DNA from: Pelagomonas calceolata
Lineage: Eukaryota > Sar > Pelagophyceae > Pelagomonadales > Pelagomonadaceae
Direction of reading: 5' to 3'
NCBI GenBank assembly: GCA_918797485.1
Contig: CAKKNE010000003.1
Coordinates: 3,348,001-3,412,000 of the forward strand
DNA: 64,000 bases
Shown: positions 1 through 64,000 of the stretch, piece by piece
Layout: every line of letters starts with the position of its first letter
How positions within the stretch are numbered: position 1 is the stretch's first letter
Program-made: the position numbers and the translations under genes
Notes under the pieces: generated by a model
What the model saw: only the letters and a program-made list of their open reading frames with translations
The model's database searches: none
Told to the model about the DNA's origin: nothing

Positions 1-252
1 GGGGGGTGTCCGGGCGCCTTGTGCATTCAGCCACGGGGCCGCAACAAGCGTGAAGACAACCCAAACTTCCTGACCGCCCACCACTAGTGCGGCGGTGGAG
101 CCCAAGCTGTGGGGTATGATTCGCACCAACCCGTGTCGGCCGGACATACAATGGCGCTGAGCGCAGGACTACTCCCATTGCAGCATGAAGCGTGTGCAAA
201 ATACCGGCCATTCGATCAGACGCCGCTCAGATCCAGAAAATTTCCTGCAGCT
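1..252. other. Window edge, no gene recognised
   Basis: This stretch lies downstream of the pseudokinase gene. It holds overlapping small open frames on both strands with no recognisable domain, and I see no supported feature in it. Confidence 0.4.
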
Positions 253-3200
253 TCACAAATTAGCAGACAGGATACGAACAAGGTCGTTTGCATCCGCCCG
301 TGCAGACGGACAAGGCTGCAGCGCAAGGCTGATGGCAGAATACATGGGCCCGATGAATCTCCTGGGTATTTTCTCAAGTATGGAGGGGAGGGGTTCGGAA
401 TGCACAGATGGCAGAGCACCGGTAAGCCACTGATAAAGGCAACAGCCAAAGGCCCAGACATCCGCTTTTGGGGAGACTGCGCGATATGATTGTAAAATCT
501 CCGGTGCAATGAGATCTCTGGAAATCGTTCCGTAGTCTGATCGACCATGTGAATAGCCGCAGTGTCTTTCACGTGCGTCCAACATGAAGAGGAAGTCATC
601 TAGAACCACGCGACCTCCATCGTCAAGGCATATCGCACCAGGATGAATGTTCTGGTGAATGAGACAATTTTGATGCAAGTTAGCTAATGCACAGACAGCT
701 TGGCGGCCCCATGCTTGGAGCATTTTGGGATTAGACCATTGATTAATTGCATCGGTTACTGAAATCCTAGCACGAGAGGTCACAATAGCGACGAGTATGC
801 AAATCTGACTACAGGTGCCGTGCAAATTGAAAGAACTAACCTCATGTGAGCAAAGGAACTGGATCTTAACAACACCAGGACAATGAAGGTTGTGGAGAGC
901 CTCAGCAATTGACATTATATATTGAGCATCTGCAACATGCTGCAGCCGCAAAAAACGCAGAAGAAGGGAGCAATTTGTGGTTTTATCGTGCATGATGTGT
1001 CCTACGGGGCGGTCGCGGCCACTCTCAATGGTCTCGGTCCATTTGAGTCGTGCGAGGAATGGAATCACATTACGTCCATTGAGCTCGGCAATAAGTTCTT
1101 GGAAAGATCCCCGAGCTTTTTCTTGCTGCATCATAATAGTATGCTCGATGCTTTTCCGTATGATTCCTACTACAGCACGCATCTGGCATTCTTCCATGGT
1201 CATTTTTTGCCGTTCAGATTCAGCCAACAAAGCGTCAGGCTCGGCCGCACGAGAAGACCACTTTCCGATGTGGCTTAAGCTAGACACTGATCGATGAGAC
1301 ATCTGCAGAGAACTGTGGCCCAAGTAAGCCCATGGCCCATCAGCGCTATCTTCAGCCCATACCGGATTTGGCGTGTTCCACTTCATTGAGGTTCGACCAA
1401 CCTCCCTGTTTTGGGCATAGATAATACAGTACATGTCTAAAGGTGTGACTTTTGATATTACGCCTTCGAGCAAAGCCAGTTTGTTGGTTTTTAATTGTAC
1501 AATCGGCTGATGTGCGATGTCATCAAAGTACGACGGAGCCAAATTCTTTGCTCTCAGGATGCATAAATGCGAAGTAGTATTTCCAGCATGATCCGACTTT
1601 AATCTTATGACAAGTGCTGGGCGTCGGCCAAGCCCTGGACTCAATTTAAGTGCCAGTGGTGTTGTTGGAGGGTACGATAGGAAAGCATCTGGAATGTTCA
1701 CATGAGCAAGAAGGCGGTCCTCGCCACAGTGAGCCTGAGCTAGGAGAGCAATGCGAACTGGCGAACTTTTGTGTTTGATCTGCAGAGCGCAGCCCAAATC
1801 GCTTTTCCAGTGGTCAAGGTACGACCTATCTGATGTTACTACCGAAGATACTGCTGCATTGAGGATGGTCGAAACAACGCAACTTCGCTTCTGTAGGGCC
1901 ATACCTCCATCTAGTACCCAGTTGTGCTTGACTTCACTTCGCGGAGTCTCCTCAAGCAAATTGACTGCTTTCGCACCGGCCTGTTGACGAGTTCGAGCGT
2001 CCTGCCACCATCCCTTCCAAAGTTCCTCAGATTTCCATGGCATTGCTGGCCTTTTAATAACGCTACTGCGAATCTGCCGACACACACTGCAGTAGCCAGA
2101 TACCGCAGCTTGTCGAATTACTATATGCTCGTGACCCTCCGCCCGACTAGCCTCAGTGTTCATTGCATGGTACCTCTTACTTGTGCTCTCAAAAGCTACA
2201 CGCGTGTTGTTGCGACTGCTAAGGGACTTTGTGGCAAGTACTTTGTTGATTTGTCTGAGCTCAGGCTCTAACTCACCCACAATGAGACCGAGGGCGACAA
2301 ATTCCTCCTCAGAAATGTGTCCTGGCTGCTCCGCGGGCATAAGGAGATAAGAAAGGGCAAACTCGTATTGCTGGAGAATAGGAGCGAGAGCTGCGGCTTG
2401 AGGAGGTTTAGTAGCCCAGCAAATTACCTTTATGTCGGAAAAAGAGCAAAAAAGATCCTGCTTTTGAATAGTCAGTTTTCCTCCATGCATACTTGTTGTA
2501 ACACTCGCCTGGCGGTACAGCCAGCGCAACGCAGTCTCGACTTCGCGATATGAGTTTCTTTGTTGTATCTGAGTGGATTCTTGCACTGGTCGCTTAGTCG
2601 AAGTTAAAGTCTCCGCTTCAAATGGCTTCTCGCGGAGAGCGTGATATGCTGTCAAGAGTGAGCTTGACCCAGGACTTAGGGATTCAATTTTTTCAATAAG
2701 CCACGAGCGCAGGACCCTCTGCTTTGCTCTCCACTTCACTGCACGGAGTCGGTGAGAATCCGATTTTGCTGGATGGCGCCAATTGCATGATATCCGAGGG
2801 GCCCGTGCCAATACCAGATCGGTAGAGGCGACGAACTTTACTCTAGGCCTCGAGCGATACCACCATGGAACTGGCTTTTGATCAATCAACTTGGCTTGCC
2901 AAGGATGCTCAGATATGCTCTTGTCCCTGAAGCTGAGAATCCCACGAATGATGTTTTTTTGTCCTTTGAGCTGCGGAACCTGCAACACTGAACTTAAATA
3001 CGGTATACTCCTTCAAGACACTGGTAGTGCTGTCATGCGTCCAGCGCCATCGCACATTGACGCCTCAGGTCTCCCGATCATCCGGTCATATATGCCCATG
3101 CCCTTGTATGCTCTCAGCTCGTGCATTACTGAGGTCTTTGATTTGGCAGGTGGAATACAACCAAGACTAGCGCCAGCCGTGGCAGAATGTTGGACGTGGC

Positions 3201-5700
3201 TTGAAGAGCGTCTCCGCAGATCATGAGTTGATGAGGGCCGTCCACTTCTATATCCAAAGTAAAGAGGCGACATAAAGAACGTCCAGTAGCTCGGCCATGC
3301 TTGTTGTCGTAGCTGCAAGGCCGCACATGCTGTGCCGTCAATGCAGCAGCAACTCACAGCCCCAAGACGCCGTAGCGGCGAACCTCCATCTCTTGCCGCT
3401 GCCGCAACAGCCGACGCAGTAGCATAGACACCAGGTAGACTGGTACCAACAAAAGTGAGCTTAGCAATGATTAGATTCTTGTGATCAGATGTCCAGCCAA
3501 GTGAACCTCGACTTTTGTGATTCTGGAGCGACATCGTGCAACCGTCCCGTGTGGTTACGGCAAAATGCATGTTTTTATTTGGTTTGGAGATAAAGCTGTT
3601 GGCAAGCGCTTGTCTTTTAGGAATGTTTGTAAGTGCTGGGTCTTGACGGACAATAACAATCTCATCAATAGCAATTCGCGATTTTGGGATGGCGGAGGTC
3701 TTGACAATATCATGGATTAAAAGACTTTCGAACCGGCTAGTGCCATTCGCATTACTATGTCCAAGCAACACGTGTTTGTTATCGTAGTGTGTGCCTGCAG
3801 ATTTTCTTTTGTCATTCAAATGCTGTGTGTTGCGCACGACTCCCGACTGCATCTCTTTTTGTGTAGTGCACAATGACTCTTGACTGCTACTGAGCCCAAG
3901 ATGTAGTGCAACTGCACATGTAAGATTCAAAGTCGATGTAAATAGCCCACTCACCTTTGTTTCTCCTGAACCTGGCTCCAATGGAAGGAGGTCGCCCCCC
4001 GAGTGTGCTAATTCGAAGCCCAAACATGGCTTTTTTTTATTAACTTTTGTGTGATCTTCAATATATGGCAGCACACTGCCGTTATCTGAACGGAATGCGT
4101 TGATATATTTTAGGTCGACACAGTTCCCACCGCGCATTATTGAACTAGAGATATGCTTCATGTAACAGCACCCCACGGTTGGATGTCGGCAGGACCTTGC
4201 AAAGTTTCTTGTGTCCCGACCTTGGCGTCCCCTTTCTACGTTAAGACAATCCTCAACATGGGTAATAATTTGAACTATAGTCCTAGCAACCGCTTCAACA
4301 TGCGAGGGAGTGGCGAGGCGACGCGTGTTCTGATCTTGTAGGCACTGCTGTATTTTTTTTTGTCCATGCTTGCGATGGCGGGTATCCGAGTCATCTTCGT
4401 ACCAGCCCCATCTCGTAAATGTTGTTCCTTGTCGTTTTCCTTTTGAAAATGCAGAGTTGTCGCGAAGCCGCCGAGCTGTGTGAAACTTTGGCCGTAAGCG
4501 AGCAAGAAAGTCAAGTTTATATTCCCAAATGCATCTTGGTCGTTTAAATGATGCAAAATTAGTATTGACATTATGCCAACACCTAATACCTGTCCTAGGG
4601 TCCTCGCCGGCCGACCAGGGGAAGGTTGCATCGTTTTCTAAAGGAGGTGGGCAATTTGCGTCAATCAAGCTCAGTTCGCCCTCTGCGAGACACAGTGCTT
4701 TGATGGATGCTGTATACTTTCGTGGTGATAGATTTACTTTTGACTCGCGAACGAGATCCATCGAGACTGAGGAGACCCGAAAGTCTATTTTAGGCACGGA
4801 CATTTGGTTTGCGGAATCAATAATATGCCTGACTGCAAGCTCGGCTGCAGCCCGATCAAATGCACGCGTCAACGTGGGTGATTCGACATGCCCTTGTTCC
4901 TTGCAAAACTCATGGGATAGGGTGCCTCTATAAGGCTCAGCACGGGCAAGGAATTCAATATACTTTCTTAGAACACTGGGCCCAACTTCGACTCTTTGAC
5001 ATTCATTCACATATTGCTCCATTGAATTGACCTAGTCAACGTGTCATCCTCGGCACTAACATGTTTTTTTAAGGAATCACACTGACGCAATACGATTATG
5101 GCATCTGTGATCGGCCAAGAAGCCTCCATTTCTTCCAGGTAAGAAAGTTCAGCGCCTCTTACCTTGTCATTATTTGGCTGTGATTTTGCTTCATGCAGGG
5201 TGATTTGGCTTGATAGACCAGCGTCCTTAAGTGCCCGCGCACTCACAGACATTGAGCACATCCCTTGTGGCTCAGCTCTACTGCCGCACCATAGATCCAG
5301 TGTGAAGCATATGGTATTTTCAAAAGCAGCATGTAAGGCCACCATCTTTATAATTGCTATACCTACAACCTAAGAGCAGTGTTGCCTAAACGAGCATAGC
5401 GCACAAAATCAGAGTTACCTTAGGAAAGGACGCCTGTTGCTGATCATGTTGGACCAAAATTGTCATCAGAGCCTCCGGTTGAGACCAATGTTCTTTGCTG
5501 ATGCGCAACTTAAGAATTTCATCCTCCCAAGTGGCTCCTGTATCGACTCTTCTTTGAATGGAACTCCTGACATATACTTTTCCAATTTGAATGATTACAA
5601 ACAGCGACTGCTTATTTTCTTCCTTCCAATTCCCTGCCAACTCTGCCATGTGTATGTTCGAGATTAAAACTTCGATCTCGGCAGGTGTGGCATGCATCAT
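253..5700 (-). CDS. C2-domain protein with C-terminal pseudokinase
   Basis: Four exons join in phase 0: 5700-5419, 5369-5163, 5031-3022 and 2979-253. The introns are 49, 131 and 42 nt, and the protein is 1741 aa. Residues about 5-140 look like a complete C2 domain split over the first two exons. A second C2-like region lies near 1290-1400 (LCILRAKNLAP, then MYCIIYAQNREVGRT and NPVWAE). The last 280 residues follow a protein-kinase C-lobe: HQNIHPGAICL stands where HRDLKPxNIL belongs, DDF replaces DFG, and LIAPEIL and DVWAFGCCLYQWLTG match the APE and helix-F region. The catalytic Asp of HRD is Asn and the DFG motif is broken, so this is probably a pseudokinase. A role in membrane-linked signalling is inferred only from the domains. 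The middle 800 residues are unrecognised. Start chosen as the first ATG of the first C2 exon. Confidence 0.72.
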
Positions 5701-7400
5701 GGCAAAAAGCACTATGTAATATTACATGCTGGTGCCAAGGGCGCGCTCTGCTAGGTAATATATATACCGTATGGGATATAAATTAGGGTAATGGGCCAAC
5801 TATTATTGGATACAGATGTACATACCGCGACAGTCGTAGAAACTTGTACCGTAGGTACCGTACGGTACGTCCGGTAGTTCCGTAGGTATTTATACTAGCA
5901 CGCCCTTAGTACCTACGGTACGTCACCAGTGCCGTATTCTGGCATTTCTTTCCTAGTCACGGTTACCGTGACACAGGAGTTGGCTATGTTTCTAGGGTAT
6001 TCCGCGTGCCTAGTATAACTTGAACTCTTGAACACGGCGAGCCTGAGGTATAATTTGAATAGTACTAAGGCCCGTGGGTCACGGTTGTGTGATACCGAGA
6101 CGAGGCAGCTGGCATTCCGTCCTGTTAATCGCAGCTTGGCAGCTTGATTCGAACTGGCGAGCACAGGCTTGAGCGCCACAGTCGGGACTCGGAGGCTCAG
6201 GTCAGAGGCAGCTCAGGTAGCCCCGAAGCATGCCAGAAAACGAAGCCCGGGATGCATACACAACGCACAAAACATGTACAGAAAGGAGGCACGGCGGCCC
6301 GCCTAGTATAAGCTCCGACTGGCAGGGTAAATCACCGTGACCGCACAACCGCGGATCGTGATGTCCCCCGGTTCAAGTTGTGCGGTTCAATCGCTCCGGG
6401 CCCCGGTTCAAGTTGTAGTTACGAGAAGTGAGAGACTGAGTTTTGACCCCCCTCGCGGAGGTTGCTTGATTATCCGAAAACCAGGGACGGGTCGGTCGAA
6501 TTGAACTGGTTCGCTGAGGGACCGATTTCTTTCTTTGCGTCGTAATTTTAATTATGTGTTTTCTTTTAGGCCTGTTCTGAGTCTCTATCATTTTCAAGAA
6601 ATTTGATTCTTCTAGTCTAGACCGCCACCTAGATGGAGGAATCACACTGCGGGTCCGGACCCTTCCACAAACAGTTTCCAACATATTAAGGGTTGCATCG
6701 CGAGGAATAGCATCGCGAGGCCCGGTAAAAAAAAAAAGACAGGATCGCCCCTGGCTTGTCACCTAAAATCGTGGTCACGGTTTAGGAGTGTAAATCTCTT
6801 TCGGGTGTGTTGTTATAGAATCTCTCAATACAGCCGGATGAATCTGTCTCTTCTAGTCCTGGATTGTGTAATGAGGAATTCTTAGCTAGGATAAGGCGTG
6901 CAAGGATGTGAGAGTGTTTCATTTGCAAGCATATGGTGTTCCTTGCCTGTGCTATCCGGTTAAAAATGGGCACGCCTTTCGGTTTTGCCTTGGAAGAAGG
7001 GCAGCCTACATAAGCAGAGATCTACAAGGTGTTCGCAACCGTGCCATGCCGCCTTGCGCAACGCTAGTTCCAAAACACCGGCACCACACACATATATAGC
7101 CAACCCTTTAATTCACATCCCATGGGCCACGAATCAACTGCAGCTGTCGTGACATCGACTCAACGAGTTCGCGGTTGCAGAGCCCAGAAGAGAGGGCAGA
7201 CTTGAGTTATGTGCAGATTCTTGGTCTGTGAAATTTCATGTACAGGAAATCGTCAGCAGCCAATCCCATGGCCATGTTTCATCCACCGGCATATCACCAA
7301 CGCATCATCCATGACTCACACCTTAAGAAAACAAATTTTGCACCGTAATAAGCGTGCCTATTGCCTCATCAGAGCCTACTTGGGGGCTTCCATCAACGCA
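5701..7400. other. Intergenic; GTACC-word island, no gene recognised
   Basis: From about 5760 to 5940 the sequence repeats GTACCGTAGGTACC-type words and their inversions. Around 6365-6420 two copies of CGGTTCAAGTTGT sit 40 bp apart. Small open frames between 6373 and 7463 show no domain, and an A-rich run lies at 6726-6737. It may hold the divergent regulatory region of the C2-pseudokinase gene, but nothing specific can be called. Confidence 0.4.
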
Positions 7401-9757
7401 CTAGACGTACTTTTTGAGCTGCGCGAGTTGTTTCTCAAAGAGGGAAAATGCAGTACGATATAGGCTCGTGTCAAGCGTGACAGCAGCATTGAGGCGCTCT
7501 ATTTTGCTTGCATCAACACCAGATGCAGATGTGTTCTGATTATGGGTGTGGACTGCCGCCATGTTCTTAGGTATGGACTTACCAGCCAAAGCAAATGCAA
7601 AGAGCATCATGGATTCTTCAAAGCGCTCAGTAATACCAATGACAGCAAACCATTCCTCCAAATGTTCCTCAACAAACCGTAGATCTGCGACATTAGCAGG
7701 GCCCTCTCTCACGCGGCGGTTTTCGATTGGGTTGATGCGTGTCTCACGGTCACGCTGGCGCCAGGGCACATAATAATTTGTACTCATTTGGTACCAGTCC
7801 TCAGGCACGAGTTGAAGAAAGTGCTCAAGCATAAAATTTCCTTTCTCTTCAGCCCACTGGGCAATGTTCAATGTGCGCATGTATACTGCTCCACGAGATC
7901 CGGCACAACATTGATCCTCAAAACTCACAGCATGGCAATACTTGTGCTCGGACAGGATTCGAGCAACAGGCTCGCGAAGGACCTGGGATGATGAGGGCTA
8001 CGTAGGAGTGAAACATATTGTCGCGCGGGTTACATGCCACATAATATGCACAGGGGGCTTGAGGGTGGCTAGCACAGGCGCCAAATGCAAATGCACCAAA
8101 GAGAACCCCATAAGGATGTTTCGCCTGTTTTTTTACGTCCCAATCTCGCCGTGTGTCTATGTGCAGAGATTGCATCTTGACTTTTGCTCCCGGATGCTGA
8201 CTGTTACGTTGCTTTAGAAGAAAACCTTTCACAAAGAGTTTTTTCACTGAGTTCCCAGCAGCTTTTGGAATATGAAGAAATATGGTAGGCGCATTCCGGT
8301 AGATGGCATCATCAGGTTCCAAGTCTTTCGCTCTCGTCGCTCTTGTTTTTGGTAAGTTAATTCCAGAAAGGTCTTTTATTATGTTGTTCTCTGGTTGTGT
8401 GCTATCATTCTTCACTAACTGCCCACCTCGGTTGCTGAAAAAGTTCGGCAAGCCAATAGGGCCTTGGGTACTCTGGCCAGAAAGTTCTCGAGAATGCAAA
8501 ACCACGCAGTCACGTATGGCACTATACGTCGATGCTTGATCCGCAACGTCCTTGACTATGTTAGGACATGCTGACAACAGTGCTAGCCTGGTTTGCTGCT
8601 CGTCCACATCCACAAAACAGCTCGATGAGACTGGCAGCTTACTGTAACTAACGCCAGAATGAAACAGGGAGGCTCTAAATGCATGTTGGCCTAGCAGCAA
8701 ATCATGCCGTGAAAGAAAGTACAATGCTAAATTCCAGTTAGCCAAGAGTCGATGTGTTGCTGATCCATTTCGCATGACCTACAGCATTATGTGCTGTTAA
8801 TATATTATATATTTGACCAAAATCACACTGCTGGTTGAAAAACCATAGTTTCGACTCTCACCTCCGGAAAGTCTGTTGGTATATCAAATACCCTAGCAAC
8901 TATGTCACCACCGTAAAAGTGACCCTTAGACACTGGAACAAAGGCCACTTGCGGCCCCTGGGAGTCAACTGTCCTAAAAAGACTATGCAAAGACTCACAG
9001 ACAATTGTTTCTACATCAAGAAACAAGATTTTATGGTAGATGTGGAGGCCAATCATCATTGCCCGTATCTTGAGGGTGTGCATGTGCCGTTTAACCACCA
9101 TTGGCCTGCTTTCATGTTCATTTTTCCAGTCTAGCATGCAGGTACCATCCTCTGGCCCACATTCTCCCTCGTAAAATTTGCGTGACCATTGCGTCTTGCG
9201 GGTAGTTACTTCATCTCTATTTGACTCCTCCCAACGCAAATAAGTGGGTTGACCGGTTTCCACAACACTGTCAAAGACTAGCGATGACCACTGTACTGTC
9301 TGTGACTTGCCTCTTGAGTCAGTCACTAGTAGCAGCCCGAATTCTGCTTGCGAGTTTCTAAGACGGACAGACCGACCTGACTTGCATGCTTTTTGTATAG
9401 CTTCCAGACCGACAGCCGAATAGATGACACCTCGCTCTTGCGTAGACAATGAGCGAGTGGATAGCTCATTTGCCAGAACTACCTATATCTCTTGTAGTGG
9501 GCAAAATTGCGTTTGGTATAAGGAATAGTGACCGATTGTATCCATTCCCTTGACAAGGCGCTCTTGTAATGTTTAAATTTGAGATTTGATTCGGTCTTTC
9601 CCGAGTGACGTCGGTGATTGGGCCCGAGTGTCGCTTGAGTATCCGCGGCCTCTACGGTGGCAAGCCATAGGACTGGCAACATACTTACAGACCTTGCGAA
9701 AGCCAAAGATTTCAGCCAGCACCCACACGCATTATTATAGCCAGATGTTATCGCCAT
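7401..9757 (-). CDS. Glycosyltransferase-sulfotransferase fusion protein
   Basis: Four exons join in phase 0: 9757-9689, 9482-8829, 8778-8041 and 7982-7401. Introns are 206, 50 and 58 nt and the product is 680 aa. The N-terminal half resembles a GT-A glycosyltransferase. It starts RGVIYSAVG, has a metal-site region KILFLDVETIVCESLHSLF (DVE in place of DxD), then TMVFQPAV, a Trp/Gln segment and a late CVVLHSREL histidine. The C-terminal half is a Golgi-type sulfotransferase: TIFLHIPKAAGNSVKKLF is the 5'-phosphosulfate-binding loop for PAPS, and LREPVARILSEHKYC, created by splicing, is the 3'-phosphate-binding Arg/Ser motif. FEESMMLF near the end also fits the family. Such a protein would add a sugar and a sulfate to glycans, probably in the Golgi. 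No clear signal anchor is visible in the short first exon, so the true N-terminus may be further upstream. Confidence 0.75.
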
Positions 9758-10595
9758 TTGAGATTCCGATCAAATTACGGGTGGGCCATCTTTTAAGGAG
9801 TGTGTTTTGCAACTCATATGATCTATGATGAGTCAGGCTTAAAAAAAAAATAGAACACCCTGCGGCACCGCGGATACCTGCGGTACAATCTGGTACCTTA
9901 CCGTGGTACTGCTAGTAGGGTTGGAGTTGTTCGTGGTTCAAGTACAAGCTAGTAGGCCCCGGCCCGGCGTGGAAGGGTTACGAAAGAAGCGGGGAATCGG
10001 GAAGTAGCCGAATCATCCGAGTCCCAGGTCCCCTGTGAAATGAAGTAACCATGCCAGTGGCGCATTTTGGGGAACTCAGAGGCTCAGGCTGTAATAAGCC
10101 CGCGTCGCCCGAGAAAAGAAATACTTTTTTGTCCTCGGAGGTCAAGGGCAGCTGTTTGTTGCGACTCAGGCCAAATGACTCGTGGGGAATGAGGAAATGG
10201 GGAGTGCCGATCGATGGCCTGAATTGACGAAAAGTCACGCCTAGAGGTCTTCAGAAACATAAACAGCGGAAGGAGTAGCTTCGAGATCCTCATCCACTTA
10301 TATGCGCTGGCCAGGGGCGGCCTCACCTCACCTTAGTACCTTTGTTTTCTTCGTGGGAAATTTCTGGGTTGAAGCTAAAAACGGGGAAATGCCCCTTACT
10401 CTTCACTTGGCTCCAGAGTTCACGCGGTTCCACCTGCTCTTTTTCATAGACTTCGAGTGAGTCAAGGGCTATAGCAAGCGGCGCCAAATTCTGGATTGAT
10501 ATGTCAGCTTTTCATGAAGGAGGTACTCTCTTTGACAATTTTTTTTGGGTTTCGCCGATAGCCGCGATCTTCTTCGCCCTGCATAATGTCCTAAT
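9758..10595. other. Intergenic, no gene recognised
   Basis: This stretch contains an A-run at about 9841-9850, GGTACC words near 9870-9910, and small open frames without domain signal. Confidence 0.4.
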
Positions 10596-11933
10596 CTAAG
10601 GTATATATTTACCCTCGAAACGCACCTCACCATCCGCAAAATCTTTATCCCATCTGGTCCAGTCCTGGATCCCCGACATTTTTTGGGCAAGGCGGTGACA
10701 TTTAATGTAATCAAGCGTAGCTCCAGGGACATTTGTAGCTATTGCATCGAAGTCACCAGACATAAGGGCATGGCGTATCTTGCTAGAACAACACGACTCA
10801 AGCTCAACAGAGAGCAAGGCGTTATCCTCGACCACATGCGCGACGTTTCGCCATCTGTTCCCCATTTGCCTCAGCAGGCGCTTATGCTCTTGAGGACGGC
10901 AAATAGTGATGCATTCATGCCCCGCGTCCTTAAGCTCGCCAAGATTTAGCTGCAATAATTGATCAGGCGCCACTAATAGGACAAAGCGAACTGGTGCCAT
11001 AAGATCCGGAAAGCGTTGCTCAAAGAGTTGACGAATGTGATCAAGTGTACTTAAATAGTCTAAGACTCTGCGCCGGGTAATCTCCCAGCTATCAACTGTG
11101 AGCCAGGGAGACCCACCAACAGCAGCCCGCACCATCGCAAGGCGATGCCGCGGAGTGATTATCTCTTGCGGTCGTGTTCGACATCTTTGCCTTACATCTG
11201 TGGCATGTTTTGGCACCAACAGGCCGCCAAGCACAGAAAATCTTGTGCGCTCTTCCAAGAATTGCCGCGCAATGACAAAATGACGCAGATGCATTTTGTG
11301 AATTGGATTGTATTTTCCTCGGCCCACCAAGACAACCTTTGGTCGACTACTTTTAGTAACGTGAAGTTCAGCTACACGTTGCGCCAGATGATGGCAGACA
11401 TTTTCAATCACGGGCACACCAGTGTTGGGTGTTTTACGCGAATAATTATTCTTGTTGCTTTTTTTTATTGCGGTAATAGTCACTGGTGGTTTGATGTTTG
11501 CAGGAGGATTTTCACCCTGATCTGCAGCTAGAACATGAGCTACTTCGTTGGAATTAAGGGACCACCTGTGTGCTGATAGGCCGTTACTCTTCTTATTCTT
11601 CTTACTTTGGTGCGAGTATTGCTCTTTGAAGAGTCTGATCACACTTTTTCGGAAGTCAGTAACGGCCTGCCTCGAGGACGACCCGCCAGATTGCTCCAGT
11701 TTCAACACAACGTCTCGTGCAGTCGGGTTTTTTTCTGCAAGCAGCCGATGAATATGTCGTGCATCAACCTCGTGCAGTACCTCATCTGTCACAAGTCGCT
11801 GCATCGCCTCTGCAACGGAAAATCCCAAGCTCTGTATGAATGCATTTTCGACTTGACCCATGGGGGAGTTGAAAGAAGCTACCGGGTGCGGTTTATTGAA
11901 CATGGTCCCAGCATTATCACTATACATAATCAT
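10596..11933 (-). CDS. NMNAT: Nicotinamide mononucleotide adenylyltransferase
   Basis: A single uninterrupted frame of 445 aa. Residues about 195-430 form a eukaryotic-type NMN adenylyltransferase, which joins NMN (or nicotinate mononucleotide) and ATP to make NAD. The nucleotide-binding motif reads GRGKYNPIHKMHLRHFVIAR; the NPI(T/H)xMHLR form is typical of the eukaryotic enzyme. The segment DSWEITRRRVLDYL follows it as in the family, and the late SSKIRHAL matches the SSTxIR motif. The first 190 residues are an extension with no recognised domain, unusual compared with the roughly 280-aa animal enzymes. The gene lies divergent to gamma-COP, with about 460 bp between them. Confidence 0.85.
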   Translation of the reverse strand: MIMYSDNAGTMFNKPHPVASFNSPMGQVENAFIQSLGFSVAEAMQRLVTDEVLHEVDARHIHRLLAEKNPTARDVVLKLEQSGGSSSRQAVTDFRKSVIRLFKEQYSHQSKKNKKSNGLSAHRWSLNSNEVAHVLAADQGENPPANIKPPVTITAIKKSNKNNYSRKTPNTGVPVIENVCHHLAQRVAELHVTKSSRPKVVLVGRGKYNPIHKMHLRHFVIARQFLEERTRFSVLGGLLVPKHATDVRQRCRTRPQEIITPRHRLAMVRAAVGGSPWLTVDSWEITRRRVLDYLSTLDHIRQLFEQRFPDLMAPVRFVLLVAPDQLLQLNLGELKDAGHECITICRPQEHKRLLRQMGNRWRNVAHVVEDNALLSVELESCCSSKIRHALMSGDFDAIATNVPGATLDYIKCHRLAQKMSGIQDWTRWDKDFADGEVRFEGKYIP

Positions 11934-12394
11934 TAACTACAGATGTGTGGCCTACTAGCTGCACATTGGCGACAAAGGTTGAGTCTTCTGCTTTGGAGCT
12001 GGGATTCACGCGGCGACAGTACAAAGTGTTAAGTTAGCGGATCCTGCTTGGGTTACTTGGGTTATGTAGTAATGTATCAATGTATCTACGTCAGGGTCGC
12101 CGCGACCGGCCGGGGGCGCGGTAACGACCTACCTTTCTCAGCCGAGAGTCGTCCTACGTGTCTCAAAGGTGGCGGAGAAGGACTAACGGCCGCACACTCA
12201 GGCTCCGAGTCCGAGTCACTGGCACTGGCAGGCCTCAGGCTGTTGAGATGACTCGGAACCGTGACTTGAACGGGTACCTCAGTCTCCGAGTCCGAGTCAG
12301 GCTGAATATGAATATTAGTGGTTTAAAAGGGCAGATAGTGTACCTTTTCCTTAGCTACTATCTGCCTCCGAAGGCGCCACTTCGCGGTACAAAG
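11934..12394. repeat. Word-mosaic island upstream of gamma-COP
   Basis: At about 12198-12300 the words CCGAGTCCGAGTCAC, ACTGGCACTGGCAGG, CTCAGGCTG and TCTCCGAGTCCGAGTC follow one another. This is the divergent promoter space between NMNAT and gamma-COP. Confidence 0.55.
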
Positions 12395-15300
12395 ATGACC
12401 TCGCCTTTAGAGCAGGCCGATGATGGAGGGGGGTTAACTATATCGTCGATGGTCAAAGAATTCCAAGGGCTCAAAGACAAATTTAAGCGCGAGGACGCTG
12501 ACTCGCGTGAGTTGTCGGTCTATATATATTTTGAGTTATTGTCTCCTTACAGCTTCTCCCTTCTCCGACCTTGAAAAGGCGACGGTACTGCAAGAGTGCC
12601 GTGTTTTTTCAGACTCTAAGGTTGTGACTGAGTCGCCACGCAAGTGTTCTCAGCTTATCACTAAGTTACTGCACATAGTGACTCAGGGTGATGCCATGTC
12701 ATCCTCTGAGGTGACTGAGGTCTTCTTTGGTGTTACTAAGCTTTTCCAATCCAGCGACGCTTCCCTTCGTCGAATGATATATTTCTTCATAAAAGAGGCA
12801 ACGCTCTCTAGTATGTCATTTGCATACTGTTGTTGCCTAGGTGGCCGAAACGTGTAACCCTGACGACATAATTATAGTGACCTCTTCTTTGACTAAGGAC
12901 ATGAATTCAAAGGAAGATTTGTTTCGTGCGAATTCAATCCGTGTACTTGCTAAAATGTGCGTGAGTTATTCTATAATGAGGGATACCAAGTTGGAGTAGG
13001 ATTGATGCTACCATGCTTGGTGCAATTGAAAGGTACATCAAACAGGCTATTGTAGACAGAAATGCGATGGTATCCTCGTCTGCTCTTGTTGCAGGTAAGC
13101 ACTTGCTTCCACTTCCACTTCCAGTAACACGGATATGACCAGGCACACATTTGATACGCGGGTCACCTGATGTTGTCAGGAGATGGGTAAACGAAGTACA
13201 GGAGGCCTTACATTCATCCTCGGATATGGTCCAATTTCATGCACTTTCCCTCTTATATGAGATCAAGCAACATGATCGCCTTGCGATATCTAAACTAGTT
13301 ACGAAGTTGACAAGGGGAACAATTTCAAGTCCCCTGGCAACGTGTCTTTTGATCCGGTACATTACTACCATTGTGCGCGATTCTGGCGGGAATGCCTTGG
13401 CAAGCGCAACAGGCCGCGCTGCATACCAATTTCTGGAGTTATCCCTGCGTCACCGCTCTGAGGCAGTAATTTATGAGGCCGCTAAAGCGCTTTGCAACTT
13501 ACCCGGAATAGAAGAGCGCGATCTCGGCCCGGCTGTGGCTGTCTTGCAGCTTTTCCTGTCTTCCCCAAAGTCCACGCTTCGGCTTGCAGCGATGCGAGCT
13601 CTTTCTAGTGTTGCAATAGCCAAACCATCAGCAGTCATAAAATGTAATGACGACATGGAGTCGCTCATCGCCGATAATAATCGCTCTATTGCAACTTTTG
13701 CAATTACGACTTTATTAAAAACTGGTTCTGAATCATCTGTTGATCGTCTAATGAAACAAATTTCGTCATTTATGAATGAAATAGCAGACGAGTTCAAGAT
13801 TGTTGTCGTCACTGCGATTCGGGAGCTTTGTCTCAAATACCCTTTAAAGCACCGTGTCCTTGTTGGATTTCTTGCCAATTTTCTGCGCGAGGAAGGGGGT
13901 TTTGAATTTAAGAAAGCGATTGTTGACGCCATTATTGCTCTCATGTGCGTAATATCCGAGACCAAAGAGTCGTCGCTTTTTCATCTTTGTGAGTTCATTG
14001 AAGATTGCGAGTTCACTGCGTTGTCGACACAGATTTTGCATCTTGTTGGTATCGTGGGGCCCACAACCGTTGCACCTGCAAGATATATTCGTTTTGTCTA
14101 CAATCGTGTCATACTTGAGAATGCAGCTGTGCGTGCAGCAGCAATTACCACTCTCGCTAAGTTTGCTGCAAGACTCCCAGCATTACAAGCATCTGTGTCC
14201 GTGCTGTTACGTCGTTCACTGCGTGATGAGGACGACGAAGTCCGTGATCGTGCTACAGTCGCTCTAAGATTGCTCGGAGAGAACATTACAAAAGATGCTC
14301 CTGGCGACGGCGAGGCAGAAGGCAGCCAACGGCCCTTCAGGCAAGATGCGTTGGCAGCGGACAGTACAAGAGATCTGCCACTTCAACCAGAAATTCACTT
14401 GCTTCTTGAACCGCTGCCAATGTCTTTTGCACAGCTCTCTGCCGCACTGAAAGAGTTTGAGGTTGCAGGTAGTCGTGAAGATGATGCCCTCGCACTCAGC
14501 CTCACAACTTTGCCTGTAGTCGATTACACGAGGCCGAGCTCTCAATCAGCGGTTTGTATTCGTCGTGTACCTTCAGCATAGTGAATCTGAGTAGGTGCCA
14601 GCTAGTGCATCGCTGTCCTCGTCAAATGACTCCGCTGAGTTGTATAAAATTCCTGAACTTGCTACTTTGGGGCGTGTTCACTCTTCAACCTCTCCTATCC
14701 AACTGACTGAATCGGAGACTGAGTATGTAGTATCTTGCATCAAACATATTATGTCAGAGCATGTTGTGCTTGAGTTTGCAATTACGAACACGATTTCAGA
14801 TCAATTGCTGGTGGATGCATGTCAAAACTGCAGCGTACGGGGTAAGATGTGATAAATATATGCGCTTGTGCCAGGCATTGTTATTGAGCAGGCACCTGAT
14901 TCACCGCAGCATTATGATCATGTGGCCTCTGTGCATGCCCCCATTTTACGCTGCGGTGCCACCGAACGAGCTTGGCTGATACTGCGAGGGAGTCCTGGCT
15001 CAACGTTTGGTGCCCCTGCTCATTTCCTTGCAGAGCTCAAGTTTCGTGTCGTTGAGATTGATCCAGCCACTGGGGAATTCGAGGGGGATGAAGAAGGGTT
15101 TCCGGAGGATTACCCGCTTGAAGATATAGAAATTTCAACTGCTGATTTCGTTGCGAAGGTGAGACAATGATCCAAAGTTATCCGAGTCTTGGGCCCTAGG
15201 CGGATATAAGCAATTTTCGACAAGCCTGGGATTCACTTGAGAAAGATAAAGAAGTGCTTCAAAAGTATTCTCTCCAATTCAAAGACATGGAAGTCGCGAT

Positions 15301-15603
15301 AGATGCTGTGATATCTTGCCTTGGGATGCAGTCATATACGTAGTCTCTGACGTTTTTTTTGCCCTTTTGTTGACACATATTACTATTAAATATATCAGGC
15401 CAGAGGATGGTACGAATGAAATTGATAAAAGCAGGATAGGCATGCCGCATACTCTTCACCTCTCCGGATGTTTTGCAGGGAACCTTGACATACTGGCACG
15501 GGCTCAGCTTCAAGTTGAAGCTAAGTTGGGGTGTATTCTCAAAATCGCTGTGCGCTCACCTCAACTTGAGGTATCTGAGCTAATATCTGATTGCATAAAT
15601 TAA
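12395..15603 (+). CDS. COPG: Coatomer subunit gamma (gamma-COP)
   Basis: About nine exons, with the ATG at 12395. Exons include 12395-12506, 12553-about 12810, 12841-12956, 13000-13094, 13143-about 14552, 14595-about 14840, and three more to the stop at 15601-15603. Spliced sequence matches gamma-COP throughout: PFSDLEKATVLQECRVF, LRRMIYFFIKEA, IIIVTSSLTKDM, IERYIKQAIVD, VVRRWVNEVQEAL, the long HEAT-like trunk, and the appendage (ESETEYVVSCIKHIMSEH, YPLEDIEISTADF, then FAGNLDILARAQL). Gamma-COP is the adaptor-like trunk subunit of the COPI coat that carries cargo from Golgi to ER. One junction near 12811-12840 does not keep reading phase: the gap is only about 30 nt and the frame is off by one. 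Either a base is wrong there or the intron is exceptionally small. Confidence 0.93.
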
Positions 15604-16737
15604 ATGCAGCCTAGATGACATTCGCATTTCTTGAGCCGCAGAGCGGTGTTGAATATGCATACAACTTACCGTGGCTCACCAATGACAAAATAAGTGCCGA
15701 CAAATTGAGTCGCCGGCTGGCTGCTCCGCTGTCTCAGGGAAACGACTCGACAGCTTTTTATCTGAGTCGCTGAGTGGACTGAGATTGTGAACCAGTAAGA
15801 GCTATTAACATTTTAGATGGACGGCCCCCCACACTAAATAAACTGGCACTGCCAGAAGCCCAAAATCAGGGTGACCGGGGGGATCCCAACCCCGAATTTG
15901 CCGTATCTCTATAACAAGATCAAAACGGGCGATCCGAGTCGAAACGATAGTGTTTAGAAATTTCCGTGCCGTTTCGGGAGACCTAACTGGCACCCCATCG
16001 GGCCTACCTAGCTGGCCATAGATTAGAGCCATAAGTACCGTGACCCCCGGCCGGGCTGAGGGCTCCTGGGAGACCAAATTAGCAGCACGCTGGCCCGGGA
16101 CGTGGCCCGGGCAGAGCGAATTTCTAATTTTTCAGTCCAGAAGCTCAACAAACGACTCGGATGGCTAGGGGTCCGTCCCTGTTATTATTGGTACTGTCAC
16201 GGTACTATATTGTTGGTACTGTACAAGCCTCAGGCTCTAGCCTGAGGCCCGGGCTCCCCTCGGATTTGTGACCCGGGCCCGGGCCGGCCACTGCCAGTGA
16301 GCCAAATTGGCTGTGGTTTAAGTTTGCGGTTCTCAAATTAAATTAGACCCAGTGGCACCCTTGACTCGGACGAAATGAGTTAGTTAATGAGTTTGTTTCG
16401 TGCAAAAATTGTGTGTGTGTCTCAACTTGAATTGAGCCATCATGATCATGATCAAATACACCACTGGCTTTTTCAAGTTCACTGGCAAGTTCAGCTTGAA
16501 GATTTCAACTTGAAGGCCGTTCAAGTTCATGTTCATGATTTATGTGATGCCGCAATACTCCGACCCCTACTCATGCTGGCAACACACTCCGTAGCTTTCG
16601 TGCGCCCCGCGCACGCGTCCTATTTAACACCCAACCCCGATCCCTTCTAGCCCTTATTATATGTCACGGTATCTATACGCAGTACCGTTGGTAAGCCCCC
16701 GGCAGCACACCGCTTGGCAAGAAGCCAAGACACGCTA
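15604..16737. repeat. Intergenic word-mosaic region
   Basis: At 16460-16545 about seven copies of TTCAAGTTC-type words in both orientations are interleaved with CACTGGCAAG. At 16200-16300 there are GGTACTGT, GCCTCAGGCT and GGGCCCGGGCC words. No gene is seen. Confidence 0.5.
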
Positions 16738-17600
16738 ATGTCCAATGTCGATCTTGAATCAGCGAAGGGTGCATCGTCCAACGATGACACTCGAGGAAAG
16801 CTCAGTACCATGTTGAAAGCCAGAATCCAGGACCTCAAACCATTTCGCGAGGAACTTCAGTGCCGTAAACACTCTAGCAAAGAGAAATTAGCCGAGAAGA
16901 TACCGGAGGTAATTTTTACGGGCGAACTAGTTCACGGAGAAGGATTTCGAGGCACGCAGCTTGGAGTTGCCTGTAGTTGGCACTTTGTGTGGGATGATCC
17001 ATGGACGCTGCTTGAGGTAACCTATCACAATAATTGTAATTCATGGATCGTACGTCAGGGTAATTTCCGAGGACAAACTCAACTCGCCGCTTCAACCGAT
17101 TGCAATGCGCCTTGGAACCATCCGCTTGATATTCATTTTGCAGCACGGTCACCACTTGGCTGGCCGAAGCTTGTAATGCAGGTGCAAGAACTTGACGAGG
17201 TATGTAATAATACACCAGAGATGTTAGAACCATACAGTTATACTTTAGCACGGATGTTCTCACGTCGCGGGTTATGGGTTTTGTCATCTTCCAGTCACAC
17301 CGGGCTCTTCAGAGCTTACTGTTTGCTGCTGGAGACCGACTGGTTCCGTGCGAGACGAGATATCTGCATATTTCCTGGGAAACACATCAAAACTAACAAG
17401 CTATGATATTATCTCGGCCAAGGCTGCCTGGGCAAACCGTTGTCGTCTCGTAACAATTCCTACTGGAAAGGTAGTTTGAATTCAGCTAGCATACAATCAT
17501 TTGTTTTATTTAATAGGTGATTCTGAACCTGAATGTGATATTGAGGAATTTTGAAGGGAATATCGATATGCTCCAGCACTCGCGTGCGCCTCCTGTATGA
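16738..17600 (+). CDS. B9D2: B9 domain-containing protein 2 (ciliary transition zone)
   Basis: A multi-exon gene. Spliced reading gives VIFTGELVHGEGF, then LLEGNFRGQTQLAAS across a 46-nt intron, HPLDIHFAARSPLGWPKL, then a later exon with GYGFCHLPVTPGSSELTV, CCWRPTGSVRDEISAYFLG and ANRCRLVTIPTGK. The last exon, from 17517, reads VILNLNVILRNFEGNI to the stop at 17598-17600. This order matches B9D2, including the conserved HPID(L/I)HF, YGF and PGxH/TWRP positions. B9D2 works with B9D1 and MKS1 in the gate at the base of cilia. The N-terminal 60 residues before the B9 fold look like an extension. ATG at 16738 is the first in frame. It shows the organism builds a cilium or flagellum at some stage. 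Confidence 0.88.
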
Positions 17601-18240
17601 ATTTGGGTTTTGCAAAGCAGGATAATCTCTCCTGTGACTTGAAGCCAAGCCTGAGGTCCGGGCAATTGGCAATTAGTATCCTATCGGCCCGGGTAGTCTA
17701 CCGTAGTAGCAAGGGCAGCGGTGCAATTATAGGACAGACGTGGACAGTGGCAGGCGGGGCTCCTCAGGCCTAGGTTGCCACTTACCCCAGGGGTTATTAA
17801 CCCCAATCGCGGCCCGGGGTCAGTAACCCGGGTAATTACCCGTTAGGACGGGTTATTAACCCCAGGATCTTATATCTAGAGGGGTAGGGGAGGCCCGGGA
17901 GGGGGCCTGGGCCGCGCCGGGCCACATGACTTGGTACTTGCCTTGGCGCACCTGTACGTATCCAAAAGCTCAACGGGCTGCTTGCGCCCATCCGCTCGTC
18001 CTGAGGGGTCTTTTGCTAATCTCACTAAAAACGGGTTTAGTCGAAACCCGTTATTGAGCGGGTTATTAACCCCGGATCCCCTCCGAGGGGTAATTAAATA
18101 ATTAAATTAATTAATAAATAAATTAAGGAAGACCTAAAAAAAGGAACAAGCCTAAGAGCCTTCTCCCTGCTCGGTCAGGATACCCAACCGGAGCTTCGAA
18201 ATAGCAATAAGATAACGATACAACGGGTTTTCAATCTCCC
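17601..18240. repeat. GGGTTATTAACCCC repeats and LINE 3' tail
   Basis: Four copies of GGTTATTAACCCC or close variants occur between 17787 and 18075, each nearly self-complementary. From about 18095 to 18180 there is an AT-rich ATTTA tail and the words AGGAAGACCTAAAAAAAGG and CTAAGAGCCTTCTCCCT. These recur at 24650 and partly at 57170 and look like the 3' end of the LINE remnant next to it, read on the minus strand. Confidence 0.55.
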
Positions 18241-18243
18241 GGG

Positions 18244-18850
18244 GTGTCCCCCATGACCAGCCGACAGCGGTACTCGTCAGTCAATTGCCGTGCGAGGGGG
18301 CAAAAACCGAGTATAATCTCGCAAGAAATGCCTCCCGTTCTTCCTCAAAGGCCTCGCATCCAAACAACGTGTGTTGGATTGTTTCCGACTCGCGAGATTC
18401 GCAACAAGGGCATTGCGCGTTACGAACAAGCTGCATTCGGCAACTCGAGCTCCGGAGGTCGTGGCAACCCAATCGGAACTTCGTCTTCAATCTCCGCCCT
18501 TCCCGAAGAGACGAGGGGCACGTTCTGAGTAAATATTCCGGCAAGCCGAAACGTTCTTTCTCGGCCCAATTGCTCATGTTATGAAGGGTCGTCATTCAAG
18601 TTCTCTTGAAACCGTCGGCGAGCTCGGATACCCGGCGCGAGGCGACGAATTCATTGACGAACTTTTTCGCTGCCGGTTTTTTTAGAGGCCCGGGCCAAAT
18701 CGCTTCTAACGCAAGATTTTCCGGGAACAAAGCCCCGTTCCTCGACGATCCGCGACCTTTAGAATCATTCATCAGGCCGTCGTATACGCGGCGAACGAGG
18801 AAATCCCGAGGGTCCAACGACAAGATGTTGTTGCGGAATTTCAACGCCGC
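18244..18850 (-). mobile_element. Non-LTR retrotransposon remnant (reverse transcriptase C-terminus)
   Basis: Two minus-strand reading blocks in the same frame, separated by one TGA at about 18596. The downstream block has FRLGCHDLRSSSC, then CPCCESRESETIQHTLFGCE, the zinc-binding tail (C-x2-C...H-x4-C) found after the reverse transcriptase of LINE-type elements. The upstream block (ENLALEAIWPGPLKKPAAK) is consistent with the region before it. The internal stop and the missing catalytic part indicate a dead, 5'-truncated copy. The TGA lies inside a TTCAAG-type word (ATTCAAGTTCTCTTGAAA). Confidence 0.7.
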
Positions 18851-20039
18851 GGCGTTTATACGAGTTGCGACGGACGCGACTATAGGTTAATAACGGGTAA
18901 TTAATTAACTTGAACAGGTAAGTGGCAACCTAGGCCTACAGAGCGGGTAAAAGGTATGGACCCCTTCAGGCTTCGCGCTTGGTGAGGGGGATTTTCATAA
19001 ACTAGGTTCCTGGGGTCTATTCCCACCTTTTGACCAAGGTCCGGGGAGAGACGAAACGGCTAGGATCTTGGAATCATAGGTGCTGACATATTAGTGGGAA
19101 TATTAGTAGGATAGTGAATAGTGTATTGAACCGCCGCCATACCGCCATAGCCGCCATAAACGGAGAAATGTAGGCACACCTCGTATTTTTAGTACTCGGG
19201 ATCTGGAATATCAGGCACAAATTTTTTTTTCCATTCCCTTCCATGAGTAGTCATTTTCCTATAACAACATGGATCTTGCCGATTAAAACCAGCAGAACAT
19301 ACCATACATAGTAGAATTCGATGATTTCCTTTGTCGACTTCGTCTTGACAAATCGCTGCAGCATGTGAAAGTTTTTTCCATGTAAGGCGAGTGCGCCTAC
19401 CGATGTCGTCGAAATGCTGTATGTGACAAGTGCACACCTTCAAATGTGGCAATTTCGCAAGGAGACCAAGCCTCAAAGACTAATGGTCGACGTGCGGGGG
19501 ATATCATCGCACCCAGTAGAGTAGGCCGCTCAACACGATACTCGTTCTTGGCCTGAGCCACAAATGATTGAGACCCATAGAGAATATGCTTGCCGGGTCG
19601 TTTCCATATTGCCCGTATGCTACGTGTGGAACTATGAGATCGGACACTACGGTCACGTAATCTTCGACCTATGCCGTCGTTTAACCGGCGCATGTAAATC
19701 ACGATCAACCATGCGTGATGTTCGCCAGTGGTGGTGAATGCGGTGCTTTTCCTCATCGTCCATTGTGTTTTTTTAAGGTACCGTAGGTACCCCCCTAGGG
19801 CGCAGTACGATTTCGAGAGATGCGCGCTTTGTGTTTTGAGGCGTATCTGGGTATTCTACCCCCTCATGTAGCTGCGCTAACCCTAATTAAACTGAATTTT
19901 CAAGACGGCATCGACACCAGGCGCCGCGCTGGCAGTGTTCATCCTCGATTTCAAGTTCACTGGCCGCAGGCTTGACTCGGATGCAAGTGCTGCCCTTCAT
20001 GAGATTCGGTCCAATACATGAGGTTCAAAAGAAAATGCG
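18851..20039. other. Intergenic; unrecognised minus-strand open frames
   Basis: Two overlapping minus-strand frames (19756-19397 and 19476-19189) are rich in Cys, His and Arg (KVCTCHIQHFDD, HRILLCMVCSAGF). They could be the worn end of a DNA-transposon gene, but I do not recognise a family. A GGTACCGTAGGTACC word lies at about 19777-19791. Confidence 0.3.
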
Positions 20040-20620
20040 TCATATGATGCAAATTCGATGCTCTGGCGGAGCTGATGCGAAAACCTGCATTCAAGGCACA
20101 GGTGGATACTTTTACAGCAAATGCTGAGGTGGTCGATCAACTTGAAGTAAGTAAGCAAGCACGGTGTTTCCGCTTTCTTAGGAAGCGAACCGCAGCCACT
20201 AACATCGCCCGCTAGTGCTAGTGACGTAAAAGCTCATGCAGCTAGAGCCAAAGTAGACTTCAAGTTCAAGTTGGAGTACAAAAAGTACAGTGCAGAATTC
20301 TCAGGCTCTGGTCAACAGCCCTACAATCACTGGTGAACGCTGCTAGGGATCCTTCACGTCTTGCTGATGCCGTGGCCGATCTCAAAGACCCTGAGATGAT
20401 AAAAAGTGCAAGGGAAATGATGGCTCAGGCTGAGCCGGCATTTCAGGTTGAGATGCAACGGATGATGGAACAGCCTGAAATGCGCAAAGTCGTGGAGGCG
20501 TCACGTTCCTTCGTGAGATGGCAGATATGAATGCCAGGGCCGGGAACTTGACCCAACCAATCTACTTGACGCGGAAACCTTACTATAATCCGATGTTTCT
20601 CTCAACGTAGAACTGAATCG
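20040..20620 (+). pseudogene. STI1-like repeat protein fragment
   Basis: Two blocks read as STI1-type helical repeats. The first is ALAELMRKPAFKAQVDTFTA ending at a GTAAGTAAG donor near 20146. The second runs from about 20311 to 20529: ALQSLVNAARDPSRLADAV, then DPEMIKSAREMMAQ and MQRMMEQPEMRKVVEAS. STI1 repeats occur in co-chaperones such as Hop/Hip and plastid Tic40. A stop codon lies directly upstream in frame, no start is visible, and after the last block the frame must shift to stay open. I read it as a decayed fragment or a gene with poorly resolved exons. Confidence 0.45.
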
Positions 20621-21084
20621 TCCGCCCCAAGATTAGATTCAGAAGCACACGAGGACGACAGCACATGAGGACGAGATTAGGGGTTCTTATGATCCTGCAC
20701 CTCCGCCTAGCCTACTTGAGGACAACTCGGACCTAAAACTAGGCTACTTGATATATTTGAACAGGCCGTCGACTTTGCTGTGCAAAGCGTTAAACTTTGC
20801 CGAAGCAAAGCGTAATGACGTTCCGTCAGCACGTTGCGCCGCGAGAAATTCAACGTTCCGTTTGGCGAATCGAATGCTCCTCTGAACAAGCGGCGGCAGC
20901 ACAATTAGATTCCCATGGAATTCTTCAAGTTGCAGCTTGAAACAACTCTACTGGCAGCCAGGTGTCTTTGCGATGCCGCCTCAATGAAGTGAATAGAATC
21001 AAGTCCATTTCATTGGGCATCAACAATTTTCAGCAAGCAGGGGGACTTTGATTTCATCATTGGGGTTTCGACGTGAGTGCGGTC
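20621..21084. other. Intergenic, no gene recognised
   Basis: This stretch contains CTTCAAGTTGCAGCTTGAA near 20923 and otherwise unremarkable sequence. Confidence 0.35.
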
Positions 21085-24075
21085 CTAGCTCGTTCCTTCG
21101 CTTTGGCTGGGCCACCACGCAGGCAGGTACGAGGTGTAATTAAGAGGACAGGACTGCGCAACATCTGCCAGAAGACAAGAATATCGGACCTTTTGAATAG
21201 AGCGCCATGCAGAAAAATCACCAATATGGATATATGTGTTTAAAATAGGACTCCAGTTGTGCAGCAAGATTCTATTGGAGTCATCCTCCGCGGGAGCAGG
21301 TTGACAGGTACCGTATTGTCCCATGTCGTGATCGAAATTGGCGCTGCTAGGATGAGAATTTGTTAAGAATAGACATGCCTTTCCGTGATTCTCATCATAA
21401 GTGAATGTTCGGGCGTTCAGAGTCCCGAGTACGTTGCGATGCTCAGGCTGCTGTTCAGGCTGATGCTCAGGGGACATGTTACCATCATCTATGCAATCTC
21501 TGAGCCCACCCACAGAGGTAGAAAACAAGTCTTGCTCTACCTGTGATTCTCCGTCAGCGCGGTGAGATGCAAATATATTCAATAGACCAATGCGATTCTT
21601 GTAGCTTGCGAAATGATTTTTCACTTGCGTGCCTACCTTCATAGGATTAAGATCTAGTCTAATTTTTTGTTTCGTTTGGCCTACGAGATGTCGAAATGCA
21701 GACTTTCCATTCGAGTTAGGGAGAGGCCTGAGCTCGACCACCGTCGCCGATTGGAGTCTTCTTGTCCTGGCTACACGCACGACTGAAATATTGGTTTTAG
21801 TATTCAAGGGTCTTGGTAATAATTTATCTCCACTTATTATTAGCTTGATGCCTGATCGAGAATACACCCGACTACTTCTCGGCACCAATTGGCACTCTTC
21901 AGGAGCTTCCGACGGCTGAACTTTATTCTCGTCGCAATTTCCTAATGCTTCGGGAGTGGTCTGAGTTTCAACAAATTTGCCATTGAAGACGACTGGTGTG
22001 TACATGGGCGAACAGTATTGCCTCGGTGCAGAGAAAAGTTCGCTAGGTGATGCTTCAAATCTATCATCAGTGTGAGTGCTGGCACAACGCCCTATAAGCG
22101 TGGTCTTTAGATTGCCCTCGGCAATCTGCTTGTGCGCCAAGGCGTGTAGACTTGCATGTTGTTCTAAAGTTGTACACGTCTCAAGCCCTCCCCAACTGGA
22201 ACGACCATTGGCAGTTCGCTCTTGTTGAGGTTTGGGTGTTGGTCGGCCTCCAATCACATGCTTTCCAATGGGTTGAATGGAGAGATGATCGGCCGGCAGG
22301 CGGAAGCAGACAAGATTGCGCTGAAGGTCATATTGTAACTCACCGCCAAAAACTTGCACAGCCTTGGCTGTAACATCCCAGCAGATTCGAACGCCACGAC
22401 GCCTTTGCTGATGCTCACGAAGCAGTGCTTTGTAATTTATAGCATACTTGGTGTCGTAGTAAAGCCGGGCACAGTCACACGCACGCTTGTGCATGAAGAA
22501 AGCGGCAATTTTTCCAAAGCTCTTGGGATACTGCAGAAATTTATCAACAAATATGCATTTCTCCAAGTCAGACCATTGGCGGCTCTGCGAAGAAGTAACT
22601 TCTTCAGCAAGTGGATCGGATATGTGACGGCAACTCAAGGCTGATTCGCGGAGGCGCGTGTCTTCTTGCACAACAACAGATATTGGGAGCGGAAGTGGTA
22701 GGTCGCTTTCATTAATCGAGCCACGCTCAAAACGCGCCTCCTTAGCAGAGGATGCTAAAATTTCAGACATTACACGTTCATGCTCTGAGGTTTCCTCACG
22801 TAGTGCTTTGCGAGCTCTTGTCGGTGCTCCAAGGCTGCCCGCTTCATCACTTTCTACACATGTTATTGTGTGGCCAGAAGCAGTCGACCGCAAAGAGTCG
22901 AGAGAAAAAAGGGATGAGCACGACTCCCCCCTGTGTCTAAACGTACGTTCGTTACGTTTTGTACCTTCAGGTTGGCGGGGAGGGCAAAGAGAAGTATGCC
23001 CCCTTTGATACTCGCGCGCACACAAATTTGCGCGCCATCTTGTCTCTGCATCCTTGTAGTCATTGGCTTGTTGATCCAGGTAGAAGCAGAGCCTTCGCGC
23101 ACGTTTGTGTGCGGCTGCATGTAGAGCTGGGATGAGGGCGGCGTGACTCATTTCATTGGCATGCCAAAGAGGAGACTCGTGAGGCGTTCGGTAAAGGTGT
23201 TTTGGCTCCTGAGTATTCGAAGTAAGAATCCGTTTTTCTCTCACAATTTGCTTCAGGTCATGCACGACTGTTGGAGGAACACGTGAGCAATTTCCGTTGC
23301 TACAAGTAAGTTTGCTCTGCGAGGGGCCAAGAAACGGTTCAGTTTCGTCGGACATCATGCATCCAGGTGCCCTGCGCCAGAGATCCTGCATGTTAAAGAA
23401 AGCCTCCTGGATTAAGGCGTCGAGGCGGCCAAGGCCGTGCTCCAGCGGCATGGTATTGAGATCAACATCAATCATTTGGCTGAGAGCTATGCGCAGTTCC
23501 GCATCTTCTTTTTCGCGATCAGACCGCAGCTTTGCTACACGGCCTGTAAATTGCTGCTTGCCTGTGGCATGAGCAAAGCCGTATGCCGTCAGGTAGGAAT
23601 TGTCAGCAGGCGTTGATGGCGTTGGGAGGCAGTCCATTAGGATGGCTACGGTACTAGTCTCCTCTTGGCTCTTGACTGGTATTAATGTCATGCCGTGAGC
23701 GTTATTGGGGACATTAGTGTTTGTCTCAGTTGTCATAGTTACTTGTTCATGAGCTTGCAGGTTGTATGAGGGAACCTTGGGAGGGCGGTCAGTTCCCCCA
23801 TGAGGTCCACCCAGTGGTGCGTTCCATGTTTGCCGGCGGGCGGCACATTGCTGGTCTGTCCGCCGAATAAATGCAGAAGGTGTTTTTCCTTTAAGGAAGG
23901 CAGTCTGCGATTGCCATGCCTTGTTCGGAGACCCAGCAAGGGAGCCCTTGATTCCACCGGTGGACTGATGCCAGGACACGCTCCCTCCTGAAACATTAGG
24001 CGTAGGACGGATTTGACCCACATTGTTTACATTTTTTCGAGGTTGACCAGGGCCATTTTCTTCCCGCTGCCGCAT
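21085..24075 (-). CDS. NCoR/SMRT-type SANT domain corepressor-like protein
   Basis: An open frame of 996 aa from the first ATG at 24075. Residues about 495-560 form a SANT domain of the nuclear-corepressor kind: SDLEKCIFVDKFLQYPKSFG, KIAAFFMHKRACDCARLYYD, then KYAINYKALLREHQQRRRG. In that family this domain recruits and activates histone deacetylases or reads histone tails. Upstream, AETRWRANLCAREYQRG and neighbouring helices resemble the conserved region before the first SANT of NCoR. The N- and C-terminal thirds are low-complexity, Gln/Arg/Ser-rich and unrecognised. Only one SANT is visible; animal NCoR has two. Probable nuclear transcriptional corepressor, function inferred from the domain. 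An upstream exon cannot be excluded. Confidence 0.7.
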   Translation of the reverse strand: MRQREENGPGQPRKNVNNVGQIRPTPNVSGGSVSWHQSTGGIKGSLAGSPNKAWQSQTAFLKGKTPSAFIRRTDQQCAARRQTWNAPLGGPHGGTDRPPKVPSYNLQAHEQVTMTTETNTNVPNNAHGMTLIPVKSQEETSTVAILMDCLPTPSTPADNSYLTAYGFAHATGKQQFTGRVAKLRSDREKEDAELRIALSQMIDVDLNTMPLEHGLGRLDALIQEAFFNMQDLWRRAPGCMMSDETEPFLGPSQSKLTCSNGNCSRVPPTVVHDLKQIVREKRILTSNTQEPKHLYRTPHESPLWHANEMSHAALIPALHAAAHKRARRLCFYLDQQANDYKDAETRWRANLCAREYQRGHTSLCPPRQPEGTKRNERTFRHRGESCSSLFSLDSLRSTASGHTITCVESDEAGSLGAPTRARKALREETSEHERVMSEILASSAKEARFERGSINESDLPLPLPISVVVQEDTRLRESALSCRHISDPLAEEVTSSQSRQWSDLEKCIFVDKFLQYPKSFGKIAAFFMHKRACDCARLYYDTKYAINYKALLREHQQRRRGVRICWDVTAKAVQVFGGELQYDLQRNLVCFRLPADHLSIQPIGKHVIGGRPTPKPQQERTANGRSSWGGLETCTTLEQHASLHALAHKQIAEGNLKTTLIGRCASTHTDDRFEASPSELFSAPRQYCSPMYTPVVFNGKFVETQTTPEALGNCDENKVQPSEAPEECQLVPRSSRVYSRSGIKLIISGDKLLPRPLNTKTNISVVRVARTRRLQSATVVELRPLPNSNGKSAFRHLVGQTKQKIRLDLNPMKVGTQVKNHFASYKNRIGLLNIFASHRADGESQVEQDLFSTSVGGLRDCIDDGNMSPEHQPEQQPEHRNVLGTLNARTFTYDENHGKACLFLTNSHPSSANFDHDMGQYGTCQPAPAEDDSNRILLHNWSPILNTYIHIGDFSAWRSIQKVRYSCLLADVAQSCPLNYTSYLPAWWPSQSEGTS

Positions 24076-25450
24076 CGTGCTACTGCAACTCTCCAAACCT
24101 ACGAGCCCATACTACCGCATTCAGCTTACCCTAATCTCCCGTACTTAAGTATGAGCTTTGTAGACAATAAATAAATAAATACATTAAAAATCGAGCACGG
24201 AGGACACGCAATGGTCCACATAAATAAATAACCATAAATTAGCCTGACTCGGAGAAATCGAGGGCGGGGGAGGCATGGGGCCTGACCCCGATACAACTTG
24301 AATGGGCCCGGGCTCAGGCGGCCGCCGCCGCGGCTGTAGTCACGGTAGCGCGGCCTCCCCATTAATAGCCCAATCCCGGAAACTAGCTGCGACTGATCCT
24401 TAGGGGGTGCCTCACATTCTGGCGGAGTGGGGGCGGCTAAAAAAGCGAAGGGCCGGAAGGGCCCCCACGCGAACGTCGCGCCAGTGGCTCCCGGGCCTTG
24501 GCCCGGCGGCGTCACGGTTACGGTCACGGTTCAAGTTCAAGTTCGTGCCAATTCAGGCGACTATTTGGGCAACCATACAACAAAGGTCATCTTGTTTGCG
24601 TATCTTATCGAATCAGGGGGTGAAAATCACATCATGATCATATCGAGCAGCCTGAGGGAGAAGGCTCTTAGGAGCTTGTTCCTTTTTTTTAGGTCTTCCT
24701 TAATTAATTTATTTATTTATCTCACCAATTTGGGGTCAGGCCTGTCGAGTGTAGACCACGACTCCTCCGCACCGAGAATTCTCGAGAAATCCTGGGTAAA
24801 CCCGAATTTACGTCGCAAAGGACCTAAACGTGTTAGCGGCTCGGGAGGCGTGGTCTAAACGCGACAGGGGTCAGGCCCCTTGAGGACTTCCTTAGGAGGC
24901 AGAGCTCTGGAGACATCTCGCTTGGCGGCCTTCGCTCCCGGACCGTGACCGCGCCGTGGCGGCCGCCGCGGCGCCCCCGAGACTTCCCGGGCGCGATAAT
25001 TGGGGATTCATCCTTTGCAAACTTGTACCCCAACTCCCGGGGCGCGCGGGGACCTAAAAGCCCCGTCACCAAGCAGCGTCACCAAACAGGAGGGGGGGGG
25101 GGGTTCAAGTTACCTGTATCATGATTTTGGGGATCGCAAACCACACTCAAATTGGCTTTGTGGTCGGTAACGCAGACCTAACTCAGTGCCAGTGAGGCGA
25201 GCTAGAGACTAGTACAGTACCATTAGGGTAACTGTTCTGGCTGACTTCTAACCTCTCCTGGACTTCGATGCACTCAAAGAGATGCCCTGGGTTATGTGGG
25301 CAGCCATATTTTTGTACCGCCATCTTTTTAAAGCAGGCTCGAGCGTCCTGGCATAGTATGGAGAGGCGCCAGCAGAGGAGACGGAGACGAGAAGAGCTAG
25401 GGGCGTCAACGTGAAGTAAAACCCCGGGTGGCCCTTGGATGCGCCTTGGC
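24076..25450. repeat. Intergenic repeat zone with second LINE 3' tail
   Basis: Near 24650-24725 the sequence GAGAAGGCTCTTAGG...GGTCTTCCTTAATTAA is the inverted counterpart of 18095-18180. Words GGTCACGGTTCAAGTTCAAG occur at about 24520-24545. A G-run lies at 25092-25103. From 25139 to about 25310 there is a dispersed repeat that recurs at 42859. No gene is supported. Confidence 0.55.
25139..25310. repeat. Dispersed repeat family A, copy 1
   Basis: Contains CAAATTGGCTTTGTGGT, then CTAGTACAGTACCA, GGGTAACTGTTCTGGCTG, TCGATGCACTCAAAGAGATG and CCTGGGTTATGT. The same ordered words, with small gaps, occur at 42859-43060. Confidence 0.7.
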
Positions 25451-25451
25451 T

Positions 25452-28400
25452 TCAACATGGTGCCGTATTAGCGCCTCTTCTATGGCCCTCCCAGAAGCTG
25501 TTGGCCGCAAGCGACTCGGACCAAACAACAGTATCTAGGGGGAGGAAGAGTTCAAAGAAGGCAACCGCTCGTATTGAAACGGACTACCTTTCAGCCGTCG
25601 CCAGCGAGAGTACAGGAAGCAAGCTGCGATCGGCTGCTGCGCCATGTCTGGACTGGACCACTCAACACTAATTCCAGCCGGTCCGGTCGACTTGTGAAAC
25701 TCGACAATGATGGAGTGCAAGGCACCTCTAACGAGATAGACAAATCCACTCCCCCGACGCTGGCCGGGACTGGTCTCTACGACTACTGTTTCGTCGATGA
25801 AAATGCGGGCAGCATCGTCCGGGTCTAGCAGTCCTAGCTCAAGACGGAACTGGGCGGACTCTGGCGACTCCAGCAAGCCTGTCCACCGTATCGACGTGTA
25901 GTCCGCAACACCAACAGCAATATCTTCTTGTGCCCAATCAAACCTACGGCGGAGCAAAGTGCAAATAGACCTGTCTTGGTATATATGTTGACTCACACCA
26001 GTGGGCCGAACTCCTCTCGGACAACAGAAGGAAGACCATTAAGACCGTCTGTAAAATAGTGAGCCATTAGGCTTCCACCGCCTCGTCCAATAGAGGGCTT
26101 GTGAGCCAAATCGATATGCATCAAGTGTGAGCCAGATCGATGGGGGTTCAAATCAAACGTGCTGTGGCGAATGAAATACGTTCCATCGTCGCTGTCATGT
26201 GCTATTCCAGTGGCCTAGAGCAAACTATGTGACGGAAAAATTGTTACGGAAACTCACCAGCCCGCTACCCTGGGCTCGAATTCGAACCGCTTCACCACCG
26301 ACGGGTATGCTGTTACCAAACTCATCGCGAGCCTTGACGATATATCGACCGAGCGGCTCATCACGCACGCCACTCCAACTCGCACTCATGTGTCCCGAAC
26401 GGCATTGCAATGCCACAGGGACGCCCAAAATTGAACCATTCAAGAAGACGCGGAGCTGATAGATTCCCGCCCTGCACAGGATGAATCTAATCATGAGACG
26501 ACCCCGTCTCAAACTACGAGAGGCGCGAACGCTAGAATCGGCTACCCAGGCGCGGACGTTAGAAATGCCATGTGGTTGAACTAGTTTGAGGCTCACGGAT
26601 ATATTTTTGTTCCAATCAATATGAGACAAAGCAGCATGCTCATGGAGGATGAGGTGAGCTGGAGTCCCAGCTGTTACTCCCGCAACAAGGGCCGTCCCAA
26701 CAAGCAGGGTCGAGTGCTTCGACGCCGCAGCGTGCACAAAATCTGCAGTCCAGGGGGCGTCTATCATCAAGCTTTGCCCCGACGACGAGGTCGCAGAGGA
26801 CGACTGTGGTGACCAGGCATATGCAGTGATAGTATATTTTCGAACGGCTTTGACGTATACGAGTGCCTCGTAAAGACCACTTTTGAGGTCTGTGACCACC
26901 GTAGATATATCTTCCGGGGGCGCATCGAGGTATATAGCTGGATGATCTCCTCCACGGGCCCGAAGGTTAGCACAAGAATCACGGATCTCAAAAACGGCTA
27001 CAGGACTCCAGTTTGCAACTTGATACTCTTGCCTTCGGCGTATGATGCGGCTGGCCGAGCCATCTGGAAATCCAGGGATCACATCAAAAAGGATGGGAGA
27101 AGTCCCAACGAGAGCGGTACGCGAGAAGGACGCAGATGGGATGCGTGTGAGCTCTGGCCGTTCCTTTGACGCCCAGCTACATCGCACGAAAGCCATAGGA
27201 CCACTTGCGTGCGCATACGTTAGCTCAAAAACATGGTCGCGTCTCAAAGACGATGGAGATGGAGAGAACACGCCCTCATACGTCGAACTACTACTAAAAA
27301 TGACGCGACCATCAATCTTGAGTAATGCTCGGGCGTCCGGATCGGTGTCACAACGGAGAAGGAAATCTTCGGCGCTGCGCGGAAACTGGAGGAACGCCAC
27401 AAAAATAGCAATAAACTTCGTATTCGCAAGCCTTCCGGCTGGTCTAAATGTATCATTTTGCTGGACTACGCTCTCTTGGTAACGCCGGTTCCAATTGTAG
27501 TCGATTTCAGCAGCCGTCTCAACCAACAGTACCTGTCTAGGATCAAGCATATTGTGTACGCTTACATCTATACCTGGCTGGCGCAGAAACAGATGCAATC
27601 TGTGCGCCCCGGAGATTCGTGCGAAATAAGAGATGCCGTAGAGCCCCGGCCCGATGTGCATACCATTCACAAGTAGAGTCTCTTGTCGTTCTTCCTTCTT
27701 TGAGCCGTTGTCCCCGCCGCCGCCAACGAAAACAGCAAGGAGTCGGTGGACCTCATCGAAATGCAGATTTCCCCACGAATCCCGCGTACTGACGCGTATT
27801 TGAGCGACCTGGCATGCATGGACATGCATCGCTATTCCTAGACCCTCCACGGAACATTTGCTCGCATCAACATCCCCAGCAGTAACATACAGTGATAGAC
27901 GGCTAATATTGCTCCCGAAAATTGTGTCCGTGATGAGGAGTGTATATTGACCGGCAAGAGTTGCGTTATATTCAAAATCGTATATCCCGTCGTGCGCACC
28001 TGTGGTGCGCAATCAATTAGTGAGTCGGGTGCACAATTTGAGTTACGCGCACTGGTCTCCGCGCCCGTGATTACTGCCCGTAAGAAAGGGGCCGCATAAG
28101 ACTCGTGCGTCAACGTGGCATTGTATCTCCACTTGAGAGGCGGTTCGTCGATGATATTGATAGAAGTATCATGTGCAGCGAGCGTGAAAACCGAAGTCTT
28201 GCCGGCGACTGGACGCGTGAGGCCGTCACCAGCAACTGTTGAGCGGGTACTCGTGACGCCGTCCTCAACATGCACGAGAAAAGGAGACCCACGAATCATC
28301 TCCCCCGCATATGCAACCTCAAGGCGAAGGCTTCCACTGATTGTTGGGAAGTAAGTACACAAAACCGACCCATTCGTGAACTGTAAATTACACGCGCCAT

Positions 28401-31400
28401 CGGCATTTAAATCAAGTTTGCAGGATAATAAAGACATGTCGATGTTCTCCACGCAGAGATTACCATACTGGTCACGGACATTAACAAGGAATCTTGCCAG
28501 TACATGAACGGTTGCAGTCTGGATCCCGAGACCATCCGCAGTACTCGCCTGGCCCCTCGCAGGTCCAGCCAGAACGTGAAGCGAAAACGGAGAGCCTCTG
28601 ATAGCCTGGCCATTGATCATTACCGCAAGCTTATGAGTACCGGCAGTTACTGGTCGCACAGACGCATGATAGGTACCATTCCCTGCGTCGTAAATGTTCC
28701 CCGTCACAATCAGTCTGCGTGGTGACAATTTTCTTGAGGCCTCTAGGTCGCCGACGGGTCTTCGTACGTGTTTTGATACAACAGCTATCACATCGCCACC
28801 AGCATCAACTCTGTTACGAAATTCATCGAAAGATTGTATAGTGAATCTTGATTCGGCCCCCGCGGTACCCTGATGCAGACCCTGGCCGGTCGCAGAACAT
28901 TGTCTGGCATGCGCACGAGCAGGCAAGATTTTGACCTGAAATGGGCTCCCGAAGACGTCGGCGTGTTCATGGATAGATACCCCGATCCAGCGTTGCGTCA
29001 AATTGGATTCATAGGATACAGCAAGCTGATAGGCCCCCGACTGGGTGGGGTGAGCACCACGTGCGTGACGTGTACGAGCAAGACCAGCATGCGTGGCAAT
29101 AGAGAATGCCACTGGAAACATGCCGCCTCCGCGAGCAGCAGCTTCACTTCGTAGAAGAGAAGCGTTTGCTTTTAGGCCTAGGAAACTGCGGTGGCCTAAT
29201 GCCCTCGGACGAGATGAAGCGGCGTCACACGGTCTTGCCGGCGCAGCTATTGGTAGGGAGAGACCGACATCGTCACAGCGATTGCCGAATAGATCAACAA
29301 CTAAGACTTGAAAAGCAAGAGGGCGCCCAGCCTCGCCAAGAGACAGCCCGCTGCCAAAAGCGAACGTGTTGCCTGTGGATAGGGCACTCGAAGCTACTCT
29401 GACCAGAGACGGTGATCCTTTGAGCTCATTTGAATAATGCCTGCACATATCACATGTCACGAAGATTATGTTTTAAAAAATAGATTTCTTCTCGTGTGAG
29501 AAAATAGAGGACAGGTATTTTGGAGCAATGAGAGCCCGAGACATTGAAGGAGCGGACCATTCCAAGGAAACACCCTTGCCACGAGAAGCGGCGAAGTCGG
29601 AGTAGTAGTTGTTTGAAATTCGCAATTCAAGGGCAATTGAATGCAAGTGGTATGCAGTTAGGAGCGCGGGCGTGCTGATTTCACTATGACGCCGCGTCAA
29701 AGTCCGCCATCCATCGACAAGTACTCTGCCATCAAGCCATAGTCGCACACCCAGTCCGCTGCCATGCAAGACAACATGCAAATAATAAGCACCAGTTCGG
29801 CTGGGGCGGAGATGACCAGACCATCGCACAAAGTCAAGATCTACGCCAAATGTTGACGGGGGAAAATAAGCTTTTTGAAGAAGTGCGCTGTCCCACATGA
29901 AATGAACGTGCGAGTCAATACGGTCCACCACTCTCTTTGCCATAAGGTTCGAGCCATGATGGTATTCGCCCTTGAGGCCACCAGTTGCTAGCATCCACGC
30001 ACGTTGCTTGTAAATACCGGTCCTTTTCGCAATCCATGAGCCGAAGTACGTGCCATTTCCCATGTCTGACATCGCACTGATCTCCCAGTTTGAGCCTTCT
30101 GTGTAGGGCAGCTTCAATGCTGGCGAATGGGTCAACGTGTGAGATGTGGTTGAAAAAAATATAGGCTCAAGTTCGACAAGAAAGACATCACCGCCCATTT
30201 GCATCTGTGTGCCCCTTCCGTTGTGGGCAAGGATGACGGTCGATGATGCATTACCTGCGGTGGCTATGCAATCACTCCTCAGTAGCGAAAAGAAAGCACT
30301 CGCGCGATTCATGTCGTCATCAATTACTGTTAGAAGAGCTCGTCGCTGGGATCCAAGAGAAGCTCCGCCTCTTGGCCTAATGAGTTCAATCATGGCCGTT
30401 TCATCCCCTTCACTCATACGGTCATCGTGTACCGCAAGAAGAAAGCTGAGCTCTGTCACTCCATCATCAAATTGCAGCATAGTAGATGAGGTGTATGGGG
30501 CAGACATAGCGATGTCGCTTTCTGCAGTCGTGATATGGTGGAGCATGTAGCGCACCTGGACGACTCCAATGCCCCCCCCACTTCTTTTTATCGCAACCCG
30601 TACCGTCTTTGCCCCCTCGGCAACAGAGTATTGTGTACTGGACCATGTGATCGTCCCCTCGTGTCCACAAGCACCAGGGGCCTGCTCACGAAGAGAATCG
30701 CCACAACTCCACGACGAATTACCAGACAAACCTTGCTCGCACAGCTGGGGAGGCTTGGAGTTGGGTAGTACACGAAACTGTTCATACTCATCGGAGCTGC
30801 CAATTTCGAAGGTGGCGTACACTGCGGCCGACCCAAAATTGCTTTCCAAGGTAGTTAGAAGGGGTTTTGCAGGCTGGAAGTGGGACCATACTGTTGTGTC
30901 AACGCATTTCAAACAAGAGTTTGAGTTACACACAGCACAACGCTGGCTGTGATGTGCACAAGTGTGGCACGAGCGGGAATTCTCATCCAAATAGTAGCCA
31001 TCTACGCATCCCACGCAATAACTTTGGGTGCATGCAGTGCATAGTTTATCGAAACCCATGCACTCGGAGATTGAACAGTCACCCGTCCGAGTGCTGGAAT
31101 GACATTGACACTTCCCGGTAGAATAATTGCATATCCCGGCCCCACTGCACTCTAATGAAAAGCGCCCCCCTATTGTACCGGGACAGGATCGTTTAGGGTA
31201 GCACAAATTCCCGTCCCTATAGTGCGTTGGCCCACAGGTGCTGCAATCCACCCCTTCGTAACCCGTATTGCAGTGGCATACCCCGGCGCGACGATCACAA
31301 CTCCCGAACTCTTTAGCATGACAATAATAGGCATTCGCACCCAGTGGGCCTATCATACCAGGACATATTTGGCGACCAGATGCTGGGGCCCAATTACGGG

Positions 31401-31605
31401 GGTGTGTGCGCGTAGATGGTGCGCCTTCCAGTACATTTTCGAGAGTACTCACGTCTGGATTATTCGCCTGCCCCACGTAGGATATTTCATAGGATGTGAA
31501 GTCATCATAGAGATCTACACCACGATGAAGCAGGCGAAAAGCCAAAGTACTCCGAAACCAAAGCAAGAACACACTCGACAAAAGCGCAAAGTTCAGCCCC
31601 TTCAT
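25452..31605 (-). CDS. Large surface protein: EGF-like, Calx-beta, PA14 and filamin domains
   Basis: A multi-exon gene starting at ATG 31605 with a signal peptide (MKGLNFALLSSVFLLWF...). Exon one, to about 29510, encodes cysteine-rich EGF-like modules (CHCNTGYEGVDCSTCG, GKCQCHSSTRTGDC), a Calx-beta domain (YSVAEGAKTVRVAIKRSGG...DDRMSEGDETAMIEL) and a PA14 domain (VRWSGHLRPSRTGAYYLHVV...). A 47-nt-class intron joins it to KYLHYSNELKGSP and a series of filamin-type repeats (HKLAVMINGQAIRGSPFSLH, VAYAGEMIRGSPFLVHVEDG, DQYGN, DEFGN). The exon from about 28008 is joined by a 47-nt intron, giving AHDGIYDFEYNATLAGQY. A short exon near 26213-25993 is followed by a second PA14 domain (SIRWTGLLESPESAQFRLEL) to about 25550. 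The C-terminal exon is uncertain. Likely an extracellular adhesion or coat protein; no membrane segment was identified. Confidence 0.8.
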
Positions 31606-32890
31606 ATGATAACTATTGCATTGTAGGACGTCGTCAGCTCATTGAGGCGTCAGCTCTTCTCCTCCATCATATGGATTAACATCCGACAATAATGACAGGG
31701 TACCAGCTTTGTACCTACGGTATATCTACGGCATTCGAATCCACATACCGTACGGTACCAGCCTGTACCCAGTACCGCATTGCCTCCCCGTTCCAGGGGA
31801 GGGGTTAAGACGCTCAATCCCACTTTTAGTAATCGGGCACCCACCGCAGCCCACACGCGGCATCCCAAGCCACCAAATTTTGCACGCGGTGCATTTACAT
31901 ATAAATTTGGTAGGGTAGCCCGATTTTGAGCTGCAACGAAGCCCCTCGCGCTGCGCACGGACTCGATCATTTTTCGGCATGCCGCGATCTCGGCCTATAC
32001 GCGCGCTCGAGGGACGGCGGCTGCTGCGCTGGGACGCTCGACTATGCATTTCCATAGGAAGTGGCCTTTGTTTCGACGCTGCGGGCCCAGAAGGTGGCCG
32101 ATTGCGTGACTTTGTCCAGCTCTCTCTCGGTGTCGCGGGTGTCGCGGTCCAGTCTGGTGCGTGCTGCGTCAACGACGCCTGCGTGGGTAACTTCTCACTT
32201 ATGGTGGAGGGTGGTGGACGCCTCTTCCACAGGTGGGCCACCGCCACCGGGGCCCGGCCCACCCTGCGTCGCGCGCGCCACCGGGCGCGAAGCAGTCCCC
32301 GCCAACCACGTCCGGCAGAGATGGGGGTTGGTGCGGATTTACAACAAGCGAGAAGGGGAGGGCTGGGGAAACGGGAGAGAGAGTCCTCGGGGAGGCAGGC
32401 GAGCGCTGCCCAGCGAGCCATACATTACAAGTACCGTAGGCGTATCTCGGCCCTAATGGGCCTTGACGTATGTTTCCAGACGAGGTATTTCTAACCCTCT
32501 GTTGCCCAAAAGGAGAGAGATCACGGAAGCATATAGCATCGGTGAAACTGCGATCAACATTCCGGCTCTGGGCCGCGAAGGCCTCAGGCTTTAAGTTCGT
32601 CTCTTAAGTTCAAGTTCCTTTCTTTAAGGTTGACCGGGCCGCTTAATATTTTGAACTTCACTTCGACCCCTTACCCCCCCCCCCAGCCCCCCACACGCAC
32701 ACCTACCTAACAATGTCTTCCCTATCTAAGAACAGGTTGAATTTACGATGGGCCCCCGCACGATGCTAGGATGGCCGCGCACCTGGGCCGTGTCGTATAC
32801 TCAAAGCAGGTGCATCACCTGGGCTGCTCGAGCGCCCGGAAATGCGGGATACTCAGCTTTTCAGCATAATAAAAGACACACGAACCTCCA

Positions 32891-32975
32891 CCTTCGTGCG
32901 CACGAAATCTCGCCGGGCGCGCGCAGAAGCTGTCCCACTGGCACGCACCGTGACGACTGCTACCCTGGTACGTTG
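32891..32975 (+). repeat. Dispersed repeat family C, copy 1
   Basis: CGTGCGCACGAAATCTCGCC, then CGCGCAGAAGCTG, CACTGGCACG and CTGCTACCCTGGTACG. The same order is found, inverted, at 43827-43920 and, more worn, at 47233-47320. Confidence 0.6.
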
Positions 32976-33185
32976 GCGGCTTTAGGCTACGAGACACCGA
33001 GAGCCTGAGAACAGCAGAAGATAGTTTTTGCGGAGATCATACCTCCTTTAGAAACATATCTCCTTACCCCCCGATTTTTTCCTTTTAAACTTTAAACCCG
33101 GCGGGCCCCACAATACAAGATAGTACTTGTACTTATACCAGTAGTAGTACTTTGTATAAACTACCCCCGGGGGTCCCCGAGGTCC

Positions 33186-33640
33186 CTAGAACAGAAATAA
33201 CGCAACCGGAGGAGGACGCTGGCCTATCGGATATGACAGAGGGGTGGGTCTATTTAGTGGGCTGCCTCCACGCGCGGTTGGCCGCCGGGTCGCCCCCCTC
33301 GTCCTCCTCCAAATCGTCCTCTTCTTCTTCATCGTCTTCTTGGGCTTGCGGATGCACGCCACTGGGACGCTTTTTTGGGTATCTTGCTCACCGTCCTCAA
33401 GCAAATAATTGATCAAATAACCGCCTTTGTTCTCGACGACTTGAGCATTGTACCAACCACTTCCCCAGAGCACCTTGACCTTTCGCTCACGGCGAACTTA
33501 GCTTCACGACCCCGTTTCCCCCCGGCTCCGGCTTTTTGGCAGGTTTCGACACCGGTTTCTTCTTGGCTTGTTGCTTTTTCGCCTCGAAGCGTTTCTTAAA
33601 TCCGCCAGGTCCTATGTGTAATCGTAGGGTTTGTCTTCAT
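33186..33640 (-). pseudogene. Tudor-like domain fragment with Lys-rich and acidic flanks
   Basis: The minus strand reads KVLWGSGWYNAQVVENKGG followed by YLINYLLEDGEQDTQ and VPVACIRKP, resembling the small Tudor/agenet-type modules that end in leDGeqD...VP...IR. Upstream in another frame is a lysine-rich segment (KKRFEAKKQQAKKKP), and downstream in a third frame an acidic run (EDDEEEEDDLEEDEGG). Three frames for what looks like one protein suggest frameshifts, or introns I cannot resolve. Confidence 0.4.
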
Positions 33641-33928
33641 CGCTCAATTCAACAGCCCGTTTGCGCTCGTCCAGAGGCACGACGTCGTCGAAGACTGGGA
33701 GACTGTTTTGAAGCCATCCCTCGATTCGAATATACCCTGCACTGTTAGTTCAAGTTCGAGATGGCGTCGTTGGGATTGCCGGCTGCATCAATGTGAGTCT
33801 GACAGCGCCATGTGTCGGTCGCGCGTTGCATGGCCGAACGATGGGAATGTTCGCTGCCTGAGCCTATCTAGCTCTTGTCTCAAAAACTCGACTTCTTCGG
33901 TTTGTAACTTTGCCTATTACTCGAAAGG

Positions 33929-36900
33929 TTACTCACTGATAGTATACACAAAAAAATAGGCGATGAGACGCACCAAGTCAATTAATCTTCGCCGCAGCGT
34001 AATTCGCTTCATATGGTATCTAGTACGTTGCTCGGCATTTGCTTCTTCAGTAAAGGAATTCAATTGTGACCTTGTAATAGCTTCCCGCACGATGATTGCA
34101 TCATTAATCTGGTTGAGCTGAAGGTGAAGGCGCTTGTTTTCGTCTTCACGGGCTTGTATCTGCTGCACGAGTTTTGAGTTTGTATTGGTTAATGTACTAA
34201 GTTTCTTCTCATTTGCTTTTATCAGTATACTAATTCTCGCCTCTTCTCTTGCTATTTGTTCTGGTGCTGCCGTGGTACTCTGATTGCCCTTAAGAACAGA
34301 CTGTAGACTTTTTGTTACATGCAGCAGCTGCAAGTCTGTGTAGTATTCTTCGAGATCATGAGATTGTGCCTTCAAGAATGAGCTTTCCCATTCCATGTAG
34401 TTGATTGACTTCCTGAAGTGTTTGATTTTGGTCAAGGTTTTGATTTGCTCCGTTCCTAGCTGGGTAATCACTTGATTTATCCCCTGTATTGTTTCCACAG
34501 GCAGAAATATTGCATCGAAGTAGTCTGTGACTGCGGCTTCCGCGTCAACTTCATTCTGTCCTTGCCTAACTTGAACCAAAATCTCGCAATTTACTTCAGA
34601 CGTTGCAAGTTCAGCTCTTATTTTTGCCTGCCGTTTGCGAAGCTTGACAATTTCTTGTTCAATATCTCCAAAGACCACTAGAGAGTTCGCATGCTTTGCT
34701 TTCAGATTGCCTAAGGTTTCTGCTGCATCACTTATCATTGCTTCCTTGGCTACTTTGTGTTTGCGCGAGGATAAGAGCATTTGCCATGTGGTGTCGTCGA
34801 ACCTCCAGTCATCAGGCTTTTCTTCTAGTGATAGATTATTCCGTCTAAAATAGCTAAGTACGAGCTTAATATCTTCTTGGACCATTTGTTTCTCAACTTG
34901 CAGGTCACGCTTCAAGTGACGATCAATATTTTTATCCTCTGCTTGAAGCCTATTAAGCCTATCAGATTCTGCACTGACCAACGATAAGCTACTAGTCACG
35001 ATGTCTGCTTGACAATCCTTTTTGAGATTCAGCGTAGATATTTGAGAGCCCAGTCGACTCAGGGTAATTAGTCGAGCTTCATTTTTAAGTAAACCAACGC
35101 ACATGCGGCTGGAGTAGAGCTCCTGTGTTGTTACAAAGTTCATTATGAAGACCCGATGATCGGCAAGGCGCTTAAGCTTATCATCAAAACTGCATGCGAT
35201 ATCACTAACTTCAGTACGAAGCTTCTTGAACTCAAGCTCGAGCGCCTTTCGATATTTTGCTTGTTGCTGCGCAAGAAGCCCCTTCGCAGTTTCGAATTCT
35301 TCTAGCTCCTTCTTTTGCTCACTCGTCAAATCATCGTGGTTCTGGTCGTCTATCCAACTTGGGGCCTGCAGGACAGTTTGAAGTCTATCAGTCTCTTTTT
35401 TTGTTTCGAGGGTACCATACATCATATCCTCTAAGGCTCGTTTGCTTGCATGGTAATCATCTGTGTTATCAGCATTTAGTCCAGTGCTCTTACGTACCAT
35501 GCATGTAGTAGCTTCTGGCGTGCTGCTGTAGATTTCTGATTTGTCAACCTGGATCATCACCTCTGGTGTCTCTTCTGGTACAGCGAATTGGTGCTTAAAG
35601 TAATCTTCCATAATGCCCAACTCTCCACAGATCCCCTGGAGTCGGTCTGTCTTCTCCAGGATGCGGCCTAGTTCGATGCGCTTTTCATCATGAAGCAAGC
35701 CGAATCGAAAATTGAAATCAGCTTGCGCTTGGCGAAGTAATTCGCCTACCAAGACGCATTGGATTCTCTTCTGAATTGAAGTGTGGAGCGCAATGGGCTG
35801 ATAAAGTTGGGTGGTAGTTAGATTTTCATCCCAAGCTTCTTCTGAGAGCCTTGCTTCTTCATCATCATTTCCATCGTTCTCCAAGGCCCCGTCAAGAAGT
35901 TTTATTGATGCTATGCTGTCGTGTTGTTCAATGTTTATTAGATCGAGTGAAGGTAGCAACTTGCCCTGATTGACCATCCAGGAGATATTGTGTGAAAGTC
36001 TACGTGACAGCACCGACGAGTCCAAACTCAAAGATATCGATGATGCACTTTGTCGCAGTGCAAGCTTCCGTAGAAAACAGACACATTCTAGACAATGCTT
36101 TTGCTTGTCAGCGCGCAGCTTAAGTGGAAAGTTTGAAGTTAGTAATCTAGGGGTAAGAAAAGAGTGACATTCAGTTGCCTGCACTTCCATGCAGTCCCAA
36201 CAGTCATGTCTTATCCGAGCGGATATAACATCACGAGCTTGCTTTTCGACCCTCAGTTGTTTCTCCAGTTCATTTGCTTTCCGTTGACTTGCGGTCAAGA
36301 CTTGTCGATGCCTCGCGCGGTCAATGATAAACTCATTGCGTTCGAGTTTTTCATTCAAACATGCATCGTTATTCTTCGCTACCAATTCCAACAGTCGACT
36401 GCGCAAGTTTGCGATGATACTGCGCTGAGCCGCCTCATGGGATTTTATCTTAAGCGCCGCTAATTTCTCTATTTGCTCCTGACACGATTCACACCAGGTA
36501 GCTTGATGAAAAGACATTGCAGGTATTGGCACATGCTGAATAGTCAACTTGGGGTGCTCGGCTTTGTGTCTCTCTGAAGGAATGGCCAGTGTTTGTGGTA
36601 CCAAAATGTTAAGACTAAAGACAGCCCCATCGCTACCGGAACTATAGAGAATAGACGTATCTAAAGAAAAATGAGTATATGCAACAGGGCCTGTATGTAG
36701 ATTCATTTGACACAACTTCACAAGATCCACTCCCGATTCAGTCAAGGCTCGCCACAAAGCAATCCTACCATCGACACCCCCCGTGGCCACAAGTTCCCCA
36801 CCATTGGATACGCCCAGACACATTACGCCCTTGTCATGACTTGACTCAATTTTTGAGACTACCAACTTGCCATTTCTATACATAGCATCAGATGACGCAA

Positions 36901-38611
36901 GCGCCATTATGTCACAGGAGATTGGGCTTGTAGCCAAGAAGGTGACACCATTTGAATCAAATTTAAGTCTTGACATTCCGGCGCAAGGAAAGTCAGTTTC
37001 AAATTTCCAAGCTGCATTTAGTGAGTGCGCGTCAGAGTCAACAAGGTATGAAATAATGCTCTGACCCGCAAATGCTACCATCAAGTAGTCATTACACCAC
37101 AATGCGCATAGGCTAGCGAGATGACCGCTAAAAGAGGTGTGTGCAAGCACACACAGCGAAATGCTACCCTTCTGAGGAGATGTGTCAACAATAAAAGCGT
37201 TAGACTCTGATATTGCAGCCAGGATGTCTTTTTCTGGGTGAAATATTACACTTGTTATTGGTTCACGGCATAGTTGCAAGTTGCCAAGTGACACAAGATC
37301 GACAAGAACATTATTTTGACTTTTTGGTTTTCCAGATAGAAGAAATATGCACCCTATCGAGGTCCCAACTGCAAAATTTGAATTGCATGGTGCAGATGTG
37401 ATCGATGTAATTGAGACCACACAATCCTCCGAATCCACATCAGAGATTTGGAATTTATGCCTTCCAACAAGGGTTCCATCACGAGTCCACACTCCCAAGG
37501 CCCCATCAGCTCCTGCAGTTACAAGCGTAGGGTCGTTTATCGACTGACAGGCCATTCCCAGGACCGGCCCATTGTGGTAGTCGATGACTGCAGCATTTGG
37601 GCCTGCAAAAATTTTACTGGATGATGCATCTGCACCATTTAAAGTCAATATTTGAATTCTTCCGGGGCCCGACAGCAGGAGACCATCTCGTCTCGGAAGC
37701 AAGCTACACCAAGAGTATTTGCTACAAGGCTCTTTAGCTACATTCAGCATAAATTCAGTTGAGCCGGACGTACTTGTCCTGATACCTTGAACTATCCCGT
37801 TAGAGAATAGCAGCAGGATTATCTCCTCTATGGCAGTGACAAATAAACATAAGGATTCTTGTAGTGCTACAGCCAATGGGAACAAGCGTGTGAGGATCCC
37901 AGAGTGGGCATCGAACTCCATTACGCTGCTTCTGCCAACAGCAAGAACGAGGTTGTTCTGCGTCCAGCACTGCGCACTTATCGAATCCAGAAGTACATTT
38001 CCGTCTTCCGCCGCATCCTCTCGACTGCCGATTACTGCGTTTATCCTCTGTAACTTGTGGTCATTGACCACTTGGACTTTCCAAAAGACCAACCCGTAAC
38101 TTCCTCCTGTGCATACCATAGAAGAATTCTTTGGACTGAATGAGCAATTATGCCAAGTGCATGGTGTTGCCAAGTTCCCGCCGATCGCAACCTTGGCGAG
38201 GGTCTGTGCAATTTCAAGAGACCATAGATACAAGTGATGATCAAATGGGCCCGAAACTGCACACAGCATTTTTGCATTATGTGATATTGCGATACTCTCA
38301 TATTCTAGATCAGTCCCGCCTCTTAAAACACTTAATGGATCCAGCTGAGGGTATTTTAAGACGTGAATGCAGGGCTCCGCTGAGCGCGGGGCAAATGCGA
38401 CGAGATGTTCGGGGACGCTAGTGGTAAATGCTGAAATGCCAAGGGGACATTCGAGATTGTTTGTCACGAACTTGGTCGGTCCAACGTTGGCTAAATCGGT
38501 CAAATCGGAGATCGCCAACCCGTTACCGTGAAGGTAGACGACAACATCCTGATCAATGAACGTAACCTCGCCACCGGCAAAGCCAAGGTGTCCCAAGATG
38601 CTGAGACCCAT
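33929..38611 (-). CDS. WD40 coiled-coil flagellar protein, CFAP43/CFAP44 type
   Basis: A single exon of 1560 aa from ATG 38611. The first 700 residues carry WD40-type repeats (SVLRGGTDLEYESIAISHNA, LVTAGADGALGVWTRDGTL, ELVATGGVDGRIALWRALTE, SSGSDGAVFSLNI). The RGGT sequence after a KYPQLDP segment is like CFAP44. The remainder is almost entirely alpha-helical coiled coil. CFAP43 and CFAP44 form the tether/tether-head complex that holds inner dynein f on the axoneme doublets, and both have this WD40-then-coiled-coil plan at 1600-1850 aa. I cannot separate the two members with certainty. The absence of introns over 4.7 kb contrasts with most neighbours. Confidence 0.75.
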   Translation of the reverse strand: MGLSILGHLGFAGGEVTFIDQDVVVYLHGNGLAISDLTDLANVGPTKFVTNNLECPLGISAFTTSVPEHLVAFAPRSAEPCIHVLKYPQLDPLSVLRGGTDLEYESIAISHNAKMLCAVSGPFDHHLYLWSLEIAQTLAKVAIGGNLATPCTWHNCSFSPKNSSMVCTGGSYGLVFWKVQVVNDHKLQRINAVIGSREDAAEDGNVLLDSISAQCWTQNNLVLAVGRSSVMEFDAHSGILTRLFPLAVALQESLCLFVTAIEEIILLLFSNGIVQGIRTSTSGSTEFMLNVAKEPCSKYSWCSLLPRRDGLLLSGPGRIQILTLNGADASSSKIFAGPNAAVIDYHNGPVLGMACQSINDPTLVTAGADGALGVWTRDGTLVGRHKFQISDVDSEDCVVSITSITSAPCNSNFAVGTSIGCIFLLSGKPKSQNNVLVDLVSLGNLQLCREPITSVIFHPEKDILAAISESNAFIVDTSPQKGSISLCVLAHTSFSGHLASLCALWCNDYLMVAFAGQSIISYLVDSDAHSLNAAWKFETDFPCAGMSRLKFDSNGVTFLATSPISCDIMALASSDAMYRNGKLVVSKIESSHDKGVMCLGVSNGGELVATGGVDGRIALWRALTESGVDLVKLCQMNLHTGPVAYTHFSLDTSILYSSGSDGAVFSLNILVPQTLAIPSERHKAEHPKLTIQHVPIPAMSFHQATWCESCQEQIEKLAALKIKSHEAAQRSIIANLRSRLLELVAKNNDACLNEKLERNEFIIDRARHRQVLTASQRKANELEKQLRVEKQARDVISARIRHDCWDCMEVQATECHSFLTPRLLTSNFPLKLRADKQKHCLECVCFLRKLALRQSASSISLSLDSSVLSRRLSHNISWMVNQGKLLPSLDLINIEQHDSIASIKLLDGALENDGNDDEEARLSEEAWDENLTTTQLYQPIALHTSIQKRIQCVLVGELLRQAQADFNFRFGLLHDEKRIELGRILEKTDRLQGICGELGIMEDYFKHQFAVPEETPEVMIQVDKSEIYSSTPEATTCMVRKSTGLNADNTDDYHASKRALEDMMYGTLETKKETDRLQTVLQAPSWIDDQNHDDLTSEQKKELEEFETAKGLLAQQQAKYRKALELEFKKLRTEVSDIACSFDDKLKRLADHRVFIMNFVTTQELYSSRMCVGLLKNEARLITLSRLGSQISTLNLKKDCQADIVTSSLSLVSAESDRLNRLQAEDKNIDRHLKRDLQVEKQMVQEDIKLVLSYFRRNNLSLEEKPDDWRFDDTTWQMLLSSRKHKVAKEAMISDAAETLGNLKAKHANSLVVFGDIEQEIVKLRKRQAKIRAELATSEVNCEILVQVRQGQNEVDAEAAVTDYFDAIFLPVETIQGINQVITQLGTEQIKTLTKIKHFRKSINYMEWESSFLKAQSHDLEEYYTDLQLLHVTKSLQSVLKGNQSTTAAPEQIAREEARISILIKANEKKLSTLTNTNSKLVQQIQAREDENKRLHLQLNQINDAIIVREAITRSQLNSFTEEANAEQRTRYHMKRITLRRRLIDLVRLIAYFFVYTISE

Positions 38612-39797
38612 GGCGTAACGCTTAGGATTTAGCAATTAATACAGTATCTTATCTTAGCAAAGAGAATGTCGTAGCGTGTTATAATGTAGCGAGGGTCCTA
38701 GACAACGGGAGAGTGCCCCGTACCCGCGAGTATTGGGGTAAACGTCGGACTAGACTCGATGCGAAGTCAATAGAACAACAGTGGGTCGGCTCGACTCGAA
38801 AAACAAATCCGACTCGCCGGCCCGGGACTCCGAGTCGGACTCAGGCTCGGCCCGGGAGTCGGCAGCATTATACAATCCGAGTCCAGGGCACCAGAAGGGC
38901 CTGATTTTCCCGTGCCGTGCCGCGGCCAGTGGAAGCTTACTAGATTTTGACCGTGAATCGGACGTTTATTTCCTTGCACCCCGCCTCGGGGCCTGCACTG
39001 GCACTGTTAGTGTTATGTAGAAGTGTTATGTGGCCTTCAAGTTCGGCTAGGCAGGGCCGGAAGCCGGATATCCCCTAGCAGCCCTATATAGATATTTAAA
39101 GATGGATATTTAACGACAGGAAATAATGAGTGAAGAATTAGAGGCCGATTTCTCCAGTCTGTTGGAGCGATTGCGTTCCGGGCGGGTTTTATGTCGGACC
39201 ATCGCACCGCGTCGCAGCTGCTTTCTCAGCGCGAGGCTGCCTGCACGGTACAAAACTTCGCGCAGCCCATTATTTTAGCATACGGAACCTGCGCCTCAGC
39301 AAAATTTTCCCGCCATTGGTCGGCGCTTGGCTGTACGCTCATTGCGCCAAATACCGCAACGTCGACAATTGCGCGGGTTAACCCGCCTATGAATTTCGAA
39401 GTCTCCAAGGAGTCTTAAGCGTCGCAGGCTAATTCATTCTAATTTGAGCTAAAGGGCAACTTGGAATCGGACCTAAAAATTGGCTACTCAAGTCAGGATT
39501 CTCCCCCAAAGGACCGCCGACGGGATATGTTATCCTTCGAGATCTTGAACCCGAACGGACGCTTCTCTTAAACCATTTTGGCGAATATTTTGGCGAATGC
39601 AGGTCGCGGCGGCAATGAAAGTGGTGCTTGTAAGTTCCTCACGCGTCATGTCACGTCATGATCTCTCGCCGTCGCCTACTAGTAACTGCCAATTTCTACA
39701 CGTAGTGCATCGTGTCCGCCTCGGTAGACCCAGGGCGTGCGGGAGAGAGGAAGGACGCGTATGTGCGCGCACAGCCTTACGAAGTGAGAGGCCGGAG
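38612..39797. repeat. Intergenic word mosaic and dispersed repeat
   Basis: At 38790-38890 there are CCGAGTCGGACTCAGGCTCGG and GGCCCGGGA-type words, and near 38990 CTGCACTGGCACTG. A repeat at 39228-39372 recurs inverted at 48988-49130. Confidence 0.5.
39228..39372 (+). repeat. Dispersed repeat family B, copy 1
   Basis: Contains CAGCCCATTATTTTAGCATA, CGGAACCTGCGCCTCAGCAA and GGCTGTACGCTCATTGCGCC. The reverse complement of 48988-49130 carries the same three blocks in order with a few differences. Confidence 0.75.
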
Positions 39798-41000
39798 CTA
39801 CACTCGCTCGGGTATCTTCATGGCCGAAAGAATGTATCCTGCATTTCCGGACGTGGTCATGGCTGGATGAGAGCAGCTTGTTAAAACTTGGAACTCCCTT
39901 TGCCAAACTTCCGTGAGTCTTAAATTAACGGCAGCTTTAGATACCCTAAGCCAAATAAACACACGTGTGAGTGGTTCGACGTGCTCCGAATAAATCACGA
40001 ATGAGCCGCCAACACGAAGCAGAGGAAGTAGGGTTTTAAGGATGCTAAGAGGCTCGTGTCTAGAGGCAAGAACCTAAGGATAGATACATGAGAACCCCCC
40101 TTAGGACTCAGAGTCAAAAATAAAGATGGAAATTCGCTCGGTGGCAACCAGAGCATCCACCTTGCTGCGGAAATGCTGCAATCGTGGGGCTATCTCGCAA
40201 TTCTGAATTACATCAGCGGCCTCAGCGTTACGTGTTTTCAAATTAATAACTTTGGGAAGTGACGCTCTTTGGCCCATAGAGTGTACGTCTGCTTTTGAAA
40301 CAGTTTTCATTGGAGCTTGTAAGTCGCTAGGGGAAAATATGGTTTTGCCCTGTGGACCCACCAACTCTGCGACCGCACTTAGTACAACGCCATGGAATGT
40401 GTCCATCACAACAACACGACTTCCAGGCCTCGTATTACTTCGAGCTACAAGTTGTGCAATTACGTCCGGTCTGACGGCCTCTTTGTGCTTGGTCATCCGT
40501 GTAAAGTAAGCTTCGGCGAGGACAAAGGCAGTAGGTTCTAAAACCTGCACCCAAGGCATGTACTTCTTTGCCTTGCGCTTAAGCCACTTCGTTTTGGAGT
40601 ATTTGGTCTTTACACCCCATGTTGAACTCCCGAAGGCAAGAGCCTCAATTATTGCCAGACCAGAGTCACCTCTCGTTTTCATCGCCTGGAGGGTCATCGG
40701 ATTCACGATTTGAGCTTTGTTGTCATCATTCAGGTAACGATTATCGTTACTTCCCGAATGCATGCTACTCATCCTGCGATTTCCCGCTAATAATGCGCAT
40801 GGATCCAGAATGTTGCGGCTCGCTGGCATGAGCTTCCCCTCGGCTGCCACTGCGAACAAAGCACCATACTGCGATGAGATTAGTGAGTCGGCCTTACAGT
40901 TTGCTTTGCTAATTCGTAGCTTAATCCCAGTTTTACAATCGGCAAATACATAACCGCCGCCCGCAGTTAGGAGGACAACCGAATCGCCTGCAAGGGGCAT
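39798..41000 (-). CDS. TRM6: tRNA (adenine58-N1)-methyltransferase non-catalytic subunit TRM6
   Basis: Two exons. The first, 41000 to about 40107, includes GSNDNRYLNDDNKAQIVNP, KTKYSKTKWLKRKAKKYMPW, VLEPTAFVLAEAYFTR and SRVVVMDTFHGVVLSAVAEL, all in the order of TRM6 (yeast Gcd10). A roughly 70-nt intron (donor GTCCTAAG, acceptor TTGCCTCTAG) joins it to HEPLSILKTLLPLLRVGGSF, then VIYSEHVEPL, AVNLRLTEVWQREFQVL and the C-terminal GNAGYILSAMKI. TRM6 pairs with TRM61 to methylate A58 of tRNAs; this subunit binds tRNA and lacks the SAM site. The length, about 360-370 aa, is shorter than yeast (478). Confidence 0.9.
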
Positions 41001-41844
41001 TGCAAGGCTGTGTGTGCGATTGGCACGCCACTAGGGTTTCTTTTTACGAACTTGTGTTTTACTGTTGCGAGCTTGGATACGGCGCCAAGGGCCTCCAAAC
41101 CTACACGACGTTTGCTTCAGCCTAAGTTCAGGCCGCGAGGCTACAAGGATAGACACAGGGGGGGACTATGAAACGACATACTACATACGGAACCGGGGGC
41201 AGCGGTATTGCGGCTGCCCAAGTACCAGCGCGGGCGTCCTACGACGCCTCCACCCACCTGGTATCGTATCGACGCCAACATGACCCCGCTGATGAACACG
41301 ACGGTCTGACGTCAACACGCGGACACTCTCGTACAGCCATCCTGACCGTGAGGTCGCGATTCTCTCACGTCCGAGTCCGGCCCGCCGCGCAAACAAAATG
41401 ATGACTCGAGGCGCCAATAATGTGTCGACATGTCGACAGTCTATCTTTCGCTAATGAGCGTGAATTTGGCAGAATCGGCGACCGGGGCGGTCGATCGCGC
41501 CCCCGCTTTTGACGTAAAATGCCCCCGCTAGCCTCCAGAGCTCGCGGGTTCTACGTCTCGACAGCGTAAAGGCAGGGCGCCCTGTCATGTATGAGATTAC
41601 TAGAGACATGATGATCTATATTCCTACTAAGCTAGACACGAGATTGTCGGCCTGACGACGCCAGATCATACACTCCAGCGAGACATCCTTTTTGGGAGAG
41701 CCCACCTATATCCACATAGATCATGATTTTTCCTAACTTGATATGATTTGCAGGATTCTCTGAGCTCAGCCTCAGGCTGCTAATCCGGTGTGTTCAGCTG
41801 CCGTAAAGTCTAGCGTTCAGGGGTTGCGTTCAAATAAATTCACA
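41001..41844. other. Intergenic, no gene recognised
   Basis: I see a short palindrome TGTCGACATGTCGACA near 41422 and no domain-bearing frame. Confidence 0.4.
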
Positions 41845-42669
41845 TTAGCAGCACGCCTTGGTTTCGGCAGGCTTGGGCCTGACGCAGGGTAGTAAGAAAT
41901 TCATGCCAAAAAAACGTCAACTCTCGTTGGTACGCACGGAATTAGTGGAAATGCCTCTCGGTCTGATTGGGGTGCATGTGATGGCAACTTCTGCGCTACG
42001 CCGCCGGAGATGTGAGCCTTGATAGACAGCCCATACGTACCAATCTCATGAAAAAGTGATTTGACATTAGTATCATTCTTTGCTGATGTTTCTATGTGCA
42101 TGATTCCATTTTCTTCTGCATACTGTTGAGCTTCCTGTGACTACAAATACGCTGAGGGCAGCCGCGATCAATCACACCTGATAATCAATCTTCCGCTTGC
42201 TTTGTAAGTCTGCCTTGTTGCCAGCAAGCGCGATGACAGCATTAGGATCACCACGTCGTTGCAATTCTTTCACCCAGGACTTTGCACCATTAAATGAGTC
42301 TTTATTTGTTATATCGTAGACTACGATTGCAGCCGCCGCACCTCGATAGTACATTGGGGCGAGACTTCGATAACGCTCTATGGAAGAACTAAGCTGGAGT
42401 AACTCACAAAGTTTCCTGTCTCACCTTGTCCAGCGGTGTCCCATATCTCAAACTTGACAGTTGCAGCTCCGGTCGCAACAGATTGCGTTAAAAACGCAGC
42501 TAGGAGAGAAAATAAAAAACGCCAGCGACAAAGGGCGGGTACCTCCAATTGTTGGCTCCTGAAACTCGAAGAATTCGTCACGGACGAAACGGACGACTAG
42601 GCACGATTTCCCCACCGCCGTGTCACCGAGGAGCACTAACTTAAAGTGGCATACACGTGCAGCACTCAT
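41845..42669 (-). CDS. RAB5: Rab5-type small GTPase
   Basis: About six exons. Exon one, from ATG 42669, reads [20 protein letters not shown] and [11 protein letters not shown] (P-loop and effector region). It joins to AAFLTQSV and [10 protein letters not shown] (switch II), then to [20 protein letters not shown] and LAGNKADL (base recognition NKxD). A further exon reads [20 protein letters not shown], followed by [12 protein letters not shown] last small exon, acceptor CTGCGTCAG, gives [10 protein letters not shown] with the stop at 41845-41847. The terminal Cys-Cys is the geranylgeranylation site. [13 protein letters not shown] is diagnostic for the Rab5 group, which acts in early endosome fusion. 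Introns are about 40-70 nt. An in-frame ATG five codons upstream is also possible. Confidence 0.92.
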
Positions 42670-42858
42670 CACCTCGGGCAGCACTCGTCTCCCTAGTGGC
42701 TAGTGAAATAGCAGCTGACTAATAGTTGGGAATTTATTCTTTGCTCAGTTGCCGCCCATCGGGCCAACCAATCCCGGGGATAGGTAGTAGATCTCACCGG
42801 GGCCCCCTTCTATCAAACGGGAGGGAGGGCGGGCTAAATAAATCTGAGGACCGGCGTG

Positions 42859-43060
42859 AACCACAGCCAATTTGGCTTTGTGGTTGGCCGGAGGATCCGA
42901 GGGGAGCCTAAGGCTAGTACAGTAACCAGGGTAACTGTGCTAGCTGGCTCCTAGCCTCGCGTTAGAATTTGGTGCACTCACAGAGGTGTCCCACTGGCAG
43001 CCCAAGGGGCAGCCTGAGCGGCCCACTGGCACTGCAGGAATAACCTGGGTTGTGTTTGGT
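42859..43060. repeat. Dispersed repeat family A, copy 2
   Basis: Shares CAATTTGGCTTTGTGGTTGG, CTAGTACAGTAACCA, GGGTAACTGTGCTAGCTGG, GGTGCACTCACAGAGGTG and CCTGGGTTGTGT in order with 25139-25310. It carries an extra CCCACTGGCAGCC / GCCCACTGGCACTGC insert. Confidence 0.7.
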
Positions 43061-43145
43061 GCCATAATAGACCCCATTGTGCTGGAAGCCAGCGTGGAGA
43101 AAATTTCTCAGGCACATGGTGCCTCTTTGTGTAAACGACAAATGT

Positions 43146-43153
43146 CACGACGG
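43146..43153. repeat. Target-site duplication, left (CACGACGG)
   Basis: An identical 8-mer follows the right end at 43523-43530. Removing the element and one copy would restore an uninterrupted site. Confidence 0.88.
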
Positions 43154-43522
43154 CAGGGTGGGACGCCAAACACTTACCAAACGTTTACTTCTCCCTCCGA
43201 GAGGCCTCCAAACACTTACCATCACGTCCCAAACACTTACAACCCGCACCCACGGTAACTTGAACCCGCGCGCGGCCGGGCGGCGGCCCATTACCGCACT
43301 CCCCGGGTGCCCCCCGCCCTGGGCAGCCCTAGCGACGTACCTGGAGTCAATTGCAGCCCGATATGCCGGTATTTCTCCGGTCTTGGCCGTTTAAACCCAC
43401 TTTTCCGAAGCAAAAACCCGTACCAAACACTTAGAATTTCGTCCAAACACTCACGTCAAACACTTAGATTCGGGCCGAGACACTTACCAAACAATCCCCA
43501 AAAGGTCTTGCGTCCCACCCTG
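43154..43522. mobile_element. hAT-type miniature inverted-repeat element
   Basis: A 369-bp element with perfect 13-bp terminal inverted repeats, CAGGGTGGGACGC at the left and GCGTCCCACCCTG at the right. It is flanked by a perfect 8-bp direct duplication CACGACGG at 43146-43153 and 43523-43530. An 8-bp target duplication with CAGGG-starting ends is the signature of the hAT superfamily. Inside, about seven to eight copies of CCAAACACTTA(C/G) or near variants lie in the same orientation in the two subterminal zones (43166-43240 and 43422-43489), as expected for transposase-binding repeats. No transposase frame fits inside, so it is non-autonomous. Confidence 0.88.
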
Positions 43523-43530
43523 CACGACGG

Positions 43531-44491
43531 TCGCCACAGTGTCTTGTAGCCTAGTAGTTGACTCGGAGGATGAACATATGTAAATATGACTGGGAATAAA
43601 ATACCCAGCTAGCTGAGAAATACCCAGAGGGCCCAACAGATCATGGATAGGCCCCTAGTACACTAGGCCGCTAAATACGTTGATGTGCCCCACATCGTAG
43701 CATTCCGAGTCAGCTTACCCTAGTCTCCCTAGTGGCTAGTCACGGTGACTCGGAAATAGCATATGTTGCAGCGTTACGCCGAGAACACCGAATCGGTACA
43801 CCATGGTACAACAAGTTGACCGTAGCTTCGCCCGGTCGTACCAGGGTAGCAGCCGCGCGCGGCACTGGCAGCTTGTGCGCACGCCCCGGGCCGGCGAGGT
43901 TTCGTGCGGACAAACTTGACTCGGAAGGGGATATCCGCTTCGAGTATGCGAAATAGCCTACAATACAACCTACAGAACCCTCTACCAATTCTTACGGTAA
44001 GGATTCAAGTTAAGTGTATTCATGATTGAGAGGCAAATGCCACTGGCAACGTGCTACTTGATGATATTTACCAAAACGCACATTTCAATGAAACGAACGA
44101 CAAGGATTGAGGGCGATTTTCACCCCCTTTTTCACCAAAGGGAAACAAGAGCTTACCCTTATCAAAAGGGGGAGTGCGATAAACAGGGCGAAATACCCCG
44201 GCGCCCCCCCCTATCCTATACTATATATAGTACCCTTCTTATACACTTACATCACCCTTAAGCCCGCAACGCGTAATAAACACAGTTAAACCAAAATTAC
44301 TTAGTGTATTTTAAGGTAGCTCCGCGGCAGACTATCTCAGCCGCCGCACTCCCAAAGGTGCGTACTCCTTTGGTCTTGCATTATTCGCACAGATCCCTAA
44401 CCAATCTACAATAACTATCTTATTTTATTGCATCCGTAAGAGCACCGTATGTGGAGGTTCCAGCGACAGTCATAACGTTGCCTCCAAACTC
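43531..44491. repeat. Intergenic; dispersed repeat family C copy 2
   Basis: 43827-43920 is an inverted copy of 32891-32975 (CCCGGTCGTACCAGGGTAGC ... GGCACTGGCAGCTTGTGCGC ... GGCGAGGTTTCGTGCGGAC). The rest is unremarkable, with the probable promoter of the guanylate-kinase-like gene at its right end. Confidence 0.5.
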
Positions 44492-45268
44492 ATGGAGCGG
44501 ACGAATCGTTCGCGGAAGCACTTGGAAAACGTCTTGTGTCTCCAAGAAATTTGTCATCTGAATGACCGCAAGGTAGCTCTAAAGGAAGACAATTTCAAAT
44601 ACTTAATCGGGCAGATGGACTTGCGCAGCATCGTGGGAGATTTTACGGCCGCTATTCTCCTCGAAAAACCAACAAGGATATTCTCTTTTGCATCTGAGCA
44701 TTTTGCAGCGCTGAGAACCTCGACGACGCCAAGTCCGCCAATGCTAAATGAAGGAGTGCCCGCTCTTGTTGTTACTGGTGCCAGACAACTGCAGGTCTTG
44801 GATGCGTTGAACCAACAATTCCCAGGGAAATTCCTATCTCCAGTCATGACAACAACCAGACCGCCACATCGTAGTGAGCGACCGGGGATTACAATGAACT
44901 TTGTCACTCTTGAGATGATCAATGCAGACATTAGAGGCGGAAAATACCTAGAATCTGGTGCCTCAGCAGAAGTCGGCTGCAAAGGTGAGCTGATTGGAAC
45001 TACGCTGGAGGCGGTTGCACGTATTCGAGCCACAGGGGCTGTCCCATTACTCCATGTTTCATACGAACGTGCTGTCTCAGCTCGCATGTGCGGCAACATC
45101 AAGCCCACCCCCTATGCAATATTAGTGTGCAGTGAGAACGAGCCGCCCCAACAGGAACACAGGTCTAGTTTTGATAAGCTTATCTACGCGAGGAGCCTAG
45201 ATCAAGTAATTGCGGAACTAGTCGCTGTGATCAAGGCAAAGTTTCCCACTGTGGTCCGGGCTTCTTAA
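44492..45268 (+). CDS. RIIa dimerization domain plus degenerate guanylate kinase
   Basis: A single exon of 258 aa. Residues about 50-75 (MDLRSIVGDFTAAILLEKPT followed by SFASEHFAAL) match the RII-alpha dimerization/docking fold, in which protein kinase A and many axonemal proteins pair and bind A-kinase anchoring helices. Residues 88-250 follow guanylate kinase: MTTTRPPHRSERPGITMNFV corresponds to the SxTTRxPRxxExxGxDYxFV GMP-binding lid. KGELIGTTLEAVARI matches YGTS...V, and AVPLLHVSYE the core strand. The Walker A loop GxSGxGKS is replaced by VTGARQLQVLDAL, so ATP binding and catalysis are probably lost, as in MAGUK proteins. RII-fold plus nucleotide-kinase-like proteins occur in flagella, so an axonemal scaffold is a reasonable inference. 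Confidence 0.72.
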   Translation: MERTNRSRKHLENVLCLQEICHLNDRKVALKEDNFKYLIGQMDLRSIVGDFTAAILLEKPTRIFSFASEHFAALRTSTTPSPPMLNEGVPALVVTGARQLQVLDALNQQFPGKFLSPVMTTTRPPHRSERPGITMNFVTLEMINADIRGGKYLESGASAEVGCKGELIGTTLEAVARIRATGAVPLLHVSYERAVSARMCGNIKPTPYAILVCSENEPPQQEHRSSFDKLIYARSLDQVIAELVAVIKAKFPTVVRAS

Positions 45269-46027
45269 TATATGAAGGTATCTTGCGGGGTTTGTCTTGC
45301 ACTGTGGGTAATTTTGGCGCGGCATCTGCGCCGAAAATGATTCACGACGAGTAGAGTCGGCCGTCGCGGTGACAACTTGAATTGCGCGGTCGTGAATATT
45401 GCCGCGAAGCATTTTCTCACTCCGGGAGACGCAGCGGCACTACCGCGGCTCTCATTTCGCACCGTGACGAAGCCAGTCTTCTTTCGAAGTCCGGCTTCTA
45501 CTTTACTTACTGAGTACGGCTTGTTAAAGTCACAAGAAGCAGACCGGCTCGGAACACAGCCCATACTCACCGCAGCATCCCGAGCATACCACAGCTCGCG
45601 AAAGGTCCTTGTGTCGGGCCGATGCTATGTCTATCCTTTTGTCTGAGTCTAGTCGGCCCAGGGTGGAATTTGGACGCCGTCGAGACCCGAATATCCTTGT
45701 CCCCCTTGGGATGCCTGCCAAGCGGCGCGATGTAAGCCTTTGCGTCCCCTGGTCCTCGCCATGGTCTAGGGCCCGGTGTACTTATGCAACGCTCGCTGCT
45801 ATTGAGCTGCCTTTTTTTTGCCGCGGCTGCCCCCCTCTCCCGCTAAGGACGAGCAGCTGCTCTCGCAAGCACACCAACCCAAACTCTCACTCCCAAGACG
45901 AGGCCAAGCACTCCTAGGACCTACTCTACAGTCTCTACTGGATCTTTAAAGATCCAGTAGCGTGATGTGGGGCTCGCTCCTCTGCCTCCTCCATCATTCG
46001 ATTTCTAATTTATTTGTTACGAGAATA
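45269..46027. other. Convergent 3' gap with perfect palindrome
   Basis: This lies between the convergent guanylate-kinase-like and Rab6 genes. A 26-bp perfect palindrome sits at 45935-45960. No gene is seen. Confidence 0.5.
45935..45960. terminator. Perfect palindrome near Rab6 3' end
   Basis: The half-site CTACTGGATCTTT is followed directly by its exact reverse complement AAAGATCCAGTAG. A 3'-end hairpin role is only a guess. Confidence 0.3.
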
Positions 46028-47739
<1,712 letters not shown>

Positions 47740-48378
47740 CTACTTCAGGAGATTTCTGATCAAAGAGCTTTGTGCCATATTTAGGGGCAGTTTGCCTTCC
47801 TTATTCACGATTCGCTTGTTGCATACACTTAAGAGAAATTGGACTGCATTTTCAAATCCCATTTGGGCAGCGAGATGGAGTGCTGTGTTGCCATCTGTGT
47901 CCTGGGCATTTATATCTGCGCCGTGCTCGGCAAGCGTTTTCAGAGACGATACATGCCCGAAGAGCGCGCCATAGTGCAGGGGGCGCATGCCAGCTGCGTT
48001 TTGTGCATTGACATCCGCATGTGATTCAATTAGGCGCGCAACAATGTTGATCGCACCACGTGCAGCAGCAACGTGGAGGGCTCTGGTACCAGTTTCATCC
48101 GAAGCGTTCGGATTTGCGTCGTGACGCAACAAAAGTGTGACCATAGTCTCGCAAGAGCAGCTGACCGCATGCTGCAGCGCTGACCAACCGCCGAAGCCTG
48201 TCGCGTTAACATCAGCCTTGATGCTAGATAGATACTTCACCGTTTCGTCGTGTCCGTTGCGTGCTCCCCAAACTAAGGGCGTCGTTTGAAATAGGTCATG
48301 GGCATCGACTTCCTGGCCATCTGTGGAATTCATGTAGCTCATTACCTCCTTCGTCTCACCGAGCCTAAAGCCATACAT
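47740..48378 (-). CDS. Ankyrin-repeat protein
   Basis: A single exon of 212 aa made almost wholly of ankyrin repeats: TPLVWGARNGHDETVKYLSS, GGWSALQHAVSCSCETMVTL, TGTRALHVAAARGAINIVAR, AGMRPLHYGALFGHVSSLKT and GNTALHLAAQMGFENAVQFL. A capping helix ends in IRNLLK. The spacing is the canonical 33 residues. Small free-standing ankyrin proteins of this size include proteasome assembly chaperones (gankyrin/PSMD10, about 226 aa), but repeats alone do not identify the function. The stop lies at 47740 and the ATG at 48378. Confidence 0.85.
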   Translation of the reverse strand: MYGFRLGETKEVMSYMNSTDGQEVDAHDLFQTTPLVWGARNGHDETVKYLSSIKADVNATGFGGWSALQHAVSCSCETMVTLLLRHDANPNASDETGTRALHVAAARGAINIVARLIESHADVNAQNAAGMRPLHYGALFGHVSSLKTLAEHGADINAQDTDGNTALHLAAQMGFENAVQFLLSVCNKRIVNKEGKLPLNMAQSSLIRNLLK

Positions 48379-49445
48379 TTAAAGAGTCCCAGTCGCACAT
48401 GAACCTCGATAAGGCATGAATTGTATTCTTTTTGGTCGTGGAGGTCATATGCTCGTTAGGTGCTTATAACCTACGGTACCTACGGTGGTAAAGATACGAG
48501 TTTATTAGCACGAGCTGCGCACGCTGAAAAAAAATGTCCGGTCACACAACGACTTCCCCGCCCCGATTTCGGTTGCCGTCACTGTGACTCGGAGGCTCCT
48601 CAGGGTTTGCCAGCCTGAGTGCCACTGGCAGTGACCGTGACTCTGAGTCGGACTCGGATATCCAAGTCCGACTCGGAGTCGCCGCGGCGGCCGTAGCACA
48701 GCTCCGACTGCCAGTGCGCACCGGCGAGATTCCGTGCGTACACTGGCGAAGGTGGTATCCACCTGTCGCCGGATGATAGGCCCGGGGGGGGGGGGGTCGA
48801 ACTTGAAGTTTGAAGGTGGGACTGGCTTCCCCTAGCCGGAGATCGGTTAGTTCGTTGGAGTAACATTCTGCCTTCGCCTGCGACGCTTAAAACTCTGTGG
48901 AGACCTCGACATTTCTAAGGCCCGGCGGGGGGGTCACCGTGACTCGGACCGGGTCAAGTGCTAAGCCTATTAGCGTAACGTTGATTTTATTTTTTGGCGC
49001 AATGAGCGTACAGCCACGCGCCGGCCGGGTGGCGGCAAATTTTTGCTGAGGCGCAGGTTCCGTATGATAAAATAATGGGCTGTGCAGAGTTTTGTGCAGT
49101 GCGGGCAGCCTCGCGTCGAAAAATCGGCTGTGCCGCGGTAGCGCTGTCGACCTCGAACGCGCGAGCTCTGGAGGCTTGGGGCTCAGCGTCACGGTCAAGT
49201 GATTTTTAAAAGATCGTGCTGGGAGGAAAGCAGAGAATCCCCGCGTTTTTAGACGCTTCGAATAGACGATACGGCCGAAGAGTGCTCGTCAGGTACCGTT
49301 TCTTTCTTTCTTTCCCATGCTCTAGAGCCGCAGTACCCCTTGCAGTACCGGTACCACGGTCCGTCCCCCGTGACTGGCCCCCGGCAGCTCAGGAGCTGCG
49401 GTACTTCGTCCGAGGTTCCCGACCGGGTTGGCTTGCATTGAATCT
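48379..49445. repeat. Intergenic word mosaic and dispersed repeat family B copy 2
   Basis: 48600-48700 is a dense island: GCCACTGGCAGTGACCGTGA, GAGTCGGACTCGGATATCC and GTCCGACTCGGAGTCGCCG. A 13-base G-run starts at 48784. 48988-49130 is the inverted partner of 39228-39372. Confidence 0.6.
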
Positions 49446-53241
<3,796 letters not shown>

Positions 53242-54643
53242 CGATTTCGTTTTGGGTAGTGGCCTTTTTACACCATTTTCGAGCATCCAGAGGTCATCAC
53301 GACCTGTATTCGCTACGCTCACAGGTCATCACGACCTCTAAGCTCGAAACAGGCGCAAAAAAAGCCCAACCGAAAAAAATTCAGCATTGACCTTAATTAA
53401 TTAAGTAATCATGCCAGTGATATCAAAAAGAAAATTTGAAAACTGAACGAGCAAAGCGGCGAAGTTCGGTTCCGACTTAAGCCCTCTTACATGCCGTCCA
53501 GGCAAAACCCATACCGTCTCGACCGCCCGGGCCGGGCCGCCCACTGAAGGGCCCGGCACCCAAAGTGAGAGAATACCGTAGCTCTTCCCCTTTCATAGCT
53601 TAAACCCGCAAACTTGCTACGAACATACTTAAGGTAATGACTAATATTCACGCAAAACAGGGGCTGCAAACGGTAGGGGGGTTTGGGGTGCGCCGGCCGC
53701 GGGCAGGCCGCGGGCCGGACGGCGGAGACTCAAAGTTCCAAATCGACGTCGTCGTCGTCCGCATCGTCGTCGTCCGCATCGTCGTCGTCCGCATCGTCGT
53801 CGTCCGCATCGTCGTCGTCCGCATCGACTATAACCCCGCGCCGGTCCCCGGGCCCGTGGTTTCTCGCAGGAGCGCCCTCGAAGCTCTCTATTCGTCCGCG
53901 TCGACTTCGACGCGGCCGCCGCGGTGCAATGAATTCCAGCTTTTCGAGAGTGCTTGAAGTTGTCCGCGGGGCTCGGGGCATACCCACCGTACTGTCCGCA
54001 CCGTTTTTTTTGTGCAGTGGCATGCCCACATCACGTATCGCACATCATGTGGTGGGAGAGCGATTTGGCGCACCGCGAAATGTTGTGCTGCCGCGCTTTT
54101 TCTTGGCGCACCGCCTCGGCCGAATCCTTGAGCGGTCAGAAATAGCTTGGGGCTGCCTATGGGTGCGTTTAGGCCGCGCACGAGGCCAAAACAAAATCAC
54201 GTTTAATCGAGATTCACGGGTTTTTGCCGTTTTTCAGCACGCCGCTGCGCCCTAGTCCCGATCCCCGTACACCCCCCTGACCTCAGGCGGCCCTTAAGAG
54301 GGCCCTATGAGTCCCCCCGACCCAATCCGCGGGTACAGGCTAACGATGGAGCGAATCCCTATGGTGGGTGCCGGCCCCGTGCCCACTGGCACGCCGTCTC
54401 GGCAAAATGAACCATCGATTTAAAACCCGATAGCCTAGTAGTAGTTTTTTTGTGGTTTTATGAAACAACTCCTAAGTACGGGCGCATTGTGACGAGGCAG
54501 GATACTAGTAGTCACACTGGCATCCCCGCTCGCAATGAAGTACGAACTTGTGAACTTCGACTCCGAGCCTGAGTCAGTGCCCTGAAGTTTTCTGACTTGA
54601 GGTGGTCCCAGTTGCTCACCCGGTTGCTCGGGACCTCGCCGCA
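53242..54643. other. Intergenic; acidic-coding 15-mer tandem repeat
   Basis: Near 53290-53345 there is ATCACGACCTG repeated twice. Five exact 15-bp units lie at 53751-53825. From 53630 to 54250 overlapping GC-rich open frames exist on both strands with no domain. No gene is supported. Confidence 0.4.
53751..53825. repeat. Tandem repeat, (GTCGTCGTCCGCATC) x5
   Basis: Five perfect 15-bp units. On the minus strand one frame reads as runs of Asp with Ala (DADDD), on the plus strand as Ser-rich. A coding role is possible but unproven. Confidence 0.85.
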
Positions 54644-56317
54644 TCAGAAATATGTTCCATCCTCGCCCCCGTGATCCGGCGGTACCTTGCGATGGAATGC
54701 TCGTATTTCATTGTAAAGCATTTTCTGTAGGCAAGCCTTGTTGAGCTTTGTTGCCTCGATATCATCAACCTTAACATGAAAACCGGCATCTTGCTCGAGC
54801 TCATACTCACGAAAGTCTTCGACGTACTTATGTTTGAGTGCCCCGCGAAGAGAGATGCGACCTTTTGGGTTGAACACAAGCATGCGCGCAAGAAGATTCA
54901 GAGCATCAACATCTTCAACTTTGGGAAATTTTATTTGGAAGTTTTGGGACTTATAATCAGGGAGCTGCAGCATAAAATTCATTGCGTTTTGATTGGAGAC
55001 AAACCAGAGATCTGCTTTACGTGGGCGGCCCAGTAATTTGACAATGAGCTTCAGTTGGTGAATGTAATCATTTCCAGGAAATACAGGCTGTAAAAGAAGC
55101 ATTTCACCGAAGATACATCCAATCGACCACATGTCGATTGCCTGGTCGTACGCATGGAAGCCAAGCATGATTTCAGGTGCCCGATACCATCTAGTGACTA
55201 CATATTCGGTATATTCTTGTGACAAGACTCCATCTACTTCATTATCACTTTTTGTTATCGTATTATCATCGATCGCCTCCTTTTGACCAGTGGTGCCTCG
55301 CGCCAAACCAAAATCACATATCTGTAGGTTGCATGTTTGAATATCAATCAGTAAATTTGATGGCTTAAGATCCCGATGGAGGACAGATGAGGAATTTATG
55401 TAGTTCATACCAGCAAGTAACTGATAAACAAGATACTGCATTTGCTCGCCGGTGAGTTTTGTCTTGGAATACAAAATTTTCTGTAGGTCAGTTGACATCA
55501 GCTCCGTAACAATATATAAATCTTCGAATCCTTCGATATATGGTGGTTCCATGATATCATAAAGTTTAACGACGTTCGGATGATTAAATTGACGCATTAG
55601 TCGCACCTCGCGCAGCATGCGCTTTGCATCTACCATGTCCTCGAATGCGTTTGCCACCTTTTTTATTGCAACCTTTTTGCCGGTCAAGACCTATGGGCGT
55701 TTACGTGAATAGGAATCAGACATGAACTTTTACATCATCTGCGGCAACAACGAATCCATACGCCCCCGACCCGACTTTGTTTAACAGTTTATACCTGGAG
55801 AAGAGAACATACGGATGTAAATGGTAATCCAATTAGAAGGCACTGACTGCACTTTGGGTCAACAAACCAATCAGTGCCAGAAAACTGAGGGTGTGTCGTG
55901 GTAAATACGATAGGTGGATTAAAATACACACGTGTACCATTGTTTGGCTAACAACTATCGATATGCAATCACGAAGGCATTTTATCCACCTGTCACGGTT
56001 TTCGTGCGTCTCCGAGGCCACTTTAAGTGCGCGGCCTGCCATACATTGTAACGTCACATTGTGTTCATACTACCTTTCAAGATTACTTGGAATGCATGCG
56101 GCCTGCCAAGGAGCAAGTCGACTTTTGTATCCGAAGTTAGCACAAGTGTTGCTCTGGCGGTGTCACTAAGATGGGTCTTTTCGTCCTTGAAGTATGTCAG
56201 TTGCGCTGGTTTTGTTCCGCTCTGACACAAAATAAAATAGCGCTTTTGCCATCTCATCCCACCCTTTTTTTGCAACATCCCCTCGCACTTGATATCTTGT
56301 TCAGAGCACAGAGCCAT
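54644..56317 (-). CDS. ERK-type MAP kinase with N-terminal PH domain
   Basis: Four exons join in consistent phase: 56317-56074, 56035-55909, 55794-55734 and 55690-54644. Introns are 38, 114 and 43 nt and the product is 492 aa. Residues about 8-112 are a PH domain (KCEGMLQKKGGMRWQKRYFI, AFQVILKGRALKVASET, ENRDRWIKCL), which binds phosphoinositides or proteins at membranes. The kinase follows after a short linker: YKLLNKVGSGAYGFVVAADD, VAIKKV, HRDLKPSNLL, DFGLARG, an activation loop with TEY before VVTRWYRAPE, and DMWSIGCIFGEML. All catalytic residues are present. The loop between DFG and TEY is longer than in animal ERK. TEY marks the ERK class, activated by dual phosphorylation. From memory, PH-MAPK fusions are known in oomycetes; here the fusion is read through splice phases. 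Confidence 0.9.
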
Positions 56318-57696
56318 TTTCAAGGGCTCGGACAGGATATATCCCAATTCAACTATAAGATTATTTCATAAGATTATTTCACGCAAAAATACCGTCAAAG
56401 CCATATCTTCCCATCCAGCCCCACTAGCCCCACTGCCCCACTTTCTAATATCGGTGTCTATACTGTTGTTCCAACATTCACGCCGACACGGGCAGCACCA
56501 CTGGCAGTAGCCTGAGTGTCTCAGGCTCCCGTCGCAGCCTGAGCCTGAGCCTACTAGCCTCCTGAGGCCGGGACCGTGACCAGGCAGGAGGCATTGCTCG
56601 ACACCCCGGGCTTGCCCGGGTTCAAGTTATGGCCCGGGCCCGGCCCGGGGCCCACAAGGTTCCGCCTACTGACGAAGAGGTTTAGCAAAAGTTAGTAATG
56701 CCAGTGGTTAAAAGCAACAGAAAGAAAGGAACTTGAAGTCGCGGAGCAATTTGAAATCGTCACCGAGACTCGGATCAAGCAATGGAACAAGCCTGAGATG
56801 CCATGAACGGTTTAGTACAATCCTTCAAGTTGCTCTCTAATGAATGACACGGAGAACTTGGCCCTTGAAAATGACATCATCCGGGACTTCGTAGTCAAAG
56901 TTTCATTACACGAGTCGCTCGGCCATCAGACCGGGTCCCGTTCGGGGACGCCACCCCCAAAATTGGTCGCGGCAAGATTATTTGACATAACGTTTTATTG
57001 ACGAGCTTAGCCCGGGCGAAAACACCTCCGTCGAGGAGCGTTTTATCGTCGAGTTCTGGTTCGATCCAGATATTGATGCAACCGGAGCCTGGATGGCCGG
57101 AGACACGGCTATTGGGAGCCGACTTCGGACGGTATACTGTTTCCTGCACTACGTACTGCTTCCCTACGGCGCTTGTTCCCTATTTTAGGTCTTCCTTAAT
57201 TTGGTCTTCCTTATTATTCTCATGCGCGAGCAGCCAACGGCGCGTGCGGAGTGTTGCGGAAAGCGGAGTGGCGAGAGGCAGAGCTTGCACTCGTTCATGA
57301 TGCCTACCGCTAGGATCATGCGCCCCGTGCGATGCGCCGCCCCAGGGTTTTTGGAGCCTTAAGGTTGCCCAAAACTAACTCTCCGCTGGCAAAGTTGGCC
57401 CGGCGGTGGGCGTCACACGAACATGAAGAGGGAAGAGACTTGAAGGTCACCTAGGTGCTTTGACCGTGACGACTTCTAGTACTATAGAACCCTACATCCC
57501 AACTCATCCAGACGATCATCAAACTGCCACGGTGCCTCATGGTGGACCACTAGTGCTGGAATAATCCGGTTGGAATTGCCAGTGAATTGGAAAAGAAATC
57601 GGTTGTGGCTAAAGTGCACTACCAGGCCCCGGTCTGTAGGGACCGTAGTGCACTTGCTTGAGCGTGCAATGAAGGCCAATAGTAGCTGCTAAAACC
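56318..57696. other. Intergenic; word island and transposon-like fragment
   Basis: At 56490-56660 the words CCACTGGCAGTAGCCTGAG, GCCTGAGCCTGAGCC and GGCCCGGGCCCGGCCC cluster. At 56998-57190 a plus-strand frame (VEERFIVEFWFDPDIDATGA) ends beside the LINE-tail words TAGGTCTTCCTTAATTTGG at about 57185-57205. Confidence 0.4.
56998..57220 (+). mobile_element. Third LINE 3'-tail fragment with short open frame
   Basis: CTTGTTCCCTATTTTAGGTC then TTCCTTAATTTGGTCTTCC matches the tails at 18095-18180 (inverted) and 24660-24725. The open frame just upstream may be the end of the element's coding part; the family is not identifiable from it. Confidence 0.35.
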
Positions 57697-58998
57697 TCAA
57701 GTCCTGATTGTCCCAGCAGTCGCTGAATACATCATATTCGTCAGTGATGAGACAAGAGACGCCTTTAGCCCTGGATTGAAGCGATGAATGCGTTGCACGT
57801 ACATCAAAAAAGTATTGCAAATATCAAAAGTAGACTGTCGCAACTCCATCTCGATGGTCAGCAGCGCGGATAGTCTTAGCTGATTAAAACACATGAGAAT
57901 ATCATTAATGACTCTAATGAGGTCTTGTCTAATGCGAATCAACCCAATTACGTTCGTTGCCTGGGAATAATTTTTTGACAACTCAAATAACAGATAGCAT
58001 TGTCTTCTTGACTCCCGCGATTTGGTCAGTATGCAATGCAGCAACATCGAAGAAAATAAGGCACCGATGCGATTCAAGGAAGCACTGCACCGAAAGCAGG
58101 TCTCTGACCCAGGGCGCAAATTTATCGAATGGTCCCGAAACAACCTTGAGATTTGAACTCTCAGGGTCATGAGTGTGTGTCGGTACAACCACGAGACCAG
58201 CAATACGCTTGCCCCATACTGTAGGGGGAAATTTGATGTTGGTGGTCTAACTTCATTCCTGCGGGAACTGCAGAATGCTGCATGAAAAAGAGTACTCCTT
58301 TCAATCCAAAATACTTTATTCCTCTCGCTGGTACAGGTCCAAATTGAAGGTGCTGATTCTGGGCCAATATTCACATGCTGATGGGGACGAAAGAATGCTT
58401 CGTGCTGTAAAAAGTGCTGATCAGCAACACTTGCATTTCTTTGATTGTTGTAGACTGAATCGAATTTATTCAGTTTGGACAGATATTCAATGGAGACTGA
58501 GAGGTGAAAATTTTCGTTTAATGATTTCACAGCCGTCGCTCGCATTACTAGAGCAGATTCAACAATCCCTGATGTCACATCGGCCACCAGCCAATTGAAA
58601 CGCTTTGAGTGTATATGATGCTCGAGCACTTGGGATACTTTTATGAGTGGAATGACATCTTTCTGTTGCCGCACGGCGCACTGGTTAAATAGGTACTTGG
58701 CCTCCAGCAAATTTAGGAGATCATAATTTCTTGCCTCCGTGCGTCTGATTCGATTCAGGTCGGCGTGAGTCAGCGAAGCGACCGGCGTTAATTCACTGAC
58801 AATACTTAGTAGTTTAGTGCATATGTGAGATAGGTTCAGCGATAAGGGACAGAGAGTTTCCGAGATTGTTTTGGTTTGGATTGCCCGCGAGCTTGTTCTC
58901 AGATCTAAAAATGACGCCCGTTTGATTTCTTTGTTTGCGGCGTTTAACTGATTGCTTATTTTTGCTGCTTTTGGTGGGTGTTTCGAACGATCCCCCAT
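57697..58998 (-). CDS. Hypothetical helical protein
   Basis: An open frame of 433 aa from ATG 58998. No domain is recognised. The first 200 residues and the last 110 read as amphipathic helices (LDLRTSSRAIQTKTISETL; LIRIRQDLIRVINDILMCFN). Between about 57980 and 58370 two other minus-strand frames also look protein-like (SGPFDKFAPWVRDLLSVQCF), so the middle may contain short introns and the true product may differ from this frame. Confidence 0.45.
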   Translation of the reverse strand: MGDRSKHPPKAAKISNQLNAANKEIKRASFLDLRTSSRAIQTKTISETLCPLSLNLSHICTKLLSIVSELTPVASLTHADLNRIRRTEARNYDLLNLLEAKYLFNQCAVRQQKDVIPLIKVSQVLEHHIHSKRFNWLVADVTSGIVESALVMRATAVKSLNENFHLSVSIEYLSKLNKFDSVYNNQRNASVADQHFLQHEAFFRPHQHVNIGPESAPSIWTCTSERNKVFWIERSTLFHAAFCSSRRNEVRPPTSNFPLQYGASVLLVSWLYRHTLMTLRVQISRLFRDHSINLRPGSETCFRCSASLNRIGALFSSMLLHCILTKSRESRRQCYLLFELSKNYSQATNVIGLIRIRQDLIRVINDILMCFNQLRLSALLTIEMELRQSTFDICNTFLMYVQRIHRFNPGLKASLVSSLTNMMYSATAGTIRT

Positions 58999-59213
58999 TG
59001 AGGAGCGAATGAAAAACGAAGCGTTTCAATTGGTGTGACAGAGCCCACGGTAGCACCAAAAGCCGAGATTAGGGATTTTGGAAATAAAAGCGCATTTCAA
59101 CGTAAGATCACGTACCGAGGAGGGGGGGCGCCGGGTTTTGGCTCCGCGGCTATAGCGGCGCCGCGTCGAAGATTTTATGCGCAAAAACCGGTCAGGGGGC
59201 GTATCTAGGCCTA

Positions 59214-59345
59214 ATCTTAATTCACACAAAGTTTGAGAAAAAATCACGAGGTTTGACAGATGTTAGGCACAAAATCACGTACTAGAAAATTCACAAAAAT
59301 TGCCTCCGCGCGTATTCCAGCCGTTGGGGGCCTCTACGCTGGCCC
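59214..59345 (+). repeat. Dispersed repeat family D, copy 1
   Basis: ATCTTAATTCACACAAAGTT, AAAAATCACGAGGTTTGACA and GGGGGCCTCTACGCTGG; partner at 60815-60945 in direct orientation. Confidence 0.6.
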
Positions 59346-60814
59346 ATGGGTGGGTCCGAACCGTTCGGACCGCTCAAAACCTCCACAACGCCGACATTCA
59401 GTGGGCCGAACGCGGCGTCGAGGCCGACTTCGTGGAGCCCAAATGGTGCCTTCCGGGCCGATTGAACCAAAACTGTGGCCACGGAGCATCTATAAGGATC
59501 GTATGCGATGGCCCGCGCACGTCAACGGGCTCGCCGCGGCGATTCGATGACATCGCGCCAGCCCATCGGCGCACCCCGAAATGCGCCATCGGATGCCGCA
59601 GCCGAACGGGCCTTATTGTTCGCTCCGGCCGTTCGACGTCGTTCGGTAGGTCCCCACGCTTGGTCCCGCGCTCGGGTTGACCGTCTCGCGCCGCGGGAGG
59701 AGCCGTCGGGAGAGGGCAGCCCTTTGCCCACTGCACTGCGCGCCGGCGTCGCCCTTTCCCACCCCCAAAAGCTGGGATGTTGGGGTCCGGGGGGTGCTCT
59801 GGCCGCACGCCGGTTTTTGCGCATATAACTTTTCAAGGGGCCGCGAACGAGCGCCCTCAATTCACGCCACTGAGACCCCGCAACCCCCTTCCTGAGGGCC
59901 GGCCTCGGAGGCTCCTCGGGCCGCCGACGGGAAGCCTCAAATCGCCAGCGGCGCATGCCAAAAGTTCAGCTAAACAAAGCTAAACGCGCAGCGCGAAGGG
60001 TGGTGGACGCCCCCAATTCACCGGTCACCGCGCCTGTTGCAGCAGAAGCGCGGCCGCAGCACGTCGCCCGTGGTTCCAGCTCCTGGGAGCGAGAGGGGCT
60101 GCCCATTTGGCTGCACATACTGCCCTCTCAGCCGCCGAGATTGCAAGAGTTAGGCAGACGATCGACGATTTTTGCTCCATCGCCATGCCTACTGACGATA
60201 ACGGCCGATGGTTCGCCTAACTGTTGAGATTTCGAGCCCACGGAGGCGCCGCGACGCGCTCCAGGCATTGCTGCTCCCCGTCGTCCTCAACACAGCCCTC
60301 CAAGCCCCTCGTATGCACACCATGGTGGCTGAGAAGGCCCCTGCCAAATCTCGCGACCCACGGGCGCGATTTTCGCCTGAAGCCAGCTCTGAAGCCGCGT
60401 TCTCGCTGTAAACGCGGACCACGCATAGACTGACATCCCACGTATCGGTGCCCCTGTTTAGTGTTTTAAATCGTCCGCGGCCACATGTTTTACGATGTCC
60501 GACACTGCGGTGGCCCGATCGGCTCGAAACGGCGCCAAAAAAGACGATCGCATGGCTTTTTGCATGGTTTTGGCCGTTTTCTCGGCGAAAGGCAGTCCTA
60601 TTGCTGCCGCGTTTTTTGCAACGCGTAGCCCGGCTGCCCGTGCCCACGACGTACACTAAGTGTTTTGCACGAGAATGCCCGCGCGCCGAGTCACGGGCGG
60701 CATTAGGCGCCTTTGTTTAGCAATTCCTAAATCCTAGTATGAAGCTACCGTGACGCGTGGGGGTCCCTAGCATAAGCTTATTCTAGGGTGGTGCCAAGAA
60801 AGGGGCAACTTATT

Positions 60815-60945
60815 CATCTTAATTCACCCGAAGTTTGGGACAAAATCACGAGGTTCGTCAGTCAAGTTCCGAGACCGGCAGCTGTTCGGGACAATTTGCA
60901 CACTAGAAACAAAAATCGGGGGCCTCTATGCTGGGCGTGTGTGGC
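60815..60945 (+). repeat. Dispersed repeat family D, copy 2
   Basis: ATCTTAATTCACCCGAAGTT, CAAAATCACGAGGTTCGTCA and GGGGGCCTCTATGCTGG. Confidence 0.6.
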
Positions 60946-60995
60946 ATTAGATGCCACATTCGACTGTTGTCTCACACGCGTTGAAACAATTACTA

Positions 60996-63362
60996 CTAGT
61001 ACCATTGGGCAGTCGTACTTCTAAGATTCATGATGGCAATCTTAAAAAGACCCGTGGCTATTGGATAGCTAAAACATTTCTTGAAACGGCGTATCAGCTC
61101 ATGAACGACGAGCTTGCAATCGCCATGGCACGCAAAACTATCATCCTTCTTATAGGAGGGGGCATATTTTGCAGACCAATCCAACTCAACGACGCGAGCA
61201 TTAGATGCATGCGTGCATGTTTTTTTAGGGAATCTATTGAGCCTGGCGGTCCTTATTTCATGAATGTTGTCTCCGGGACTCTGAGGCTTGGGGTCAACTA
61301 CAATGTCTTGTATATTGCCTATCAGACTCTGGCGAACTTGCCCTTGCCAAGACCCAAGGCCGTTTGGAGCATCAACCGTGAGAATGCGAGAGTAACCCCC
61401 CCAGCCAAGGATGGAACCGGCCTTTACTCTATACTGGGTAATCGTTGCTTGCGCGTCTAAAGTTGCCTCGTCTCCTGCAGAGAGTTGCGGTCCTAAATAG
61501 ATTCGACGCCATTTCCCCCAGGTCCCAGGCAAAGCGCCTGCTCGGCGGGCTTGCAAAAGGTAACGATTGATCGGCGCACCATGACAGTGGGGTTTATCCC
61601 AGGAAACGCGAAGGAATGGTGCCCGATGACCAATCGTGGACACAAAATGAGAAACCACGCCAAGAGGTACCATGGGTGCATCAGGCACTTTTGGTTTTGT
61701 TTCAACTTCCACAGGAACAGAAGTTGCAACACCAGAGACAGTTTGCAGTCGGAGACGGAAGAAATACCGTAGACCTGGTGAGAGAATTTGCGTGAGGCAA
61801 AAGGCTCCCCTGCTATGTGCGATGGTCTGAAATGTGCAAGCCATTGGATGGGTTTTGGAATCAAGCTGTGTGCCGGATAGTCCCTGGTTTTGGTCTGACG
61901 AGCACCCTCTTTGTTCAATAAAACGGAGAGCTCTCGATGATGCTACCTCGAGCGTGAATTCAACAGGGAGAAGCGACATAGCGGGATGAACATTTGAAAT
62001 ATCGAAAGCACCATCCCAAGATATGCGTGCACGATCGAGGACCGAGCATGATCTTGCAACGAGGGATACGGTAGGCGGAAGCGGTGATAATAGAACGAGA
62101 GCGGCTTTTCCGATGTGCGCTAGAAGTCTGCACGGCACTGAAGCAGATGGTACACGTAGAAGCCGAACAGTTCTACAAGTCCCTGGGAGTGTGCAATAGG
62201 AAACACCACTTTCAAAGCCAACGGCACAAAGGTCTAGCGCTGGGGCAAATGTAGTGAATGTAGTCAGGTATGTGTCTGTTTGGCATGAGTAAATTTGGAT
62301 TTGGTAAGCAGGAGGTTCCTGTTGCTTGATACCCAGAGCGCATGACCAAGATAGTTTGAGACATGGTGGCTGCGACACGCGATTACTGGCCATGCCACGG
62401 ATTATTGGAGGATTTGGCAAAGTTGCTACTTCAAGGACATTTGACGTGTCCCAGTAAAAATGACTGGCGCCAAGCGCACGAAGGTCGATGCTACAGTGCA
62501 TCCTTATACCGCACCTTGTATCTGCCGGAATTCCAAGCACTGCAACAGTATCACCAATGGGTAGAGTTTGCTCACTGGCCCGTCGTTGTAATCTTTGAAA
62601 TGATGCCACTCCCTCACAACGTCCTTCTACATACTTTCGAGACTTGAGCTTTAGTGATGCAAGCACACTGCATGCATCCGTCTCATTGGGAAGGCTGAGA
62701 GTCACTTCATTGCTTCCCGCTATGCACGAAAGCAGAGTTGGTGGTTCTAAACCAGTAAACCAACGCACAGGTGACGATTTGGCTGATTTGACAGTCTCAT
62801 TTCCAGAGAGACCTTCGCCTGCACCAAAGGATTCTGTCTGAAGTGTGATCAGGTATTCTGTGTTCATCAAGAATTGTGGGAATGCCGCCAGGAGTGCCCG
62901 TGTGCCGTTTTCACTTGTGAAATTGCACCACTTCAGAGTGGTCCTGCTTTCCGGCTCAGTTTCTACGTTGCCAGTTCGCGATATACGTTGCCAGCTCGCG
63001 ATATACCGGATGTCTGATTGCTGATCTGGTGCTGTCACATCAGTTGAGACACTTGGGAAAGCTTCGCAATCCCACAGTATGCAAACATTTCGACCCATGC
63101 CCAGAACCGATGGAGCTGGCGGTGGCGTTAATATTATAATTGATGTTTTGGCATAAGGTACTTGCCCCAACTTATCGGCCAATCGAAACATATACTGAGC
63201 GCCTCGCACGGGTAAGCATACCTCCCAGCCTTCTTTCAAGGAGTGCACATTCTCCCATTGCGCCTCGCCGGGCAGCCGCGTCTGCAGCATGGGCTCCTCC
63301 GGAGTATCTTGAGCCTGAAAAAACACGGTGCCGGCCGCTAATCGTTCCACAATCAATCGCAT
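60996..63362 (-). CDS. Multi fibronectin type III domain protein
   Basis: An open frame of 788 aa from the first ATG at 63362. It shows a series of fibronectin-III-like beta-sandwiches separated by Pro-rich starts: PPPAPSVLGMGRNVCILWD, EPPTLLSCIAGSNEVTLSLP, PNPPIIRGMASNRVSQPPCL followed by LKLSWSCALG, and PDAPMVPLGVVSHFVSTIGH then LRVSWDKPHCHGAPINRYLL. The last is the clearest, ending QYRVKAGSILGWGGYSRI, the conserved YxVxAxNxxGxGxxS position. No signal peptide or membrane segment is visible in this frame, and the reading starts inside a first domain, so an upstream exon is likely. The last 100 residues are not fibronectin-like and may run into an intron. The function is unknown: such arrays occur in adhesion and in cytoskeletal scaffolds. 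Confidence 0.65.
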   Translation of the reverse strand: MRLIVERLAAGTVFFQAQDTPEEPMLQTRLPGEAQWENVHSLKEGWEVCLPVRGAQYMFRLADKLGQVPYAKTSIIILTPPPAPSVLGMGRNVCILWDCEAFPSVSTDVTAPDQQSDIRYIASWQRISRTGNVETEPESRTTLKWCNFTSENGTRALLAAFPQFLMNTEYLITLQTESFGAGEGLSGNETVKSAKSSPVRWFTGLEPPTLLSCIAGSNEVTLSLPNETDACSVLASLKLKSRKYVEGRCEGVASFQRLQRRASEQTLPIGDTVAVLGIPADTRCGIRMHCSIDLRALGASHFYWDTSNVLEVATLPNPPIIRGMASNRVSQPPCLKLSWSCALGIKQQEPPAYQIQIYSCQTDTYLTTFTTFAPALDLCAVGFESGVSYCTLPGTCRTVRLLRVPSASVPCRLLAHIGKAALVLLSPLPPTVSLVARSCSVLDRARISWDGAFDISNVHPAMSLLPVEFTLEVASSRALRFIEQRGCSSDQNQGLSGTQLDSKTHPMACTFQTIAHSRGAFCLTQILSPGLRYFFRLRLQTVSGVATSVPVEVETKPKVPDAPMVPLGVVSHFVSTIGHRAPFLRVSWDKPHCHGAPINRYLLQARRAGALPGTWGKWRRIYLGPQLSAGDEATLDAQATITQYRVKAGSILGWGGYSRILTVDAPNGLGSWQGQVRQSLIGNIQDIVVDPKPQSPGDNIHEIRTARLNRFPKKTCTHASNARVVELDWSAKYAPSYKKDDSFACHGDCKLVVHELIRRFKKCFSYPIATGLFKIAIMNLRSTTAQWY

Positions 63363-64000
63363 GATTGAACAGGCGCTGTGGATACGATACACGCGCGGTC
63401 ATATCCGTCGCAAGTTGTACTATGTCCAGCGAAGGGTCCAACTAATGCAACTTATCCCCGCCACTGGTGTGTATAAGTGCCAGTGTATATAGGAAGCCTC
63501 AGTTAAAGGGTATAGGATACCGGGGGGGGGGGGGGGGGGGGGGGTAATTTCCGAGTCATCCTTTCAAAGTTCCGAGTCAAGTCAACTTGCCAGTGAAATT
63601 GAATCGCACCGTCACCGTCACCGTCACCGTCACCGTCACCGTCACCGGCGTCCGAGTCACGGTGTCAGTGACTCTCGGCGGGCCCAATCGCACCATTGGC
63701 CGTCACCGTGACCGGCGGGCCCCGGGCCCGGCCCGGGGTCCTTGAACTTGAAGTTTTTATGAGCCTGATCATGATAGAAACATTGGAGGTAGAGACTAGT
63801 CGCCCATTCTAATCCTTCGAGCACGTCACGGTCTTATATATGCGTGATTCAAGTTCAAGTTGGATCATGATGTATGAAGTTTCAAGTTCAAGTTCAGACT
63901 GCAGTCACGGTGGCCGCTGCGGGCCCGATCCCACTGCAGGATGTGGCGGCCGCGGTGCGCTCGAAACCTCGGGTGCCCGGGGCCCGAATAGTCACGGTCT
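63363..64000. repeat. Homopolymer and word-mosaic region at window edge
   Basis: A run of 23 G lies at 63522-63544. CCGTCA hexamers follow at about 63608-63646, then GGGCCCCGGGCCCGGCCC, then TTCAAGTTCAAGTT words at 63848-63895. No gene is seen. Confidence 0.6.

Follow-up and report, generated by a model that had tools for sequence, protein, structure and literature searches.

A probable hAT-type MITE and a recurrent 6-bp insertion motif in the genome of Pelagomonas calceolata

Pelagophytes have introners, which are often MITE-like. Those of Aureococcus are small non-autonomous DNA elements, and a family with 8-bp duplications has been shown among them (PMC9860276). Elements of the hAT superfamily are described in the literature as having 8-bp duplications and short terminal inverted repeats (TIRs). 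Mar, a hAT (Buster) MITE of Drosophila, has the 11-bp TIR CAG(G/A)GGTAGGC, and the duplications of Buster elements have the consensus nnnTAnnn (PMC3517528). Maize Ds is non-autonomous, with short shared TIRs, subterminal repeats and a variable interior (PMC3260210). In Hermes, the BED domain binds subterminal repeats (PMC10368747).

We analysed a 64,000-nt stretch of Pelagomonas calceolata DNA (the window) that contains an element resembling Mar, Ds and the Aureococcus introners in part (Table 1). Like Mar (PMC3517528), this MITE is short and non-coding, with an 8-bp duplication, a TIR (CAGGGTGGGACGC) close to that of Mar and no active autonomous partner identified; compared with Mar, it has fewer copies, and no full-length relic with its ends was found. 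Its duplication CACGACGG departs from the Buster consensus, as does GTACCCTG, the duplication of a second copy, these being the only two clean insertions. The MITE shares with Ds all the features listed above; Ds, however, has Ac in the same species, whereas no such partner of the MITE is known. Small size, the non-autonomous state and a pelagophyte host are common to the MITE and the Aureococcus introners. An introner is found in a transcribed gene, from whose RNA it is spliced; the MITE is located outside every window ORF of 250 aa or more.

The published assembly of P. calceolata RCC100 consists of six nuclear contigs, 32.4 Mb in total, with plastid and mitochondrial contigs of 90 kb and 39 kb (PMC9481584). 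The assembly searched here has 32,445,274 bp in eight contigs, C1 to C8 (six large; C7 has 90,574 bp and C8 39,373 bp), and the window is on C3, where the MITE with its duplications spans C3:3391146-3391530. GC content is 50% in the window against a genome average of 63%, so that the window is probably part of the low-GC, putatively centromeric region reported in PMC9481584. The window encodes a Cfap43-type coiled-coil protein, which fits a flagellated alga.

The sequence-only reading of this DNA had claimed 13-bp perfect inverted ends and identical flanking 8-mers, and both were found exactly in place: the TIRs match at 13 of 13 positions and have a CAGGG-type tip, and the duplication is perfect. 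The same reading had counted seven to eight subterminal repeats in one orientation. Orientation and subterminal confinement stood; the number requires a tolerance of two mismatches, as CCAAACACTTA occurs four times exactly, six times with at most one mismatch and eight times with at most two. Shuffling the MITE sequence gave a mean count of 0.2 and a maximum of 3. A search of the whole window for TIRs matching at 11 or more of 13 positions and flanked by an 8/8 duplication returned just the MITE and the interval 53547-54380, and 20 sequences simulated from the window by a first-order Markov model contained no element that passed the same criteria. That the ends form an inverted repeat by chance is therefore vanishingly improbable; this explanation is refuted by a second copy of the element, which has an 8-bp duplication of its own. 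An Rfam search of 42500-44500 gave no match, nor did PDB sequence searches.

Two further elements were seen. The one at 53547-54380 of the window has an 8-bp duplication GCCCACTG, inverted ends matching at 11 of 13 positions and an 87% copy in locus L036. The other, in L036 itself (7045-7426), has 382 bp, CTAGGTTGGCATT ends and a perfect duplication GGCAAGTG.

Table 1. Features of the MITE and of its flanks (window positions)
Feature	Position	Strand
Probable non-autonomous hAT-type MITE, 369 bp, without coding capacity	43154..43522	+
Target-site duplication (8 bp), left copy, CACGACGG	43146..43153	.
Target-site duplication (8 bp), right copy, CACGACGG	43523..43530	.
Terminal inverted repeat (13 bp), left, CAGGGTGGGACGC	43154..43166	+
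Terminal inverted repeat (13 bp), right	43510..43522	-
Subterminal zone, left, with four repeats of CCAAACACTTA type at 43166, 43177, 43208 and 43229	43166..43239	+
Subterminal zone, right, with four repeats of CCAAACACTTA type at 43423, 43443, 43456 and 43476 in the polarity of the left zone	43423..43486	+
AACTTGAA, an XY-C-rc(XY)-G-XY motif within the MITE	43257..43264	.
CACTGGCA, left flank: insertion of exactly 6 bp when compared with repeat copies L058-L060	42992..42999	.
AGCCTGAG and CACTGGCA inside a 20-bp insertion relative to L058-L060	43011..43031	.
GACTCGGA, right flank: within a 12-bp gap relative to the paralogous site L055	43560..43567	.

A DNA search of the genome with the MITE gave 11 matches at about ten loci, and the C6 copy used as a query added one further locus, C3:4630985. 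A 24-mer from the left subterminal core was present at six loci and the 3′ core at three; the exact 13-mer TIR was found only at the two ends of the copy in the window. Many copies had been predicted from the sequence; the family proved to be small, and most of its members are decayed. The copies aligned were a C6 copy (390 bp) and a C2 copy (417 bp), both matching the MITE from end to end, an 89-bp C4 copy, a longer C2 copy with a nested insertion and partial copies. Several have decayed ends and no clean duplication, and the MITE in the window is the only full-length copy with both ends and the duplication perfect. A looser TIR pattern, CAGGGTNGGACG, matched 17 places versus 16 for its reversed control, and its new places had neither subterminal motifs nor paired ends.

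The boundaries given in the sequence-only reading are shared by further copies, among them the 89-bp copy (C4:1853196-1853284), which has related ends and the perfect 8-bp duplication GTACCCTG; its right part reads CACGTCCCACCCTG. Judged by its sequence, this copy looks like the product of a deletion in the long form between the CGTCCCA sequences of the two subterminal zones; internal deletion of this kind would yield shorter MITE copies. If the 89-bp copy transposed as such, the right-hand repeats would be dispensable, though the deletion may postdate insertion.

Three observations concern copies of the family. The C1 copy (L002 / L035) is cut off some 94 bp in, where a near-perfect palindrome stands (ACTAATCTACCGCTAGCGGTACATTAGT). 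In L008, a 441-bp element (1763-2203) with TIR CTAGGGTGCAGTTTACG and duplication GTCGCGCG is nested within a MITE copy, and locus L021 (C3:4630985) resembles the empty site.

When the flanks of the MITE were joined around a single CACGACGG and used as a query, C2:118638-118894 matched across the junction at 86% and without the MITE. At the junction this paralogue reads AAATGTC-GCCACAG versus AAATGTCACGACGGTCGCCACAG in the joined window; it lacks nine nucleotides, ACGACGGTC, which include most of the duplicated octamer. By this comparison the MITE is an insertion relative to the paralogue, which is not itself an exact pre-insertion sequence. The left flank belongs to a repeat that recurs at C5:1638636, C2:3712367 and C5:1581404. 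The left end of the MITE is also found at C3:4882922 and on C1, where the closest relative has 98% identity over 90 bp. The insertion had been called recent on the strength of its undecayed ends. Perfect ends and duplication next to decayed relatives fit this view, while the comparison supplies no date and the empty-site paralogue differs by 9 bp; in relative terms, a recent insertion is plausible though unproven.

We read the element, with a probability of roughly 0.8, as a non-autonomous hAT-superfamily MITE of the P. calceolata nuclear genome; the sequence-only reading had likewise seen a hAT-type miniature element. Support comes from the 8-bp duplication, the CAGGG ends, the subterminal repeats, additional copies sharing these boundaries and the presence in the genome of an intact CAGGG-ended hAT-like element that also has an 8-bp duplication and same-polarity subterminal repeats (in locus L016, described below). 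The MITE is ordinary in kind. Duplications of 8 bp are not exclusive to hAT elements, as Zisupton also makes them (PMC12730594), and no autonomous partner was found that would fix the class. Membership in another superfamily whose target duplications are also about 8 bp long (Kyakuja-Dileera-Zisupton, Mutator-like, P or Merlin) is nevertheless improbable, given that CAGGG tips, a short TIR and subterminal repeats fit hAT and the L016 element, while Kyakuja of Laccaria lacks TIRs and makes duplications of 7 bp (PMC12730594). Searches of the genome for KDZ and for CACTA transposases, both run without a positive control, gave no match.

The sequence-only reading had further predicted one autonomous copy with a hAT transposase. 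Genome searches with the exact 13-mer, with the subterminal cores of the 5′ and 3′ ends and with the looser TIR pattern, which can miss intron-split or degenerate copies, revealed no transposase-bearing element with the ends of the MITE; the core searches returned short copies alone. The C1 copy was considered as part of a long autonomous element and rejected, as it had no 3′ end or duplication partner in roughly 10 kb; the ORFs near it are of DnaJ and MCM-binding type.

Two hAT-like elements with other ends, both of which look complete, were identified. The first (C4:4499549-4503199; L016 4050-7700) has 3651 bp, the TIR CAGGGCAGCAGAAG matching at 14 of 14 positions, the duplication TTGCTCGC and an intact 721-aa ORF with a Pfam Dimer_Tnp_hAT score of 22.3 bits (cut-off 21.4). 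It carries ACCCTTACC-type subterminal repeats at both ends, mostly of one polarity: the ACCCTT repeats number eight forward and none reverse in the left 350 bp, and five and two on the right. Same-polarity arrays at both ends are therefore not peculiar to the MITE. A protein search found no second copy of this element, and structure prediction of its transposase from the single sequence was unusable (pLDDT 33). The second element, on C5 (L017 4022-6890), has a CTAGGTTGCCA-type TIR, the duplication ACACTCGG and an 832-aa ORF whose hAT dimer domain scored above the cut-off in the genome search and below it in hmmscan. Both were rejected as the autonomous partner of the MITE, as their ends and subterminal motifs differ. 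A non-autonomous relative of the L017 element, with TIR CTAGGTTGCCACTTACC, occupies 17770-18933 of the window; compared with L017, it carries an inserted CTTGAA close to its right end.

By analogy with the BED domains of Hermes, a hAT transposase supplied in trans would recognise the CAGGG tips and the CCAAACACTTA repeats of the MITE, excise it and reinsert it across an 8-bp staggered cut. Such a transposase may be extinct, degenerate or intron-split, or may be that of the L016 or L017 element acting across families. Mobilisation by the 721-aa transposase, a variant compatible with a hAT-type MITE, appears rather unlikely. The MITE and the L016 element do share the CAGGG tip, the 8-bp duplication and same-polarity subterminal repeats with similar cores (CACTTACC versus CCCTTACC), and the ORF is intact; beyond CAGGG, however, the TIRs have nothing in common, and the L016 element has no CCAAACACTTA within two mismatches. 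Closer ends are normally required.

The copies and flanks of the MITE also led to a second pattern. When window 8-mers were ranked against first-order expectation, GACTCGGA, ACCGTGAC, AACTTGAA, CCCGGGCC, AGCCTGAG and CACTGGCA stood near the top, and all have the form XY-C-rc(XY)-G-XY. Taken over all 16 dinucleotides, this motif occurs 185 times in the window versus 16.9 expected under a second-order Markov model, and the fifteen central pairs other than C...G give 6 to 63. Leaving out dinucleotides made of C and G only, C...G has 153 occurrences and the next highest pair 42. Among words XY-C-NN-G-XY, only NN = rc(XY) is far above expectation; the controls gave 22 versus 10.9 (NN = XY reversed) and 18 versus 11.8 (NN = XY), and the others were as expected. 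The flanks of the motif show no preference.

Location of the motif is uneven. Outside the ORFs of at least 250 aa, which make up 45% of the window, lie 178 of the 185 motifs. The repeat-rich loci L058-L060 have 9 to 13 motifs versus 0.8 expected, and L008, L009 and L036 carry it as well; ORF-dense samples range from no enrichment to about four-fold. Two organelle samples showed no enrichment (0 and 1 motifs versus 0.4 and 0.9 expected). Genome-wide, GACTCGGA occurs 2663 times versus 1035 for the reversed word; extrapolation from this count and from the window suggests thousands of 6-bp insertions across the non-coding DNA of the genome.

That the motif arises by insertion is visible between repeat copies. 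In 33 alignments of such copies, 19 indels were of exactly 6 bp versus seven of 4 bp, one of 5 bp and three of 7 bp; some of these are one event in two alignments, so that independent events are fewer than 19. The motif was present at 13 of the 19; for 6-bp intervals placed at random in the window, the chance of overlapping a motif is 3.6%. Examples are CCAAAA[CTTGAA]GG in L010, TATC[CGAGTC]AGCG in L021, TAGCC[CGGGCC]CCC in L006 and, in the left flank of the MITE, CCCA[CTGGCA]GCCC versus CCCAGCCC in L058-L060. Nine neighbouring motifs are spaced exactly 6 bp apart, a pattern that points to slippage or to a site acted on repeatedly and that simple hopping does not explain.

We put it at even odds that a mutational process not yet described has left its traces in the MITE copies and in their flanks, as 6-bp insertions that turn any XY into XY-C-rc(XY)-G-XY. 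From their sequence, the insertions look like footprints, either of a transposon that makes 2-bp duplications or of some other templated-insertion process, possibly one unrelated to any transposon. Excision by the hAT transposases Hermes and Kat1 forms hairpins on the flanks (PMC4763223). In a comparable scheme, a transposon with a 2-bp duplication XY and a 5′-terminal C would be excised with hairpins on the flanks, and a nick one base inside the element would leave each flank ending in XY-C-rc(XY). If the hairpins were opened two bases past the tip, the 3′ ends (C-rc(XY) and C-XY) could pair via rc(XY):XY, and fill-in would produce XY-C-rc(XY)-G-XY, an excision footprint at very many sites. 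The searches made found no donor element for such footprints, and the literature searched contained no description of 6-bp XY-C-rc(XY)-G-XY insertions.

The MITE offers a worked hAT-type example in a pelagophyte, and the intact hAT-like ORFs of the same genome would allow it to be tested. Less ordinary than the MITE are the 6-bp insertions, for which the statistics are strong and which would surprise a specialist. If confirmed, they would amount to a densely written, legible history of how DNA broke, or transposons were excised, in an abundant ocean alga, and their grammar would be precise enough to constrain the chemistry of the enzyme from sequence alone.
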